Shown: positions 1-64,000 of the stretch, in pieces
Layout of the letters: each line of letters starts with the position of its first letter
Position numbering within the stretch: the stretch's first letter is position 1
Origin: Saprospiraceae bacterium
GTDB taxonomy: Bacteria > Bacteroidota > Bacteroidia > Chitinophagales > Saprospiraceae
Direction of reading: 5' to 3'
Assembly (NCBI GenBank): GCA_020848995.1
Contig: JADLHA010000041.1
Coordinates: forward strand, 33,418-97,417
Length of the DNA stretch: 64,000 nucleotides
Made by a program: the position numbers and the translations under genes
Notes under the pieces: generated by a model
What the model was told of the DNA's origin: nothing
The model's input: the letters and a program-made list of their open reading frames with translations, nothing else
The model's database searches: none

Positions 1-2817
1 AAACTCAATGCGGGCCTTTTCGTGGGCAGACTGCAGGCGATATTTCCATTCGGCCTTCTGGTCCTTGATCGAGTTGACCTTAGATTGGAGTTCGCCCAAA
101 TTGCGCTGATGCATTTTGACCTTTGCCTCAAGTTCGGAAATTTCGTTGCGCATCTCGTAATAACCGCGCTCCAACTCCGACAGATTCTGCTCCATTTCCT
201 TGCGGCTCTCCAACTTGATGCGTAGGTGTTCGCGTTCCTGTTGCACCTCAACTCCCAATTGTTCGATGGAGAGACTGAGTTCGCCGATCCGCGTCCGTTC
301 CATTTGCAAGGCCTGACCAGCTTCGGCCATCATGGATTGCTTGGCGTTGAGGTCGCGTTGGCAATTGTCGAAGCGGTTTTGCCATTTCAACAACTCGATC
401 TTTGACTGATTGAATGCGTTGGATGCATCCGACAGAGCGGCAGCCGCCCGGTTAAATTCGTCGTCAGAACCAACGAGTTCACCACTTAGGCGATTGAGCT
501 TTTCATGAAGCCCGTCGATCTCTGTCCGGCTTTGGGCCAGGCGATCCGATTGTTCAACCATCTGAAGGCCATTTTGGCGGATGCGTTCCCGCAACTCTTC
601 TTCCTGCTTTTGGAGGTGTTGCTTTTTGGCCTGGGTCTGGGCTGCATGAAGGTTCAGTTCAGCGAGTTGTCGTCTGGCTTCTTCCACTTCCCGGCTGCGG
701 TCTTCCAGTTCAAGCGATCGCTGTTGATCCCGGAGTGCGGAAAGTTTGCGGTTCATTTCGGCTGCTTCGGAATCAAGCGTTGATATCTCCGCTTCCAGTT
801 TTTCGAGATTCTTCTTTCTTCCCAGCTTCTTGCCCTCAAACAGTCCGACAGATCCACCACTGATCATGCGGTTGGCTTTGAGAATGGAACCGCTGAGGCT
901 GATCACAGAGACGTCGTCGGGAAACCGGCTGATGTCTTCCAGATGTTGCTCGGCTTCAAATAGGTAGACATTATCCAACAGCGCAGCAAAAAGTGGACGG
1001 TATTTATCAGATACTTCGATCAATGAAATTGCCGGCAAACATCCGGGAATTTCGCGCCGGATTGCGGGTTCCTGCCGGAATTTATCAAGAATAAAGAAGT
1101 TTGCCTTCCCTTTGGCATTGTTAAAGAGCAGGCGGATTGCCGCAATTGCCTCATCTTCGGTGTTGGCAACGTAATAGTTCAAATGGTTTTCCAGGTAGAG
1201 CTCAATTGCAGCACGGTACTTTTCCTCTGTATAGATTAAGTCAGACAGAATGGGAATGTCTTTGCGCCAGTTGTGGTGAAGAAACTTGACGGACTCCGGG
1301 AAGCCTTCCAATTTGTCAACCATGCTCTTTAACAGGTCGTGGGCATTGGTTTTAGCGTCCTTCTGCCGGTTGACGGCCGCAACATCGGCTGTGCACTTTT
1401 CCAGCTCGGCCTGTACGGCTTTCAATGCATGCTGCCTCGTTTCTTCATTTTTCAACAAATCCTGCAAAGCAGCTTCTGACTCCGCAATCATCCCGGTCAT
1501 TTCCACATCGCGGGCTGCGATCTGTTCCAATTCTCCCGCTCTCGACCGGATTTCATCATCGCAACGGAGCGAATCCAACCTCAGATTCTCCATTTGATTT
1601 TCTGCGATGGCCGCGGTTTTCTCCTGAGCGTGCACCGAGGCTTCCAATTGCTGCTTTTCCTGCTGAAACAGGTCTACTCCCGTTTTAATCCGGTCGTATT
1701 CCTCTTGTTGTGCAAGGAATTGCGATTCCTGTAACTGCAGAAAGGCCTCTGCATGCTGCAGATCGCGGGTACACGTGTCCAATTCCTCCGTCAACTGGGC
1801 CAGGTCACGTGAAAAACTTTCCAGCTTTTGTTCGAGCAGGGCAATGTTTTGCTGCAAGACCACCTGCTGGCTCCGCTGCATGCCCGACTGTTGTTCTTTG
1901 ATCTGGATGCTGCTCTCCAGGGTCCGTATGTCGTCGAGGATTTCATTGACGCGCCGTTGAAAATCTGACAAATTGCGCTCCTGGTCGAGATGAGTCTTCT
2001 TATTGGCTTCGATGGTCGCTTCTACCTGGCGAATGGATCCCTCCTCTTCACCAATGAGCAGCAACTCGGCCTGGATCTGGGATTCGATCGACGCCATTTG
2101 CTGTTGGAGGGAACGCGCGGTAAGGTATTGCACCAATAAGCCAGCTGCCCGGTATTTCTCCCTGAGTTCATTGAATCGCCTGGTGCGCCTGGCTTGCTTT
2201 TCCAGCTCAGCGAGGTTGTTGTTGATCTCGAAGAGCAGGTCTTCAATCCGGGCCAGATCTTCACGCGTCGCTTTGAGCTTGTTGAGTGATTCGCGTTTGC
2301 GGACTTTGTATTTGCTGATTCCCGCAGCCTGTTCAAACATCTTGCGGCGGGCACTCTCCTTGTTAGAAAGGAGCTCTTCCACCATGTTGAGTGCGATGAT
2401 CGCATACGAATCGGAACCGATCCCGGTGTCGAGGAATAAACCCGTTATGTCTTTAAGCCGGCAATTGACCCCGTTTAAACGGTACTCACTATCCCCGCTG
2501 CGGTAGAGCAAACGCTCGATTTCGACGTGATTGTACTCGGTAGGGAGCAGGTTTTTCGTGTTTTCAAACAGCAGCGATACCTGGGCTACAGGAGCCTCTT
2601 TGCGCTTTTTGGTGCCATTGAAAATGACATCCGACATCTGTTCAAGCCTCAATTCGCGGCCCTTTTGTTCACCCAGCACCCACCTTATGGCGTCAACGAT
2701 ATTCGATTTTCCCGAACCGTTCGGACCGACGATCCCCGTGATGTTCTCGTTGAAGTGGATAACCGTCTCGTCGGCAAAACTCTTAAATCCCTTTATGGTG
2801 AGTTCCTTTAGTCTCAT
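1..2817 (-). CDS. smc: Chromosome segregation protein SMC (5' part; gene continues past the left window edge)
   Basis: Reverse strand from ATG at 2817 reads MRLKELTIKGFKSFADETVIHFNENITGIVGPNGSGKSNIVDAIRWVLGEQKGRELRLEQMSDVIFNGTKKRKEAP: SMC N-terminus with Walker A GPNGSGKSN. Open to the window edge, so absent from the ORF track. Confidence 0.95.
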   Translation of the reverse strand, partial: MRLKELTIKGFKSFADETVIHFNENITGIVGPNGSGKSNIVDAIRWVLGEQKGRELRLEQMSDVIFNGTKKRKEAPVAQVSLLFENTKNLLPTEYNHVEIERLLYRSGDSEYRLNGVNCRLKDITGLFLDTGIGSDSYAIIALNMVEELLSNKESARRKMFEQAAGISKYKVRKRESLNKLKATREDLARIEDLLFEINNNLAELEKQARRTRRFNELREKYRAAGLLVQYLTARSLQQQMASIESQIQAELLLIGEEEGSIRQVEATIEANKKTHLDQERNLSDFQRRVNEILDDIRTLESSIQIKEQQSGMQRSQQVVLQQNIALLEQKLESFSRDLAQLTEELDTCTRDLQHAEAFLQLQESQFLAQQEEYDRIKTGVDLFQQEKQQLEASVHAQEKTAAIAENQMENLRLDSLRCDDEIRSRAGELEQIAARDVEMTGMIAESEAALQDLLKNEETRQHALKAVQAELEKCTADVAAVNRQKDAKTNAHDLLKSMVDKLEGFPESVKFLHHNWRKDIPILSDLIYTEEKYRAAIELYLENHLNYYVANTEDEAIAAIRLLFNNAKGKANFFILDKFRQEPAIRREIPGCLPAISLIEVSDKYRPLFAALLDNVYLFEAEQHLEDISRFPDDVSVISLSGSILKANRMISGGSVGLFEGKKLGRKKNLEKLEAEISTLDSEAAEMNRKLSALRDQQRSLELEDRSREVEEARRQLAELNLHAAQTQAKKQHLQKQEEELRERIRQNGLQMVEQSDRLAQSRTEIDGLHEKLNRLSGELVGSDDEFNRAAAALSDASNAFNQSKIELLKWQNRFDNCQRDLNAKQSMMAEAGQALQMERTRIGELSLSIEQLGVEVQQEREHLRIKLESRKEMEQNLSELERGYYEMRNEISELEAKVKMHQRNLGELQSKVNSIKDQKAEWKYRLQSAHEKARIEF

Positions 2818-2972
2818 GCGGCAAAATTAGATTTTTCTTTAATATAAATTATTCATATATATCAACATAAGTCTTGTATAAGCGACTCATTAACAGTTAT
2901 ATATATATTTTTGCACTATCTTCATCGCACTGGATCAAGACATTGGCTTACTGCAGGTAAGAACAAAAAAAA

Positions 2973-4313
2973 TTACAATTTCAGGAAATTCCAACTGCCG
3001 GACTGAAGCACTTTATAGGACAACAGTCCCTGCACAAGCCAGTAGGCAATTTCAGCAGACCACGCAAGGGCCAGGCCATTCACGGGGTGTTTTACGGCAA
3101 AGTAGGCAAGAGCAAGGTACACCACGCAACCTGCGAATTGAATCTGAAGCCCCTTAAACGTCTCACCCACCCCGCTCAATCCATTGAAATACATGGTCGT
3201 GACTGAATAGACCAATAGAATGCATAGCATGATGCGGAAGTACGGCGTCGATTCCTCGATGAGACCAGACTCGTGATGGCCCAGCAAGGGCTCCAGGAAA
3301 ACCCCAGGGAACAGCAGAAAGGGGATCGACAAGATGGCCGTGGAAGCAAAGGCAATCAGCGATGAATGGTGGACCAGTTTTAAAACCCGCTTGCTCCTCC
3401 CCTTTCCAATTGCGTTGCTTACCAGGGTATTGATGGCTGTCGAATAGCCCCAGCAGGGAATCGCCAGAACGAGGTAGGTTATGCGCAATAAATTCGAGAC
3501 TGCAAGAGCCCGCTCTCCCATTTTCTCAATAAAGGAGAAAAACAAAAACCAGGCGGAGATACCAAGCAGGGATTGCAATAAAATATTGAAGGAGATGGAA
3601 TTGATGGTGCGAATCCAGCTAAATTCAATTTTCGGAACCTTCAGCAACTGGAATACCCGCAGCTCTTTGTCGAGGAGCATGTAAACGACAAAAACGACGA
3701 AGGCCACAATTTCAGATATGCCGCTGGCGAGGCCTGCACCGGCGATGCCCATTTCCGGCATACCAAATTTGCCAAACACCAGTGAGTATCCCAGCCAAAT
3801 ATTGACGCAACATAAAACGAGGGTGTCGATGAGTATGAATTTCGGGCGTCGAATGCCAATGTACAGAGAAACGAGGGCCAGACCCACATAAGCAAAAACC
3901 AATCCTATGATCCGGTAGTCTAAAAACTGCAAAGACTTGTTGAGAATGATCTCGCTTTGCACAAATACAGACAAAATGGGCCGGGCTGCAAATTTCAAGG
4001 TAAGAAATACGAGAAGACCAAGCGCAAATTCGTAAAAGAGGATGGCGTAGAAATACTTCTTCACAAAATCGTAATTCCGCTCGCCGAACTTTCGGGCAAT
4101 GAGTATTTGCCCCCCTTTGCTAAACCCAAAAGCAATGGCTGCAACGATTAGGTAAAATACCGATACAAATCCCGCAGCGGCAAAATCGTTGACGTCATAA
4201 TAATACAGAAAAAGACTATCCGTCAACGCGATGATGTTTTGGGCTGCACTGCCAATCATCATGGGTAGCGACAACTTGATCACGTTGCGAACGTTATACC
4301 AAAACTCGTGCAC
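2973..4313 (-). CDS. MATE family efflux transporter
   Basis: 446 aa, multiple hydrophobic helices, MATE-like N-terminus (LSLPMMIGSAAQNIIALTDSLFLYYYDVNDFAAAGF). Confidence 0.85.
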   Translation of the reverse strand: MHEFWYNVRNVIKLSLPMMIGSAAQNIIALTDSLFLYYYDVNDFAAAGFVSVFYLIVAAIAFGFSKGGQILIARKFGERNYDFVKKYFYAILFYEFALGLLVFLTLKFAARPILSVFVQSEIILNKSLQFLDYRIIGLVFAYVGLALVSLYIGIRRPKFILIDTLVLCCVNIWLGYSLVFGKFGMPEMGIAGAGLASGISEIVAFVVFVVYMLLDKELRVFQLLKVPKIEFSWIRTINSISFNILLQSLLGISAWFLFFSFIEKMGERALAVSNLLRITYLVLAIPCWGYSTAINTLVSNAIGKGRSKRVLKLVHHSSLIAFASTAILSIPFLLFPGVFLEPLLGHHESGLIEESTPYFRIMLCILLVYSVTTMYFNGLSGVGETFKGLQIQFAGCVVYLALAYFAVKHPVNGLALAWSAEIAYWLVQGLLSYKVLQSGSWNFLKL

Positions 4314-4491
4314 GCCTTGCTATTTGTCCCAAAGATAATTAGGAATTCCATCGATCATCAAAACGCATCCATTGCAGCCAGGCTGGTTTAGTGTACTCCG
4401 CTGGAAAACGGCAAAGTAAAGTCCAGTCAACGCATAAGACGCACTTCCAAGGGCTTGGACACAGCCCCCGCCTCAGACCGCAGGGCTGACC

Positions 4492-5733
4492 CTATGCTTC
4501 TTTGGTTTTGTGCAAGGTAATGCGGGTAATCTCCGGCCAGATACCTACCCGCCCGCGATAGCCGAGCACGCCAAAACCGCGGTTGATGTAGAGCGATCGC
4601 CCATTTTCTGTATGAAGATCGGACCAGCGCGGGTAGCGGTATTGGATGGGACTCCACTTGAAGCCGGGCAATTCAATTCCCATTTGCATGCCGTGCGTGT
4701 GTCCGCTCAGCGTTAATTGCACGTTGCCCGGATGATCCTTGACAACCTGTTCCCAATGCGTTGGATCATGAGAAAGCAGCACTTTGAAATCGGACGGCCC
4801 CAGACTCCCCATCGTTCGGTCAAGATCGCCCAATTGCCCAAAGCCCACACCCCAATTCTCCACTCCAAGCAGATGAATTGAAGAGCCGTTGCATTGGAGG
4901 GTCCGTTTGTCATTCAGCAATAAGTCAAAGCCCATGGCGCGATGGTGGTCCAGCAAGCGCTTAAAATTAGCTTCCTCTTCCGCAGAGCTGGCCCATTCGA
5001 AGTAGTGCCCGTAGTCGTGGTTGCCCAAAATGGAATATTTGCCAAACCGGGCGTAGAGCTGGCGAAAGTCGTTTATCCAGCGCTCGGCTTCTGCTGCCTG
5101 GGCGTTGACCAGATCGCCTGTAAACACAAGTAAGTCGCTGTTGAGTTCCTGGATGGTTTGGAACGCTTTCCGGATCGCTTCGGGACTGTCTATGCTCCCC
5201 GCGTGGAAATCGGAAATTTGGGTAATGGTAAATCCTTCAAATTCATCCGGGAGATCCGGGCTGAAGATTTGTTTTCTATGAACTTTGAACTGATATCGCC
5301 CCCGAATCATGCCATAGGTAAGCGACACCATGGGCAAGGCAGCCAAAACGAGGGCTGTCTGACCAACAAATCGCCTTCGGGAAGGTAAGAAAGAGGCTTC
5401 ATCGGTTGATGTGGACATGACCCGGTTGACCAGTCCCTCACCAAAGCGAAAGATGTCTTCTCCAAAAAAGCTCAGCACGAGCATGAGCTTGGAGATGCCC
5501 GCAATCATCCAAGCATTGGTGACCAGGGAAAGCCACTGTGGCGCACCGGAAGGTTTGCGGAGTTCTTCCGGAAAAATCAACCACATCAGGGGAAAACTTG
5601 CCGAAAGCAACCAATAAAAGAAGGCGATCCAATTCTGGCCAGATGGGTCGATGACGGCCATTAAGGCCTTCAGACCCTGAAACACGTAAAAATCCAGCAC
5701 AAAAAGTATGAGTAACAGGACCAGTATGCTCAC
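4492..5733 (-). CDS. Membrane-anchored metallophosphoesterase
   Basis: 413 aa; N-terminal TM helices; metallophosphoesterase motifs ITQISDFHAGS, VFTGDLVNA, ILGNHDYG, LSGHTHGMQ. Confidence 0.9.
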   Translation of the reverse strand: MSILVLLLILFVLDFYVFQGLKALMAVIDPSGQNWIAFFYWLLSASFPLMWLIFPEELRKPSGAPQWLSLVTNAWMIAGISKLMLVLSFFGEDIFRFGEGLVNRVMSTSTDEASFLPSRRRFVGQTALVLAALPMVSLTYGMIRGRYQFKVHRKQIFSPDLPDEFEGFTITQISDFHAGSIDSPEAIRKAFQTIQELNSDLLVFTGDLVNAQAAEAERWINDFRQLYARFGKYSILGNHDYGHYFEWASSAEEEANFKRLLDHHRAMGFDLLLNDKRTLQCNGSSIHLLGVENWGVGFGQLGDLDRTMGSLGPSDFKVLLSHDPTHWEQVVKDHPGNVQLTLSGHTHGMQMGIELPGFKWSPIQYRYPRWSDLHTENGRSLYINRGFGVLGYRGRVGIWPEITRITLHKTKEA

Positions 5734-5862
5734 AGAAGCTACAATTTGTTAACGATTTGCAAAGAGATCGCGCTTTCGGCAGACAAAAGGCAAATTCCTA
5801 AAGCGGGTAACTGTACCTTAACGCTTAAATTTTGCAGATGGTTCACCAATTTTCTTCCGGTT

Positions 5863-6339
5863 ATGGCATCTGAATGGGTTCAGAAAAAGCGGATCCGTTT
5901 TAAAGACTGCGATCCGCTGGGTCATCTTTTCAATACCCGATACCTGGAATATCTGCTCGAGTCGCGTGAAGATATGCTGATGGAAGTTTACCGTTTCAAT
6001 TTGTACGAATACATGGTTGAGCGCGGATGTGCCTGGGTCATCGTCCGGCATGAGATCGTCTATGTGGCTGAGGCCATGCGTAATGAGTGCGTCATGATGC
6101 GTTCAGACCTCATTGACTACGACCTCAAAAAAATCAAGGTTGAATACCAGATGTGGGATGAGCAGCTGACGAAACCCAAGGCCCTTTTGCATACGACGCT
6201 GGTGCACGTCGACCTCTCGACACGCAGGTCTTCTCCCCACCCGTCTGACGTCATGGAGCTTTTCAAAAAAATGCACAAACCTGGCATGGGTTTCAGCCTG
6301 GACGACCGCGTCCGGCAGCTCGCCGCCCCAAACTCATGA
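5863..6339 (+). CDS. Acyl-CoA thioesterase, 4HBT/hotdog family
   Basis: MASEWVQKKRIRFKDCDPLGHLFNTRYLEYLLESRED; hotdog thioesterase-like D-x-D-x-x-G-H-x-x-N segment. Internal ATG at 5863 preferred over the ORF-track start 5746. Confidence 0.8.
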   Translation: MASEWVQKKRIRFKDCDPLGHLFNTRYLEYLLESREDMLMEVYRFNLYEYMVERGCAWVIVRHEIVYVAEAMRNECVMMRSDLIDYDLKKIKVEYQMWDEQLTKPKALLHTTLVHVDLSTRRSSPHPSDVMELFKKMHKPGMGFSLDDRVRQLAAPNS

Positions 6340-6396
6340 TGAAGCAGCCTCCGGCCATCCCTTAGATTAATTCCTATTTTTGTGCTGATGAATCTC

Positions 6397-9231
6397 GTGG
6401 AATACGAACATATTGCCGTAGAACAGGCCTGCAAGCAATTTTGGAATGCTGCGGCTATTTACAAGACGGAAGGCCTTTCTGACAAACCTAAGTACTACGT
6501 TTTGGACATGTTTCCGTACCCATCGGGAGCCGGATTGCATGTTGGGCATCCCCTGGGCTACATTTCATCCGACATCGTTGCCCGTAAGCGCCGGATGGAA
6601 GGGTACCAGGTTTTACACCCCATGGGGTTCGATGCATTTGGTCTGCCGGCGGAACAGTATGCCATTCAAACCGGCATTCATCCCTCGGTATCGACCCGTC
6701 AGAACATTGATCGGTACCGCGAGCAACTCGTCAACATCGGTTTGTCTTACGATTGGTCAAGAGAAGTCATCACCTGTCAGCCGGAATATTACCGGTGGAC
6801 CCAATGGATCTTTCTACAACTTTTCCACCACTATTACGACACGTCTGCGGATCGTGCATTGCCTATTTCCAAGCTCGTTGAACAGTTCGAACATGGCGGC
6901 AGCACATCCGTCCATGCCAGTTGTTCAGAGACCCTGCAATTCTCGGCAGAAGCCTGGAATGCCATGTCTTTAAAGGAACGCGACGACTTGCTGATGAATT
7001 ACCGCCTGGCTTTTCGCAGGATCTCCCATGTGAACTGGTGTGATGCCCTGGGCACTGTGCTGGCGAATGACGAAATCAAGGATGGCGTTTCGGAACGTGG
7101 GGGACATCCCGTTGAGAAAAGGCCCATGATGCAGTGGGCGCTCCGGATCACAGCCTATTCGGAAAGACTGCTCCGCGATATGGAAACATTGGAGTGGTCT
7201 GAAGCGCTTAAAACCATGCAGCGCAACTGGATTGGCAAATCAAAGGGCTGCGCCATTTTCTTCGATCTGGAGGAAGGCGGAGACAAGCTGGAAGTATACA
7301 GCACGCGGCCCGACACCATTTTTGGTGCGAGTTTCCTCGCCCTTGCCCCGGAACATCCCCTGGCCGAGCAATTGTGTGCCGGAGAGCTGATGGAGTCTTT
7401 AATGGAATACCGCAAGCTTGCGAACGTGTCTGCCGATCGAGAGCGCAAAAACGCCAACGGTTTCTTCACCCAAAAGTATGCCCTTCATCCTTTTACGAAC
7501 GAGCGTTTACCTGTTTGGATCGCCGAATACGTGCTGATTGAATACGGCACCGGGGCCATCATGGGAGTCCCCGGGCATGACCTGCGGGATGAAGCCTTTG
7601 CTCAAAAGTTTTCGCTGCCCATCCGAAAGGTGATCGATTTTAGCGGCTATCCGGTTACCGACATCGAGCAAAAGACCGGGGTGTTGGTCAATTCCCAGTT
7701 TCTCGATGGCCTTGACGTGTCCGACGCAATCGACAGAGCCATCGGTGAGTTGGAATTGGCGGGCAGAGGTTATGGCAAAACAGTCTATAAAATGCGTGAC
7801 GCCAATTTCAGCCGCCAACGCTATTGGGGAGAACCCATCCCGGTCATCTATGATGCCAACGGCTGTTCCATCCCGCTTGACGAAAGTCAACTGCCGTTGG
7901 AACTGCCTCACCTCTCGAACTTAGAGCCCGGAAGCGGAGGAAAATCGCCACTGTCGGCTGCTGCAGAATGGGGTTTGACCCCGCAGGGACAGCGCGAAAC
8001 CGATACCATGCCCGGCTACGCGGGTTCCTCCTGGTACTTTTTGCGTTACATGGATCCGCACAACGATCAGTCCTTCGCCTCAAAGGAAGCGCTGTCGTAT
8101 TGGCGGGATGTCGATCTGTACATTGGAGGAACAGAACACGCCGTGGGGCACCTCATGTACAGTCGTTTTTGGCATAAGTTTTTATTTGACCTGGGCTATG
8201 TCCCCACCTCCGAGCCCTTCAGGAAACTGGTAAACCAGGGAATGATCCAGGGGGTGATCGAATCGGTCTTTCTGCTAAAGCAGGAAGGGACCCCGGCCGT
8301 TAACCGCTTTATCTCAGCATCCGTCGCAGACCGCTTCCCAGCAGGGCAACTCGCCAAAATACCAGTTCACCTCGATTTCGTTGAAGATGCCAATACCCCT
8401 GCGGCCCATCTGTCTTTAGCGGGCCTAAAAAAATTCCTTCAGTGGAGGCCCGAGTTTGCAGGCAGTCATTTCCTCAACGAACATGCGGAAGGCCACCTCG
8501 GGGAACTCCCTCCGGATTTCACCCTGAAGACCCACTCAGAAATTGGCAAGATGTCCAAACGCTATCACAACGTGGTCAACCCCGACGATGTGATCCGCGA
8601 ATACGGTGCAGACTGCTTCAGGATGTACGAAATGTTCCTGGGTCCCATCGAGCAGTCAAAGCCCTGGGATACGCATGGCATCGACGGTGTAGCCAAGTTT
8701 CTAAAAAAGTACTTTGCCTTGTTTTTCAATGAGGAAGGTCATTTTCATCTGGTTGATGAAGAGCCGACGCGGGAGGAACTTCAAACCCTGCATCAATGCA
8801 TCAAAAAAGTGAGTCAGGACATCGACTCCCTTAGTCTGAACACCTGCGTGAGCGCATTTATGATCTGCGTCAATGAGCTGCGGCGCATTCAGTGTTCAAA
8901 CCGGAGGATCCTTCTGCCGCTGACACGGCTGATGGCCCCGTTTGCACCCTTTATCACCGAACACATCTGGAAATTGAGCGGGCATGAAGGCAGCATACAT
9001 CTCAGCAGCTATCCGAATTGGGACGAAGTCCTCACTGAGCGAACGGAGGTACATTACCCCGTGAGCATCAATGGCAAAAAACGCTTTGAATGGATCGTAG
9101 CGAAATCCCTGGGTGAAGAGGAGCTGCGCTCGGGAGTGCTCGAATTGCCGGAAATCAAAAAATGGTTGGGGGGCGCCGATCCCAAAAAGATCATCCTCGT
9201 TCCCGGGCGGATGATCAACATTGTGGTTTAG
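6397..9231 (+). CDS. leuS: Leucine--tRNA ligase
   Basis: FPYPSGAGLHVGHPLGY (HIGH region), GSSWYFLRYMDPHN, KMSKRYHNVVNPDDV (KMSKS). Start probably GTG 6397 ((M)EYEHIAVEQACKQFW) or ATG 6388; ORF track starts at 6382. Confidence 0.95.
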   Translation: MEYEHIAVEQACKQFWNAAAIYKTEGLSDKPKYYVLDMFPYPSGAGLHVGHPLGYISSDIVARKRRMEGYQVLHPMGFDAFGLPAEQYAIQTGIHPSVSTRQNIDRYREQLVNIGLSYDWSREVITCQPEYYRWTQWIFLQLFHHYYDTSADRALPISKLVEQFEHGGSTSVHASCSETLQFSAEAWNAMSLKERDDLLMNYRLAFRRISHVNWCDALGTVLANDEIKDGVSERGGHPVEKRPMMQWALRITAYSERLLRDMETLEWSEALKTMQRNWIGKSKGCAIFFDLEEGGDKLEVYSTRPDTIFGASFLALAPEHPLAEQLCAGELMESLMEYRKLANVSADRERKNANGFFTQKYALHPFTNERLPVWIAEYVLIEYGTGAIMGVPGHDLRDEAFAQKFSLPIRKVIDFSGYPVTDIEQKTGVLVNSQFLDGLDVSDAIDRAIGELELAGRGYGKTVYKMRDANFSRQRYWGEPIPVIYDANGCSIPLDESQLPLELPHLSNLEPGSGGKSPLSAAAEWGLTPQGQRETDTMPGYAGSSWYFLRYMDPHNDQSFASKEALSYWRDVDLYIGGTEHAVGHLMYSRFWHKFLFDLGYVPTSEPFRKLVNQGMIQGVIESVFLLKQEGTPAVNRFISASVADRFPAGQLAKIPVHLDFVEDANTPAAHLSLAGLKKFLQWRPEFAGSHFLNEHAEGHLGELPPDFTLKTHSEIGKMSKRYHNVVNPDDVIREYGADCFRMYEMFLGPIEQSKPWDTHGIDGVAKFLKKYFALFFNEEGHFHLVDEEPTREELQTLHQCIKKVSQDIDSLSLNTCVSAFMICVNELRRIQCSNRRILLPLTRLMAPFAPFITEHIWKLSGHEGSIHLSSYPNWDEVLTERTEVHYPVSINGKKRFEWIVAKSLGEEELRSGVLELPEIKKWLGGADPKKIILVPGRMINIVV

Positions 9232-10139
9232 CCAAAAGACTTGCTGCTGCGCGAAAGGAACTGAGCGGCAACCGCGATATCTTTAGAACCGGCGTCATGC
9301 TGATAAAAGCCTTCTCCCGTTTTGACACCAAGTTTTCCTGCAGTAACCATATTTACCAGCAAAGGACAGGGTGCATATTTGGGATTGCCGAACCCTTCGT
9401 GCAAAACCCGCAATATGGCCAGACAGACATCGAGACCAATGAAATCAGCCAGTTGAAGCGGTCCCATCGGGTGTGCCATTCCCAGTTTCATGATGGCATC
9501 GATCTCCTTTACCCCGGCTACGCCCTCATGAAGACTCTCGATCGCCTCATTGATCATGGTCATCAGGATGCGATTTGAAATAAAACCTGGAAAATCGCTT
9601 ACTTCCACCGGAATTTTCTGCAACTGCTTGCTGAGGTCAACGATTTGCTGCACCACTTCGTCGCTGGTGCTGTACCCGCGAATGATCTCTACGAGCTTCA
9701 TTACCGGTACCGGGTTCATAAAATGCATGCCAATTACCCGACTGGGATCGTTTGTCGCAGCCCCAATGCGCGTGATGGAAATGGAGGAAGTGTTCGATGC
9801 CAAAATTGTGCCCGGTCGACTGAGTCTCGAAAGATCAGCAAAGATGTTCAGCTTGAGGTCGACCTTTTCGGTGGCCGCTTCAACCACTAGGTCAGCTCTT
9901 TCTACAGCCACTTTCATCTCCGTGGTGCATTTGAGCCTATCGAGGATGACCTGCTTCTGGTTTTCTTCAAGTCCGCCTTTGGAGATGATGCGGTCCAGGT
10001 TTTTTGAGATGGTATGTACGGCCCGCTCCAAAGCCTGTCCGGAGATATCGAAGAGCTGGACATCAAATCCGTGTTGGGCAAACACATGTGCTATTCCGTT
10101 TCCCATGGTGCCAGCCCCTATTACTGCAATGTTTTTCAT
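9228..10139 (-). CDS. 3-hydroxyacyl/3-hydroxybutyryl-CoA dehydrogenase
   Basis: MKNIAVIGAGTMGNGIAHVFAQHGFDVQLFD Rossmann motif, VIGMHFMNPVPVMKLVEII, GVKTGEGFYQHD. Start set at ATG 10139; the longer ORF would overlap the divergent gene. Confidence 0.9.
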   Translation of the reverse strand: MKNIAVIGAGTMGNGIAHVFAQHGFDVQLFDISGQALERAVHTISKNLDRIISKGGLEENQKQVILDRLKCTTEMKVAVERADLVVEAATEKVDLKLNIFADLSRLSRPGTILASNTSSISITRIGAATNDPSRVIGMHFMNPVPVMKLVEIIRGYSTSDEVVQQIVDLSKQLQKIPVEVSDFPGFISNRILMTMINEAIESLHEGVAGVKEIDAIMKLGMAHPMGPLQLADFIGLDVCLAILRVLHEGFGNPKYAPCPLLVNMVTAGKLGVKTGEGFYQHDAGSKDIAVAAQFLSRSSKSFG

Positions 10140-10227
10140 CGAATTCTTTTGAGGCGGCAAAGGTATGCTTCCAGTCCGTATTTCGATCCATGCTGCTGAT
10201 CGAAAAAATCCTATATTGGCTCCCAGC

Positions 10228-11070
10228 ATGTTATGCATCGTCGATTCCGGAGCCTCGAAAGCCGATTGGGCCTTGCTCGATGGCCAGATGCTGGATCGCT
10301 TCACCACGAAGGGGTTCAATCCCACGACGCAACCCGGGGAAGCCTTCATGGATATCCTGATGCAATTGAAAGCAAAAGGGACGAAAAGGCCCCAAAGCAT
10401 TTACCATTATGGCGCAGGGTGCTCCAATGAACAGGCACAAAAGAGTCTGTCGGATCTTTACCATCGCTTTTATCCGGACAGCAAGGTTTACATATATCCG
10501 GATTTGCTGGGTGCCGCTAGAGCCGTTTGCAAAGGAACTTCCGGGATCGTTTGCATTCTTGGCACAGGCTCACACGCCGCCCTCACCGACGGGCATCTCT
10601 TACTCCATCATTTTCAGTCTCTTGGCTACATCTTGGGGGATGAAGGCAGTGGAACCCACCTGGGTCGCTTGCTGATTCAGCGCTTTTTCCTTGGTGGGGT
10701 GCCAAAGGCCGCTGTGCAAAAAATACAAAATGAGCTGCCCCAATTCGATGCTGACTTCATCTACAAGTTCTACCAGTCTAAAGATCAAGCAGCAAAGCTT
10801 GCTGCCCTTGGAGCTTTTGTCATCTCCAACAAAGAGGAGCCTTGGATTTCGGACCTCATTGACGAATCCTTTTCCTCTTTCATCGCCCTGCGACTCAAGG
10901 CGTACCGGGATCATCGCGATTTACCGGTTTACGGCGTGGGGTCCGCAGCCGCATTGTTATGGGAAAAATTTTCACACCAGCTTAGAAACCAGGGCTTTAC
11001 ACCCGGAATTTGCCTGCAAAGGCCCCTGGATGGGCTTATAGATTATCACCGACATTATGCGCGAGATTAA
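10228..11070 (+). CDS. N-acetylglucosamine kinase-like BadF/BadG-type ATPase
   Basis: MLCIVDSGASKADWALLDG, GILGTGSHAALTDG-like phosphate loop, LGYILGDEGSGTHLGR. Confidence 0.8.
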   Translation: MLCIVDSGASKADWALLDGQMLDRFTTKGFNPTTQPGEAFMDILMQLKAKGTKRPQSIYHYGAGCSNEQAQKSLSDLYHRFYPDSKVYIYPDLLGAARAVCKGTSGIVCILGTGSHAALTDGHLLLHHFQSLGYILGDEGSGTHLGRLLIQRFFLGGVPKAAVQKIQNELPQFDADFIYKFYQSKDQAAKLAALGAFVISNKEEPWISDLIDESFSSFIALRLKAYRDHRDLPVYGVGSAAALLWEKFSHQLRNQGFTPGICLQRPLDGLIDYHRHYARD

Positions 11071-12037
11071 ACGAATTGGAGTCTTTACTTCAGGTGGAGA
11101 TGCTCCGGGAATGAATGCCGCTCTGCGTGCTGTTGTGCGAAGTGCCTGCCACCGCAAGGTGCTTGTCAGCGGCATTTACCGCGGCTACGAAGGGATGATT
11201 GACGGGGAAATATCAGACTTGTCGCCAAGGGACGTCGGCAACATCATCCACCGGGGCGGTACCATCCTCAAAACCGCAAGGAGCGCGCGTTTTATGACTG
11301 CGGAAGGAAGGAAAATCGCCTTTGAGCAATTGAAACAAAAGCACATTGACGCCTTGGTAGCGATTGGGGGCGATGGCACGTTCGCAGGGGCTCAATTGCT
11401 TTACCAGGAGCATGGACTTCCGGTAATTGGACTCCCGGGTACCATCGACAACGACCTGTACGGGACCAACTACTCCATTGGTTTTGACACGGCCATCAAT
11501 ACTGCGATTGACGCGGTCGACAAGATCCGGGATACGGCTGATGCCCACAATCGCTTGTTCCTGATCGAAGTCATGGGGCGCCATTCCGGTTTCATTGCCC
11601 TTCACACTGCGATTGCCTCCGGAGCTTCTGCAATGATCATTCCGGAGCGCGAGCTCGATTTTGAATGGCTGGTAGCGGACCTGCAGGGTACCATCGACCG
11701 GAAGAAGCTGTTCGGTCTTGTCATCGTAGCTGAAGGGAATCCGCTTGGCTCTGCAGAAGACCTTGCCCGCAGACTTCAGGATCGCATCCGAGAATATGAG
11801 GTGAAAGTAACCGTAATCGGGCACATCCAGCGAGGTGGATCGCCGACTGCGGCTGACCGGATTTTGGCAAGCAGGCTCGGCCATGAAGCTGTTGAAGCCC
11901 TGCTGGCTGGATCGTGCGATTGCATGGCAGGTTTATTGAGCGACACCATTGCCCTTACCCCCTTTGGTCAAGCCATCGGAAAGCGCAATCTGCCGGATCC
12001 GGAACTCATCGAACTCGCTACCATCCTCGGTCTCTAA
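11057..12037 (+). CDS. pfkA: 6-phosphofructokinase
   Basis: RIGVFTSGGDAPGMNAALRAVVR, GGDGTFAGA, GLPGTIDNDLYGTNYSIGFDTA, EVMGRHSGFIALH. Confidence 0.95.
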   Translation: MREIKRIGVFTSGGDAPGMNAALRAVVRSACHRKVLVSGIYRGYEGMIDGEISDLSPRDVGNIIHRGGTILKTARSARFMTAEGRKIAFEQLKQKHIDALVAIGGDGTFAGAQLLYQEHGLPVIGLPGTIDNDLYGTNYSIGFDTAINTAIDAVDKIRDTADAHNRLFLIEVMGRHSGFIALHTAIASGASAMIIPERELDFEWLVADLQGTIDRKKLFGLVIVAEGNPLGSAEDLARRLQDRIREYEVKVTVIGHIQRGGSPTAADRILASRLGHEAVEALLAGSCDCMAGLLSDTIALTPFGQAIGKRNLPDPELIELATILGL

Positions 12038-12635
12038 GCCATAACCGGGGACTCCTCAAACCCGATAGCCAATTGCCCATAATTTGGTTTCCGCTGGTTG
12101 TGAGGAATGACTCGGGGTGGAACTGGAAGCCTTCCACCGGTCGTGTTGTCATGCGTATCCCCATCAAAATTCCGTCCTCAGACCAGCAAGTAGGCTCCAG
12201 CAAATCATCAGGCAGGTCTGGATCAACGGCCCAACTGTGGTACAATCCGACCTCAAATTCATCTGGGAGACCGGCCAACAAGCTGGTGGCCGATGGCAAT
12301 TTGCGCACTTTTTTCAACTGTCCGTGTTGAACGAAGGGTTGTTTGAAAAGCCGGGCTCCACAGTGTTCTGCAATCGCCTGCATACCCAGGCAAATTCCAA
12401 GAATCGGCACCCCTGAGTAGAATTGAAGCAAATGCTCCATCAGTGGAAAATCTGATGGAACGCCGGGGCCTGGAGAAAAAACGATGCCTGATGCGTTAAA
12501 ATCCCATCCAATGCTTTCCAGCCTCCCTGAAACCAGGAGTACTTCAGCGTCAAGCGTTTCCAGCAACTGGACCAGATTGTAGGTAAATGAATCCTCGTTA
12601 TCAACCAGCAACACTTTCTGAACTCCCGAGTGCAT
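12018..12635 (-). CDS. pabA: Aminodeoxychorismate/anthranilate synthase component II (glutamine amidotransferase)
   Basis: VLLVDNEDSFTYNLVQLLE, GVPILGICLGMQAIAEHCGA, FQFHPESFLT; next to a component I gene and a class IV aminotransferase. Confidence 0.88.
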   Translation of the reverse strand: MHSGVQKVLLVDNEDSFTYNLVQLLETLDAEVLLVSGRLESIGWDFNASGIVFSPGPGVPSDFPLMEHLLQFYSGVPILGICLGMQAIAEHCGARLFKQPFVQHGQLKKVRKLPSATSLLAGLPDEFEVGLYHSWAVDPDLPDDLLEPTCWSEDGILMGIRMTTRPVEGFQFHPESFLTTSGNQIMGNWLSGLRSPRLWLRDRGW

Positions 12636-12680
12636 AAAACCGTTTAACTTTCAACGAAATTAGAAAAAGAGCTGTTTGCC

Positions 12681-13658
12681 GTGAACGGATTTTCGGACTA
12701 CCCCATTGTACTGAGGGAAATGACCCGTTTGCACCGCGAAGGCATCCCCTTCTTATTTGCCGTCAATTTTGATAAAACCGAGGGCTTTTGTTTACCAATC
12801 AGCAAAATATCGCCGGAACAGATTCAATTTCAGATAGGGCTTAACCCACTATTGGCGCATGAGCCGCCTCCCTCCATTGAACTTACTGCTTACCCGCTCC
12901 CTTATTCAGCTTATTTTTCAAAATTTTCGCACGTGCAGGAGCAAATCCGAAACGGAAATACCTATTTATGCAACCTGACCCAACCCAGCCCTATCTTTAC
13001 CCAAGCAGACCTAGAATCCATTTATGCTGCAAGCGCAGCTCCGTATAAGCTCTATGTGCGGAACCGGTTTGTCGTTTTCTCTCCGGAACCCTTTGTCAGA
13101 ATATCGGGAAGCGTAATTTCAGCCTTTCCAATGAAAGGCACCGCAATAGCAGATGGCGAGAGTTCAGAAGCATCGCTTCGGAACGACCCCAAGGAAGGCC
13201 CTGAACACAACACCATTGTGGATTTATTGCGCAACGACCTCAGCATCGTTGCCCATAGAGTCTATGTAAAAAGGCTAAAATATTGTGAGCGGATAAAAAC
13301 CTTACGCGGAGACCTCCTGCAAATGAGTTCAGAAATCAGCGGGAGCCTCAGGGCAGAATATGCAAATGACCTGGGGAACCTGTTTGACCGGATCCTGCCT
13401 GCCGGCTCCGTAACGGGAGCCCCGAAAATAAAAACCATAGCCATACTCCGCGAGATCGAAGCTTACTCAAGGAATTACTATACCGGCGTCTTTGGTTTAT
13501 TTGATGGAGTTAGCGTTACTTCGGCCGTGATGATTCGGTTCATTGAACAGACTGAAAATGGACTCGTCTATAAAAGCGGAGGGGGCATTACGGCTCTGTC
13601 GGATCCGGAAAAAGAATATCAGGAACTCGTACAGAAAATTTATGTTCCCGTTTTTTGA
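12681..13658 (+). CDS. pabB: Aminodeoxychorismate synthase component I family
   Basis: MKGTAIADG, DLLRNDLSIVAH, GSVTGAPKIKTIAILREIEAYSRNYYTGVFG chorismate-binding motifs. Confidence 0.88.
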   Translation: MNGFSDYPIVLREMTRLHREGIPFLFAVNFDKTEGFCLPISKISPEQIQFQIGLNPLLAHEPPPSIELTAYPLPYSAYFSKFSHVQEQIRNGNTYLCNLTQPSPIFTQADLESIYAASAAPYKLYVRNRFVVFSPEPFVRISGSVISAFPMKGTAIADGESSEASLRNDPKEGPEHNTIVDLLRNDLSIVAHRVYVKRLKYCERIKTLRGDLLQMSSEISGSLRAEYANDLGNLFDRILPAGSVTGAPKIKTIAILREIEAYSRNYYTGVFGLFDGVSVTSAVMIRFIEQTENGLVYKSGGGITALSDPEKEYQELVQKIYVPVF

Positions 13659-14244
13659 AAGCATGGCCATCGTGCACGGCGAAGTCCGCAACCTGCACCA
13701 TCACCAAAAGCGGATCTGCGATACCTTCAAACATTTTTTTCCCGGCTTCGTGCCCCCAAGCCTCAAAGACCTTATTCCAAAAACCGATAGGTATTCTCAA
13801 GTTCGTGTCAAATGGAAATTTCAGTATTCATCAACACATAACCATTCCCAAATACAGCCCTATGTACCAAAGAGTCATTCACATTTTGTGTTGGCGATAT
13901 CAGATATGAGCTATCCGTTCAAATCGACCAGGCGAGAAGAACTCAATTCATTAAAGGATGGCCTCCCACAGGGGGCTGAAGTCATCATTTTAAAAAAGGG
14001 CAACCTAACCGATACGACCTATTCAAACCTGGCCTTCTGGGATGGAACCCATTGGTACACCCCTTCCAGTCCCTTGTTACCGGGTACAATGCGTGCACAA
14101 CTTTTGGAGGACGGTAAAATGCTGGAATGCCCCATAACCCCAAGGAATTTGTCCAAATTCAGTCACTTCAAATGCATTAATGCCATGAACAATTTGAAGG
14201 AAGCCCCAACCTATGCCATTCAATGCATCCAGGAGCACAAATAG
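13642..14244 (+). CDS. Aminotransferase class IV (putative 4-amino-4-deoxychorismate lyase)
   Basis: Starts inside the 3' end of pabB (MFPFFESMAIVHGEVRNLHHHQKRI); class IV-like segment LTDTTYSNLAFWDGTHWYTPSSPLLPGTMR. Confidence 0.8.
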   Translation: MFPFFESMAIVHGEVRNLHHHQKRICDTFKHFFPGFVPPSLKDLIPKTDRYSQVRVKWKFQYSSTHNHSQIQPYVPKSHSHFVLAISDMSYPFKSTRREELNSLKDGLPQGAEVIILKKGNLTDTTYSNLAFWDGTHWYTPSSPLLPGTMRAQLLEDGKMLECPITPRNLSKFSHFKCINAMNNLKEAPTYAIQCIQEHK

Positions 14245-14250
14245 TAAGTT

Positions 14251-14910
14251 ATGGTCAACCTGAATCAATATTTCAAACTCAGTGCACTGGCAAAGAGCTA
14301 TGGAGCTCGCCTGCTGGTTGTAACAAAATACCAAAGCCGTGAAGACATCCTGCAACTTTACGAATCAGGACACCGACTCTTTGGTGAAAATCGTGTGGAT
14401 GCCCTTCTCGAGCGAAAGGCGACGCTCCCTGCAGACATTGAATGGCACATGATTGGCAGTCTTCAAAAAAACAAGATCAAACAACTCGTTGAATGGATCT
14501 CCTGCATCCAATCAATAGACAGCCTTGGATTAGCTGATAAAGTCCATGAACATGCAAACCGCATCAACAGGAACACTACCGTTCTGTTTGAAGTTAAGAT
14601 TGCAGCAGAACCGAGCAAACACGGCTTTGAAGAAAGCGAACTCCAGAAATTATTGGATAACGGCCATTTCGACCTATATCCCTCAATGCGCCTAAGCGGT
14701 TTGATGGGCATGGCAAGTTTTACCAACGACCACAAACAAATCTCGACAGAGTTCGCTGGTCTGCGCAAACTTTATGACGCTCTGGCAGAACAATATAGCT
14801 GCTGTAAAGATTTCGACACCTTGTCGATGGGCATGTCAGGAGATTATGAACTCGCGCTGGAGCAAGGCTCAACGATGCTGCGCATTGGATCAATACTATT
14901 TCAAGCATAA
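14251..14910 (+). CDS. YggS/PROSC-family pyridoxal phosphate-binding protein
   Basis: LLVVTKYQSREDILQLYESGHRLFGENRVDALLERK, IEWHMIGSLQKNKIKQL, LSMGMSGDYELALEQGSTMLRIGS. Confidence 0.9.
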   Translation: MVNLNQYFKLSALAKSYGARLLVVTKYQSREDILQLYESGHRLFGENRVDALLERKATLPADIEWHMIGSLQKNKIKQLVEWISCIQSIDSLGLADKVHEHANRINRNTTVLFEVKIAAEPSKHGFEESELQKLLDNGHFDLYPSMRLSGLMGMASFTNDHKQISTEFAGLRKLYDALAEQYSCCKDFDTLSMGMSGDYELALEQGSTMLRIGSILFQA

Positions 14911-15070
14911 GGGCACTTCTAAGAACTCCATTCTGATGCCAGAATGAAAAGGGCTGCCTCCCTCCACTCCCTGTTGATGCCAGAATGAAAAGGGCTTCCT
15001 CGCTAAATTCATTGAGCGCGTGAGCCTGTGCGGGCAAGCTGGCGCAAGAGGGGGGGGGGAAGTGCCCTTA
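14908..15070. mobile_element. Putative MITE, copy 1 (163 bp including flanking TA)
   Basis: TA-AGGGCACTTCT left end at 14908 and GAAGTGCCCT-TA right end at 15070 are inverted; internal 41-bp units CTCC..TGATGCCAGAATGAAAAGGGCTGCCTCCCTCCA; same family at ~44956 and ~63815. Confidence 0.75.
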
Positions 15071-16699
15071 AGGAACCAAGAACTTCAGTACCGTTTGCTT
15101 GCCCTTCCTGTCCACCGCACGAACAACATACATTCCACCAGCAAGGTTCGTGCAATGAGCAAAGTGCCCGGCGTTTGGCAACAGGCAACATACAGGCTTC
15201 CCGTCCAATCCATAAATCTCTGCTTTCACGACAGAGCTCGACGGATGAAATTCAATTTGGGACGATGCCGAATTGAAAATAATTTGTAAGCTGCTCTCTT
15301 CAGTCTGCTCCGCGTCTGTAGCTTCGCAAAGTTCCACTACACTAAAACTCAGCTCTTTTTGCCCCAATACGACGTCAGTCGAGATCAGGTCAAGATTTTT
15401 CGCTGACAAGCCCAGTTCTGAAATCCTCATAGTATCTTTAAAAACCTCGGAGCTGAGCGGAGTGGAGCATTTATGCTGAAACTGGATGTCATTTTCGATC
15501 AGTATGCAGTTTTGGAGAGGCATGCCTTCGGCAATGACCGCCGTCCAAAATCGAGATCCGGTACGCTCGTAGCAAACGGTAGAACTTCCCTTGCCCTCCG
15601 GTAAATCCAATCCCTTTTGATGCAAGCGGATGGCTTCAACGATCGCATTCGCGGAATTGATTTTAACCGTGACATAGCCCCGTTCTGCTAAAATAGAGGC
15701 GGGCGACTGCCCTCCGAAATAAAATGTGTTACCATCGACCAATCCGCTTTCAACGCGAATCGGCATGGTGTAATTGCGCCAGGTGCGTAAAGCGTAATTG
15801 ACATCAAACAACGTGACTAAAAGCTGTCCCGGCTCTGAACCTCCGAGTACAGCCTGCGAGAACAAATGCAGGTTGGCTCCATTTGCGCGAAGGTATGTCC
15901 AACCATACCGGTTACTGAAGCTCTGATTTGGCGCCAGCAGCTCCACCTTGCGCAATTTTCCCGGCATTCCATCCGGATCAAGGTCCATCAGCATCATTCG
16001 GTGGTAGTTGTCGCCACTTGTCTGAACGATTCCACCAATGGCTATTCTTCCTGAAGGATCAAAAGCAATCGCATGAGGGAATTCCGAATGGATCGGCCCC
16101 ACAGCGTTGTACAGGTATGCCCATTCAATTTGTTGTCCGTCGTATTCAAAAGCAACAACCTTGTCCTGTTTTCCGGAGAGGTAATCCACTTCTGTTCTTG
16201 CAAGGATGCAAAACCGGCCGCCTTCCAAAACAATATCAACGGCAACCAGAGGCTTGTCCGGATCAATCATCCGGCTGAAGAGCACAAAATTGGAAAAAGT
16301 GCCGAGTCGCACATTGTAAACAGCGAGGAAAGGGAAACGTCCACTTGCCGGATGGGAGTAGTTACCCAGCATCACCAGTTCGACCTCTCCGTTGCCAATC
16401 ATTTTGACCAATTCGAGGTCGCCGCCTGGAAGGTAGAGGTACATCGCCTTTTTTAGCGCTTCAGGCGTTGCAAATTGCGCGAGTATAATGCCGTTGTCAC
16501 TTGTTGTACGATCGGTAGCGTTCCAGGCAATGGACTTTATTCCGGGGCTGGTTCCAAGCCCCGAAGTTGAATGCATTGCAACTACGCGCAACAAGGTGTA
16601 ATTGGTATCTGTCAGGGTTATGAGGGAGTAGGATTGAGTTTGAGCTTCCCTAAGCCACAGCAAAATGCTCCCAATAATCAATAAGTACTGGTACTTCAT
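15068..16699 (-). CDS. Secreted protein with T9SS type A C-terminal sorting domain
   Basis: Signal-like N-terminus MKYQYLLIIGSILLWLREAQTQ from ATG 16699; C-terminus SSVVKAEIYGLDGKPV...GGMYVVRAVDRKGKQTVLKFLVP is T9SS CTD-like. Confidence 0.7.
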   Translation of the reverse strand: MKYQYLLIIGSILLWLREAQTQSYSLITLTDTNYTLLRVVAMHSTSGLGTSPGIKSIAWNATDRTTSDNGIILAQFATPEALKKAMYLYLPGGDLELVKMIGNGEVELVMLGNYSHPASGRFPFLAVYNVRLGTFSNFVLFSRMIDPDKPLVAVDIVLEGGRFCILARTEVDYLSGKQDKVVAFEYDGQQIEWAYLYNAVGPIHSEFPHAIAFDPSGRIAIGGIVQTSGDNYHRMMLMDLDPDGMPGKLRKVELLAPNQSFSNRYGWTYLRANGANLHLFSQAVLGGSEPGQLLVTLFDVNYALRTWRNYTMPIRVESGLVDGNTFYFGGQSPASILAERGYVTVKINSANAIVEAIRLHQKGLDLPEGKGSSTVCYERTGSRFWTAVIAEGMPLQNCILIENDIQFQHKCSTPLSSEVFKDTMRISELGLSAKNLDLISTDVVLGQKELSFSVVELCEATDAEQTEESSLQIIFNSASSQIEFHPSSSVVKAEIYGLDGKPVCCLLPNAGHFAHCTNLAGGMYVVRAVDRKGKQTVLKFLVP

Positions 16700-18963
16700 C
16701 GCTTTATCCATTTTTCGACCCAACGGTGGTGTCCGTCTGAAACGGTCACGAAGTAGACTCCTGGTGACAACCGTTGTGCTTCGGGTATTTCGGCAAACCC
16801 ACTCAGTGTGTAGGTGGTAGCTATACACTTGCCTGAAGCATCAAAAATTTGTATTGTATATTCAACCTCTTTAGCAAGATGAACAACAAGTGCCCCACCC
16901 GATGGATTGGGTGTTAATATAAAACGGGTGCATCGCTGCGGATTTTCCGATGCGGTCGGACCCAGCAGATCCGTCTTATAAAAAGAGATGCCGCCGCGGG
17001 CATTTCCGGTTACCATTTCGAGGACTCCGTCTGAGTCGATGTCTGCAAGGCTCAGCGTGATGCGTTCTCCTTCCTTCATAAGTCCGTAGTGTGGATTCAG
17101 CATTTCATAAGTGCCATCGGGATCCTGGGTTATTCCACCAATGCGCTTGACTTCGCCAAAAATGTTACCCGTAAATAGATTAAGGGCTCCCTGATATTGA
17201 TAAAATTCCGGACTGGAATAAACCTTTGAAGAAATGCCGTTTACGATAATGTTCCCAAGACAGTTTGTATTGGGTTCCTTAAAGTAATCCGGATCAAAAG
17301 CAGCCTCCTCTGGTGTGCCTTGATTCTGAAAATAATAAAAACTTCCGCAGGCCTTGCCGGATGGATCATTTGTGTTGAGTCGCGATCCACTGACAATATC
17401 CAGGCGTCCATCGCCATTGAGGTCGATGAGATATGGCGAACTGTAGGATTTTGCACTCAATTCCTGGTAGGGATACTCCGGCTTATTAAATTGAAAGGGC
17501 TTCCCTGCCCCGGCAGTATTTTCACAAAAGAAGAACTGACCCTGATTTTCGCCGACGAGCATGTCGAAGTCACCGTCGTTGTCGAGATCGCCAAATGCCG
17601 GAGTAAAAGAATGATGAGCATCTGCACTGAGGGCATAATCGTTAAACTCCAGGTAATTGCTGTCAGCCAAAGCAAATGCAGGTGTAGTTTCTGTCCCCAC
17701 GTTTTCAAAAAGGACCAGGCGCGCATCCCGCAAATTGGTACCGCGGATAAAGAACCCTTCCGTACCGACGATGAGGTCCATTTTTCCATCCTGGTTGAAG
17801 TCGACAAAGCAAGGGTCTGTTGCGGAGCCGAGGTCCATCATTTCGCCAACGAGAAAAGAGCGGGTATTCCGCTGAAATTTGGGAGCCGCCGCAGTACCCA
17901 CGTTCCGGTAATACCAAAGATTGTCGATATTTTCTGAAATGGATCGCTGGTTAGGAGCTACCAAAATATCTGTTAAGCCGTCGTGATCGACATCTGCTGA
18001 AAAAGCTGCGAGAAAAGTTGCGAGGTCGAGGGAATCGGAGTTGCCTGGCCAGTTAGTCTGCTGTTTATTCATATAAGGACGTTCCAGGCTGCCGGCGTTG
18101 AAAAGAGCGATCAAACCATTGTTGGTGAGGTCGCCAACCAGCAAATCCGGCAGACCATTTCCATCCAGGTCTTGCGACAGCAAAGTTGAACCGGAGTGCC
18201 TCAGCACCGGCATAGCATTGCGAAATGAAGCGCAACTATCTGGGCTGCCGCTCAGGGTAATCTCAGCGGTAAAGCCACTTTCTACAAAACCGCCAAAGCA
18301 ACGGTCTGCCAACACAAACGCCATGGTGTCATTTGAGAAAGCCCTTTCTTTGACGATGTTTTTAAAGAGACTTACCCGGTTATTTCCCGGTTCGAAAAGC
18401 AGTATGTCAAGATCGCCATCTCCATCGAGGTCCTCGATCACTGGTATGTCGGTAAAATCGATAGGGATTTGGGTCGTGTTGTTGCCGAGTGAGAAAAACA
18501 GCACCTTAAATGGCTTGCCCATGTCGAATTTTTCGAATTCCAGTCCGGCTTGTCCTCTTGAACCCCGGTAGAGTTCGATGCCGGGAATCCCTTCCGTATT
18601 GAAAGAACTGGCGAATAAATCGGCAATGCCGTCGCCATTGAAATCCCTGAAAAGAGTCCAGTCTTTAAGCCTCGGGAATTTAACCCGGTACTGGGGGCTG
18701 AATGCGTATTCCTGCAAGACCGGATCGTAACGAAAAGGCAACAGGACATCTCCTGCGCGGTCGAACAGGACCAAATCCTCCACAGCATCGCCATCGAGGT
18801 CGATGGTATTGACTTGTATGTTGTCTGCACCTCCTGTCGCCCCATAGCGAAGCACTCTGCCTTCACCATCGATCACGGGAATGGGGATCCAGGGAAGTCC
18901 CTGTGAAAATATGCCCACGCTCCATAGGAACGGGAGGATGGATGCCAAAATGATAACTCTCAT
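16696..18963 (-). CDS. FG-GAP/VCBS repeat secreted protein with T9SS sorting domain
   Basis: Repeated Ca-binding-like DLDGDGDLDILLFE, DFNGDGIADLFA, DLNGDGRLDIVSG, DIDSDGVLEMVTG; C-terminal CTD (LTPNPSGGALVVHLAKEVEYTIQIFDASGKCIATT...). Confidence 0.85.
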   Translation of the reverse strand: MRVIILASILPFLWSVGIFSQGLPWIPIPVIDGEGRVLRYGATGGADNIQVNTIDLDGDAVEDLVLFDRAGDVLLPFRYDPVLQEYAFSPQYRVKFPRLKDWTLFRDFNGDGIADLFASSFNTEGIPGIELYRGSRGQAGLEFEKFDMGKPFKVLFFSLGNNTTQIPIDFTDIPVIEDLDGDGDLDILLFEPGNNRVSLFKNIVKERAFSNDTMAFVLADRCFGGFVESGFTAEITLSGSPDSCASFRNAMPVLRHSGSTLLSQDLDGNGLPDLLVGDLTNNGLIALFNAGSLERPYMNKQQTNWPGNSDSLDLATFLAAFSADVDHDGLTDILVAPNQRSISENIDNLWYYRNVGTAAAPKFQRNTRSFLVGEMMDLGSATDPCFVDFNQDGKMDLIVGTEGFFIRGTNLRDARLVLFENVGTETTPAFALADSNYLEFNDYALSADAHHSFTPAFGDLDNDGDFDMLVGENQGQFFFCENTAGAGKPFQFNKPEYPYQELSAKSYSSPYLIDLNGDGRLDIVSGSRLNTNDPSGKACGSFYYFQNQGTPEEAAFDPDYFKEPNTNCLGNIIVNGISSKVYSSPEFYQYQGALNLFTGNIFGEVKRIGGITQDPDGTYEMLNPHYGLMKEGERITLSLADIDSDGVLEMVTGNARGGISFYKTDLLGPTASENPQRCTRFILTPNPSGGALVVHLAKEVEYTIQIFDASGKCIATTYTLSGFAEIPEAQRLSPGVYFVTVSDGHHRWVEKWIKR

Positions 18964-19231
18964 GGTGCTCTATAAGGTGAACGGACAAAACTAACGAAAC
19001 GTGGCTGAGGCTTTGCATTTTGAATGCCTTGTCGAAGTTTGATTCCGGTTCAAGCCCCGGCGGGTTGTGCCTGCTTTTAGGATTATCATGGGCCCGATCA
19101 TTTTGCTATTTAGTTGTTTTACAATGCATTGCAAACTTAGTATCCCTATAGAACCCGTCTTTCCGGCAGCCAAAGGCGTCCAAATGAGGCATTCGGAAAG
19201 CCGAAAAGAACGTCATATATAAATCATTAAA

Positions 19232-19239
19232 TATCTTTG
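19232..19239 (+). promoter_or_regulatory. Putative Bacteroidota -7 element TATCTTTG upstream of purL
   Basis: Matches TAnnTTTG consensus; lies ~20 bp before GTG 19258. No clear -33 TTG seen. Confidence 0.4.
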
Positions 19240-19257
19240 CATTGCAAAAATTGCATC

Positions 19258-21489
19258 GTGGCCATAGCGAATCTGGAAACCGCGGTCAAACTTGGGTTGA
19301 CCGAAGATGAATACCACAAAATTGTTGAAATTTTACATCGCCCGCCGAACTTTACCGAGTTGAGCGTATACGCAGTGATGTGGTCCGAGCATTGTTCTTA
19401 CAAGAATTCCATCCTTCATCTCAAAAAATTGCCACGCAAAGGCAGCCGTCTGCTCGCAGAAGCTGGAGAAGAAAACGCCGGCCTGGTGGACATTGGTGAT
19501 GGGTTGGCCTGTGCATTTAAAATAGAGAGCCACAACCACCCTTCTGCCATTGAGCCTTATCAGGGGGCCGCAACAGGTGTTGGTGGCATCCATCGGGATA
19601 TTTTCACCATGGGTGCCAGGCCAATTGCTGCGCTGAACTCCCTTCGATTTGGAGAGCTCTCGCTTGGTCATACCCAGCGCCTGATGCGCGGCGTGGTTAG
19701 GGGAATCGGCAACTACGGAAATGCCTTTGGGGTACCAACGGTAGGGGGAGAGGTGTATTTCAATCCCTGTTACAATCAAAACATCCTGGTAAATGCGATG
19801 AGTGTCGGTATTGTCGGACACCATCAAACGGTTTCCGCAACGGCAACAGGCCCTGGCAACCCGGTTTTTATCGTCGGTTCCGCAACGGGTAAAGATGGTA
19901 TCCATGGAGCAACCTTTGCCTCAGCCGATCTGGGAGAAAATGCTGCAAAAGATTTGCCTGCAGTTCAGGTGGGAGATCCCTTTCAGGAAAAGCTGCTCCT
20001 GGAAGCCAGTCTGGAAGCCATAGCAACGGGGCAGGTAGCAGGAATGCAGGACATGGGAGCTGCGGGCATTACCTGTTCGAGTTCGGAAATGTCTGCCAAG
20101 GCTGGAACGGGAATGGAAATCTGGCTTGACAAGGTTCCGACGCGCCAAAAAAATATGCAGGCATTTGAAATCCTTTTGTCGGAATCCCAGGAACGCATGC
20201 TGGTTATCTGTAGAAAAGGTGGAGAAAGCCAACTGTTGGAAGTGTTTCGCAAATGGGATCTGGAGTGTGTCCAGATCGGGGTGGTCACCGATTCAGGGCA
20301 AGTGCGCTACCATTTTCATGGAGAGCTGGTCGCAGACATTCCCGCTGCCTCGCTCGTTCTGGGCGGAGGTGCGCCGGTTTATGAGCGGGCATATCAGCAA
20401 CCTGCCTATATTGACGAAGTGAACGCCTTTGATCCAGGCGCTGTCCCCGTCCCGGAAGACCTGGTTACTGTCGGACAAAAGTTGCTGCAGCACCCCGACA
20501 TTGCCTCCAAGCGCTGGATCTACGAACAATATGACAAAATGGTACGGACGGGAACGATGACTTCCGTAGAATCTGCTGATGCTGCCGTTGTGCGAATCAA
20601 GGGAACTCAAAAGGCGCTCTGTCTGTCCGTCGACTGCAATTCGAATTACGTATACCTCAACCCGGAAGCCGGTGGCATGATCGCCGTGGCTGAGGCAGCC
20701 CGGAACATAAGCTGCACGGGCGGCATCCCCGTGGCGATTACAAACTGCCTGAATTTTGGCAATCCATACAATCCGGAGGTTTATTGGCAGTTTGTACATG
20801 CCTTGAAGGGTATGGGGCAAGCCTGCGAAAAGTTTGGAACCCCGGTGACGGGAGGAAATGTCAGTTTTTACAACCAATCTTCGGGTAAAGACGGGATCAT
20901 ACCCGTTCACCCGACCCCGGTAATCGGGATGCTGGGCATCATGGAAGACGCAGCCCTGATGACGACTATGGGATTCAAGGCAAGCGGAGATCTCATTTAT
21001 CTACTCGGCAATGTCACCGACGAGCCAAGCTACTGCACCTATCTCCAACTGGTGCATGGGATCCAACTCGCACCGGTTCCACACTTCGACCTGGAAGAAG
21101 AAGCCCATTTGCACGAAATCCTTCAAAAGTCAATACGGGCGGGCCTCCTGAACAGCGCCCACGACCTTTCAGAAGGGGGATTGTTTGTGTCGCTCGCCGA
21201 ATCGGCATTCGCTTCGGGAAAATTTGGCTTTGATGTCCAATTGCCAAGTGGATTGCGCAAAGACTTCGCACTTTTTGGGGAAGGCCAAGGGCGTGCGCTG
21301 GTGACGATCAAAGCAGAAACAAAAAGACATTTCGAGCAGTTTCTTCAACAAAACAGACAGCCGTTTTATTTTTTGGGAATGGTCACCCCGGAGGGTTTTA
21401 CCATTGACGGCTGTGATCATGGAAATCTGAAAGAAAATTTGAATTTATATGTTCACGCGATTGAAAATCAATTACAAAAACAGCATTAA
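19258..21489 (+). CDS. purL: Phosphoribosylformylglycinamidine synthase subunit PurL
   Basis: [61 protein letters not shown]. Start GTG 19258 preferred over 19237. Confidence 0.93.
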
Positions 21490-21496
21490 CTGCAGA

Positions 21497-22594
21497 ATGG
21501 GCCAGTTCCCGGCACTGCTTTTAGCATTGGCTATTTTGCTCGTATCGGGATGCAACCGGGGCAACTCCATCAGTGGCAAGTTTGATGGCGCTCCGGATCT
21601 CGCCGTACAGTTGGAGCGCATCGCTCTGGATAACACGACGACCTCACTTGACCGGACAGACATGAAATCCGGTGAGTTCAGGTTTGCCGTAAAGGAGCCC
21701 CTACCAGCCGGCCTATACCGGATCCAATTGGGTCAGCAATCGATCATTTTTGTATTGGATGGTACTGAGACGCAAATTGCGTTTTCCGGCAATTTCGCGG
21801 ACCTTGGCAAAGGCGTGTTGCAAGTGAGTGGCTGTCCGGCATCTGAAGAAGTATATGCTACTAACAATAAATTTAGTCAGCAGCGCCCAACCGTAGAAGA
21901 CATAAAGGCAGCCATCCAGTCGGCAAATAGTCCGCTTGCTGGAGGCCTGATGGCCATCCAATTTCTCGGTCTGAGACCCGAATTTGCCGCAATACACAAA
22001 ACGTCCCTCGATCGCCTGAAAGCAAGTTTCCCAACGTCAGATTTTACGAGATCCTATGAAAGCATGCTGGTACAGCTGGAGCAGATGCTGGCTTCGCAGC
22101 AGGCAGCGGAGACCATACAAATCGGAATGGATGCGCCGGATATCGAATTGCCATCCCCAGATGGCAAGAAATATGCGCTGTCGGATCTCAAGGGTAAGGT
22201 CGTATTGCTGGACTTTTGGGCCAGTTGGTGTGGACCATGCCGCAGAGCTAACCCACATGTCGTTGAACTTTACCATAAGTATAAATCGAGAGGATTTACC
22301 GTATTCAGCGTCTCGCTGGATGGAGTCGACGGCCGGACCAAGTCTCAATTGGGCAGTGAAAGTCAGATCCAGGAATTTATGGATCGATCAAAACAGGCTT
22401 GGGTCGCAGCCATCGAAAAAGACAAACTCATTTGGGAATGCCATGTCAGCGATTTAAAAAAATGGGATAGTCAGCCCGCCAAAGTGTATGGGGTACAGTC
22501 CATTCCTAGAACCTTTCTCATAGGCAAGGATGGAAAAATAGCGGCCATCAATCCAAGAGAAAATCTGGAAGAGGAAATCGCCAAAGCCCTTTAA
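21497..22594 (+). CDS. TlpA-like thioredoxin-fold lipoprotein
   Basis: Lipobox region LLALAILLVSGCNRG; C-terminal DFWASWCGPCRRANPHVVELYHKYKSRGFTVFSVSLD. Confidence 0.88.
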   Translation: MGQFPALLLALAILLVSGCNRGNSISGKFDGAPDLAVQLERIALDNTTTSLDRTDMKSGEFRFAVKEPLPAGLYRIQLGQQSIIFVLDGTETQIAFSGNFADLGKGVLQVSGCPASEEVYATNNKFSQQRPTVEDIKAAIQSANSPLAGGLMAIQFLGLRPEFAAIHKTSLDRLKASFPTSDFTRSYESMLVQLEQMLASQQAAETIQIGMDAPDIELPSPDGKKYALSDLKGKVVLLDFWASWCGPCRRANPHVVELYHKYKSRGFTVFSVSLDGVDGRTKSQLGSESQIQEFMDRSKQAWVAAIEKDKLIWECHVSDLKKWDSQPAKVYGVQSIPRTFLIGKDGKIAAINPRENLEEEIAKAL

Positions 22595-22648
22595 ACGAGA
22601 GCACCTGCAATCACCGGGAAAAATCGCGATCCGGTAGCCGAACTGAAA

Positions 22649-23401
22649 TTAGATCGAAAACTTCCAGGCCAGAAAAATTGAAGCGGCAACTGCTGCATTC
22701 AGGGACTCCGCCTGGCTGGGGTTTCGGCGTGGAATGGAAAACAATTTTTTACAGGAGGTACGGATTGCATCACTTATTCCATGCGATTCGCTGCCAATAC
22801 ACAGGAACCTGACGATTTGGGGGTCATGGTTCAAATAGGACTCCCCGCCTGTGTCCGCAGCATAGATATCGACCCCACGGAACCCCGCTAGCATAGACTC
22901 CCAGTGCCGGTGATCGACTTCCACCCGCGCAATGCTGGACATACTCGCCTGTACGCATTTTGCGTTATACGGATCGACGCAATCCGGAGAGCAATATATT
23001 TTTTTCAAACCAAACCAGTCGGCTGAACGAAGGATGGTACCTAAATTTCCGGGATCTGAAATGCGGTCCAAGTATAGCACCAGCCCGGAGTGATCAGATT
23101 CGTCTATGACTTCGAATTCAGGGAAGGTAAATACGCCAAGAAAACCGCCTCCCGTTTTTAGGGAAGTAATTGCCTGAAGCATGCTTTCGTCTACTACCCT
23201 CACCTCATCCGCGGTATGATTTATGAGATCGAGTTCTCCTGCCCGGTCCGAACCGGCAACCAGCATCTTGCACTGGAGCCTTTTCTCTCCAAGCAGGTCG
23301 CGAACCAGCTTTGAGCCTTCGGCGACGAACAGTCTCTGGCGGTAGCGTTCCTCTCGCCGCTGGAGGTTTTTGATCCAGATTTTTTCTGATTTAGTTAGCA
23401 T
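22649..23401 (-). CDS. TrmH/SpoU-family RNA 2'-O-methyltransferase
   Basis: LYLDRISDPGNLGTILRSADWFGLKKI, FLCIGSESHGISDAIR, SIPRRNPSQAESLNAAVAASI SPOUT motifs. Confidence 0.9.
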   Translation of the reverse strand: MLTKSEKIWIKNLQRREERYRQRLFVAEGSKLVRDLLGEKRLQCKMLVAGSDRAGELDLINHTADEVRVVDESMLQAITSLKTGGGFLGVFTFPEFEVIDESDHSGLVLYLDRISDPGNLGTILRSADWFGLKKIYCSPDCVDPYNAKCVQASMSSIARVEVDHRHWESMLAGFRGVDIYAADTGGESYLNHDPQIVRFLCIGSESHGISDAIRTSCKKLFSIPRRNPSQAESLNAAVAASIFLAWKFSI

Positions 23402-23414
23402 CTTTGCCGGCACA

Positions 23415-25781
23415 ATGCGGGTCTGCAAAAGTATATTATTCCCGGCGATCGCGGTCTTGCTCACCAGCTGCCAGACAACGCGATTTCTCAAGAAGGACGA
23501 GGCCCTGCTTACGAGTTACCGGATCAAAGTGGGCGGAATCAGCTCCGATGAAGCCAACTCGCGGCTTAAAGACCAGTTGCACCCTCTTGTCAAGCAAAAA
23601 CCCAACAAAAACTTCCTCCTTCTCTTCCCAAGGGAGTGGTTCTACTGGAAAGCCAAGGATCGCAAAAACACGGATTCATGGCTCACGAAGAGCTACGAAA
23701 AAATGGGAGAAGCTCCGGCAATCCTGGACTCCTTTGCCTGTCAGACGACAGCCACCAATTTTAAGAATTTTCTATACAACATGGGCTACTTTACCGTGAC
23801 TACCTCCTACGGGATTAAGGTACGCAACCAAAGGGCCCGGGTTACATACCATGTACAAACGGGACCGCGATACAAAATTGAGTCCATCGATTACCTGGCT
23901 GAAGACAGCACCATCCAAGAGATCATCAACAGGGACCGAAGCGCTGCGCTATTGTATCCGGGGGCCCCGCTGGATTACGGTCTTTTTCAGAATGAGAAGG
24001 CCCGGCTTAGCGAATTGCTTTTCAACCATGGCTATGCAGAATTCAGCCCGGTTTTCATTGAACCGTTGGTTGCCGATACCTCCCGTTTAAGTGCAAAGCT
24101 CGTCCTGAACATCAAGAACCCGGAAGACAAACCAGGCCATACGCAATTTAGCATAAACCGGGTCAGGATAAACCCAGATTTTCGTCCAGGCACCGCACAA
24201 GCAACCCAGTACCATTCCCATTTCGATTCGCTCAGCTTTGCCACTACGGCATCAAAACCATTCATTCGCCACGAGCTACTTTCCGGAAAAATATTATTGC
24301 GTCCCGGAATGGTTGCATCCAAAAATCTCGTAGACAACTCCTATTCAAATCTTTACCACCTCGGCACGTATCGCTTTATCAGCATTGAAGGAAAAAGGGA
24401 TAGCCTTGCCCTGGATCGCATCAATTATCAAATACAATTAAGTCCTAACAAGAAATGGATATTTGATTTTGGTGCCGACTTCAACTATACTTCAATCAAG
24501 AAAAACGCAGCAACACTCTTTGGCATATCCGGATACACCAATTTGCGCAACAGGAACCTGTTCAGACGTGCAGCAAGCAATTCAATCAAATTTGAGGTAG
24601 GCACAGAATTGAATCTGCTCGACATTAGAAAATTCAACTCCCTGAGTCTCCATTTAAGCAATGATCTGTCGCTCGCATCCTTTTACGACTTGACCGGGAG
24701 CTGGTCCCTATTTAAAATGTTGTCTAAGCCATTTGGCAGTAAGATTCTCGATCCTGATTCAAGAACTAACATTCGTTTGTCAGCAAATTATGAAAACCTC
24801 GTTTCGCTGTACAAATACACGTCCGCAAATACCGGAATCGACTATGACTGGCAAATTGGAGCACGCCGCAGAATTACCATGCAAACACTCGGTTTGTCAT
24901 TATATTTTCCAAAAACCACCCCGGAATTCGATAGTCTCCTCAAATCCAACAGACTGCTACAATCAAGTTTTTCTGACAGACGGCTTCTGAGTGCGTTGCT
25001 TCTCGATAACGTCACGTATTACTACCAAAGTCCACAAAAGAGAAACAACCGCTATTCAGTAATCGCATCATTCAACTTGTCAGGCCTGGAAGTAAATCTC
25101 GCAAATTCTCTCTCCAATGCAATATCCGGCAAACAGGATACCTTCCGGGTTGGAGAATTCACCTTTTCAGAATTTGTCAAAACCGATCTGGATTATCGCT
25201 ACTATACCGCATTTCGGGACAAGAGCAGCTTGGCTTTGAGGCTTTCAAGCGGTATCGTCATTCCCTTTGGAAGAAGCACAACTGTGCCTTATATCAAGCA
25301 GTTTTACGTGGGAGGCCCTCAAAGCATCAGGGCCTGGAATCTTCGTGAAATTGGTCCTGGCGCCATTGCACCTCCCGAATCCGACTCTTCTTCCAATCGC
25401 AGCATTGCCTTTTTTTCGGCAGGAGACTTCAAACTGGAAGGTAGTGTTGAATTCCGGTTCGACATTTTCTGGCGGTTGAAGGGAGCGGTCTTTTTAGACG
25501 CAGGCAATATTTGGTACCTGCCCAAGAAGGTCAGCGATCCGGATACACGGGCAGGCTTTTTGAGCAAAGATTTTTATAAGGAAATTGCTGTGGGGACCGG
25601 TCTTGGCTTGAGGTTGGATTTGACGTATTTTCTTTTTCGCGTGGACATCGGCTTTCAACTTCGCAATGCCTTTCCAGACGACCGGGGAAAATACTGGCTC
25701 TATGGCAGCGACAATCCGGTAAGTTTTAACAAATTACAGCGCAACTCAACCATTCACCTGGCACTCGACTATCCGTTTTGA
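23415..25781 (+). CDS. BamA/TamA-family outer membrane protein (POTRA plus Omp85 barrel)
   Basis: Lipoprotein-like start VLLTSCQTTRFLKKDEALLTSYRIKV; Omp85-like C-terminus PYIKQFYVGGPQSIRAWNLREIGPG...GTGLGLRLDLTYFLFRVDIGFQLRN...HLALDYPF. Confidence 0.9.
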   Translation: MRVCKSILFPAIAVLLTSCQTTRFLKKDEALLTSYRIKVGGISSDEANSRLKDQLHPLVKQKPNKNFLLLFPREWFYWKAKDRKNTDSWLTKSYEKMGEAPAILDSFACQTTATNFKNFLYNMGYFTVTTSYGIKVRNQRARVTYHVQTGPRYKIESIDYLAEDSTIQEIINRDRSAALLYPGAPLDYGLFQNEKARLSELLFNHGYAEFSPVFIEPLVADTSRLSAKLVLNIKNPEDKPGHTQFSINRVRINPDFRPGTAQATQYHSHFDSLSFATTASKPFIRHELLSGKILLRPGMVASKNLVDNSYSNLYHLGTYRFISIEGKRDSLALDRINYQIQLSPNKKWIFDFGADFNYTSIKKNAATLFGISGYTNLRNRNLFRRAASNSIKFEVGTELNLLDIRKFNSLSLHLSNDLSLASFYDLTGSWSLFKMLSKPFGSKILDPDSRTNIRLSANYENLVSLYKYTSANTGIDYDWQIGARRRITMQTLGLSLYFPKTTPEFDSLLKSNRLLQSSFSDRRLLSALLLDNVTYYYQSPQKRNNRYSVIASFNLSGLEVNLANSLSNAISGKQDTFRVGEFTFSEFVKTDLDYRYYTAFRDKSSLALRLSSGIVIPFGRSTTVPYIKQFYVGGPQSIRAWNLREIGPGAIAPPESDSSSNRSIAFFSAGDFKLEGSVEFRFDIFWRLKGAVFLDAGNIWYLPKKVSDPDTRAGFLSKDFYKEIAVGTGLGLRLDLTYFLFRVDIGFQLRNAFPDDRGKYWLYGSDNPVSFNKLQRNSTIHLALDYPF

Positions 25782-26392
25782 AGTCTTTTGCAAATTGGGC
25801 ATTTGTCGAGGTCATGCCCCCTGGCTGGGCAATATTGCCTTCCATAAAAAATGATTTTTAGATGTAAGTCGTTCCACCGGTCGCGGGAAAACACACGCTT
25901 GAGGTCCTTTTCCGTTTGTACAACATGACTCCCTTTACTAAGTCTCCAACGTTTTGCAAGCCGGTGTATATGCGTATCAACCGGAAAGGCAGGTATGCCA
26001 AAAACCTGAGACATGATCACCGAGGCAGTTTTGTGTCCGACACCGGGGAGTGCTTCCAGTTCATCATAACCCGAGGGAACCTGCCCGCCATGCCGCTCGA
26101 CCAGGATTCCAGACAATTGTTGAATCGCTGCAGCTTTGCGCGACGACAGACCACACGGCCGGATCACTTCCTCAATGCGCTCAACCGGGACCCTCGCCAT
26201 CGCCTGCGGTGTAAGGGCCAGGTTGAAAAGTTCCGGAGTTACGCGGTTAACCCTTTCATCCGTGCATTGCGCTGATAACAATACTGCAATCAACAGGGTA
26301 AATGCATCCTGATGATGAAGGGGAACGTAGACTTCCGGATAGAGTTCGTCCAGCATTTCCACTACGATCTTCGCCCGGTCTGATTTTTTCAT
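25769..26392 (-). CDS. nth: Endonuclease III
   Basis: LIAVLLSAQCTDERVNRVTPELF, LEALPGVGHKTASVIMSQVFGIPAFPVDTHIHRLAKRW; Cys cluster CPARGHDLDKCPIC. Confidence 0.95.
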   Translation of the reverse strand: MKKSDRAKIVVEMLDELYPEVYVPLHHQDAFTLLIAVLLSAQCTDERVNRVTPELFNLALTPQAMARVPVERIEEVIRPCGLSSRKAAAIQQLSGILVERHGGQVPSGYDELEALPGVGHKTASVIMSQVFGIPAFPVDTHIHRLAKRWRLSKGSHVVQTEKDLKRVFSRDRWNDLHLKIIFYGRQYCPARGHDLDKCPICKRLQNG

Positions 26393-27411
26393 GTTTCAAG
26401 AATAAATTTCATGGTGTCTATGCCATCCGCATAATCGAGCAATCCGGGTAGCTGTGAATTGCCAAACCGGACTGTATGAAATCCCGGAATGTCCCTCCCG
26501 GAACAAATGCATTGAACCCGTCTCGCGTCTTCAACAAGACGGTCATTCAGTTTCTTCAAATCGCTGTAGAATTCAACATGCAAGGTGGCAATTGGAGAAG
26601 AGGTTGCTAAGGATGGGACCAAAGCAACGGGGCCATTAAAAATGCCCTTTGTGCGCATTACTGTGTGAAAAGCCTGGGTGTATTTAAGGTGTCTAACATA
26701 CAATGGATGCTCCAGCACCCAGGAAAATGACTCATTCCATCCCTGAAGGAGATTGTCAGGTTTATATCCCAAAGGTAAGAACAGCTTTGACACATTTCTG
26801 CAGCCAAGACCATAGTAAGCAAAAACGTCCTTACCCAGGGCTAGGAGTTCTGTTTCGGATTCGTTTCCAAAGAGTACCGCAACCGAGTTGCGGTGGCCTC
26901 TGGCCAGAACAGGAGTTGAAGGCCATCTCGATTTAAAATCCCTTAGCGCGATGTCCGATCCCGTAACGATGAACCGATCAGCCACAGTCAGCTCACCGGT
27001 TTCTGAAAAATCAAAATCGCATGCCAGCCCTTCGCGTTCTATGAATCTGTATACGTATCTGCAAGCAGGCTGATCCTTGTGCGAAAGCTTTATCCGCACA
27101 GATGCGTTGCATGCCAATGCGCAGAGCACGTCGTGAAATGAAACGATGGGGATATTGCCGGCAGCGACAATTCCAACGATAGAATGGCTCCGTTCATCAG
27201 AGATCGCATATTTCCCAAGCCATTGATTCAGAGCGCTTTCGTTCAGATAACCCTCACAAATCGCATGCAGGCTGCGCCTGATTTCCCTTTCGGTAAACCA
27301 TGGATTTACCGCTTCGGCCTCTTTGACCATGCCTTGAAAATCTCCGAGCTCTGCCATGAGATACGTTCTCCATGAGGAGCAAAATTCCACGAAGCGATTT
27401 ACAAAAGACAT
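26389..27411 (-). CDS. Acyl-CoA reductase (LuxC-like)
   Basis: 340 aa; GIVAAGNIPIVSFHDVLCALACNASVRIKLSHKD, YYGLGCRNVSKLFLPLGY. Confidence 0.7.
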   Translation of the reverse strand: MSFVNRFVEFCSSWRTYLMAELGDFQGMVKEAEAVNPWFTEREIRRSLHAICEGYLNESALNQWLGKYAISDERSHSIVGIVAAGNIPIVSFHDVLCALACNASVRIKLSHKDQPACRYVYRFIEREGLACDFDFSETGELTVADRFIVTGSDIALRDFKSRWPSTPVLARGHRNSVAVLFGNESETELLALGKDVFAYYGLGCRNVSKLFLPLGYKPDNLLQGWNESFSWVLEHPLYVRHLKYTQAFHTVMRTKGIFNGPVALVPSLATSSPIATLHVEFYSDLKKLNDRLVEDARRVQCICSGRDIPGFHTVRFGNSQLPGLLDYADGIDTMKFILET

Positions 27412-27413
27412 GT

Positions 27414-28460
27414 TCAGTTCACCTCGCGCTGCGCATCCGACCGGCTAAGGGTGTATGCACGCCATTTGTCGATGAGTTGACGGAATGCGTCGGGAAGTTC
27501 GCTTTCGAAATGCATCCTGTGCCGACGGACCGGATGGTCAAAACCTATGGATCTCGCATGCAAGGCATGACCGGGTAAAATGTCAAAACAGTTTTCAACA
27601 AATTGGCGGTACTTATTAAAAACGGTACCTTTCAGGATCCGGCTACCCCCATACTTTTCGTCGTTGAACAGCGGATGCCCGATATACTTCATGTGCACTC
27701 GAATTTGGTGTGTTCTGCCCGTTTCGAGCATACATTTCAAGAGACTCGTGTAATAAAAGGCCTCGACGGTTTCGTAATGCGTTACAGCGTGTTTACCATT
27801 CAATCCATCTGAAAAAGTACACTGTCTTTGACGCACTTTCGGATCGCGACCGACGTTAACGTCTATGGTTCCGGAAGAAGGGTCAGGTTCACCCCAGACC
27901 AGGGCATAATATTCACGAGTGATGGTATGCTCGAAAAACTGACGTGCCAGATGGGCATGAGCAAACTCGGTTTTTGCTACGACGAGCAACCCGCTGGTAT
28001 CTCTGTCAATCCGGTGTACCAGGCCAAACCGGTTGTCAGGTCCCTTCGGCCGGGAGCGAAGGTAAAAGGCCAATGCATTGACGAGCGTGCCGGAACGAAC
28101 TCCGGGGGCAGGATGAACGACCATTCCCCGCGGCTTATTGACTACCATCACCGCATCATCTTCGTAAACGATGTCGAGCGAAATGTCTTCAGCAACGACT
28201 TCTGAACTGTCCGTCAATTTGGGGAGCCTGAGTTCCACCAGGTCATTTCCCGAGATGCGAAAACTTGCTTTAGTCGATTTGCCGTTGACCAACACCAAGC
28301 CTGCCTCTATAGCAGCCTGAATCCGGCTTCTCGAGACTTTAGATAAGCGGTTGGCCAAAAACCGGTCAACGCGAAGAGGGGCCTGGCCTGGATCGACCTC
28401 GATGGACACAATTTCCAGCAACTCATCAGAGGAATCGATTGGATCAAAAATTTCTTCCAT
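27414..28460 (-). CDS. RluA-family 23S rRNA pseudouridine synthase
   Basis: S4-like N-terminus LRVDRFLANRLSKVSRSRIQAAIEAGLVLVNGK; NKPRGMVVHPAPG, GLVHRIDRDTSGLLVVAKT, TGRTHQIRVHMKYIGHPLFND. Confidence 0.93.
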   Translation of the reverse strand: MEEIFDPIDSSDELLEIVSIEVDPGQAPLRVDRFLANRLSKVSRSRIQAAIEAGLVLVNGKSTKASFRISGNDLVELRLPKLTDSSEVVAEDISLDIVYEDDAVMVVNKPRGMVVHPAPGVRSGTLVNALAFYLRSRPKGPDNRFGLVHRIDRDTSGLLVVAKTEFAHAHLARQFFEHTITREYYALVWGEPDPSSGTIDVNVGRDPKVRQRQCTFSDGLNGKHAVTHYETVEAFYYTSLLKCMLETGRTHQIRVHMKYIGHPLFNDEKYGGSRILKGTVFNKYRQFVENCFDILPGHALHARSIGFDHPVRRHRMHFESELPDAFRQLIDKWRAYTLSRSDAQREVN

Positions 28461-28500
28461 AAATTTGCCTGCTCACGCAACAAATCCAAACTTAGTAACC

Positions 28501-29706
28501 ATGGGCGAAGGGAATATTCACATCGAGTCAGTTTGTGCGGCTGAGCCAAAGGTAAACAAAACCACAGAAGCGCACAAAAACCCCATTTATGCAAGTTCCA
28601 CATTCCGCTTCAACACCATTGAAGAGGGGATATCCATTTTCAAAGACCAGCCGGGAGGGCATGTGTATACGCGCTATGGCAATCCTGGCATTGAGGCTGT
28701 TGCGGCAAAAATCGCTGAGCTTGAAGTTTTTGGATCCCCGGAAAGCGCTTACGGTTTGCTAACCAGCAGTGGGATGGCAGCAATTTACACTGCAGTCCGG
28801 TGCGTTCTGCACTCAGGAGACCTGCTGGTGACACAACAAAACCTGTACGGGGGTACCACCGAACTCTTTGAAAAGATACTCCCTTCGGAAAATATCCAAT
28901 GTGTTGCCCTCGATCTGGGGGACGAAGATGCCCTTGACCAAGTGCTCTCGCAGCATACCCGGTGCAACAAGGCCATTTTTCTCGAAACACCCGCAAATCC
29001 GTCACTCCAGTGTCTGAATATTGAGTCGATCAGCGGGCTGGCAAAATCCTATGGTGCCATGGTCATTGTCGATAACACTTTTGCCACTCCGGTCTTGCAA
29101 CGCCCCTTGCTGCTCGGTGCTGACCTCGTGGCACACTCCACCACGAAATACCTGCACGGTCATGGTCTTTCTACCGGTGGCGCCGTCATCGGGCGCGATG
29201 AAGACCTCATGCGCAATAAGGCCTGGCCATTTATGAAACTTACCGGCTGCAACTCCAATCCGTTTGATGCCTGGCTACTCAATACCGGACTTAAAACGCT
29301 GGCCTTGCGGATAGTCCGCCAAAGTGAAAATGCTCACTACATTGCCAAACGGCTTCAGGAAATGAAAGGAGTAAACAGAGTGCTCTATCCAGGGTTGACT
29401 GATTTTGCCACCCACGCTGTAGCTGCCAAACAGATGTCACATTTTGGAGCCATGCTCAGTTTTGAGACTGGAGAATCGCTGGCGGATGCAAAATTGTTCT
29501 GCAACAAATTGAGGCACTGTACCATCGCTCCATCCCTGGGCGAAACAGACACGATGGTTCTGCACCCCGCGACGATGTCCCACCTGAAAGTTGATCCCTC
29601 CATCCGCAAATACTACGGCATAACTGACAATCTGGTTCGCATGTCGGTTGGCTTGGAACACCCTGACGACATTCTTGCAGATATTGAACAGGCACTGGTT
29701 GCGTGA
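28501..29706 (+). CDS. Cys/Met metabolism PLP-dependent enzyme (O-acetylhomoserine sulfhydrylase / cystathionine gamma-synthase / methionine gamma-lyase type)
   Basis: [72 protein letters not shown]. Start ATG 28501. Confidence 0.88.
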
Positions 29707-29710
29707 TCGC

Positions 29711-30199
29711 TTAATTGGATAATTCAATAACCTCCGCCCCCTGAATGCTTGCCTGCACAATCCTGAGCCTGACTAAAGTTTGCACTTTGTGAAATCCTTG
29801 TTTCCCAGCAGCCCCAGGATTTAGGTACAGGAGATGATTTGAGTGATCATAAGCAATTTTCAGGATATGCGAATGTCCGCACACCAATACATGTGGTTGA
29901 TGCTCGTGGATTTTAGCCCTGACGTCTGCGTTGTAGGTACCAAATTTGCCAGCAATATGGGTCATGAAGACTTTCATCCCGTCCGCCATAAAATAAGAAA
30001 ATTCGGGAATGCGTGAGCGAATGTCTCTTCCATCAATGTTTCCAAATACCGCACGAGTAGGTTTAAAATTCTGAAGTGCATCCAGCACTTGCAGAGAACC
30101 GATGTCACCAGCATGCCAAATTTCGTCGCATTTTTCAAAATGAGAAAAGACCCTATGGTCGAGAAAACCATGGGTATCTGAAAGCACACCAATCGTCAT
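29711..30199 (-). CDS. YfcE/MJ0936-family metallophosphoesterase
   Basis: MTIGVLSDTHGFLDHRVF, WHAGDIGS, VFGNIDGRD, VLVCGHSHILKI, LYLNPGAAGKQG. Confidence 0.9.
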   Translation of the reverse strand: MTIGVLSDTHGFLDHRVFSHFEKCDEIWHAGDIGSLQVLDALQNFKPTRAVFGNIDGRDIRSRIPEFSYFMADGMKVFMTHIAGKFGTYNADVRAKIHEHQPHVLVCGHSHILKIAYDHSNHLLYLNPGAAGKQGFHKVQTLVRLRIVQASIQGAEVIELSN

Positions 30200-31170
30200 A
30201 TGTCCGAAACGCGCAATACTATTTTACCAAACTGATCCTGGCTTTCCATCCGTTGGAAAGCAGCGTCGGTATTCTGTAAACGGTAAACAGAATCAATGAC
30301 GGGTTTGAGTTTTTTCTCGTTTACCAGGGCTAGAAATCCGGCAAAATCATCCTGCGAACCCATGGTGCTCCCATAGATGGAAATTTGCTTCCAGAAAATC
30401 TGCTGCGGTACAATATCAGACATCTTGCCCCCTGTTCCTCCGTAGACGGCTATTCGCCCTCCGGGGCGTGCTAATTGTACGAGCTTGGCAAACGAAGCAC
30501 CGGCATATCCATCTACGATGATGTCAAAACCCTCGCTGCAGCGCTCTTTTAAATTCGTTTCCCACTCAGGAGTTGAGTAAAGCACTCCCCCCGAAGCACC
30601 CATGGCTAATGCCTTATTGAGCTTTTCCGGGCGCGAACTGGTCACATATACTTCAAGGCCGAAGGCAAGACCGATCTGCAGCACAAACAAGGCCACTCCC
30701 CCACCAATACCCGTCACCAAGAGTCGCTCGCCCTGAACGGGCATACACCTGGAGACGAGGGCCCGGAAAGCGGTCACCCCAGCCAACCCGATAGCAGCCG
30801 CCTCTGCATCGTCGAGGTGCTCCGGTGCAGGATAGATGTTGTCTGCAGGAACATTGACTCTTTCAGCAAATGTTCCATCCATCGGCAAACCCAAAATCTG
30901 AAACTGCTTGTCCTGCACGCGCTCGTCCACCCCCCAGAACATTCCAGGATTGATCACAACGCGTTCGGAGCCCCGGTAAGCGCAGGCATCCGAACCTGGA
31001 ATGATCGGATATTTGAGTCCAGCATACTGGCCCTTCATGATCCAGAGGTCGCGATGATTTAAAGCGCAGGTTTTGACGCTGAGTGTCTCCATTTCATCGG
31101 ACTTAACCGGTTGAGGGACTTCGACGTAGGAAGGACGCGCATACTTTTCAGGGAGGACAATGGCTTTCAT
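30196..31170 (-). CDS. Zinc-binding dehydrogenase / quinone oxidoreductase family
   Basis: MKAIVLPEKYARPSYVEVPQPV; CALNHRDLWIMKGQYAGLKYPIIPGSDACAYR; VTGIGGGVALFVLQIGLAFG. Confidence 0.85.
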   Translation of the reverse strand: MKAIVLPEKYARPSYVEVPQPVKSDEMETLSVKTCALNHRDLWIMKGQYAGLKYPIIPGSDACAYRGSERVVINPGMFWGVDERVQDKQFQILGLPMDGTFAERVNVPADNIYPAPEHLDDAEAAAIGLAGVTAFRALVSRCMPVQGERLLVTGIGGGVALFVLQIGLAFGLEVYVTSSRPEKLNKALAMGASGGVLYSTPEWETNLKERCSEGFDIIVDGYAGASFAKLVQLARPGGRIAVYGGTGGKMSDIVPQQIFWKQISIYGSTMGSQDDFAGFLALVNEKKLKPVIDSVYRLQNTDAAFQRMESQDQFGKIVLRVSDI

Positions 31171-31184
31171 GAGGTAAAAATAAA

Positions 31185-31212
31185 AAAGTGCCCCCAATCA
31201 CAGAGGCACTTT
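31185..31212 (-). terminator. Intrinsic terminator downstream of the 1450-aa giant gene
   Basis: AAAGTGCC...GGCACTTT hairpin followed on the minus strand by TTTATTTTT; lies between 31247 (gene end) and 31170 (next gene start). Confidence 0.75.
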
Positions 31213-31246
31213 CCCTTCATAAACCGATATAATAACTAAACGTCTC

Positions 31247-34200
31247 TTATTGCGTAAGAATGATCTTCCGTACCGCGGTATAACGATGCGTTTCCATACG
31301 GTAATAATAGATGCCCGCTCCCCCGAGTTCTGCTGCGTCGATGCGCATAGTGTTGGGGCCCTCCGTAGCAATGCAATCAACCGACCTGAGCAAAGTCCCC
31401 TCCGTATTGAAGAAACTGATGTTGACCTTTTGATTGACAGGTGCCTGGAACCTGATCGTTGAATAGCTCCGGAAAGGGTTGGGTTCGTTCTGGAAGAGCA
31501 CTGCGCGCTGAATTTCAGCTTTGTTAGAACGCTCTTTTAGCTGAATGCTGAGCAAGCTCATATCCTCAAGGTAAGCCTCGGCTAAAATTCCATCGTGACG
31601 CATCATCAGAAATTCCGCAACAGACACCGGCTGGGTCGTGCGAAATACGAAATAGAACAATGCCTGCTCGGTCGGCTTAACACTGCCAATGGAATTCCAG
31701 CTCGCATTTAGCCTTCCTGCATGCTTCGGATCTAAACAAATATTGCGTTCGTCCATCTCAAGAATGCCACTCTGAACACCAACGAATTCTCCTACTGTGG
31801 TTTCGAAGCCAAAACTGCACTGGAACCCAGCGAGGTTTCCAACCCAGCTACCATAGACTGGTATGCGAACGAGTCCGCTTTCGGTGGCTACAGCTTCGTC
31901 AAGTTCAAAACTCAACGCCGCAGATGCCCGTCCTTGGAACCCACCAGCTACTTCGGTGGTCTTGGCGCTCAGGTTCACGTCTCCCGTCTTGATGGCCATG
32001 AAATCAACATCATGCATTTCACCGGAAAGCTGATCAATTTCATATTGATCCACCCAGGGCATATTCGCCCATGGATTGTCAATCTGATCAAACTTGGTGT
32101 CCTTGGTCAAGAACGACCACGAGAGAACTCCTTCCTTAAACCGGTCGTTGATACCAAGTATGAGTTTGCGAATGTCGCTAATGTCGGAGGCGGTGATGCT
32201 TCTGGAATTGTTAACGTCTGCTGCAATGAATTGATACGGCGACTGGAACGACTCAACACCCAATATGTGTCTCTGAATGAGAACGATGTCTGCGGTGGTT
32301 ATTCCGTTACTAACGTCATCGTCCTTGCGGGGACGAACGGAATAGCGCTCGCCTTCCGGCAGGTCCACAAAAGAATAACTACCCGACCGTTCAGAATGGA
32401 TCGTACCGATCACCTTACCCTCCTGGAATAAGTCGAGGTGCGCATTCTGCAATACAGCCTGATTGCTGGTTGAGACCAGACCACTGATCATACCGCCATT
32501 ACCAAACCGGTTTACGCATGTATTCCCAATATTGTCCTGGAGGTAAAGTTTGGTTTTACAGAATGACTGGTTGTTCCACTGGTCTGTAACATATATGGTA
32601 ACATCCAGGGTATCCGAGATGCCATTGTCGATGTCGGAACAGGTATACCTGCGCACGGAATCAGACACAAGACTGCTGAATGAAAACCTGAGGTCATTAT
32701 ATGCCGTGCAATTATCCTGACTTTTGCTGTCGAAGAAGCGCGCAGGTACGTCGATGTTTCCCGAGGAGGGCATAACCACTGCAACCAGCCCAACCTTGCA
32801 AAATGGAGTTGGGACTTTGCAATCGTTAACCCGAATCAGCTGAACACATCTGGCCGTATTACCACAAGAATCGGATACCGTCCATTCAATGCGGTGAGTT
32901 CCAACGGGGTATACGCCACTGGCATTATTGCCCTGTTGCGTGCTTCCAAAGCCGGCATTTCCAATATCCAACCGGTAAGTCCAGATCAGTTTATCGTCAT
33001 CTGTGCAATCGTCGTCTGCAGCTCCAATCAAATCCAGGTAAGCATTGCAGCTCACGTCATCTGCGCAGATGTCTACGGTATTACACGTTTCGTTGGCAAT
33101 GGTCGGAGCGGAAGTGTTTCTAACGTAAATAAGCTGATCTCTTGAAAAAATGCCAACCGGATCATTGCTGTTCACATCGTAAAGACACCAGTCGATCACC
33201 TTCCAGTGCCGGATGATTTTGATGCAATACCCCCCCACGTTGTAAAAGCGTTCGTCGCTATAGCCTGCGATCAGATTTGCGCAACCATGCCCGGGAAGCT
33301 TGGGCTTTCCTGCTATTTCCGGATGAGCGTCAGAAGCCTGGCAACCGTTGACGGTAATATCGGCAGGCCAGCCAATATCGCTCATGGTAATGGGATCCTC
33401 GTCGACTACAGTGATCGTCTGGTGGCAAATGGTAAACGCGCCACTAAGCGATGCGGCCTTCCACTCCCGACGAATCACGCCAACCCCACATTTCCATTGA
33501 ATGGTATCATCGCGATAAGTTATTCTCACGTTGGAGCAAGAGTTGACAGCCGTGGCCCCTCCCACGATTCCAAGATCGGAAAGATCTGTACCACAGTCCA
33601 CAGTAATATTGGAAGGACAATCTATATCTGGGGCAATTTTATCCTGGACCGTCACAGAAACCATGCAATCGTTAAAATTGCCAGCCTTATCCCATACCCG
33701 GAACACGACCATATGGGGGTTGTGTTCGAGATCCTCGCAACAGAATGTTACCCGTGGACCAAATTCAGTATTGCCCGGAATTCCGCACCAATCGGTCATC
33801 CTGCGCACAGCCATTGAATCAATCTCGCAGTTATCCAGCGAACCGTTGTCGACTGAGGTAGCCTGAAGAGTTGCAACTCCCTGCTCATTTAAACTGACAA
33901 CCGTATGCTCATCGCAGATAGCGACCGGATCGAGACTGTCCTCGATCAGCACCTCGGTCCTGCACCTCGTTACGTTGCCGCAGGCATCCGTTACGATGTA
34001 GCGAACCCAGGTCGTATCGCGTGGCAGCCCCGGAATTACAGCGTTTCCTCCTGAATACGTAACTCCGTCTGTCCGGTAATCACCTGCCTCAGGTTTACCG
34101 TCGGGGCCCGCCAATTTGTATTCTACCGTAAAGGTAGTTGACGAACAATCGTCTATGAACTGTGGCGGAGGCACGATAGCAGTACCGGCACACTGGTAAT

Positions 34201-35512
34201 AATCCATAGGGAATCGCATGTAATTTTGCGCACATGCCACCACAGGAGGTTTGTTGTCCATGACTTTAATGAACTGGACGCGTTCCTCCAATTCTCCCGT
34301 GCACCAATCGAAAACCTTCCAGGTGCGCAATAGCTTAAAGGAGTTCCCGCAGATGGGTATGCGGATATCGCGGTAAGTAACGGCAATGTGGTCGCAGTGC
34401 ACATTCAACGGGTAACCCGTTCCTTTCCATTTCACGCCACCTATTGAGTCGAGTTCGTCATAAGGCGAAGGGTTGCCATTGTCAAGGGCGTTCCACCCAG
34501 CCGGATACGGTCCGACCGGAGGTTCAATGCTGTCGCATTGCAATGGCGGTAGTTGAAAACCGTCGTAATTCTGAGGCCACATGACCCCGGCAATGCTCGC
34601 CTGAGTAATGTAGATCGAGTCCTTGCATGAAGTCTTATTGCCTTTGCAATCAACCGCAGTCCAGTTGCGCTCAATCTGAGCGTAATATGGTGCATTGCAA
34701 CCATTTTTTGTATAAATGTCGTAATAACACAGTTCCACATCGCAACACAGGTCAAAACCTCTTACAATGTAGCATTGGGATTTTGTCGGATGCTTAATCA
34801 CCGTATCTCCGGGTGGAAGGGGGAAGCCTATCGAATCGGGAGAATAGTCCTCGTCACACTCCACGATATAGGCCGTGTCGCTGCACTCCAGCAGGGGAAT
34901 GTATTTGTCTTCTATGAGTATTCGTCCCCAACAGGCAATCCCGGTGCACAAGTGTCTGACATGTACTTTGAGCACCTGCCCCAGGTGGGAATAGTTGACG
35001 ATGTTGCCAAGGATGGGCAGGTTGTTTGTGTTATACACCGTCACCTGGAAGGAACTTGCGGGGTAATAGTCTCCCTCCAGCACGACCCCTGGCGTGATCA
35101 GCGCCTGACAATTCCCGTCGAGACTGACGTGAACCAGGTCATCGCAAGCCATGGCATAATCTCCTTCCACAATGACTTGTTGAAACACCTGGGTAAACGG
35201 AAACACTGCTGTAATCAAACGAATGATGTATGTGCCAGGAACCGTACCCCAGTCCACGGTAAAACTATTAACAGGACCAACCGGCACAGGATTCAACGTA
35301 CCACCGCCGAGCACAGCCACCAAAAATGGACCTCCGCTAAAATTGTAAGTAACGGTCTGTCCGGGGCAAACGCTTGTGTCTCCGCTGACGTACTGTCCTT
35401 TCGCATCATAGGAAATACAGACCATCAAACCAGCGATCCAAATCGCCAGAGACTTCCGAATAAGTTGCAGGAAGCAGGGAAGGCTCTCCGAAAATAGCGC
35501 AACTTTCTTCAT
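31247..35512 (-). CDS. Giant secreted Cys-rich protein 1: HYR/Ig-like modules, dockerin-like and cohesin-like segments, T9SS sorting domain
   Basis: Signal-like MKKVALFSESLPCFLQLIRKSLAIWIAGLMVCISYDAKGQ from ATG 35512; KIIRHWKVIDWC motif; SNGITTADIVLIQRHILGVE...AADVNNSRSITASDISDIRKLILG; C-terminal LFQNEPNPFRSYSTIRF...GIYYYRMETHRYTAVRKIILTQ. Confidence 0.85.
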   Translation of the reverse strand: MKKVALFSESLPCFLQLIRKSLAIWIAGLMVCISYDAKGQYVSGDTSVCPGQTVTYNFSGGPFLVAVLGGGTLNPVPVGPVNSFTVDWGTVPGTYIIRLITAVFPFTQVFQQVIVEGDYAMACDDLVHVSLDGNCQALITPGVVLEGDYYPASSFQVTVYNTNNLPILGNIVNYSHLGQVLKVHVRHLCTGIACWGRILIEDKYIPLLECSDTAYIVECDEDYSPDSIGFPLPPGDTVIKHPTKSQCYIVRGFDLCCDVELCYYDIYTKNGCNAPYYAQIERNWTAVDCKGNKTSCKDSIYITQASIAGVMWPQNYDGFQLPPLQCDSIEPPVGPYPAGWNALDNGNPSPYDELDSIGGVKWKGTGYPLNVHCDHIAVTYRDIRIPICGNSFKLLRTWKVFDWCTGELEERVQFIKVMDNKPPVVACAQNYMRFPMDYYQCAGTAIVPPPQFIDDCSSTTFTVEYKLAGPDGKPEAGDYRTDGVTYSGGNAVIPGLPRDTTWVRYIVTDACGNVTRCRTEVLIEDSLDPVAICDEHTVVSLNEQGVATLQATSVDNGSLDNCEIDSMAVRRMTDWCGIPGNTEFGPRVTFCCEDLEHNPHMVVFRVWDKAGNFNDCMVSVTVQDKIAPDIDCPSNITVDCGTDLSDLGIVGGATAVNSCSNVRITYRDDTIQWKCGVGVIRREWKAASLSGAFTICHQTITVVDEDPITMSDIGWPADITVNGCQASDAHPEIAGKPKLPGHGCANLIAGYSDERFYNVGGYCIKIIRHWKVIDWCLYDVNSNDPVGIFSRDQLIYVRNTSAPTIANETCNTVDICADDVSCNAYLDLIGAADDDCTDDDKLIWTYRLDIGNAGFGSTQQGNNASGVYPVGTHRIEWTVSDSCGNTARCVQLIRVNDCKVPTPFCKVGLVAVVMPSSGNIDVPARFFDSKSQDNCTAYNDLRFSFSSLVSDSVRRYTCSDIDNGISDTLDVTIYVTDQWNNQSFCKTKLYLQDNIGNTCVNRFGNGGMISGLVSTSNQAVLQNAHLDLFQEGKVIGTIHSERSGSYSFVDLPEGERYSVRPRKDDDVSNGITTADIVLIQRHILGVESFQSPYQFIAADVNNSRSITASDISDIRKLILGINDRFKEGVLSWSFLTKDTKFDQIDNPWANMPWVDQYEIDQLSGEMHDVDFMAIKTGDVNLSAKTTEVAGGFQGRASAALSFELDEAVATESGLVRIPVYGSWVGNLAGFQCSFGFETTVGEFVGVQSGILEMDERNICLDPKHAGRLNASWNSIGSVKPTEQALFYFVFRTTQPVSVAEFLMMRHDGILAEAYLEDMSLLSIQLKERSNKAEIQRAVLFQNEPNPFRSYSTIRFQAPVNQKVNISFFNTEGTLLRSVDCIATEGPNTMRIDAAELGGAGIYYYRMETHRYTAVRKIILTQ
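32150..32330 (-). other. Dockerin-like duplicated segment of giant protein 1
   Basis: Two F-hand-like halves: DDDVSNGITTADIVLIQRHILG and AADVNNSRSITASDISDIRKLILG. Confidence 0.6.
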
Positions 35513-35647
35513 AATTTGTTCATTTAGTTGTAAGAGAATTGACATGACGTTCAATTTTATACCAGCTTTTGAAATTGATTGCTCAGGCTTGGCTTTCATC
35601 CGGGAACATTGCTGTTCCCGGAATCAGCCTAATTACCCAAGAACCGT

Positions 35648-38600
35648 TTATTTTATGACAATCATTTTTCGCGTTGCATTGAAGCCATTGGCATCCAGAC
35701 GGTAGTAGAGTATTCCGGATTCGTCAATGTCCTCAGACTTAATCACGATGCTGTTCATGCCTGCCTTGGCTGCCGATGAGTAGGTCCTGATCACCGCACC
35801 AGCGATGTTGTACAGACTCAGGACAACCGGTCCATCGGTGGGAACGCGGAAGTACACTCTCGACTCACCAGCAAATGGATTGGGAACATTCTGGAAGAGG
35901 GCATAAGCACCGTCGCCAAATGCGTTGCCACCGTCGCTAAAACGGAATCCAACACGTGCATCACCATCCGGAGTATACGCCTCAGAGCTAAACCGGTCAG
36001 TCGCGATATTGATTCCACATTGCGACAGCAAAGCATTTTGTCTGGCTCTCAATTCAATGTAAAACAGGTCTGCGCCCGCTTCAGGCAAAAGCAGGCCGTC
36101 AGCATTCCAGCTCATCCGGACAATACCCGGTTCGATATGATAGTGTTCACCCTGAACGGAGATCAAACCGTTCTGCATTGAGACGAACTCGAGCATTTGA
36201 GGATTAAAAGACATGGAGAACTGCATTCCATAGAAGCCAGCCGCTTCGGAGGTCCTAAGTGGCATCCAGTAGGTCTGGCCCGCATTCAAAAGAGCATCCT
36301 GCGACTCCAAAGTAAGCTGGTTGCGATAGCGCGACGTTTGGGATGAGAATCCCGTGTTGGCCTCTCCGGTGACATCACCGGTTTTTACCGCTACAAAATC
36401 CCTGTCCATTAGCTCCCCATTGGTGTGAGCAATGTTCACATCCGTAGCGAAGTTCATGTAATTATCGAATGTCAGAGGAAACGCTGCATCGATAAAATTC
36501 CAGGACCGGTTGTTGTCAAATCCAGACTGTACGCCTAGAATGAGTTTCCGGAGTTCCGACACGTCCCTTGCCGTGATTGAACCTGAACGGTTTACATCTG
36601 CAGCAACCAGTTTATAAGGAGAGTCGAGCAATTCCAAACCAAGAATATGACGTTGAATCTTGACGATGTCTTTCGTCGTGATCCCCTGCGCTGGGTCAGC
36701 ATCGTAGCTCGCCGCCATCTGATAGCTGCTGTTCATGTCAAGCCCACTAAACAGGTATTCACCCTGGGCACCAGTCTTGATCTGGCGCTGGGCGCCCCGA
36801 ACATCGCTCAGGTTTACGACAACTTCCGGTGAGGGATTGCCGTTGTAACCCCTAATAAACCCATTCAAGGAAAAGAATCCAGGCACATCAGGGCATGCAT
36901 CCTGGTTGTCCTGCAAGACAATGTTGGTTAAACAAAAGTCGTTGTTGCCCGCGTTATCCGTGATGTATATCGTTACCGGGAGGGTGTCGCTTTTTCCGTT
37001 GGCAATGTCGGAACAGGTGAATTCCCTCGAAGTTTGCGAAATATCAGCTGAAAAAGAATATTTTAATTCTGCGGGATCTGTACAGTTGTCTTCGCCTCTG
37101 ATCACCAGGTCGTTTGCCCACACGGTAACGGATCCTGAATTCTGCATTAATACGGTAACTAAACCATCTTTACAATAAGGAGTTGGCCTTTTGCAATCCC
37201 TCACGCGAATGAGGTAGCTACAACGGGACTCATTACCACACTGGTCCTTTACCACCCAGGTAATCCGATGAGTACCTTCCTTCAGGCCATAGGTAAATTT
37301 GTTTCGCGATCCCTTTGCATCTTCAGAACCATCGTCATTGAGGTCCAGTGAATAACTCCAGCGCAATTCTGCTTGAGGAGTGCAACGGTCCGTTGCCGTC
37401 GCCTCAAAGGTATAGTTCACCTGGCATTGGGATTCAATGCAAAGGTCTTTGTCGTCACAAGAGCTTGAAAATTCAGGCCCTTCGGCATTGATGAGCTTGA
37501 TGACCTGAGTATGATACCATATTCCATGTCCTTTGACAGGATCATAGGTGCACCAGTCGATGACGGTCCACTTCCGCAAGATTTTGTAACAGACGCCTTC
37601 CACAAAATTGAAGACGAGGTCTTCGTAAGTAGCTACCGGAAGGTTGCAATGATCCCTGTTCAGATAAACCGGTTTGCCGGTAACCGCGGGATCCGCAGCA
37701 TCGACGCAACCGTCCAGAACGAGATCATCAGGCCACAGGATGTCCTCCCATACAAACGGATCGTCATCATATACCGTGATCACTTGTTGACAGGAATCCC
37801 GCAGTCCGCCATTGTCTATGGCTATAAATTCCCGGATGATCTGACCGAGATTGCATGTATTCAAATAATTGTAAATACGGGTCTCGATCCGGACCTGACA
37901 GTTATCCGTTGCGCTGGCTTCGCCAAAAACGCTCAGGTCTGTTAAGTCAGTTTCGCAATCAACCCTCACATCATCGGGACAATTAATGATTGGAGGAAGC
38001 TTGTCCTGTACGATGGCTTGCACCATGCATTCACTTGAATTGTTGTTTTGGTCAATGACCCGAAGAACGACGGTGATGCCATCTGCATCGGAAACGTCCT
38101 GGCAGCAGAACTCTGCGTTGTCCTTAAAGGTAGTGCTGCCGCATGGGCCAGGGTCCATTCTCCGCACCTTAAAACTGACAGATCCACAATTATCGTGGCT
38201 GTGATCGTCAAAAACCGACGCAGGCACTGTAGCTTTGCCGGTAGACCCCAGCGATATGACCGTCTTTTCATGGCACACAGCTACGGGAGGCGTGCGATCA
38301 ACCACCTCTATATCAAACTGACAGCGGGTTGAGTTGCCACATCCATCCGTGATCGTGTAATATATCCAGTTACACCCCAGAGGCATATTGAATACCTGGT
38401 ACCTGCCATCGGGCAGTTTAATGATGTTATGATCGGTGCCCAGACCCGCAACGGGCGTACAATTTTTGGGATCTATAGCCGGCAAGTGTTTGACGTCGTA
38501 GGTCCATCCAGAGCAGTTTTCAGTGACGTACGGCGTATAATCGTTGACAATGGTAGATGGGGTAAGATCCTCCGGAACGGGCAGGATCAGGGATCCGGAA

Positions 38601-40069
38601 CAATTCCAGGGATTGGTATTCACCGTATAATTTTTTGGACAAACGACCTTGGGAGCCGAGGTATCGACCACCTTGATCAGCTGCGGAAAGTCGATGCGGA
38701 ATTCAGGGTTACACCAATCAAGAATCAGCCACCGGCGAATGAGTTTGTAGGTGCCGGGGCAAACCTGAATGGTATCGTCGCTGAAATCGTACTGTATGTT
38801 TCCACAGTAAATACCTGCTGGCTTACCCGTTCCCTGTGCCGTGGTATCCGGCATCCCGGATGGAAGCTTTGGCCAGTTTCCATTGCAACTCAGCGCTGGC
38901 AGGTGACCAGGCAGTCCATCGTAATGCGGGGGCAAGGTAATGTCGCCCAAGGTACCTCTTTGAAGGTCGATGGTATCGTAACAACAGGCCACATAACCGC
39001 CCGGATCGGTAGCGCACCATTTTCGGTATATGGTCGCACTCAGGTCGGCATTCGTGCAATCGTATTTGACAAGGCTGTCTTTGTAGGTAAGGTAAACGAT
39101 GCCGCAGGAGTCGATGCCGGTTACGATGTAAGGATAAATGTTGAGATTAACGTGCGAGGTATCTACCGGAAATCCATAGGCAAGAGGAGATACATCCGAC
39201 GAACAACTCACCGTATCGCGTGGTCTGCAATTCAGTGTTGGTGGGGATTTGTCCTCTAACACAATGTATCCCCAGCAACGATTGCCGCAAACGATGTTTC
39301 GCACGCTAACGGTAAGCCGCTTGTTCAGGTATTGGCTGGTAATAGGGAGCGTCAGCAGTGTATTTCCATCATAAACACTCACCTCGTAAAATCCGAGATC
39401 GGCACACGCTGCGGGCTCACCTTCCAGGATCATAGAAGGCAGGATTTCCGCTTCACAATGCGTATTCATCGAAATCTGAACCTGGTTGTTGCAGGTCATC
39501 TGGCAATCCGTCCAACAGTTCGGAATATCGACGTAATTTGAAAATACGAACTGCTCGGGATTATTGAAGCCAACTGCAAAGTTATTGCTCAGAATGGCCG
39601 GAGCCCCGACTGCGTATGGATTGACCTCGACACGGATCTCATAAATCACCGTATCGTTCGCAAGCATAACAGCACCTGATGCCACTACATTGTTAAGCAC
39701 TCCGTCAAACCCAGGGTTTATTGCACCGGGCAAAGCAGAAGGAGAGAAATACACAATCGCAGGTGCCCCGACGACAGAAACAAATGCGCTACCCAGCCGG
39801 GATGGCAGATCCAATCGGTCATACGTGGAGATTCCAAAAGCTCCTCCAAAAATGGTAGTACGTACCTGTAGTCTGAATACAGCATCAAAATGTCCGGGAG
39901 TACCACTGGTCGGTGCAGCCACGGATACAAGAGACTTATTCAATACTGGCTGAGCTACTACCCGAACAGAAGCTAGGGTCACTAGCAAAACCAGCATACT
40001 GAAGACCAGCCCGAGCGGGTAATTTTCCCGCAATCCGAAGAGCCTGCCCGTACAGTTGTTCGTGTTCAT
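35648..40069 (-). CDS. Giant secreted Cys-rich protein 2, paralogue of protein 1, T9SS sorting domain
   Basis: Start at ATG 40069 (MNTNNCTGRLFGLRENYPLGLVFSMLVLLVTLASVRVVAQ) preferred over ORF start 40183; KILRKWTVIDWC; AQGITTKDIVKIQRHILGLE...AADVNRSGSITARDVSELRKLILG; CTD LFQNVPNPFAGESRVYFRVP. Confidence 0.85.
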   Translation of the reverse strand: MNTNNCTGRLFGLRENYPLGLVFSMLVLLVTLASVRVVAQPVLNKSLVSVAAPTSGTPGHFDAVFRLQVRTTIFGGAFGISTYDRLDLPSRLGSAFVSVVGAPAIVYFSPSALPGAINPGFDGVLNNVVASGAVMLANDTVIYEIRVEVNPYAVGAPAILSNNFAVGFNNPEQFVFSNYVDIPNCWTDCQMTCNNQVQISMNTHCEAEILPSMILEGEPAACADLGFYEVSVYDGNTLLTLPITSQYLNKRLTVSVRNIVCGNRCWGYIVLEDKSPPTLNCRPRDTVSCSSDVSPLAYGFPVDTSHVNLNIYPYIVTGIDSCGIVYLTYKDSLVKYDCTNADLSATIYRKWCATDPGGYVACCYDTIDLQRGTLGDITLPPHYDGLPGHLPALSCNGNWPKLPSGMPDTTAQGTGKPAGIYCGNIQYDFSDDTIQVCPGTYKLIRRWLILDWCNPEFRIDFPQLIKVVDTSAPKVVCPKNYTVNTNPWNCSGSLILPVPEDLTPSTIVNDYTPYVTENCSGWTYDVKHLPAIDPKNCTPVAGLGTDHNIIKLPDGRYQVFNMPLGCNWIYYTITDGCGNSTRCQFDIEVVDRTPPVAVCHEKTVISLGSTGKATVPASVFDDHSHDNCGSVSFKVRRMDPGPCGSTTFKDNAEFCCQDVSDADGITVVLRVIDQNNNSSECMVQAIVQDKLPPIINCPDDVRVDCETDLTDLSVFGEASATDNCQVRIETRIYNYLNTCNLGQIIREFIAIDNGGLRDSCQQVITVYDDDPFVWEDILWPDDLVLDGCVDAADPAVTGKPVYLNRDHCNLPVATYEDLVFNFVEGVCYKILRKWTVIDWCTYDPVKGHGIWYHTQVIKLINAEGPEFSSSCDDKDLCIESQCQVNYTFEATATDRCTPQAELRWSYSLDLNDDGSEDAKGSRNKFTYGLKEGTHRITWVVKDQCGNESRCSYLIRVRDCKRPTPYCKDGLVTVLMQNSGSVTVWANDLVIRGEDNCTDPAELKYSFSADISQTSREFTCSDIANGKSDTLPVTIYITDNAGNNDFCLTNIVLQDNQDACPDVPGFFSLNGFIRGYNGNPSPEVVVNLSDVRGAQRQIKTGAQGEYLFSGLDMNSSYQMAASYDADPAQGITTKDIVKIQRHILGLELLDSPYKLVAADVNRSGSITARDVSELRKLILGVQSGFDNNRSWNFIDAAFPLTFDNYMNFATDVNIAHTNGELMDRDFVAVKTGDVTGEANTGFSSQTSRYRNQLTLESQDALLNAGQTYWMPLRTSEAAGFYGMQFSMSFNPQMLEFVSMQNGLISVQGEHYHIEPGIVRMSWNADGLLLPEAGADLFYIELRARQNALLSQCGINIATDRFSSEAYTPDGDARVGFRFSDGGNAFGDGAYALFQNVPNPFAGESRVYFRVPTDGPVVLSLYNIAGAVIRTYSSAAKAGMNSIVIKSEDIDESGILYYRLDANGFNATRKMIVIK
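36535..36705 (-). other. Dockerin-like duplicated segment of giant protein 2
   Basis: DADPAQGITTKDIVKIQRHILG and AADVNRSGSITARDVSELRKLILG. Confidence 0.6.
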
Positions 40070-40222
40070 AATGGATAATTTATGAGTGGTAAAACGATTC
40101 ATGTTCGCGACAATTTTTGAGATCTGAAAAACGGTTCTTATTGAGATTCGATTCATTTTTTTTAATTTTTTGCCCAAGAACAAAGCGGGGGGGTCACCTG
40201 TCAGTTAAGAGACGGGTGTACT

Positions 40223-43200
40223 TTATTCCATGAGCAGCATTTTGCGCATTGCTTTATTTTCATTCATTTCGAGTTGGTAATAGAGAATGCCTGTTCCCTT
40301 CAGGTCCTCGCGGGTGAGCGCAATGTGATTCAAACCCGCCAGGCCAGCAACCCGCTGACTGTAAATTCTTTTTCCATCCAGGTCAAAGACCGACAAAACT
40401 GCATCACCCGCCTCCGGAAGGTTGAAGAAAATAGAGGTTCCCTGATCAAAGGGATTGGGCTGATTCTGGTAAAGGAAGAATCCATTGACCAGTGTGTTGC
40501 CAGTCCTGAAGCGGAAATCGATTTCCCTGGATTCCAGATCCGCATCGTACATTTCTGAAGTAAAACCATTAGCCAGCACCAGTGCATTGCTGAGCCTTGC
40601 CGAACCGAGCGTTTCAAACTCCAGGTAAAACAGGGGCTTACCAGGAATAAGCTGCAAGTTTTGGTCGCAGCTCAGGCGAACCACCTCGGCCTGGTAGTCG
40701 ATTGCATAATTCGCATCGTTGATCTCGATCAACCCTCCCGTGACCTCCTTAAGCCTCAGCAATTTTGAGTTGAAGCTGAAGGCAAGCTGCATGCCGGAGA
40801 AAGCAGTCTCCTGTCCCGCATAAACGGGAATTCTGATTAGTTCTCCAGTCTTAACTTCCAGGTCATTCACATGCAGTTCAAAACTTGCATGGTGGCGCTG
40901 CGAAGAGCCCTGCAGGTTGTTGGTTCGTGCGTTTCCGTTGACATCGCCAAGTTTAACGGCAATGAAGTCCTGCTCAACCAATTCACCACCCATTTTGGCA
41001 ATCTGGCCCTGTTCTTCAAAAGGCCAAGGGCTCAACGGATTGGCGAAATTCTGGGTGGAAGAAATAAATCTCCAGGACTTTCCCGCAGGAAGCTGCTGAG
41101 TCAGTCCAAGGATCATCCGGCGCAAGTCAGAAACGTCCTTTGCTGTAATGGTCTGTGAGTTGTTGACATCTGCTGCGATGACCTTATAAGGCGACTCGAG
41201 CACCTGCAGACCAAGAATATGGCGTTGGATGAGCACAATATCCAGGGTCGAAATGCCATTCATGGGGTCGTCCTCTTTCTGAGCACTGACCGTATAGGCT
41301 TCGTTTAACGGAAGTCCAATGAAAGCATAATTGCCGTCTGCACCGGTAATGTTGACTTTAGGCATTCCAGGCATCTTTGCATCCAGTTGTACCTGTGCAT
41401 TCTCAACTTTAGAATAGGATTCGTTATAGACAGATCCCTTTAAATTTCCGGTTGTTCCACCACCGAGGTTGTCGGGACAGGCATTTCCGATACCATCCTG
41501 AATGATCACCTTGGTATCGCAAAAGTCACTGTTATTGTTGTCATCAAACACATAGATGCTAACATTAAAAGTGTCCGCGACGCCATTCTGAATTTGTGGG
41601 CAAGTGTAGGTCCGGCTCGTATTCGATGGATTGCTCGAAAAGGCAAAACGAAGTTTATCAGAAGCCGTACAGTTATCCTTACTGCCGGCATTGAAGTCTT
41701 TAGCCCAGATGGTTACCTGTCCGGTACTCGGCATAATGACCGTGATGAGGCCGGTATTGCAGAAGGGAGTAGGCTTCTTGCGATCGACAATCGTAAATAG
41801 ATAAGAGCAGGTCGAAGTGTTTCCACACTGGTCGCCTACGGTCCAGCGGATGCGATGGGTTCCCACCGGGTAGGTTCCACTTGCGTTGTTTCCGGTCCCG
41901 TAGAAGTCGACAGATCCGTTATCGCGAAGGTCAATTTCCCAGCTATACAACAATTGCGCAGGAAGGCAATCGTCCGTAGCCTCCAAAGTCAGGGTCGCGA
42001 AACCATTGCAATCATCGCTTATCCCGTCAAATGACAAGTTAGAGCAGGGCGTCAAAATAGTTGGCTTTACTGAATTATTGATTTTGATTACCTGTGTCCG
42101 CGTCCATCGCCCGGCACCCGTCGTACTATTAAAGATGCACCAGTCGACCACCGTCCAAGTTCGCAACACTTTGAAGCAAACATTCTCGACTACGTTAAAC
42201 ACCTTGTCTTCATACGTTGCTACAATCCCGGAACAGGTGGTATTTGAAGGCCAGCTGGGCTTTCCGGTCACATCAGGACTTACGCTTGGGTGGCATCCAT
42301 TGGTGATCACGGTGTCGCGCGGCCAAACAATAGAGGTCAAACCATTAAATAATGTAGAGTCCATAACAGTAATGGTTTGCTTACAAACCTTATATGGATT
42401 AAAATCATCAAAAAACGTATCCCTTCGCGTTATCGTTCCCTTTCCGCAATTATCAAAAACATAACTAACTGCACTTAGATGGTGCAGATTGCAGTCCTCA
42501 ATAACGAGTTGATCGTATCCCCACAGATGGGGTTGTGCAAGGGTATTGTTTGTCGGATCATAGATCAGGATGGGATCTATGTCCTCTGTCCGAGTTTCGT
42601 AACTTCCAAATACCGACAAATCGGAATAATCAAACTCGCACGAAATGGTAATGTTCGGCAAACACTGAACGACAGGTGGCTTTTTATCCTGAATGGTCAC
42701 CTCGACCATGCACTCATTGGTATTTCCTGCCTTATCGGTGACCTGCAGTACGACCGTCAACGGGTTATTCGGAATATCTGAACAACAGAATTCAACGTAA
42801 TCTCCAAAGAGGGCATCGTCCTTAACCGGATCCGGGCAATCCCCCGGAACCATTCTCCTGACTTTGAAGCCACCCATTTCGCAGTTATCATGAGAGCCGT
42901 CGTCAAAAGTGATGGCATATACTTTAGCGGTACCATCATCCGTAAGAGTAACTACGGTCTCCAGGTCGCAGACGGCAATGGGGCGTGTGCGCTCGTGGAC
43001 AAACACTTCAGAAGCACAGGTATCGACATTCCCACATTGATCTTTACCAATAAAGAGTATCCAGGAAATGCCAACGGGCAGGTGCAGTACCTTATATGTA
43101 GAATCCGTAAGCTTGATGATCCCCGACTGGGTGGCATCGATGGCCGATGGGGGAAGGCTGGTATCTGCCGCTCGCTTTACCCAAACTTCAAAGGTCACGG

Positions 43201-44575
43201 AGCTGCATTCCTTGACGACCGTAGGCAGCTTGACGATTGCCTCCCCCTCACATAAGTTAGGAAGGGTAGAAATTTCCTGATCGGGATTACACGTGAGAAT
43301 CGGTCCCCTGTCGTCGAGCACTTTGATCACCTGAATGCAGGAAGTTTGCCTACCGGTACACCAGTCTGCCACAATCCACTCGCGCAGGATCTTGTAGCTC
43401 CCGGGACAGATGTTTAATTTAATATCAATATAGGTGTAGTTGATGTTGCGACAGCGTGCAAAAGTCGGGTAGCCCGTTGTGTCAGGATGGGGGTTGCCAA
43501 GGCTGTCTTTTGGCCAGTTATCACCGCAATAAAATGCGGGCATCTGTATGTTGTCAAAATTAGGGGGGCAGGTTACAGCCCCGATATCGCCAACCTGAAT
43601 CAGGATGGTATCTGTACATTCAAATACATTTCCATAAGCATCTGTAGCCTTCCAATCGCGGAAAACTGTATCGATGTATGGCACAGGAGGTGGACAGTCA
43701 ACATGAACGATCCGGTCAGTGTACGTGATCGTCGTTGACCCGCAATTATCTACCAGAGAACTGTTGGACGTATAGGTATGTCCACTGACCCAGCTTGGAT
43801 CAGGCGCTCCGGGTGGCATGGGAAATCCGATGTCCTCAGGAGCATAATCCGCATCGCAGGCTACGATGAAAGTATCGCAAACCAGGAGCGGCGGAAGTTT
43901 GTCTTCGACCAACACATAGCCCCAGCAATAGGTGCCTGAACAAACATGGTGCACTTCCACAATCAGGTATTTCCCCAGGTGGCTACCATTGACAAATGGA
44001 CTCGTAGGAATCACGTTTCCGGTAACGGGATCCTTCAGGACAACAACGTAATCGAGGCTGTCGTAGGTCCCCTCCAGAATGTGACCAACCAAAACCTCCC
44101 CGTTGCATTGTTCGTCCAAGGAGAGGTTTATGGTATCGTTGCAATAGGTAGGAGGTGCAAAGCTGCCAGAGACGTGCACGTTAAAGATATCCGTGCAAGT
44201 CACAGGGTTACCAATGCTAAAGGTGAGTTGATAATTCCCCGGCACAGTACCGTAATCAATGATGAACCCGCGAAATCCAGGAGTCAGGTTTGTTACCGTA
44301 ACTCCCCCAGGTACTATCGGGGTGACACCCAGGAAATACGTGTTCAAATTGTTGTAAGGGTTGATCGTCAGCGTATCCGTCTCGCCCTCGCAGGCCAGAG
44401 TCCTGACGCCGCCAAGAGGAGAAGGTGTCCCGCAAGGCTGGCCCCAGAGGCTACCCACGCCAAAGAACAGTAAAATCAAGCCTGGCAAGCCCATCCGCAA
44501 CACGCAGTGTCTACACAGGGGCGCAAGTATTGGTTTGTTCATAGTCAATGGTTTATAAAATTCGGTTTTGCTCAT
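40223..44575 (-). CDS. Giant secreted Cys-rich protein 3, paralogue, T9SS sorting domain
   Basis: KVLRTWTVVDWC; MNGISTLDIVLIQRHILGLQ...AADVNNSQTITAKDVSDLRRMILG; CTD LYQNQPNPFDQGTSIFFNLPEAGDAVLSVFDLDGKRI. Confidence 0.85.
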   Translation of the reverse strand: MSKTEFYKPLTMNKPILAPLCRHCVLRMGLPGLILLFFGVGSLWGQPCGTPSPLGGVRTLACEGETDTLTINPYNNLNTYFLGVTPIVPGGVTVTNLTPGFRGFIIDYGTVPGNYQLTFSIGNPVTCTDIFNVHVSGSFAPPTYCNDTINLSLDEQCNGEVLVGHILEGTYDSLDYVVVLKDPVTGNVIPTSPFVNGSHLGKYLIVEVHHVCSGTYCWGYVLVEDKLPPLLVCDTFIVACDADYAPEDIGFPMPPGAPDPSWVSGHTYTSNSSLVDNCGSTTITYTDRIVHVDCPPPVPYIDTVFRDWKATDAYGNVFECTDTILIQVGDIGAVTCPPNFDNIQMPAFYCGDNWPKDSLGNPHPDTTGYPTFARCRNINYTYIDIKLNICPGSYKILREWIVADWCTGRQTSCIQVIKVLDDRGPILTCNPDQEISTLPNLCEGEAIVKLPTVVKECSSVTFEVWVKRAADTSLPPSAIDATQSGIIKLTDSTYKVLHLPVGISWILFIGKDQCGNVDTCASEVFVHERTRPIAVCDLETVVTLTDDGTAKVYAITFDDGSHDNCEMGGFKVRRMVPGDCPDPVKDDALFGDYVEFCCSDIPNNPLTVVLQVTDKAGNTNECMVEVTIQDKKPPVVQCLPNITISCEFDYSDLSVFGSYETRTEDIDPILIYDPTNNTLAQPHLWGYDQLVIEDCNLHHLSAVSYVFDNCGKGTITRRDTFFDDFNPYKVCKQTITVMDSTLFNGLTSIVWPRDTVITNGCHPSVSPDVTGKPSWPSNTTCSGIVATYEDKVFNVVENVCFKVLRTWTVVDWCIFNSTTGAGRWTRTQVIKINNSVKPTILTPCSNLSFDGISDDCNGFATLTLEATDDCLPAQLLYSWEIDLRDNGSVDFYGTGNNASGTYPVGTHRIRWTVGDQCGNTSTCSYLFTIVDRKKPTPFCNTGLITVIMPSTGQVTIWAKDFNAGSKDNCTASDKLRFAFSSNPSNTSRTYTCPQIQNGVADTFNVSIYVFDDNNNSDFCDTKVIIQDGIGNACPDNLGGGTTGNLKGSVYNESYSKVENAQVQLDAKMPGMPKVNITGADGNYAFIGLPLNEAYTVSAQKEDDPMNGISTLDIVLIQRHILGLQVLESPYKVIAADVNNSQTITAKDVSDLRRMILGLTQQLPAGKSWRFISSTQNFANPLSPWPFEEQGQIAKMGGELVEQDFIAVKLGDVNGNARTNNLQGSSQRHHASFELHVNDLEVKTGELIRIPVYAGQETAFSGMQLAFSFNSKLLRLKEVTGGLIEINDANYAIDYQAEVVRLSCDQNLQLIPGKPLFYLEFETLGSARLSNALVLANGFTSEMYDADLESREIDFRFRTGNTLVNGFFLYQNQPNPFDQGTSIFFNLPEAGDAVLSVFDLDGKRIYSQRVAGLAGLNHIALTREDLKGTGILYYQLEMNENKAMRKMLLME
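41110..41280 (-). other. Dockerin-like duplicated segment of giant protein 3
   Basis: EDDPMNGISTLDIVLIQRHILG and AADVNNSQTITAKDVSDLRRMILG. Confidence 0.6.
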
Positions 44576-44955
44576 TGGTCAAAAGGGATCTCAGGAGCGC
44601 CCATGCGCCCATGATTCATGTGCTATACAGTAGGGGGGGTGGGAAGTTGGACCTGAGTGCCGATAGCAATCACCCAAGCCAACACCACAGGTGTGCAAGG
44701 AATATTCCAAAAAAGGCTTATAACTGACTAAGTATGCTTGCCAGTTGACATGTGTTCATATTAGTAATATTTACCATTTATATACATTTATTAAGCATTT
44801 ATATACGCTTTAAAAAAAGGATGTATCCGCAAAAAAAAAATACATACCCACATCATTCACCGCCGTGTGAGAGGTCACTGCATAGCCTGGCCTGCCAAAG
44901 ACAAAGCCCTGCGCTTACCGTTGGCCACATCACTGAAACGAGACCGTTCCAAGCT

Positions 44956-45187
44956 TAAGGGCACTTCTACCCCCCCCTGCTGCGCCAGCCAGCCCGCACA
45001 GGCTCACGCGCTCAATGAATTTAGCTTCACAATCCTTCGTTGCAGCTCAGTCAGTTATTGCTCCACATAGCTTCCTTCGCTGCGCCTCGGCTTGTTTTGC
45101 TAAATTCATTCTGTCATCAACAGGGAGAGGAGGGAGGCAGCCCTTTTCATTCTGGCATCAACAGGGAGTTTTTAGAAGTGCCCCTAA
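44956..45187. mobile_element. Putative MITE, copy 2 (longest complete copy; inverted relative to copy 1)
   Basis: TA-AGGGCACTTCT at 44956-44968 and AGAAGTGCCCC-TA at 45174-45186; contains the 41-bp-unit sequence on the reverse strand plus an inner segment with 12-bp inverted repeats. Confidence 0.72.
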
Positions 45188-45254
45188 GAGCAGTGCTCAA
45201 CTATCTGCAAAGAGAATTTGATCCTAGGGGAAAACCGCTACACCGTAAAAGGAA

Positions 45255-45277
45255 AAAAGGGCCATAGTGGCCCCTTT
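45255..45277 (-). terminator. Intrinsic terminator downstream of the 45350-45880 gene
   Basis: Hairpin GGGCCA-TAG-TGGCCC with A/T-rich extension, followed on the minus strand by TTTTTT. Confidence 0.7.
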
Positions 45278-45349
45278 AAAAGATATCATGAAGAATTCCT
45301 AAACTTAACCCGCCGAGAAAGTCCAACCAGGTACCAAAGACTGCAACGC

Positions 45350-45880
45350 TTAGTAAAAAACAAAGCCAACCTTTTCAAGAGATCTTCTGATCTTCTCCTC
45401 AGACAACTGCTTCCTCGCCCGTTTCACGGAACTGATCTGCATGCTATCGAAACGCTGAACTGCCAATGAGAGGTTAAGGACTTTGAGTTGCTGAGTATTC
45501 AAATCATCCATGGTACGACGCATAATTTCAGTATTCGTCTTACATGTTTGAGACAGGTCATCCACCCACTTCGTCAGCCGACCAACTTCCGCATTAAGAG
45601 TCAGAATCTCTTCAGCACTGGTGCTCAATTTTTGCTCCTGATCGTGAACCGCGTGCTCAAGCTCCTTCACCCGCACAGACTGCCTAAAAACAATACTGGA
45701 TAAGCTATCGCGATCGCCATACAAACCAACAATTAAATTCTGGCTGGAGGTAAGTCCTTGTTGCGCGCGTTGATATTCTGCCTGCAATCCTGCATGATCT
45801 TTTTCAAGCGCTTTGAATTTTTTTGAGGATACGCAAGAGGCCAGCAACCCTACAAGCGCGATCAAAAATATGTTTTTCAT
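45350..45880 (-). CDS. Coiled-coil putative lipoprotein of unknown function
   Basis: 176 aa; lipobox IALVGLLASCVSS then a long charged heptad-like region; followed by a hairpin terminator. Confidence 0.65.
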   Translation of the reverse strand: MKNIFLIALVGLLASCVSSKKFKALEKDHAGLQAEYQRAQQGLTSSQNLIVGLYGDRDSLSSIVFRQSVRVKELEHAVHDQEQKLSTSAEEILTLNAEVGRLTKWVDDLSQTCKTNTEIMRRTMDDLNTQQLKVLNLSLAVQRFDSMQISSVKRARKQLSEEKIRRSLEKVGFVFY

Positions 45881-45892
45881 AATCAGTAAAAA

Positions 45893-46636
45893 CTATGTCG
45901 ATTGGTTAATCAAAATAATTTCATGAGTAAGAAGTATTGCATACTTCATGCCCAAATAAATCGCCAAAATAGTAATCAGGGACTTCCAAGTTGAGGCAAA
46001 AAGATCATTCTTCAACAACTTGTAGTTTAACAGGAATATAATGGTTAACTGCGCAATAAATATGAGGATCTTCTGGACGGGATAAAATGTTTGAAACCCC
46101 AAAGTAATCAAATGCATTGCAATTACCAGACACATCATTTGACCCAATAAAAATGTAATTGCAGTCACTATTTCTGCCATGTTAAAACTCATTGACCGGT
46201 TAAGCGCCTTGGTACAGGCGGTAAATATGGGAATGATAAGCAAAAAGTAAAGTTTTCCATACTCATTAATGATCTGATCAAGCAGTCTCTCAGAATCATC
46301 CAAATAAATATCTGTACCTAAAGACGTATAATTATAATGTGAAAGAAAAAAACTGATCCCCATATTGATAAACAAGTACTTGAACGGGGTATAATACTTG
46401 TCGCGATCTCCATGTATATATTCAAAAAGAAATTCAATGGGTCTTTGCCATAAGGCGTTAAAGGTTGGGAAGTACTTTCTGAAATTGATGACTTCCGAGA
46501 TTATTTTATCCAACAAAAAGGCAAGGGAGAGCCTGGATTTATAATGTGCCTGGCCACAATTACTGCAAAAGAGGCCTTTATCCATATAGCCGCATCTTTT
46601 GCACTGAAATTCGGTTTCAGAATTACTCCCTCCCAT
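45893..46636 (-). CDS. DUF3667-like zinc-ribbon membrane protein
   Basis: CKRCGYMDKGLFCSNCGQAHYKSRLSLAFLLDKIISEV zinc ribbon plus multiple TM segments. Confidence 0.7.
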   Translation of the reverse strand: MGGSNSETEFQCKRCGYMDKGLFCSNCGQAHYKSRLSLAFLLDKIISEVINFRKYFPTFNALWQRPIEFLFEYIHGDRDKYYTPFKYLFINMGISFFLSHYNYTSLGTDIYLDDSERLLDQIINEYGKLYFLLIIPIFTACTKALNRSMSFNMAEIVTAITFLLGQMMCLVIAMHLITLGFQTFYPVQKILIFIAQLTIIFLLNYKLLKNDLFASTWKSLITILAIYLGMKYAILLTHEIILINQST

Positions 46637-46897
46637 AATATCCCCGACAGGCTTACCTCAAAGTAATGGCTTAAAATAAAATCCCTTCATGATACTCAGT
46701 ACTTGAATTTTACACTTCGCAGAGTTCAGGCCCTACAATCAATGCAAACTTCAATGCAAAAAAACAAGTAACGTAAAATTTGTCAGTTATAATCATCCGT
46801 CATGCAAGCCGAAGGTATAAAGGCCCAAAACTCATAAATTTTTTTAATCAACCTCAGTCATTTAAAGCCGTTATAGGCTGTATTAAGATAAAAAACA

Positions 46898-46933
46898 ACT
46901 CCCTAATTGATTGAACGCAATCAATTAGGGAGT
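46898..46933 (-). terminator. Strong intrinsic terminator downstream of the 2077-aa giant gene
   Basis: Perfect 15-bp stem ACTCCCTAATTGATT / AATCAATTAGGGAGT with 6-nt loop; minus strand continues TGTTTTTTATCTT. Confidence 0.85.
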
Positions 46934-46973
46934 AATCATCAAATTAAGGCTTTGCTTCTAAGCCGGGTACGCA

Positions 46974-49900
46974 TTAATCCAACAGCAACATTCTCTTTGT
47001 TGCGCTATGTCCGTTTGCATCGAGCTGGTAATACAACACGCTGCCGTATCCGAGCTCAGAACGCTTGACGATCACTTCGTTGGCGCCCTTAGCTCCCATC
47101 AAATCATACAAACGCACCAGTTTCCCGGTCAAATCGTAAATGCTAAGTGTTGCGGGGCTGGCTTCGGGCAAGTTGAACCGGATGACCGCCTCCTTTGCAA
47201 ACGGGTTAGGCGAATTCTGGAACAGTTCGAACACGCTGGTCTCAGAAACGCTGCCGTCCCGTCGAACCGCCAATCCAATGTCTCTTGGCTGCAGGCCAGC
47301 ATCGTAGGCCTCGGCCCGGGTGATCTCGGAATTGATGGTAACCAATTTAGAAACCGTTCCGTCGGCAAGTGCCCTGAATTTCAGGATAAACAACACTTGA
47401 TCTGCAGGGCAGGTTTTGCCCTCTTTCTCGTTCCAACTGGTTGAAAGAAGACCATCGCCAACGCGCTGCGTACCAAAATTGCTGACATCCAGCGACAATG
47501 CACCTGGTTCAAAACCCTCATACGCCAATGCGTCCTGGTCAAAACGCAGTGTAAACTGATAGGCAGCAATGCTTTTGAAATTAGACGAAAGGACAGCCAT
47601 GTTATAGACTTCCCCGGCTACCAGCACGCCCTCTTCAATTTCAAGAGAAAGCTTTTCTCCGGAACGGCTGGAGCTGCCCACCGCATTCCTTCCCCGAACG
47701 GTATTGTTTACATCGCCAATCTTGATCGCCACAAAGTCTTCGACGACCTCCTGAGCTGCAGTCATGGGTACGACCGCTTGCCTTGGAGCATTCCAGGGTT
47801 CCTTTGGATTATCGAATATAAATTTCGATGGAACGAACGTCCAGCTCTCGGATTTAGAAAACTTATCTACGACGCCAAGGATTAACTTGCGCAGTTCGGA
47901 TATGTCAGAGGTAGACACTGTTTTGCTGGCATTCACGTCAGCAGCAAGCAGTTTATACGGACTATTCAGTTCTTCCAAACCAAGCAGATGGCGCTGAATT
48001 TTCACGATATCTGCTGTCGTCACTCCGTTCAGTGGATCGTCGTTTCGACCCGGCTTGATGACGTACTCTCTGGAAACGCCCCACAGGAGCTGGCCAAAGA
48101 AGTATTTGCCGTTATTGGAAGTGATCATTTGCTTCTTCATCACTGCAGATTCAAACAACTGCACATCCGCATCTTGTGTTTCCTCGTTGCTCTGGGTGCG
48201 GAGTTCTCCGCTGATCTTACCGTACGAGCCAACATCCGGACATACGTTATTGGGATCCTGGACGACCAGAGTCGTCTGGCAACAATCCTCATTTCCTTCC
48301 TCGTCTTCAACGCAAATGACGACCGGAATGATGAGTTCGTCGTTGACGCGATTGTTTACGAAATCCTCGCAGCAGATGGTAAGGCTGTCGCTATCGTAGT
48401 CGCCGAAATAAATGTGCAAGTCCTCGGGTGCAGTACAGTTGTCGTAGCTGCCTGCATCAAAGTCTTTTGCCCAAAGGGTAACGCAACCACTGGCAGGCAT
48501 TACGGTGGTGATCAGGCCCACGTGGCAATAAGGTGTAGGCGCCTTGCAGTCTTTGATCTCAAAGAGCTGGCAGTTGATGCCTATGTTGCCGCAACCGTCC
48601 TCTACATGCCAGCAGATCTTGTGCACACCCACCGGATAGTTACCGCTCGCATCGAAAGGATTCCCTGGGAAATCAGCCTGCGGATTGTCGTTGAATTTTG
48701 GCGCGCGCCCAGCAGCAAATTCCTTTTGGGTTAGCGGGCCTACGATGAAATCGAATCCCGGGTATTTGCCTTTTCCGTCGTTGAATGCGTCGATTTTATA
48801 CTCGTAGAACAACCAATCGAGCGGACTGCAATCGTCAGTTGCCGTTGCTGTCAGGGTCATGTGGCCGAAGCATACTCCATTGGTTTTGGTAGCGGGTTCA
48901 CAGTCGCCGATGCTTACGCTGACCACCGGTTTGATTTTATCTGAAACCTTGATGATCTGCAGATATTCCCAACGACCTCTGTTCAGATCGAGGTTCGGGT
49001 CGTACTGACACCAATCGATAACCGTCCAGTGGCGAAGGACTTTGAAGCACGCATCGGGTTCAATGGTAAACACTTCGTCGAAATACTCAATGCTGATCAG
49101 GGCGCAAAGGTCGTCTGCATTGTTTTCAATCACAGGGCGGCCCAGGGCCGGATTGTCGGGGCTGATATCGGCCCCGCAGCCTGCAAGGGTCGTTGCCTGT
49201 CCTGTGCAATTGCCCGGCCAGCTGATGTCATCTGTTCCATCGCAGTCGTCTTCCCGGTTGATGTAAAACGGATCGCAGTCGACCACCCAGATCGTTTGGG
49301 TTTGTGTCACGCTGATGTTATTCGGGCCACGGGCTACAACTGTGCGCGTCAACTGGCCCTGGCCGCATTCGCGGTTGTCGTTGACAGAGATGCTGAAGTT
49401 GGTACCGCAGGCGCCAAGTACCGTACCGTCGAAGCCCCAGGTGAGTTCATACTTGCGGTCGGCATGTGCCGTATCAAAGAGCACCTGATAGTACTCGCAT
49501 GCGCGATTCCATGCCGGTGGGTTTGCGGGGGGTGCACCCGGAACGAAACCAGGGTATCCGGTGATGTCGTTGCGCACGCAATAGTTATGACATACGAGGT
49601 CGCGGGTGACCACTTTCTTTCTCGCTGACAGGTCGTTAACCACCCTACCGAAGGTCGGGTCGTTGGGGTCTGTCAGTTTTTCGACGTCGAACCAGAACCA
49701 GCAGCTCACTACGATGTTTGGCGGTGCCACCACCGTAGGTACGCTCTTGTCCTGAACCTCCACTTCGATCATGCAATCGCTGAACCGGTTGAACAGGTTG
49801 CCGCCCGGGTTCATCCGGGTTGGAGCAATCGGCCCAACGCCCGGCTCGCGGTCAAACACCCGCAAAACCACCATGATCGTATTGCCCACGTCGGTGCAGC

Positions 49901-52900
49901 AGAATTTCACGTGGTCGTCAAAGTAAATTTGATTTCCTTCTAAAATTGCGTTGTCGTCACCATTAATTCCGGCGCAATTGGTTCCGTTATCCGGTTGAGC
50001 TGTATTGCTTCCATTGTTCGTACCCCGCAGGTGTTCCATGCGAATGACCTTAAAGAAGACGTGATGTGAGCAGTTGTCAAAACTGCCCTGGTCGAGGTCA
50101 TTTGCAAAAATCTTGGCAAAGTTCTCGCCCGGCGATTGGTTTCCGTTGATCGAAACGACGGTTCTCTGGTCACATACCGCTACCGGCGGAACGTTGTCCT
50201 GTACGTTTACGGCAACGCGTTTGCGGGTGATGCTACCGCAACAATCTTCTGCGATGATGTACACGCTCCATTCACCGGGTTCCATATCTACGATGATGAA
50301 TCCAGCCTCGTCGTTGCCCAAAATGGTTCCCGTTTCGGATTCGAGCGAATAGTGAAGTTCATTCGAGCAATTGTCGATCAGCCATGGCTTTGGAACTTCC
50401 CATCTCCCGGTACAAGTCCAAACATCCATGTTGACAACAATGGTATCGGGATACAAGACCTCGGGACCTTCCCGGTCAATGACTTTAATGACCTGGTTAT
50501 GGCCGCCGATGTCGCTCGAACACCAGTCGAGCACCGTCCATTGGCGAAGAACTTTATAGCATCCAATGGGCCCGGCATCGCAGCCTGGGCGAGCAATGTC
50601 AATGATAATATCCTGAAAAGTCACGCCCAAATTCGAGCAGCCGCTGCCGGTGGGATAGCCCGTACCGTGCCACTGAACAATTTCATCCGGGCCCCAGCAG
50701 ACCGGATTGTTGGGTCTCCAGTTCGGATGTGCGGGCCAATAGATGGGCCATGGGCTCGGATGACCAATGTAGAGCCCTGTATCCAGACAATTCCAGCCAA
50801 GCGTCCTGGGAAGACGCTCTCCCGCCAAATCGCCGGTTGGGCTGGGCAGGAAGCCACCCGTGGCAAACCAGTGGGCAGAGTCGAGCAGGTAGCCATCCAC
50901 GCAATATGGGTAAGGCAGGTAATGCGGAGAATAATCTTTGGTGTTGATCTTTCCGTCACAAGCCAATGCGGGGCTTTCGATGTCGTCGAAGTTAAGTGGA
51001 ACGTCAATAGATGAAAGGGTTGCAAGGCTTACGGTAATGGTCTGGACGCATTGATCCTTATTGCCGTAGGCATCTTCGGCCGTCCAGGTGCGCACAATGA
51101 GCTCTTCATATCCAGCTGCACAGCCCCCCTGGGTCACGTTGTCGCGGTAGGTCAGGGAATAGCCTCCGCAATTTTCGTCAACACCCGGTATGCCCATATA
51201 AGCTGGTGAGGTCGGAGTGGTGCCACAAACGACGCAGGTGTCTCGTGCACAAGTTAAAATTGGAGGCAATTTATCCTCTACGATGGCAGACCCCCAGCAG
51301 GAATTGCCGGTTTCCGTATCGATAACCGTGACCATGATCTTGCGACCGATGTCCTGGACGCTTACCTGTGCACCTGGCACATTGGGCTGGCGGTCAATGA
51401 CCACGTTGGTGATCCAATCCCGCAACTCGATGGTGTAATCATCAAAACAATGGTAGGGTCCCCCGGTCAGGATCTCATCTGCAGAAATCGTTGCAAAACA
51501 GTTCTCGTCGAGGCTCACCTGGATCAGGTCGTGGCATGCCAGGTGATCAACCGGGTTTTGGAATTCGTTTACGCAGACCTCAAACTCGCAGGTTGCTGTA
51601 TTGCCGGAGGCATCGGTTGCTTCATAACAAAGGGTAACGCAGCCAATCGGGAAATAGCATCCCGGACCGTAGGGTTGGCCACAGGTTTGAATAACAGGTA
51701 CCATATTGTCAGAAGACGGGAAGCTATAGCGGATATTTCCAACGAATTGCTGGTTGCCAGATGTTGCAAGACCTCCTCCCTGACCGAAGAGCCCAGTCCC
51801 GTATACGCACGACATGGGTGGATTCTTCAAAATGGCCAAATTGGCATCGCCCCAGGGGGTGCCGGCTTGAGTACAGCCTCCACTGCTCCAATACATTCCT
51901 CCCTGGCCCAGAATGCCTGCAATGTATATACCTCGGATTTCTCCGGGCTGAATGACCGGGCAACCCCCTCGGATGGTATCATAAGTTACACCTGTACAGG
52001 TAGAATTTTGAACGACGTTGACCGTCCGGAGGTCTATGTAAACACGCGCAGGAGGAGGGAAGGTGCCTCCAGTACCGGGCACCCAAACGCCACTGTTGCA
52101 GCGGGTCCAGGAAGCCCTGTTGAAGCGCACTGGAACGTGACTGCCGGGCGCTGTAGTGTACCATACCGTAGCTGTGTCCATATTTCTCCAATGAACATCG
52201 ATGCCGTGGAAAATGATAGCCTGAGTACCAATATTTTGTATGTCCCACATGTTTCCACCGTAGAAACCTGGATTCCAGACAATATTGGGGGAAACCTGGC
52301 AACCTGGGGCAATGCGCTCCGCACCAGTTCGGATGAGCCCCGAAGGGCAGTCGTCCATTGCCATAAATGGGGGAGCATCCCAGCTTGCTTCGCATTCACC
52401 TGGACCCAGGTTTATGATGACCGCTTTGGGGCAGCCGATGATCACGGGTGGATTATCGTCTCCAACGGTGATTTCCTGAGTGGCCGTTATTTCCTGGCAA
52501 TTGTATTTATTGTAGCTGGTCCATACGATGTGGTGCGTTCCATAGGGCAGCACTACTGAACCCCCGCACAAGCCCGTAAGATCGTTGACCGCCCGAAGGT
52601 TGGACTGGGGGATGGTCAGTTCGACGTCGACCCAGCTGTCTCCACAAAATGGGTGGGCGGTTCCATTGGTTATCAAGGAATTCGGAAGGGTTTTCCATCT
52701 GAGTCCCCCTTGTGCCTGGAGGTTGAAGTCGCAAAACGACATGGTGCAGGTGCTGGTGACCGTTTCACAGTCAATGCCCCCAACGCGGCAGATGATGTTG
52801 CCGTCTTCGTCAACCAGGACAATGTCTTCAAACGGTCTGGAACTCAAGTCGCCTACAGCCGTCATTTTAATGGTGACATCTGCACAACCCGCCTCGGGAA

Positions 52901-53207
52901 CGATGCCAAAGTCAATGGCCATGCTGTCCAGGTGAAATTCGCCCGAGCCGGGAGGAAACTCGATGAACTGGAAGTCAAAGTGCCGGTTGATGATTTGAGG
53001 TGCTGCATTGGGGTCCGGATAACAGCCACAGTCCGGAGCGATCAACTCAGGACAATCCAGCTGAATCGGCGCCAGGCATGCCCCCAGATTGCTGCTTTGA
53101 GGTGGGAACGGAGCAAAGCTACAGGAATAGCCCTGCCCGTTAACATTTGTAGCGCCACAAATGAGCAGCACCCAGAAGAGGAAAGACAAGTTTTTGCGAT
53201 ACTTCAT
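46974..53207 (-). CDS. Giant secreted Cys-rich protein 4 (2077 aa), paralogue with extended N-terminus, T9SS sorting domain
   Basis: MKYRKNLSFLFWVLLICGATNVNGQ signal peptide; KVLRQWTVLDWC and KVLRHWTVIDWC; LNGVTTADIVKIQRHLLGLE...AADVNASKTVSTSDISELRKLILG; CTD LFQNSPNPFAKEAVIRFNLPEASPATLSIYDLTGKLV. Confidence 0.88.
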   Translation of the reverse strand: MKYRKNLSFLFWVLLICGATNVNGQGYSCSFAPFPPQSSNLGACLAPIQLDCPELIAPDCGCYPDPNAAPQIINRHFDFQFIEFPPGSGEFHLDSMAIDFGIVPEAGCADVTIKMTAVGDLSSRPFEDIVLVDEDGNIICRVGGIDCETVTSTCTMSFCDFNLQAQGGLRWKTLPNSLITNGTAHPFCGDSWVDVELTIPQSNLRAVNDLTGLCGGSVVLPYGTHHIVWTSYNKYNCQEITATQEITVGDDNPPVIIGCPKAVIINLGPGECEASWDAPPFMAMDDCPSGLIRTGAERIAPGCQVSPNIVWNPGFYGGNMWDIQNIGTQAIIFHGIDVHWRNMDTATVWYTTAPGSHVPVRFNRASWTRCNSGVWVPGTGGTFPPPARVYIDLRTVNVVQNSTCTGVTYDTIRGGCPVIQPGEIRGIYIAGILGQGGMYWSSGGCTQAGTPWGDANLAILKNPPMSCVYGTGLFGQGGGLATSGNQQFVGNIRYSFPSSDNMVPVIQTCGQPYGPGCYFPIGCVTLCYEATDASGNTATCEFEVCVNEFQNPVDHLACHDLIQVSLDENCFATISADEILTGGPYHCFDDYTIELRDWITNVVIDRQPNVPGAQVSVQDIGRKIMVTVIDTETGNSCWGSAIVEDKLPPILTCARDTCVVCGTTPTSPAYMGIPGVDENCGGYSLTYRDNVTQGGCAAGYEELIVRTWTAEDAYGNKDQCVQTITVSLATLSSIDVPLNFDDIESPALACDGKINTKDYSPHYLPYPYCVDGYLLDSAHWFATGGFLPSPTGDLAGERLPRTLGWNCLDTGLYIGHPSPWPIYWPAHPNWRPNNPVCWGPDEIVQWHGTGYPTGSGCSNLGVTFQDIIIDIARPGCDAGPIGCYKVLRQWTVLDWCSSDIGGHNQVIKVIDREGPEVLYPDTIVVNMDVWTCTGRWEVPKPWLIDNCSNELHYSLESETGTILGNDEAGFIIVDMEPGEWSVYIIAEDCCGSITRKRVAVNVQDNVPPVAVCDQRTVVSINGNQSPGENFAKIFANDLDQGSFDNCSHHVFFKVIRMEHLRGTNNGSNTAQPDNGTNCAGINGDDNAILEGNQIYFDDHVKFCCTDVGNTIMVVLRVFDREPGVGPIAPTRMNPGGNLFNRFSDCMIEVEVQDKSVPTVVAPPNIVVSCWFWFDVEKLTDPNDPTFGRVVNDLSARKKVVTRDLVCHNYCVRNDITGYPGFVPGAPPANPPAWNRACEYYQVLFDTAHADRKYELTWGFDGTVLGACGTNFSISVNDNRECGQGQLTRTVVARGPNNISVTQTQTIWVVDCDPFYINREDDCDGTDDISWPGNCTGQATTLAGCGADISPDNPALGRPVIENNADDLCALISIEYFDEVFTIEPDACFKVLRHWTVIDWCQYDPNLDLNRGRWEYLQIIKVSDKIKPVVSVSIGDCEPATKTNGVCFGHMTLTATATDDCSPLDWLFYEYKIDAFNDGKGKYPGFDFIVGPLTQKEFAAGRAPKFNDNPQADFPGNPFDASGNYPVGVHKICWHVEDGCGNIGINCQLFEIKDCKAPTPYCHVGLITTVMPASGCVTLWAKDFDAGSYDNCTAPEDLHIYFGDYDSDSLTICCEDFVNNRVNDELIIPVVICVEDEEGNEDCCQTTLVVQDPNNVCPDVGSYGKISGELRTQSNEETQDADVQLFESAVMKKQMITSNNGKYFFGQLLWGVSREYVIKPGRNDDPLNGVTTADIVKIQRHLLGLEELNSPYKLLAADVNASKTVSTSDISELRKLILGVVDKFSKSESWTFVPSKFIFDNPKEPWNAPRQAVVPMTAAQEVVEDFVAIKIGDVNNTVRGRNAVGSSSRSGEKLSLEIEEGVLVAGEVYNMAVLSSNFKSIAAYQFTLRFDQDALAYEGFEPGALSLDVSNFGTQRVGDGLLSTSWNEKEGKTCPADQVLFILKFRALADGTVSKLVTINSEITRAEAYDAGLQPRDIGLAVRRDGSVSETSVFELFQNSPNPFAKEAVIRFNLPEASPATLSIYDLTGKLVRLYDLMGAKGANEVIVKRSELGYGSVLYYQLDANGHSATKRMLLLD
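47875..48055 (-). other. Dockerin-like duplicated segment of giant protein 4
   Basis: NDDPLNGVTTADIVKIQRHLLG and AADVNASKTVSTSDISELRKLILG. Confidence 0.6.
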
Positions 53208-53462
53208 AGGTCAGAGATTGGTCTTATAGCAAAAAGCACGGGAACGCATACACTCAGGCTACCCCACAGCAACCGGCCACAGCGCTTGCACTGTGTCCCG
53301 ACACCTGCGGAAAGTCTAGCAGAACCTAAAGCTGGACCAACCCTACCTTTCTGACGCTCAACGCCTTAAGTCGCAATCTTGGACGATTTTAGGAATGCGC
53401 TTCGCTTTTCTTGCTTCGTCCGTGAACCTTGAGTTTTCGTTACCTCACTTCTTTTCAATCAG

Positions 53463-53493
53463 CAAAAATAGATGAACTCCATAGATTACCAAA
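53463..53493 (-). promoter_or_regulatory. Putative Bacteroidota sigma-A promoter for the 2077-aa gene
   Basis: Minus strand TTTG (53493-53490), 19-bp spacer, TATTTTTG (53470-53463); matches TTTG/TAnnTTTG consensus. Confidence 0.5.
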
Positions 53494-53653
53494 CATTTGC
53501 GCAAATTTTTTGGGGTATATTTTGAAATGATTTATATATAAACAATAATTCTATGTGAGAGGACAACCATCCAGCCCGGAAACTCCAAAAAGCAGGCAAC
53601 CTTTACAGCAGGATCTTCGTATCTTTATAAAATGCCAACATCCCTGATTTTCA

Positions 53654-56545
53654 ATGGCCAGGATTAAATCTCTCCCCATGATGAAGAAAATGCGCTATTT
53701 CTTACTCCTGCTTTCGGGTTTGACCGCAGGATGGACTCCGTCCTACGCAGAGTGTGAACTCGGCTCTCCTACCCTTTCCAGGACCGACTGCAGCACTGAA
53801 GGCAGGTTTGCCGTCAAAATTGACTTTGACTTTCGCGATGTTAGCGAATGTTTCACCGTCACGGGCAATGGCAAATCGTATGGCACCTTCCCCTATGCGA
53901 AATTGCCCATCGTCATTGATGGCCTCGAGGGAGACTGCCTTACGAAATACGAATTCGTCATCCGCGATTGTGAAAAGCCGGACTGCAAAACAATTGGCCT
54001 CCTGGGCGTCGTTTGCTGCCCGCAGGGCTGCCAGCTCTTTGACCTGGTTGTGGAGAATACCCCTTGCGACACCAATGATCAATATTTCACATTTTTGAAT
54101 TTCAAGCACCTCAACACGTCGTCCTGCTTTACCTTGAAGATCAACAATCAATTCTTTGACACCCTGAATTACAAACAACTTCCGGTAAAGCTGGGGCCTT
54201 TTACCGCTGATTGCCATACAGAGCGCGTATTCTCCGTCCGCGATTGCGAAAAGTTGGATTGCGATGCCACACTGAGCACGCCAAAAGTTTGCTGTGGCGA
54301 CCCCTGCCAGTTTTCCAATGTCCGCATCGAGCACTCTCCCTGCGACAGCAATGGAAAATTTTATGCGCACCTCATTTTTCAGGTAAAGAATCCTTCTGAC
54401 AGTTTCTGGATTAAGGTAAATGACCTTTTTCTGGGCAAGTTCCGGTACGGCAATGCCTCATCTGCTGCATACCGTGTAGGCCCTCTGCCCGGAGACTGCA
54501 AAACGAAATTCAACATCTTGTTGAAAGATCACAAAATTACCGGCTGCGCCTTTGACACGATCTGGGGGCCCGTTTGCTGTGATAGCACGCAACTTCCCTG
54601 CCGCTTGTACGACCTCGTCAGCGAAAAAACTCACTGCGATTCTCTGGGGCAGTTCTACATGCATTTCAACTTTCAACACCAGTCTACTTCTGACTGCTTC
54701 CGCATCCTTGGCAACGGCAAGGTGTATGCAGAATTCAAATATTCCCAGCTGCCGGTCAAAATCGGTCCTCTCAAAGGGGACTGCCAAACGCCCTACGAAT
54801 TCGCGATAGAAGATTGCCATTTTCCCGATTGTCGACTCATCAAAGAACTGGGAAAAGTTTGTTGCGACAGTTTTCCAGGTCTTTGCAACCTAAGTGAATT
54901 GCGATACGAGACTTCCGATTGCAATGAACATGACCAGGTCAGCCTGTTTGTCAATTTCAACTACAGCAACACGTCTGAGTGTTTTAACCTGTTTCTTAAC
55001 GGGTCTTCCTACGGCACGTTCCGCTATGGTCAGCTGCCGGTCCGCATCGACGGTGTTGTTGCTGATTGCCGAACATCCTATAAGCTGCTCATCAAGGATT
55101 GTGAAAAACCCCTGTGCGCACTTGACAAGAACCTGGGCGTTTTTTGTTGCGATTCGTTGTCCGAATGCGCGATTCGCACACTCAAAGTGGAACGCACACC
55201 CTGCGATTCGAATCGCACTTTTTACATTTATCTACTGCCCTCGGGGGACAATACTTCGGAATGCTTCAGGGTTCTGGGGAATGGTCACGATTACGGCACT
55301 TTCAAATATACAAATGTTCCCGTTAAGCTCGGCCCCTTCAAAGCGGATTGCCTGACAGAATACGAGTGGGTGGTTCAGGATTGCGAACATCCCGATTGTC
55401 GCAAATCCCATTATACGGGCAAAGTTTGTTGTGAAGGCGATTGCCGTCTTGGCACCATGTCGGTTGAGCGCACGGAATGCAACGCTTTGAATCAGTTCTA
55501 TGCCTTTGTCAAATTCACTCATGCCGGCGCATCCGATTGTTTCCGGCTAAAGGGCAATGGTAGGGATTATGGAACGTTCCAGTACAGTGCAATTCCCATA
55601 AAAGTTGGCCCTCTGAATGCCGATTGCAATACACCTTACGAATTTATTGCCATAGATTGCCATAAAGCGGACTGCAAAACGGCCGCAGAACTGGGGCGGG
55701 TTTGTTGCGATTCTGCCGAACTGAAATTTTCTGCTTTTAAAATGGAGCGCTCTGATTGTGACCATGATTCCACTTTCGACCTCGCCATAAAGTTTGCCTA
55801 TAGGCAGGTCTCCGATTCATTTTTGCTTTTCATCAACGGCCGTCACCGCGGCACATACGCCTATGGTGCGCTACCCGTTCGCACCCCCCGCCTGAAGGCT
55901 GACTGCAAATCGATTTACACCTTGCAGATCGTCGATCAGAAGGATTCCGCTGCGTATATCGTTCGACACCTCGAGCGCCCCTGTTGCCTGATCAAAGCAG
56001 ACTCTTGCCAGATCCGCGATGTAAAGGCTACTCCATTGTACTGCACCGGTCCTGGAAAATACGCCCTGAAGCTCAATTTCCGGCATCTGGGAACGACCAA
56101 TGCTCACTTTGATGTTTATGACAGAAATGGGCCGGTTGGTTACTTTTCATTTGCTGACTTGCCGATTACGCTTATGGACTTCAAGAAGACCGGCAGGCTG
56201 TATGACTACGTCAAAATCTGCGAAAACGACAATCCTTCCTGCTGTAGCGTGGTAGAATTTTTGTCGATCGAGTGCAATGGAGGCGCGCCGACCCGGAATG
56301 ACTTAAAATCCATGGTGGTCAATTACCGGGATCGCTCGGTCCTGCTCTTTTCCGACAAGGAACTTCCGGCAGACCTTCAGATCGAAGTTTACAACCTGGA
56401 AGGCCGTTTGCTCTCGAAAAAGTTTTCCAGGCTCAGTCCTTATGAATTGGAAATCGATATGGGCCCAATCAGCCCTGACATCTATTTTGTCAAGGTCAAA
56501 TCGGAGGAATACAGCCGGATCCTCAAGTTTTTCAACCTCAAGTAG
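53654..56545 (+). CDS. Secreted protein of nine tandem ~93-aa Cys-rich repeats with a T9SS-like C-terminal domain
   Basis: Signal-like MRYFLLLLSGLTAGWTPSYA; repeat consensus C.l..l..e.t.C...gqFy...F.h..tSdCFr..gNG..YGtF.Y..LPvkiGPl.aDC.T.YefvirDCe.pdCk...LGkVCC; C-terminus LPADLQIEVYNLEGRLLSKKFSRLSPYELEIDMGPISPDIYFVKVKSEEYSRILKFFNLK. Confidence 0.85.
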   Translation: MARIKSLPMMKKMRYFLLLLSGLTAGWTPSYAECELGSPTLSRTDCSTEGRFAVKIDFDFRDVSECFTVTGNGKSYGTFPYAKLPIVIDGLEGDCLTKYEFVIRDCEKPDCKTIGLLGVVCCPQGCQLFDLVVENTPCDTNDQYFTFLNFKHLNTSSCFTLKINNQFFDTLNYKQLPVKLGPFTADCHTERVFSVRDCEKLDCDATLSTPKVCCGDPCQFSNVRIEHSPCDSNGKFYAHLIFQVKNPSDSFWIKVNDLFLGKFRYGNASSAAYRVGPLPGDCKTKFNILLKDHKITGCAFDTIWGPVCCDSTQLPCRLYDLVSEKTHCDSLGQFYMHFNFQHQSTSDCFRILGNGKVYAEFKYSQLPVKIGPLKGDCQTPYEFAIEDCHFPDCRLIKELGKVCCDSFPGLCNLSELRYETSDCNEHDQVSLFVNFNYSNTSECFNLFLNGSSYGTFRYGQLPVRIDGVVADCRTSYKLLIKDCEKPLCALDKNLGVFCCDSLSECAIRTLKVERTPCDSNRTFYIYLLPSGDNTSECFRVLGNGHDYGTFKYTNVPVKLGPFKADCLTEYEWVVQDCEHPDCRKSHYTGKVCCEGDCRLGTMSVERTECNALNQFYAFVKFTHAGASDCFRLKGNGRDYGTFQYSAIPIKVGPLNADCNTPYEFIAIDCHKADCKTAAELGRVCCDSAELKFSAFKMERSDCDHDSTFDLAIKFAYRQVSDSFLLFINGRHRGTYAYGALPVRTPRLKADCKSIYTLQIVDQKDSAAYIVRHLERPCCLIKADSCQIRDVKATPLYCTGPGKYALKLNFRHLGTTNAHFDVYDRNGPVGYFSFADLPITLMDFKKTGRLYDYVKICENDNPSCCSVVEFLSIECNGGAPTRNDLKSMVVNYRDRSVLLFSDKELPADLQIEVYNLEGRLLSKKFSRLSPYELEIDMGPISPDIYFVKVKSEEYSRILKFFNLK
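53753..56283 (+). repeat. Nine in-frame Cys-rich repeat units (the last two divergent)
   Basis: Units begin CELGSPTL, CQLFDLVV, CQFSNVRI, CRLYDLVS, CNLSELRY, CAIRTLKV, CRLGTMSV, LKFSAFKM, CQIRDVKA. Confidence 0.85.
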
Positions 56546-56665
56546 CCTGAGCCGGACCCAGCCCGGCAGGAGGGTCGACTTCTTTTGCCATAACCTTTCT
56601 TTGCGGTAAACGGTAAGGCTGCTGTAGTGCTTTCTCATGTGAGCATAAATACAGACATTTGCGCC

Positions 56666-57859
56666 ATGTTCAGGATAGCGGGGCGCATTGCCCAAATGGA
56701 AGAGTCGGCCACCCTGCGGATGGCCCAGCGCGCCCGGCAGATGCGGCAAAGCGGTGCAGATGTAATCAACCTGAGTCTTGGAGAACCCGATTTTGATACT
56801 CCTGAATTCATAAAAGAGGCGGCGATCAAAAGCATGCGGGCCGGGGCCACGAAGTACACCCCGGTTGCCGGTACCCAGGAACTGCGCGAAGCCATTCGCG
56901 ATAAATTTTTGCGCGACAACAACATCTCCTATTCCGTCGATGAGCTCATGGTTTCCTGTGGGGCTAAGCAGTGTTTCGCCAACTTGTGCTTTGCCTTGCT
57001 GGAAGAGGGGGACGAAGCCGTCATGTTGGCTCCCTACTGGGTGAGCTATTACGAAATCGTAAAACTGGCCGGAGCTCAACCCGTTGTCGTCCAATCTGCT
57101 GTAGAAAATAATTTCAAACCCAATCTCGAAGAACTTCGCAAGGCTTTAAGCTCAAGGACCAAGTTATTTGTCTTTTCTACACCCTGCAACCCAACGGGAA
57201 CGGTATTTTCTGAAGGGGATCTCCGGGGTATGGCAGAATTGTTTGCCGAGTTCCCGGACGTATTGGTAATATCCGATGAGATTTACGAATATATCCAGTT
57301 TGGCACAAAACACTTCAGCATCGCATCACTTCCTGGAATGAAAGAACGCTGTGCCACCATCAACGGATTTTCCAAAGGGTTTGCCATGACGGGCTGGCGA
57401 TTGGGATACATGGGAGCACCGAAGCCCATCATCGATGCCTGCGTAAAAATTCAGGGCCAGTTCACCTCCGGTGCCGCAAGTTTCAGCCAGGAAGCGGCGA
57501 CGCTCGCCCTGCGCTCCGACCTTACGGAGACCTTCAAAATGCGCGACGCCTATGCGCGCAGACGGGACCACCTGCTCGCACAACTCAAGAACATTCCCGG
57601 ATTCAGGCTCAATCAACCTCAAGGGGCGTTCTACATTTTGCCCGAGGTGAGCGACTATTTTGGGAAACGACATAAAGACCTGCTCATCAAGGACGCGGAA
57701 GATTTTGCACAGTTCCTGCTGGCAGAAGCACACGTCGCTGTAGTCAATGGCATCGCATTTGGTGCTCCCCAATGCATACGCATTTCCTATTCCATATCGG
57801 AAGCGCGAATAACCGAAGCGGTCGAACGCATCCGAAGAGCACTTGCGCTGTTGCACTGA
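56666..57859 (+). CDS. Pyridoxal phosphate-dependent aminotransferase (aspartate aminotransferase-like, class I)
   Basis: GADVINLSLGEPDFDTPEFIKEAA, FSTPCNPTGTVFSEGDL, TINGFSKGFAMTGWRLGYMGAP. Start ATG 56666. Confidence 0.93.
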   Translation: MFRIAGRIAQMEESATLRMAQRARQMRQSGADVINLSLGEPDFDTPEFIKEAAIKSMRAGATKYTPVAGTQELREAIRDKFLRDNNISYSVDELMVSCGAKQCFANLCFALLEEGDEAVMLAPYWVSYYEIVKLAGAQPVVVQSAVENNFKPNLEELRKALSSRTKLFVFSTPCNPTGTVFSEGDLRGMAELFAEFPDVLVISDEIYEYIQFGTKHFSIASLPGMKERCATINGFSKGFAMTGWRLGYMGAPKPIIDACVKIQGQFTSGAASFSQEAATLALRSDLTETFKMRDAYARRRDHLLAQLKNIPGFRLNQPQGAFYILPEVSDYFGKRHKDLLIKDAEDFAQFLLAEAHVAVVNGIAFGAPQCIRISYSISEARITEAVERIRRALALLH

Positions 57860-57865
57860 TCTTTA

Positions 57866-58015
57866 TACAGGGAACTTCGAATAACTCTCCTTTGCACGCC
57901 AGTCTGCTTTCCTGAGTTCATGTGCTCAGTGAATTTGGCTTCACAACGCTTTGTCACAGCTCAATCAGTTATCGATCCATATGGCTTCCTTCAAAGCGCC
58001 CAGCCTCATTGATTC
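57866..58015. mobile_element. Decayed MITE copy 4
   Basis: AGGGAACTTC then GTGCTCAGTGAATTTGGCTTCACAACGCTTTGTCACAGCTCAATCAGTTATCGATCCATATGGCTTCCTTC aligns with copy 2 GCGCTCAATGAATTTAGCTTCACAATCCTTCGTTGCAGCTCAGTCAGTTATTGCTCCACATAGCTTCCTTC. Confidence 0.65.
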
Positions 58016-58104
58016 ACAGGGGCCTTTGCAAGTCTCTATGCTTAGTTTTCGGACAAAGGAAGACACCCTTCCATGAGCGTCGGGATTGAGTGTCAGGGTG
58101 GTTG

Positions 58105-59493
58105 TTAATCGAGCAGATTAAACCGGTAGTTGCTCAGTTCCACAATCCGGCAGTAGGTGTTTTCATAATATTCCGTCATTCCGGGATCTGCCACACGAGG
58201 CTTACCTTCAATATCGAATTTCGTCTGCAGGTATTCCAGCTCAAACGAATTGGGTGCTCCCGGATTGAATTGGCTCAACAAGTAATTCGCCAGATCGTAT
58301 CCTTCGTATGCGTCATTCCATGGATACATTTTATACTGTGCAAAAAATCGTTCCCGGAAATGGCGGACCCTGTGGTCGTGAAGGTCAATTAAATTGCCGA
58401 CAGACAGACGAACATTGAGTTGGTTAAGGTAGTCGAGGACATCCGGTTTAAAATCAAGCCAACGGTAGGTACCATAAACAATGACCTGCCGGTCTCCTTT
58501 TTCGGATGCAATTCTCCTCAACAAATGGTAAACGTAATCTTCATCCGAGAAAGAGCTAAATGGTGCAATCAGCACTGTAGTCTCCGCCTTATGAAAATAC
58601 GGATCGAGCAATGCTTCAGCTCCGGAGGCCATTTCCGTTGAAGAAATGATGAGTTCTTCTCCGGTAGCCGGTCCCTGCTGATTGAAGTAGCGCAGTCGAC
58701 TGTCGTCTTTGCTTTTAGCGAGCAGAAATACGCGGCTGGGAGGGAAATTTGCCCTAACGTGCTGCTCAATGTGGTGATAATGAACTGCCAGTTCTGCTTT
58801 GACCTGGAGGTAATGCGGATTGGATTCTGCAATTTTGGAACTGCTGATCCATGGGCTGACCACCACCTTATTGTTTGTGCGTGCCCATTCACCTGCCCAC
58901 TTTAGCGTTTCGGCACCATAGGGACCTATGATGCAATCCGGAGGATTTCCGGACAGCGCATGAAGCTTGTGTGCCAAATCATCCCGGTTGGTTTCATTGA
59001 TTACTTGCAGATTCGCCGGAAGGCCTGCCCTTTGTTCATATTCTTTGAGAGCGATGCACATGCCGGAATAAAAGTGAACAAAGCGCTCTCCCGCGAAGAG
59101 GGAAGCAGAATCTGCAATTTCCGATTCGAACGGAGCGACCAGCAGCATTCGGATGGACTTGCGAGTGCTGCCGGAAAAGGGTGATGCAGGTCTGCTGATG
59201 ACTTCCCCATGCCCTTTTCCTTCTGGAGTGTTGCCAGCCCCTTCAGGGGATTTGACAGGCGTCTCCTCCGGTGTCACATCCTTCCATATGATGGTATCGA
59301 CCGGTATTCCACTGTGCTTTGGGGGTTCTGGCTGCGCGGGGTTCGCAACAGGAGGATGCTTCCTGGGAGGCGCTGTGCTTACTTTCTTGCGCGAGGCTGA
59401 GCATCCCGCCAATACTTCAGCAGCCAGGAGCAGCAACACCAGGAAAGTCTTATTCCCATTCAATGGTCGCAGGAGGTTTTGAGCTGATGTCAT
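58105..59493 (-). CDS. Putative lipoprotein with periplasmic-binding-protein-like fold
   Basis: Lipobox VLLLLAAEVLAGCSASRKK; Pro-rich linker; IRMLLVAPFES...GMCIALKEYEQRAGLPANLQVINETNRDD...DCIIGPYGAE...VVVSPWISSSKIAESNPHYLQVK resembles amino-acid-binding (PBP1) receptors. Confidence 0.6.
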   Translation of the reverse strand: MTSAQNLLRPLNGNKTFLVLLLLAAEVLAGCSASRKKVSTAPPRKHPPVANPAQPEPPKHSGIPVDTIIWKDVTPEETPVKSPEGAGNTPEGKGHGEVISRPASPFSGSTRKSIRMLLVAPFESEIADSASLFAGERFVHFYSGMCIALKEYEQRAGLPANLQVINETNRDDLAHKLHALSGNPPDCIIGPYGAETLKWAGEWARTNNKVVVSPWISSSKIAESNPHYLQVKAELAVHYHHIEQHVRANFPPSRVFLLAKSKDDSRLRYFNQQGPATGEELIISSTEMASGAEALLDPYFHKAETTVLIAPFSSFSDEDYVYHLLRRIASEKGDRQVIVYGTYRWLDFKPDVLDYLNQLNVRLSVGNLIDLHDHRVRHFRERFFAQYKMYPWNDAYEGYDLANYLLSQFNPGAPNSFELEYLQTKFDIEGKPRVADPGMTEYYENTYCRIVELSNYRFNLLD

Positions 59494-60979
59494 ATACAAC
59501 GCGGTTGACGCCTCTGACATTGTTGATGATCTCAATGGATATTTTGCCAAGCAATTCGTGAGGTATTTCGCTGAATTCAGCGGTCATCCCATCGGTTGAA
59601 TGGACTGCGCGAAGGGCGATCACACGTTCGTAAGTTCTTTCGTCACCCATGACCCCTACCGTGTGAATCGGCAATAAAATGGCGCCAGCCTGCCAAATGC
59701 GATCATACCATCCTGCATCGCGCAAATTTCTTATGTAGATCGCATCGGCCTGCTGCAGAAGCTGTACATGCGTCGGAGTCACCTCTCCGATGATCCGGAT
59801 GGCCAACCCGGGGCCAGGAAAAGGGTGCCTGCCCAGAATATCCTGTGGCAGTCCCAGCGCTTGACCCACTTTGCGGACTTCGTCTTTAAAGAGCAGTTTG
59901 AGGGGCTCTATGATCTTCAGGTGCAGCTTTTCCGGAAGTCCACCCACGTTGTGGTGAGATTTAATGGTTGCTGAGGGTCCGTATACAGAAACACTTTCGA
60001 TGCGGTCTGGGTATATGGTGCCCTGGCATAGCCATTTGACTCCGGAATGTGCTTTTGCCTCGTTCTCAAAGACGTCGATGAACAATTTTCCAATGACCTT
60101 GCGTTTGGCCTCGGGGTCCGTGATCCCACTGAGCCCTTCATAAAATTGATTCTTTGCATCCACTCCGTGCACATCGAGACCCAGCGCTTTATAAGTAGCG
60201 AGGACCTGATCGAATTCATTGAGGCGCAACAAGCCATTGTCGACGAAAAAGCAATGTAACCGGTTGCCAACGGCCTCCTTCATCAAAAGAGCGGCCACGG
60301 ACGAATCCACACCCCCCGATAGTGCGAGCAGTACTTCTTCACCCTGCGTGGTTCTGCGTATTTCTTCAACCTGCTCAGCAATGAAAGACCCCATGCTCCA
60401 ATTGGGCTGTAAACCAGCAATTCCAAAGAGCCAATTTTCGAGCAACTTCTTACCAAACAGGGTATGCATGACTTCGGGATGGAATTGCACGCCATACGTT
60501 TGGGTTCCCTTTCCACCGATCCGGAATGCGGCTATGGGAATGCTGTCGGTCCTGCCGATGACGGTGCCACCCGTGGGTACGCGGACGATGGAATCGCTGT
60601 GTGACATCCACACCTGAGAGGCATCGGGAATCCCCTCCCAAATAGGATCTTCCTCTACATGGATGAGTTGGGCCTTTCCGTACTCTCTCTTGGTAGATGC
60701 GTTAACCTCTCCCCCAAGCTGATTGGCCATGAGCTGTGCCCCATAGCAAATGCCCAGAACCGGAAATTTGCCAATCAGTCTCTGCAAGTCAACTTCAGGA
60801 TGCCCATTGTCCCTGACAGAACTGGGGGACCCCGAAAGTATGATCGCTGAGAAATGCTCATCGCTTTCAATGCGCTTGTGAAAAGGTGCGATCTCGCAAT
60901 ATATGCCGAGTTCCCGAACCCTGCGTGCGATCAATTGCGTCAACTGGGAACCGAAATCCAGGATCAAAAGTTTATTCAT
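59450..60979 (-). CDS. guaA: GMP synthase (glutamine-hydrolysing)
   Basis: LILDFGSQLTQLIARRVRELGIYCEI, VLGICYGAQLMANQLGG, VLLALSGGVDSSVAALLMKEAVG, RHPFPGPGLAIRIIGEVT, terminal KPPATIEWE. Confidence 0.97.
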   Translation of the reverse strand: MNKLLILDFGSQLTQLIARRVRELGIYCEIAPFHKRIESDEHFSAIILSGSPSSVRDNGHPEVDLQRLIGKFPVLGICYGAQLMANQLGGEVNASTKREYGKAQLIHVEEDPIWEGIPDASQVWMSHSDSIVRVPTGGTVIGRTDSIPIAAFRIGGKGTQTYGVQFHPEVMHTLFGKKLLENWLFGIAGLQPNWSMGSFIAEQVEEIRRTTQGEEVLLALSGGVDSSVAALLMKEAVGNRLHCFFVDNGLLRLNEFDQVLATYKALGLDVHGVDAKNQFYEGLSGITDPEAKRKVIGKLFIDVFENEAKAHSGVKWLCQGTIYPDRIESVSVYGPSATIKSHHNVGGLPEKLHLKIIEPLKLLFKDEVRKVGQALGLPQDILGRHPFPGPGLAIRIIGEVTPTHVQLLQQADAIYIRNLRDAGWYDRIWQAGAILLPIHTVGVMGDERTYERVIALRAVHSTDGMTAEFSEIPHELLGKISIEIINNVRGVNRVVYDISSKPPATIEWE

Positions 60980-61016
60980 ATTGATTATTCCGGATGCCTT
61001 TAGCCGGTCAATCTTT

Positions 61017-61949
61017 TCAAATACTCAGGCCCCTGCCCTCTTTGACAATCCGTCCGTTGGCTTCAAGTTGTTTGAGCAATTTGTCCAAAACGCCGTTTAC
61101 AAATTCTTTGGACTTATCCGTACTGTAGGTTTTTGAAAGTTCTACGTACTCATTGAGCGTTACCTTTGGTGGGATCGTCTTAAAATGGACCATTTCGACA
61201 ACGCCCATTTTTATAAGGATCATATCGATGAGTGCAACCCGTTCGGAATCCCAGTTTTCAAGTACTGGTTTAATCAACTCCATCAGGTCGTCTTCCATTT
61301 TGTACGTGTTGTCAAAGAGATATTTTCCAAAGAGGATGACGGTTTCATCGTCCGGGATATACTCCTCGTAAAAGGCGCTCGGATCCGGAAGAGCTTTCAG
61401 GGTTTTTTTCAGGGCACCGATCACCAGACTTTTGTCGTCAGACCAACCCGTAAAGCGGTCATCCATGATCTCATTGAACAATTCGTTGCGGCGACAAAAA
61501 CGGTAAAGCTCCAGCAGAATTTCGACATGATCCTCATGGGTACTTTCCTTCAGGAGGTAATCTATGTAGGTTTTTTCCTTACAAAAGTCCTTGTAGATTT
61601 TTCGAAACAGGTCATCATCTAAACCCTCTGCACACTTCTCCTTTTTAAAGCGCTCCTGCAAATAGACATTATGCTCGATGCTCTGGATCAGCGGGTTTGA
61701 ATAGATTTTGTCCGTAAAAACCATGTCCTCCTCTGTCTTAATGTGTTTGCCCTGTCGAAGCCGGGCATCTTCAGCGGCAAAAGAGCACACCTTCGCGATA
61801 CAGTAGAGGTTCAGCAGGTAGAGCCGAAAGGAGTCGTGAATGGTTTTATGGAAAGCGTTGAGTGCTTCGTTGTAGCTCAGATCGCGGTCTTGGGCCAGAC
61901 TATAAAGTTGTTGCATCACTTTGACGCGAACATTCCTCCTACTCAACAT
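61017..61949 (-). CDS. nusB: Transcription antitermination factor NusB
   Basis: MLSRRNVRVKVMQQLYSL; C-terminal IDMILIKMGVVEMVHFKTIPPKVTLNEYVELSKTYSTDKSKEFVNGVLDKL. Confidence 0.9.
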   Translation of the reverse strand: MLSRRNVRVKVMQQLYSLAQDRDLSYNEALNAFHKTIHDSFRLYLLNLYCIAKVCSFAAEDARLRQGKHIKTEEDMVFTDKIYSNPLIQSIEHNVYLQERFKKEKCAEGLDDDLFRKIYKDFCKEKTYIDYLLKESTHEDHVEILLELYRFCRRNELFNEIMDDRFTGWSDDKSLVIGALKKTLKALPDPSAFYEEYIPDDETVILFGKYLFDNTYKMEDDLMELIKPVLENWDSERVALIDMILIKMGVVEMVHFKTIPPKVTLNEYVELSKTYSTDKSKEFVNGVLDKLLKQLEANGRIVKEGRGLSI

Positions 61950-62210
61950 CGTAGTGTTCTGTCTTTATTGAGATGCAAAAATAGTCGAAATCCGGTATGC
62001 CAGGTATGAAATTTAAAAATTAAGCGCCCGGAAACAATGAAGCGTTAACCCGGAAGGCAATCGTCCAGCTTAATCGTTGAATATCAAAATATTGTAATAT
62101 GTTAAGGCGGTGAATCGCTGAATGGACATGGGCCTTTAGTGCAGGGTAACCTTCCTGATCAATCGTTAGCCCCCCAACAATTTCAGTTCGGGGAGAACAT
62201 TCTGCAAACA

Positions 62211-63716
62211 TCAGTAGATCTTGTTGGCTTCTTCGTTCAGGTATTTCTGCCTCATTTCACTACGATCCGGAAGTTGGCGGTGATGCCATTTGTGGATGAT
62301 CTTGCCGTCCTTGAACAAGACAAGCCCCGGGTTAGACCGCATAATCGTCTTCAGCAAAAGGTCATCGGCCTCGTAAACGGGATAACTCATACCAGACTGC
62401 TTGCTCAAATCGATAACCCCCTCTTCGGTCAGTCCACCAAAGACTGCATGAACAGACACGCTTTCCGAACGCAGGGAATCCAGGAGTGGAATAAATTTAG
62501 ATTTCAGTATGTTTAGGTATTCCGGATCCCAGGTGTATTTGTTGCGCTTGATTTGTCGTTCGACTATGGTGTCGCGCGATACCACCAAAGGCCCTTCATC
62601 GGTGGTTACCGTGTCGGCGATCTTGATGCTGTCGCGTACGAGCATGGTCTCTGACACGGCTGAATAGCTCAGTTTCGGGCTGACGATCAGGAAACTGTAG
62701 TTGGGGTCAGCCAGCAAGGATTCGGCATAGCTCTCCCCCTCAAAGGAAACCAGGTCAAAATCAGAAATTTTGGTCCGGGGAATGCTTGGCGTCGATTTGA
62801 TCTGGTCCAGCGTTTCCCAGCTTGCCTTAAACTGGGGATTGGATTTGAACGAGTCCAGGTATGCGGCATAGGGCACTTCCAGCTCCATCCCCGACAACCG
62901 GTTGCGCACTCTGTATGCGAGAATTTCAACTTCTGCCTGGGCTTTGCGCTCTGCTTCCAGTTGCTCGCGGATGTTGGCTCCCGATTTGAATGGACGGAAG
63001 TCGATCGCGGGCTCGTTCCAGACAAAATTGGAAAAGCAGAACAGCAACAAGCCGGCTGTGCTGATGGCCGTCAACGACCTCCGGAGCAGGGGCGAGAACA
63101 ATTGGTTGAGGTGCCTCCAGCGCAACAAAAACCAGATGGCGGGAATCATCAGCACGAGGTCTTTGGTGAACGAAGTCTGCGGAGCAAGTTTGATGAAGTC
63201 CCCAAAGCAGCCACAATCCGTTACGCGCATCTGGTTGCTGTTGAAGGCAGTCCATCGGGAGAATTCAAAGAAATTGGCGTCGTTGGGAACGTAGCCCGTC
63301 AGAAAGGTAAACCCGGTCAGGATGGTAAAAAAAACCATGATGATGAAAAACAGCCAGGCCGACAACTGACGTCGGTATCCGATGATGAGCATGATTCCAA
63401 GAACGATTTCCAGGACGATCATAAACACCGAAAAAGCGATGGAATGATTCGAAAAAACCGGAAAAACCGGGGCCATAAATTTGAGCATTGACCCTCGGCA
63501 GGTATCCTCGAATGCCGTGAAATACTGCTCCATTTTATAGGCTGTACCCAGAGGATCTACGGCCTTGACAAAACCTGAAATGACAAACAGGATTCCGGCA
63601 AAATTTTGCAAAAAATGATCGGCAAATGCCATTCCGCCAGCCGCTTTTTTGGACAAGAACCACGTAATGATGGCAGCGAGTGCAGCAACGGTAAGAAATA
63701 GAGTAACAATCGTCAT
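62211..63716 (-). CDS. DoxX-like membrane protein with soluble C-terminal domain
   Basis: NFAGILFVISGFVKAVDPLGTAYKMEQYF, LEIVLGIMLIIGYRRQLSAWLFFIIMVFFTILTGFTFLTGYV, DCGCFGDFIKL; 501 aa. Confidence 0.75.
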   Translation of the reverse strand: MTIVTLFLTVAALAAIITWFLSKKAAGGMAFADHFLQNFAGILFVISGFVKAVDPLGTAYKMEQYFTAFEDTCRGSMLKFMAPVFPVFSNHSIAFSVFMIVLEIVLGIMLIIGYRRQLSAWLFFIIMVFFTILTGFTFLTGYVPNDANFFEFSRWTAFNSNQMRVTDCGCFGDFIKLAPQTSFTKDLVLMIPAIWFLLRWRHLNQLFSPLLRRSLTAISTAGLLLFCFSNFVWNEPAIDFRPFKSGANIREQLEAERKAQAEVEILAYRVRNRLSGMELEVPYAAYLDSFKSNPQFKASWETLDQIKSTPSIPRTKISDFDLVSFEGESYAESLLADPNYSFLIVSPKLSYSAVSETMLVRDSIKIADTVTTDEGPLVVSRDTIVERQIKRNKYTWDPEYLNILKSKFIPLLDSLRSESVSVHAVFGGLTEEGVIDLSKQSGMSYPVYEADDLLLKTIMRSNPGLVLFKDGKIIHKWHHRQLPDRSEMRQKYLNEEANKIY

Positions 63717-63814
63717 ATCTCAATTACTTTATGGTCAACGGCTTGTCAGGATGCTAAGCAAATGTATCCGGAGAAATGCACAAAAGCTGCAATTTGTTGC
63801 AAATAACTTACAAT

Positions 63815-64000
63815 TAACGGCAATTCTAAAAACTCCATTTTGATGCCAGAATGAAAAGGGCTGCCTCCCTCCACTCCCTGTTGATGCCAGAATGAAAAGG
63901 GCTGCCTCCCTCCACTCCCTGTTGATGCCAGAATGAAAAGGGCTGCCTCCCTCCACTCCCTGTTGATGCCAGAATGAATTTAGCAAAACAAGCCGAGGCG
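63815..64000. mobile_element. Putative MITE, copy 3 (truncated by window edge)
   Basis: Left end TA-ACGGCAATTCT (two mismatches to AGGGCACTTCT), then at least three 41-bp units and GAATGAATTTAGCAAAACAAGCCGAGGCG matching copy 2 (reverse complement). Confidence 0.7.
63833..63974 (+). repeat. 41-bp tandem repeat array inside MITE copy 3
   Basis: CTCC(CTG/ATT)TTGATGCCAGAATGAAAAGGGCTGCCTCCCTCCA at 63833, 63874, 63915, plus a partial unit at 63956. Confidence 0.9.

Follow-up and report, generated by a model that had tools for sequence, protein, structure and literature searches.

Two convergent genes of a Saprospiraceae bacterium are parted by a short element that is very probably a non-autonomous MITE whose ends are of IS5-family type and which entered a 4-bp overlap (TTAA or TTAG) of their stop codons. 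The element belongs to a dispersed family, its site is empty in the sister genome Bin_50R, other copies are flanked by 4-bp repeats, and an IS5-type transposase lies between the same ends elsewhere. An IS5-like DDE transposase would have cut a TNNA target with a 4-bp stagger, and repair would then have duplicated the four target bases, leaving one copy on each side of the element. The yggS stop would survive in the left copy and that of the convergent gene in the right one, so that neither protein would be altered. We infer the acting transposase, the order of events and a later drift at base 14907.

The insertion locus

The window (the whole 64,000-nucleotide stretch of DNA that was analysed) contains a YggS-family (PLP-binding) gene at 14251..14910 (+), which encodes 219 aa ending ...FQA*, and a convergent gene at 15068..16828 (-), whose product has a T9SS-type tail at its C-terminus and ends ...KFLVP*; both family labels are those of the original prediction. 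The yggS gene stops with TAA at 14908-14910 and the convergent gene with TAA at 15070-15068 (-). The letters at the left edge (...TTTCAAGCATAAGGGCACTTC) had been read as TA at 14908-14909 with the inverted repeat starting at 14910, and those at the right edge (...GAAGTGCCCTTAAGGAACC) as an inverted repeat running to 15068, followed by TA at 15069-15070. The letters and the position of both stops at the element edges were confirmed in the window sequence. A refined boundary GGGC...GCCC at 14911-15067, with flanks ATAA / TTAA, is better than the earlier one. The element proper would then be 157 bp long (14911..15067, GGGCACTTCT...GAAGTGCCC). The left target copy, ATAA at 14907..14910, is one base off TTAA and contains the yggS TAA stop, and the right copy, TTAA at 15068..15071, contains that of the convergent gene (TTA, read as TAA on the minus strand). 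Given a 4-bp duplication, each stop is part of a target copy and not of the element, and the idea that the element supplied both stops is not supported. Later, freed from the constraint of the other gene, the left copy would have mutated from its original TTAA; the resulting ATAA is silent in yggS, whose last codon becomes GCA in place of GCT, both coding for Ala.

The left terminal inverted repeat lies at 14911..14929 (+, GGGCACTTCTAAGAACTCC), and the right one at 15049..15067 (-) is decayed beside a run of ten G (GGGGGGGGGGAAGTGCCC). This run, at 15050-15059 within the right end, is a possible sequencing or slippage site. Between the ends, the left module at about 14930..14995 (+; module edges approximate) retains parts of two 41-bp units (GATGCCAGAATGAAAAGGGCTGCCTCCCTCCACTCCCTGTT). 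The right module has lost its centre, and the window element is a short derivative of its family. A terminator scan of 14700-15300 found no terminator-like site within the element, and an Rfam scan of four loci holding family copies gave one sub-threshold chance match and nothing else. RNA folding gave z-scores of -4.4 and -3.0, as the inverted ends would lead one to expect, and these were not read as function.

The empty site in a sister genome

Saprospiraceae bacterium Bin_50R (JABARE01; G006), of the same genus, is the single close relative showing an empty site. The locus is syntenic, with 80-84% identity across nearly the whole window. Both genes are present and the element is absent, with exactly one junction, CTTTCAATCTTAGGGAACAAAG, at the site TC[TTAG]GG. 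The yggS orthologue is 73% identical and ends ...FQS* with the stop TAG, and the orthologue of the convergent gene is about 80% identical and ends ...VP*; within TTAG, the yggS TAG overlaps the stop codon of that second gene (TTA, read as TAA on the minus strand). Since the empty site already has overlapping stops, the element is genuinely inserted, and its target was a pair of stops that overlapped. The original prediction of an overlapping convergent pair with a single junction is therefore borne out, but the site is TTAG, and the predicted ancestral end ...VPYA* is not supported by Bin_50R, which has ...VP* with a TAA that overlaps the yggS TAG. A second empty site was found as well: the sequence CGCAAACC[TTGA]element[TTGA]ATTCC of this genome corresponds to CGCAAACC[ATGA]ACGCC in Bin_50R, again in a stop codon.

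A family of dispersed elements

A BLAST search with the 163-bp sequence gave 90 matches in this 3.14-Mb genome, which argue against chance, and 110 in Bin_50R. The 20-nt end AGGGCACTTCTAAAAACYCC (<=1 mismatch) occurs 50 times in this genome (reversed control 0) and 18 times in Bin_50R, with one match (G038) among 39 other genomes (reversed control 0). Family copies are best fitted by the boundary GGGCACTTCT...AGAAGTGCCC and a duplicated 4-bp target of consensus TNNA. A full copy is about 228 bp long, and intact copies range from 97 to 1089 bp. Terminal inverted repeats, many dispersed copies, a target duplication and an empty site in a relative are thus all present, and a transposase gene is absent inside, the 97-1089 bp copies being too short or too repetitive for one. 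The proposal of a MITE-like insertion holds on these grounds, as a dispersed inverted-repeat family with flanking duplications.

The family interior consists of a 41-bp unit forming variable arrays, and copies in Bin_50R also have a 148-bp right-hand unit with up to 5.8 repeats. In the 1,089-bp copy of Bin_50R (G006:C5:48430-49518, L178), the inverted ends enclose 4.4 repeats of the 41-bp unit and 5.8 of the 148-bp unit. The window contains two further copies. One lies at 44959..45183 with flanks TTAA / CTAA; the other, at 63815..64000 (+), has a left end and a 41-bp array (63832-63978) and is cut by the contig end. By hand count, roughly one in four of the assembly's 104 contig ends lies in a family copy, which suggests arrays too long to assemble. 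A stretch at 57850-58100 of the window, missing from Bin_50R at the same place, looks like an old, decayed family copy (AGGGAACTTCGAATAACTC...). At another locus, C18:29800-31300 of this genome (L049) and C25 of Bin_50R (L190) are 98.9% identical over 1.5 kb, with an element copy that is 100% identical, compared with about 80-87% identity at other compared loci; this near-identity reflects either recent transfer or a mis-binned contig. The viral contigs searched for the family end gave no match, and a literature search with the letters of the inverted repeat found no paper.

IS5-type ends and the candidate mobiliser

A scan of GTDB genomes for the family end returned 34 stretches from many phyla. 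Short elements with the 20-nt family end at their borders occur in MAGs (L193-L225) of Alphaproteobacteria, Spirochaetaceae, Campylobacterales, Nitrosomonas, Ignavibacteria and others. In two Tannerella MAGs (L217 and L225), elements of 1.26 and 1.31 kb between family-type ends encode IS5-family transposases (NF033581 at 153 and 210 bits; PF01609, PF05598) and are flanked by the 4-bp repeats TATA/TATA and TTCA/TTCA. The flanks of an IS1168-family copy on a Bacteroides plasmid are ATTA/ATTA. The ends of the family are therefore common to insertion sequences with an IS5-family transposase (L217, L225), and its duplication length equals theirs, 4 bp at L217, L225, L235 and the IS1168 copy. Compared with the window element, the Tannerella NF033581-type IS5 copies have the full end in common and the IS1168 copy has a related left end (GGGGACTTCTATAAA), but both kinds of element encode a transposase and the window element does not.

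In this genome we found no IS5_4, DDE_Tnp_1 (PF01609) or DDE_3 (PF13358) gene, nor a match to the Tannerella transposase, so the mobiliser is assigned by the ends. The transposase that acted here was presumably lost, is unassembled or is not among the known ones. Bin_50R retains a 62-residue transposase remnant. Also in Bin_50R, tandem repeats of about 138 bp, broken by an N run, adjoin a family copy and an IS630-type remnant (L171:506-916).

Length of the target duplication and alternative origins

Because pair lists allowing four mismatches include chance pairs, the count was restricted to copies whose duplication had no more than one mismatch. Exact 4-bp repeats flank 26 family copies (by hand count TAAA 8, TTTA 6, TTAA 6, TTAT 2, TGTA 2, TTGA 1 and TCTA 1). 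TA is not central in 18 of these (for example TAAA, TTTA, TTGA, TGTA and TCTA), the very kind of finding that the original prediction had named as speaking against its TA-only targeting with TA duplication, and that claim falls. Its assignment to IS630/Tc1-mariner fares no better, given that PF13358 is absent from this genome and that such ends are carried by IS5-family elements. TA does stand on both sides of the window copy, and the IS630-type remnant of Bin_50R adjoins a family copy; however, the transposase side of this remnant lacks an end matching the family inverted repeat, there is no DDE_3 gene here, and sites such as TTTA, TAAA, TTGA and TGTA contradict a TA target. We consider TA-specific insertion by an IS630/Tc1-mariner transposase highly improbable. 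Just as improbable is an ancestral intergenic structure that was lost in Bin_50R: the empty site is known from one close relative only, but the family is dispersed, has flanking duplications and is matched by precise single-copy junctions at two sites of Bin_50R.

An unlikely, though less remote, alternative is that the element includes the terminal A/T and duplicates only 2 bp of a TNNA-like target, here TA, the A of the element completing each stop as the original prediction had it; an ancestral site GCATAAGG (A, not T, before TA) and a VPYA end would match it. The window copy has an exact 2-bp repeat, as do 30 of the 53 intact copies where shuffling predicts 11 (TA in 7 of the 30), and nearly all copies have A...T ends. 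Yet T at left position -3 and A at right position +3 are nearly universal across family copies; both are predicted by a 4-bp TNNA duplication around an element GGGC...GCCC, but would need an extra rule if only 2 bp were duplicated. Informative here are copies with an outermost base other than A/T, several of which repeat exactly over 4 bp (TTAT/TTAT twice in Bin_50R; CCTA, TATT and TTAT in other phyla), as does an Aliarcobacter IS5 element (ATAT), and the Tannerella elements and the IS1168-family copy also fit 4 bp. Some copies with non-A/T ends fail to match over 4 bp at the outer base, which we read as later mutation, and many older copies have no clear duplication. At the window copy the repeat is 3/4 (ATAA/TTAA), the inner TA and the last A matching, and here the duplication could have been shorter than 4 bp.

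Relation to known elements and to stop codons

The window element is of a known kind and ordinary within it. BrickBuilt and MITEPgRS/MITE464 are MITEs of Porphyromonas gingivalis with IS5-family-like ends and internal tandem arrays (PMC4596501). They have 10-20 copies each, with published ends GAGACC.../GAGACTGTTGCA (GAGACC/TGTTGCA-like); MITEPgRS has 41-nt repeats, and BrickBuilt makes short target duplications, of 4 bp at one checked site (PMC4596501). The present family resembles them as a Bacteroidota MITE with IS5-family-like ends and internal arrays (here 41 bp and 148 bp), but its ends are GGGCACTTCTAAAA (GGGCACTTCT) and not theirs; the 41-nt units are alike by length, and the 148-bp array forms a second module. 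MITEs of IS5 type that contain minisatellites, as described in Porphyromonas, thus also occur in Saprospiraceae, and the GGGCACTTCTAAAAA end is found in MAGs of many phyla. RUP of pneumococcus is a short non-coding repeat, proposed to be mobilised in trans by IS630-Spn1, with a TA target and IS630 ends (PMC2229807), in contrast to the TNNA target and IS5-type ends here. The BOX element of Streptococcus pneumoniae, a modular MITE-like repeat with ISSpn2 as its proposed partner, is described as encoding the stop of 36 annotated genes (PMC3049150). In the parts of that description consulted, BOX is like the present family in its association with gene stops and unlike it in sequence and host, and no case of two overlapping stops was noticed there.

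The locus would be a clean example of a mobile element entering a gene-dense genome at no cost, in which the duplication copies a shared stop and parts overlapping genes. More tentatively, the family as a whole may favour stop codons: a TNNA target with a 4-bp duplication would often overlap TAA or TGA and leave the protein unchanged, and a TTAA shared by a convergent pair would be silent for two genes. If so, each insertion of the latter kind would part two end-sharing genes and let each evolve separately. Of 39 non-coding insertions, 8 overlapped a preserved stop, where TNNA sites would lead one to expect 3.5 (P ~0.004); this count is suggestive only, as it used rough ORF calls and a small sample and was made after the pattern had been seen. 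Around the window locus itself, the 1.2 kb to each side hold no further non-coding TNNA site, and the expected fraction there is 1.0.
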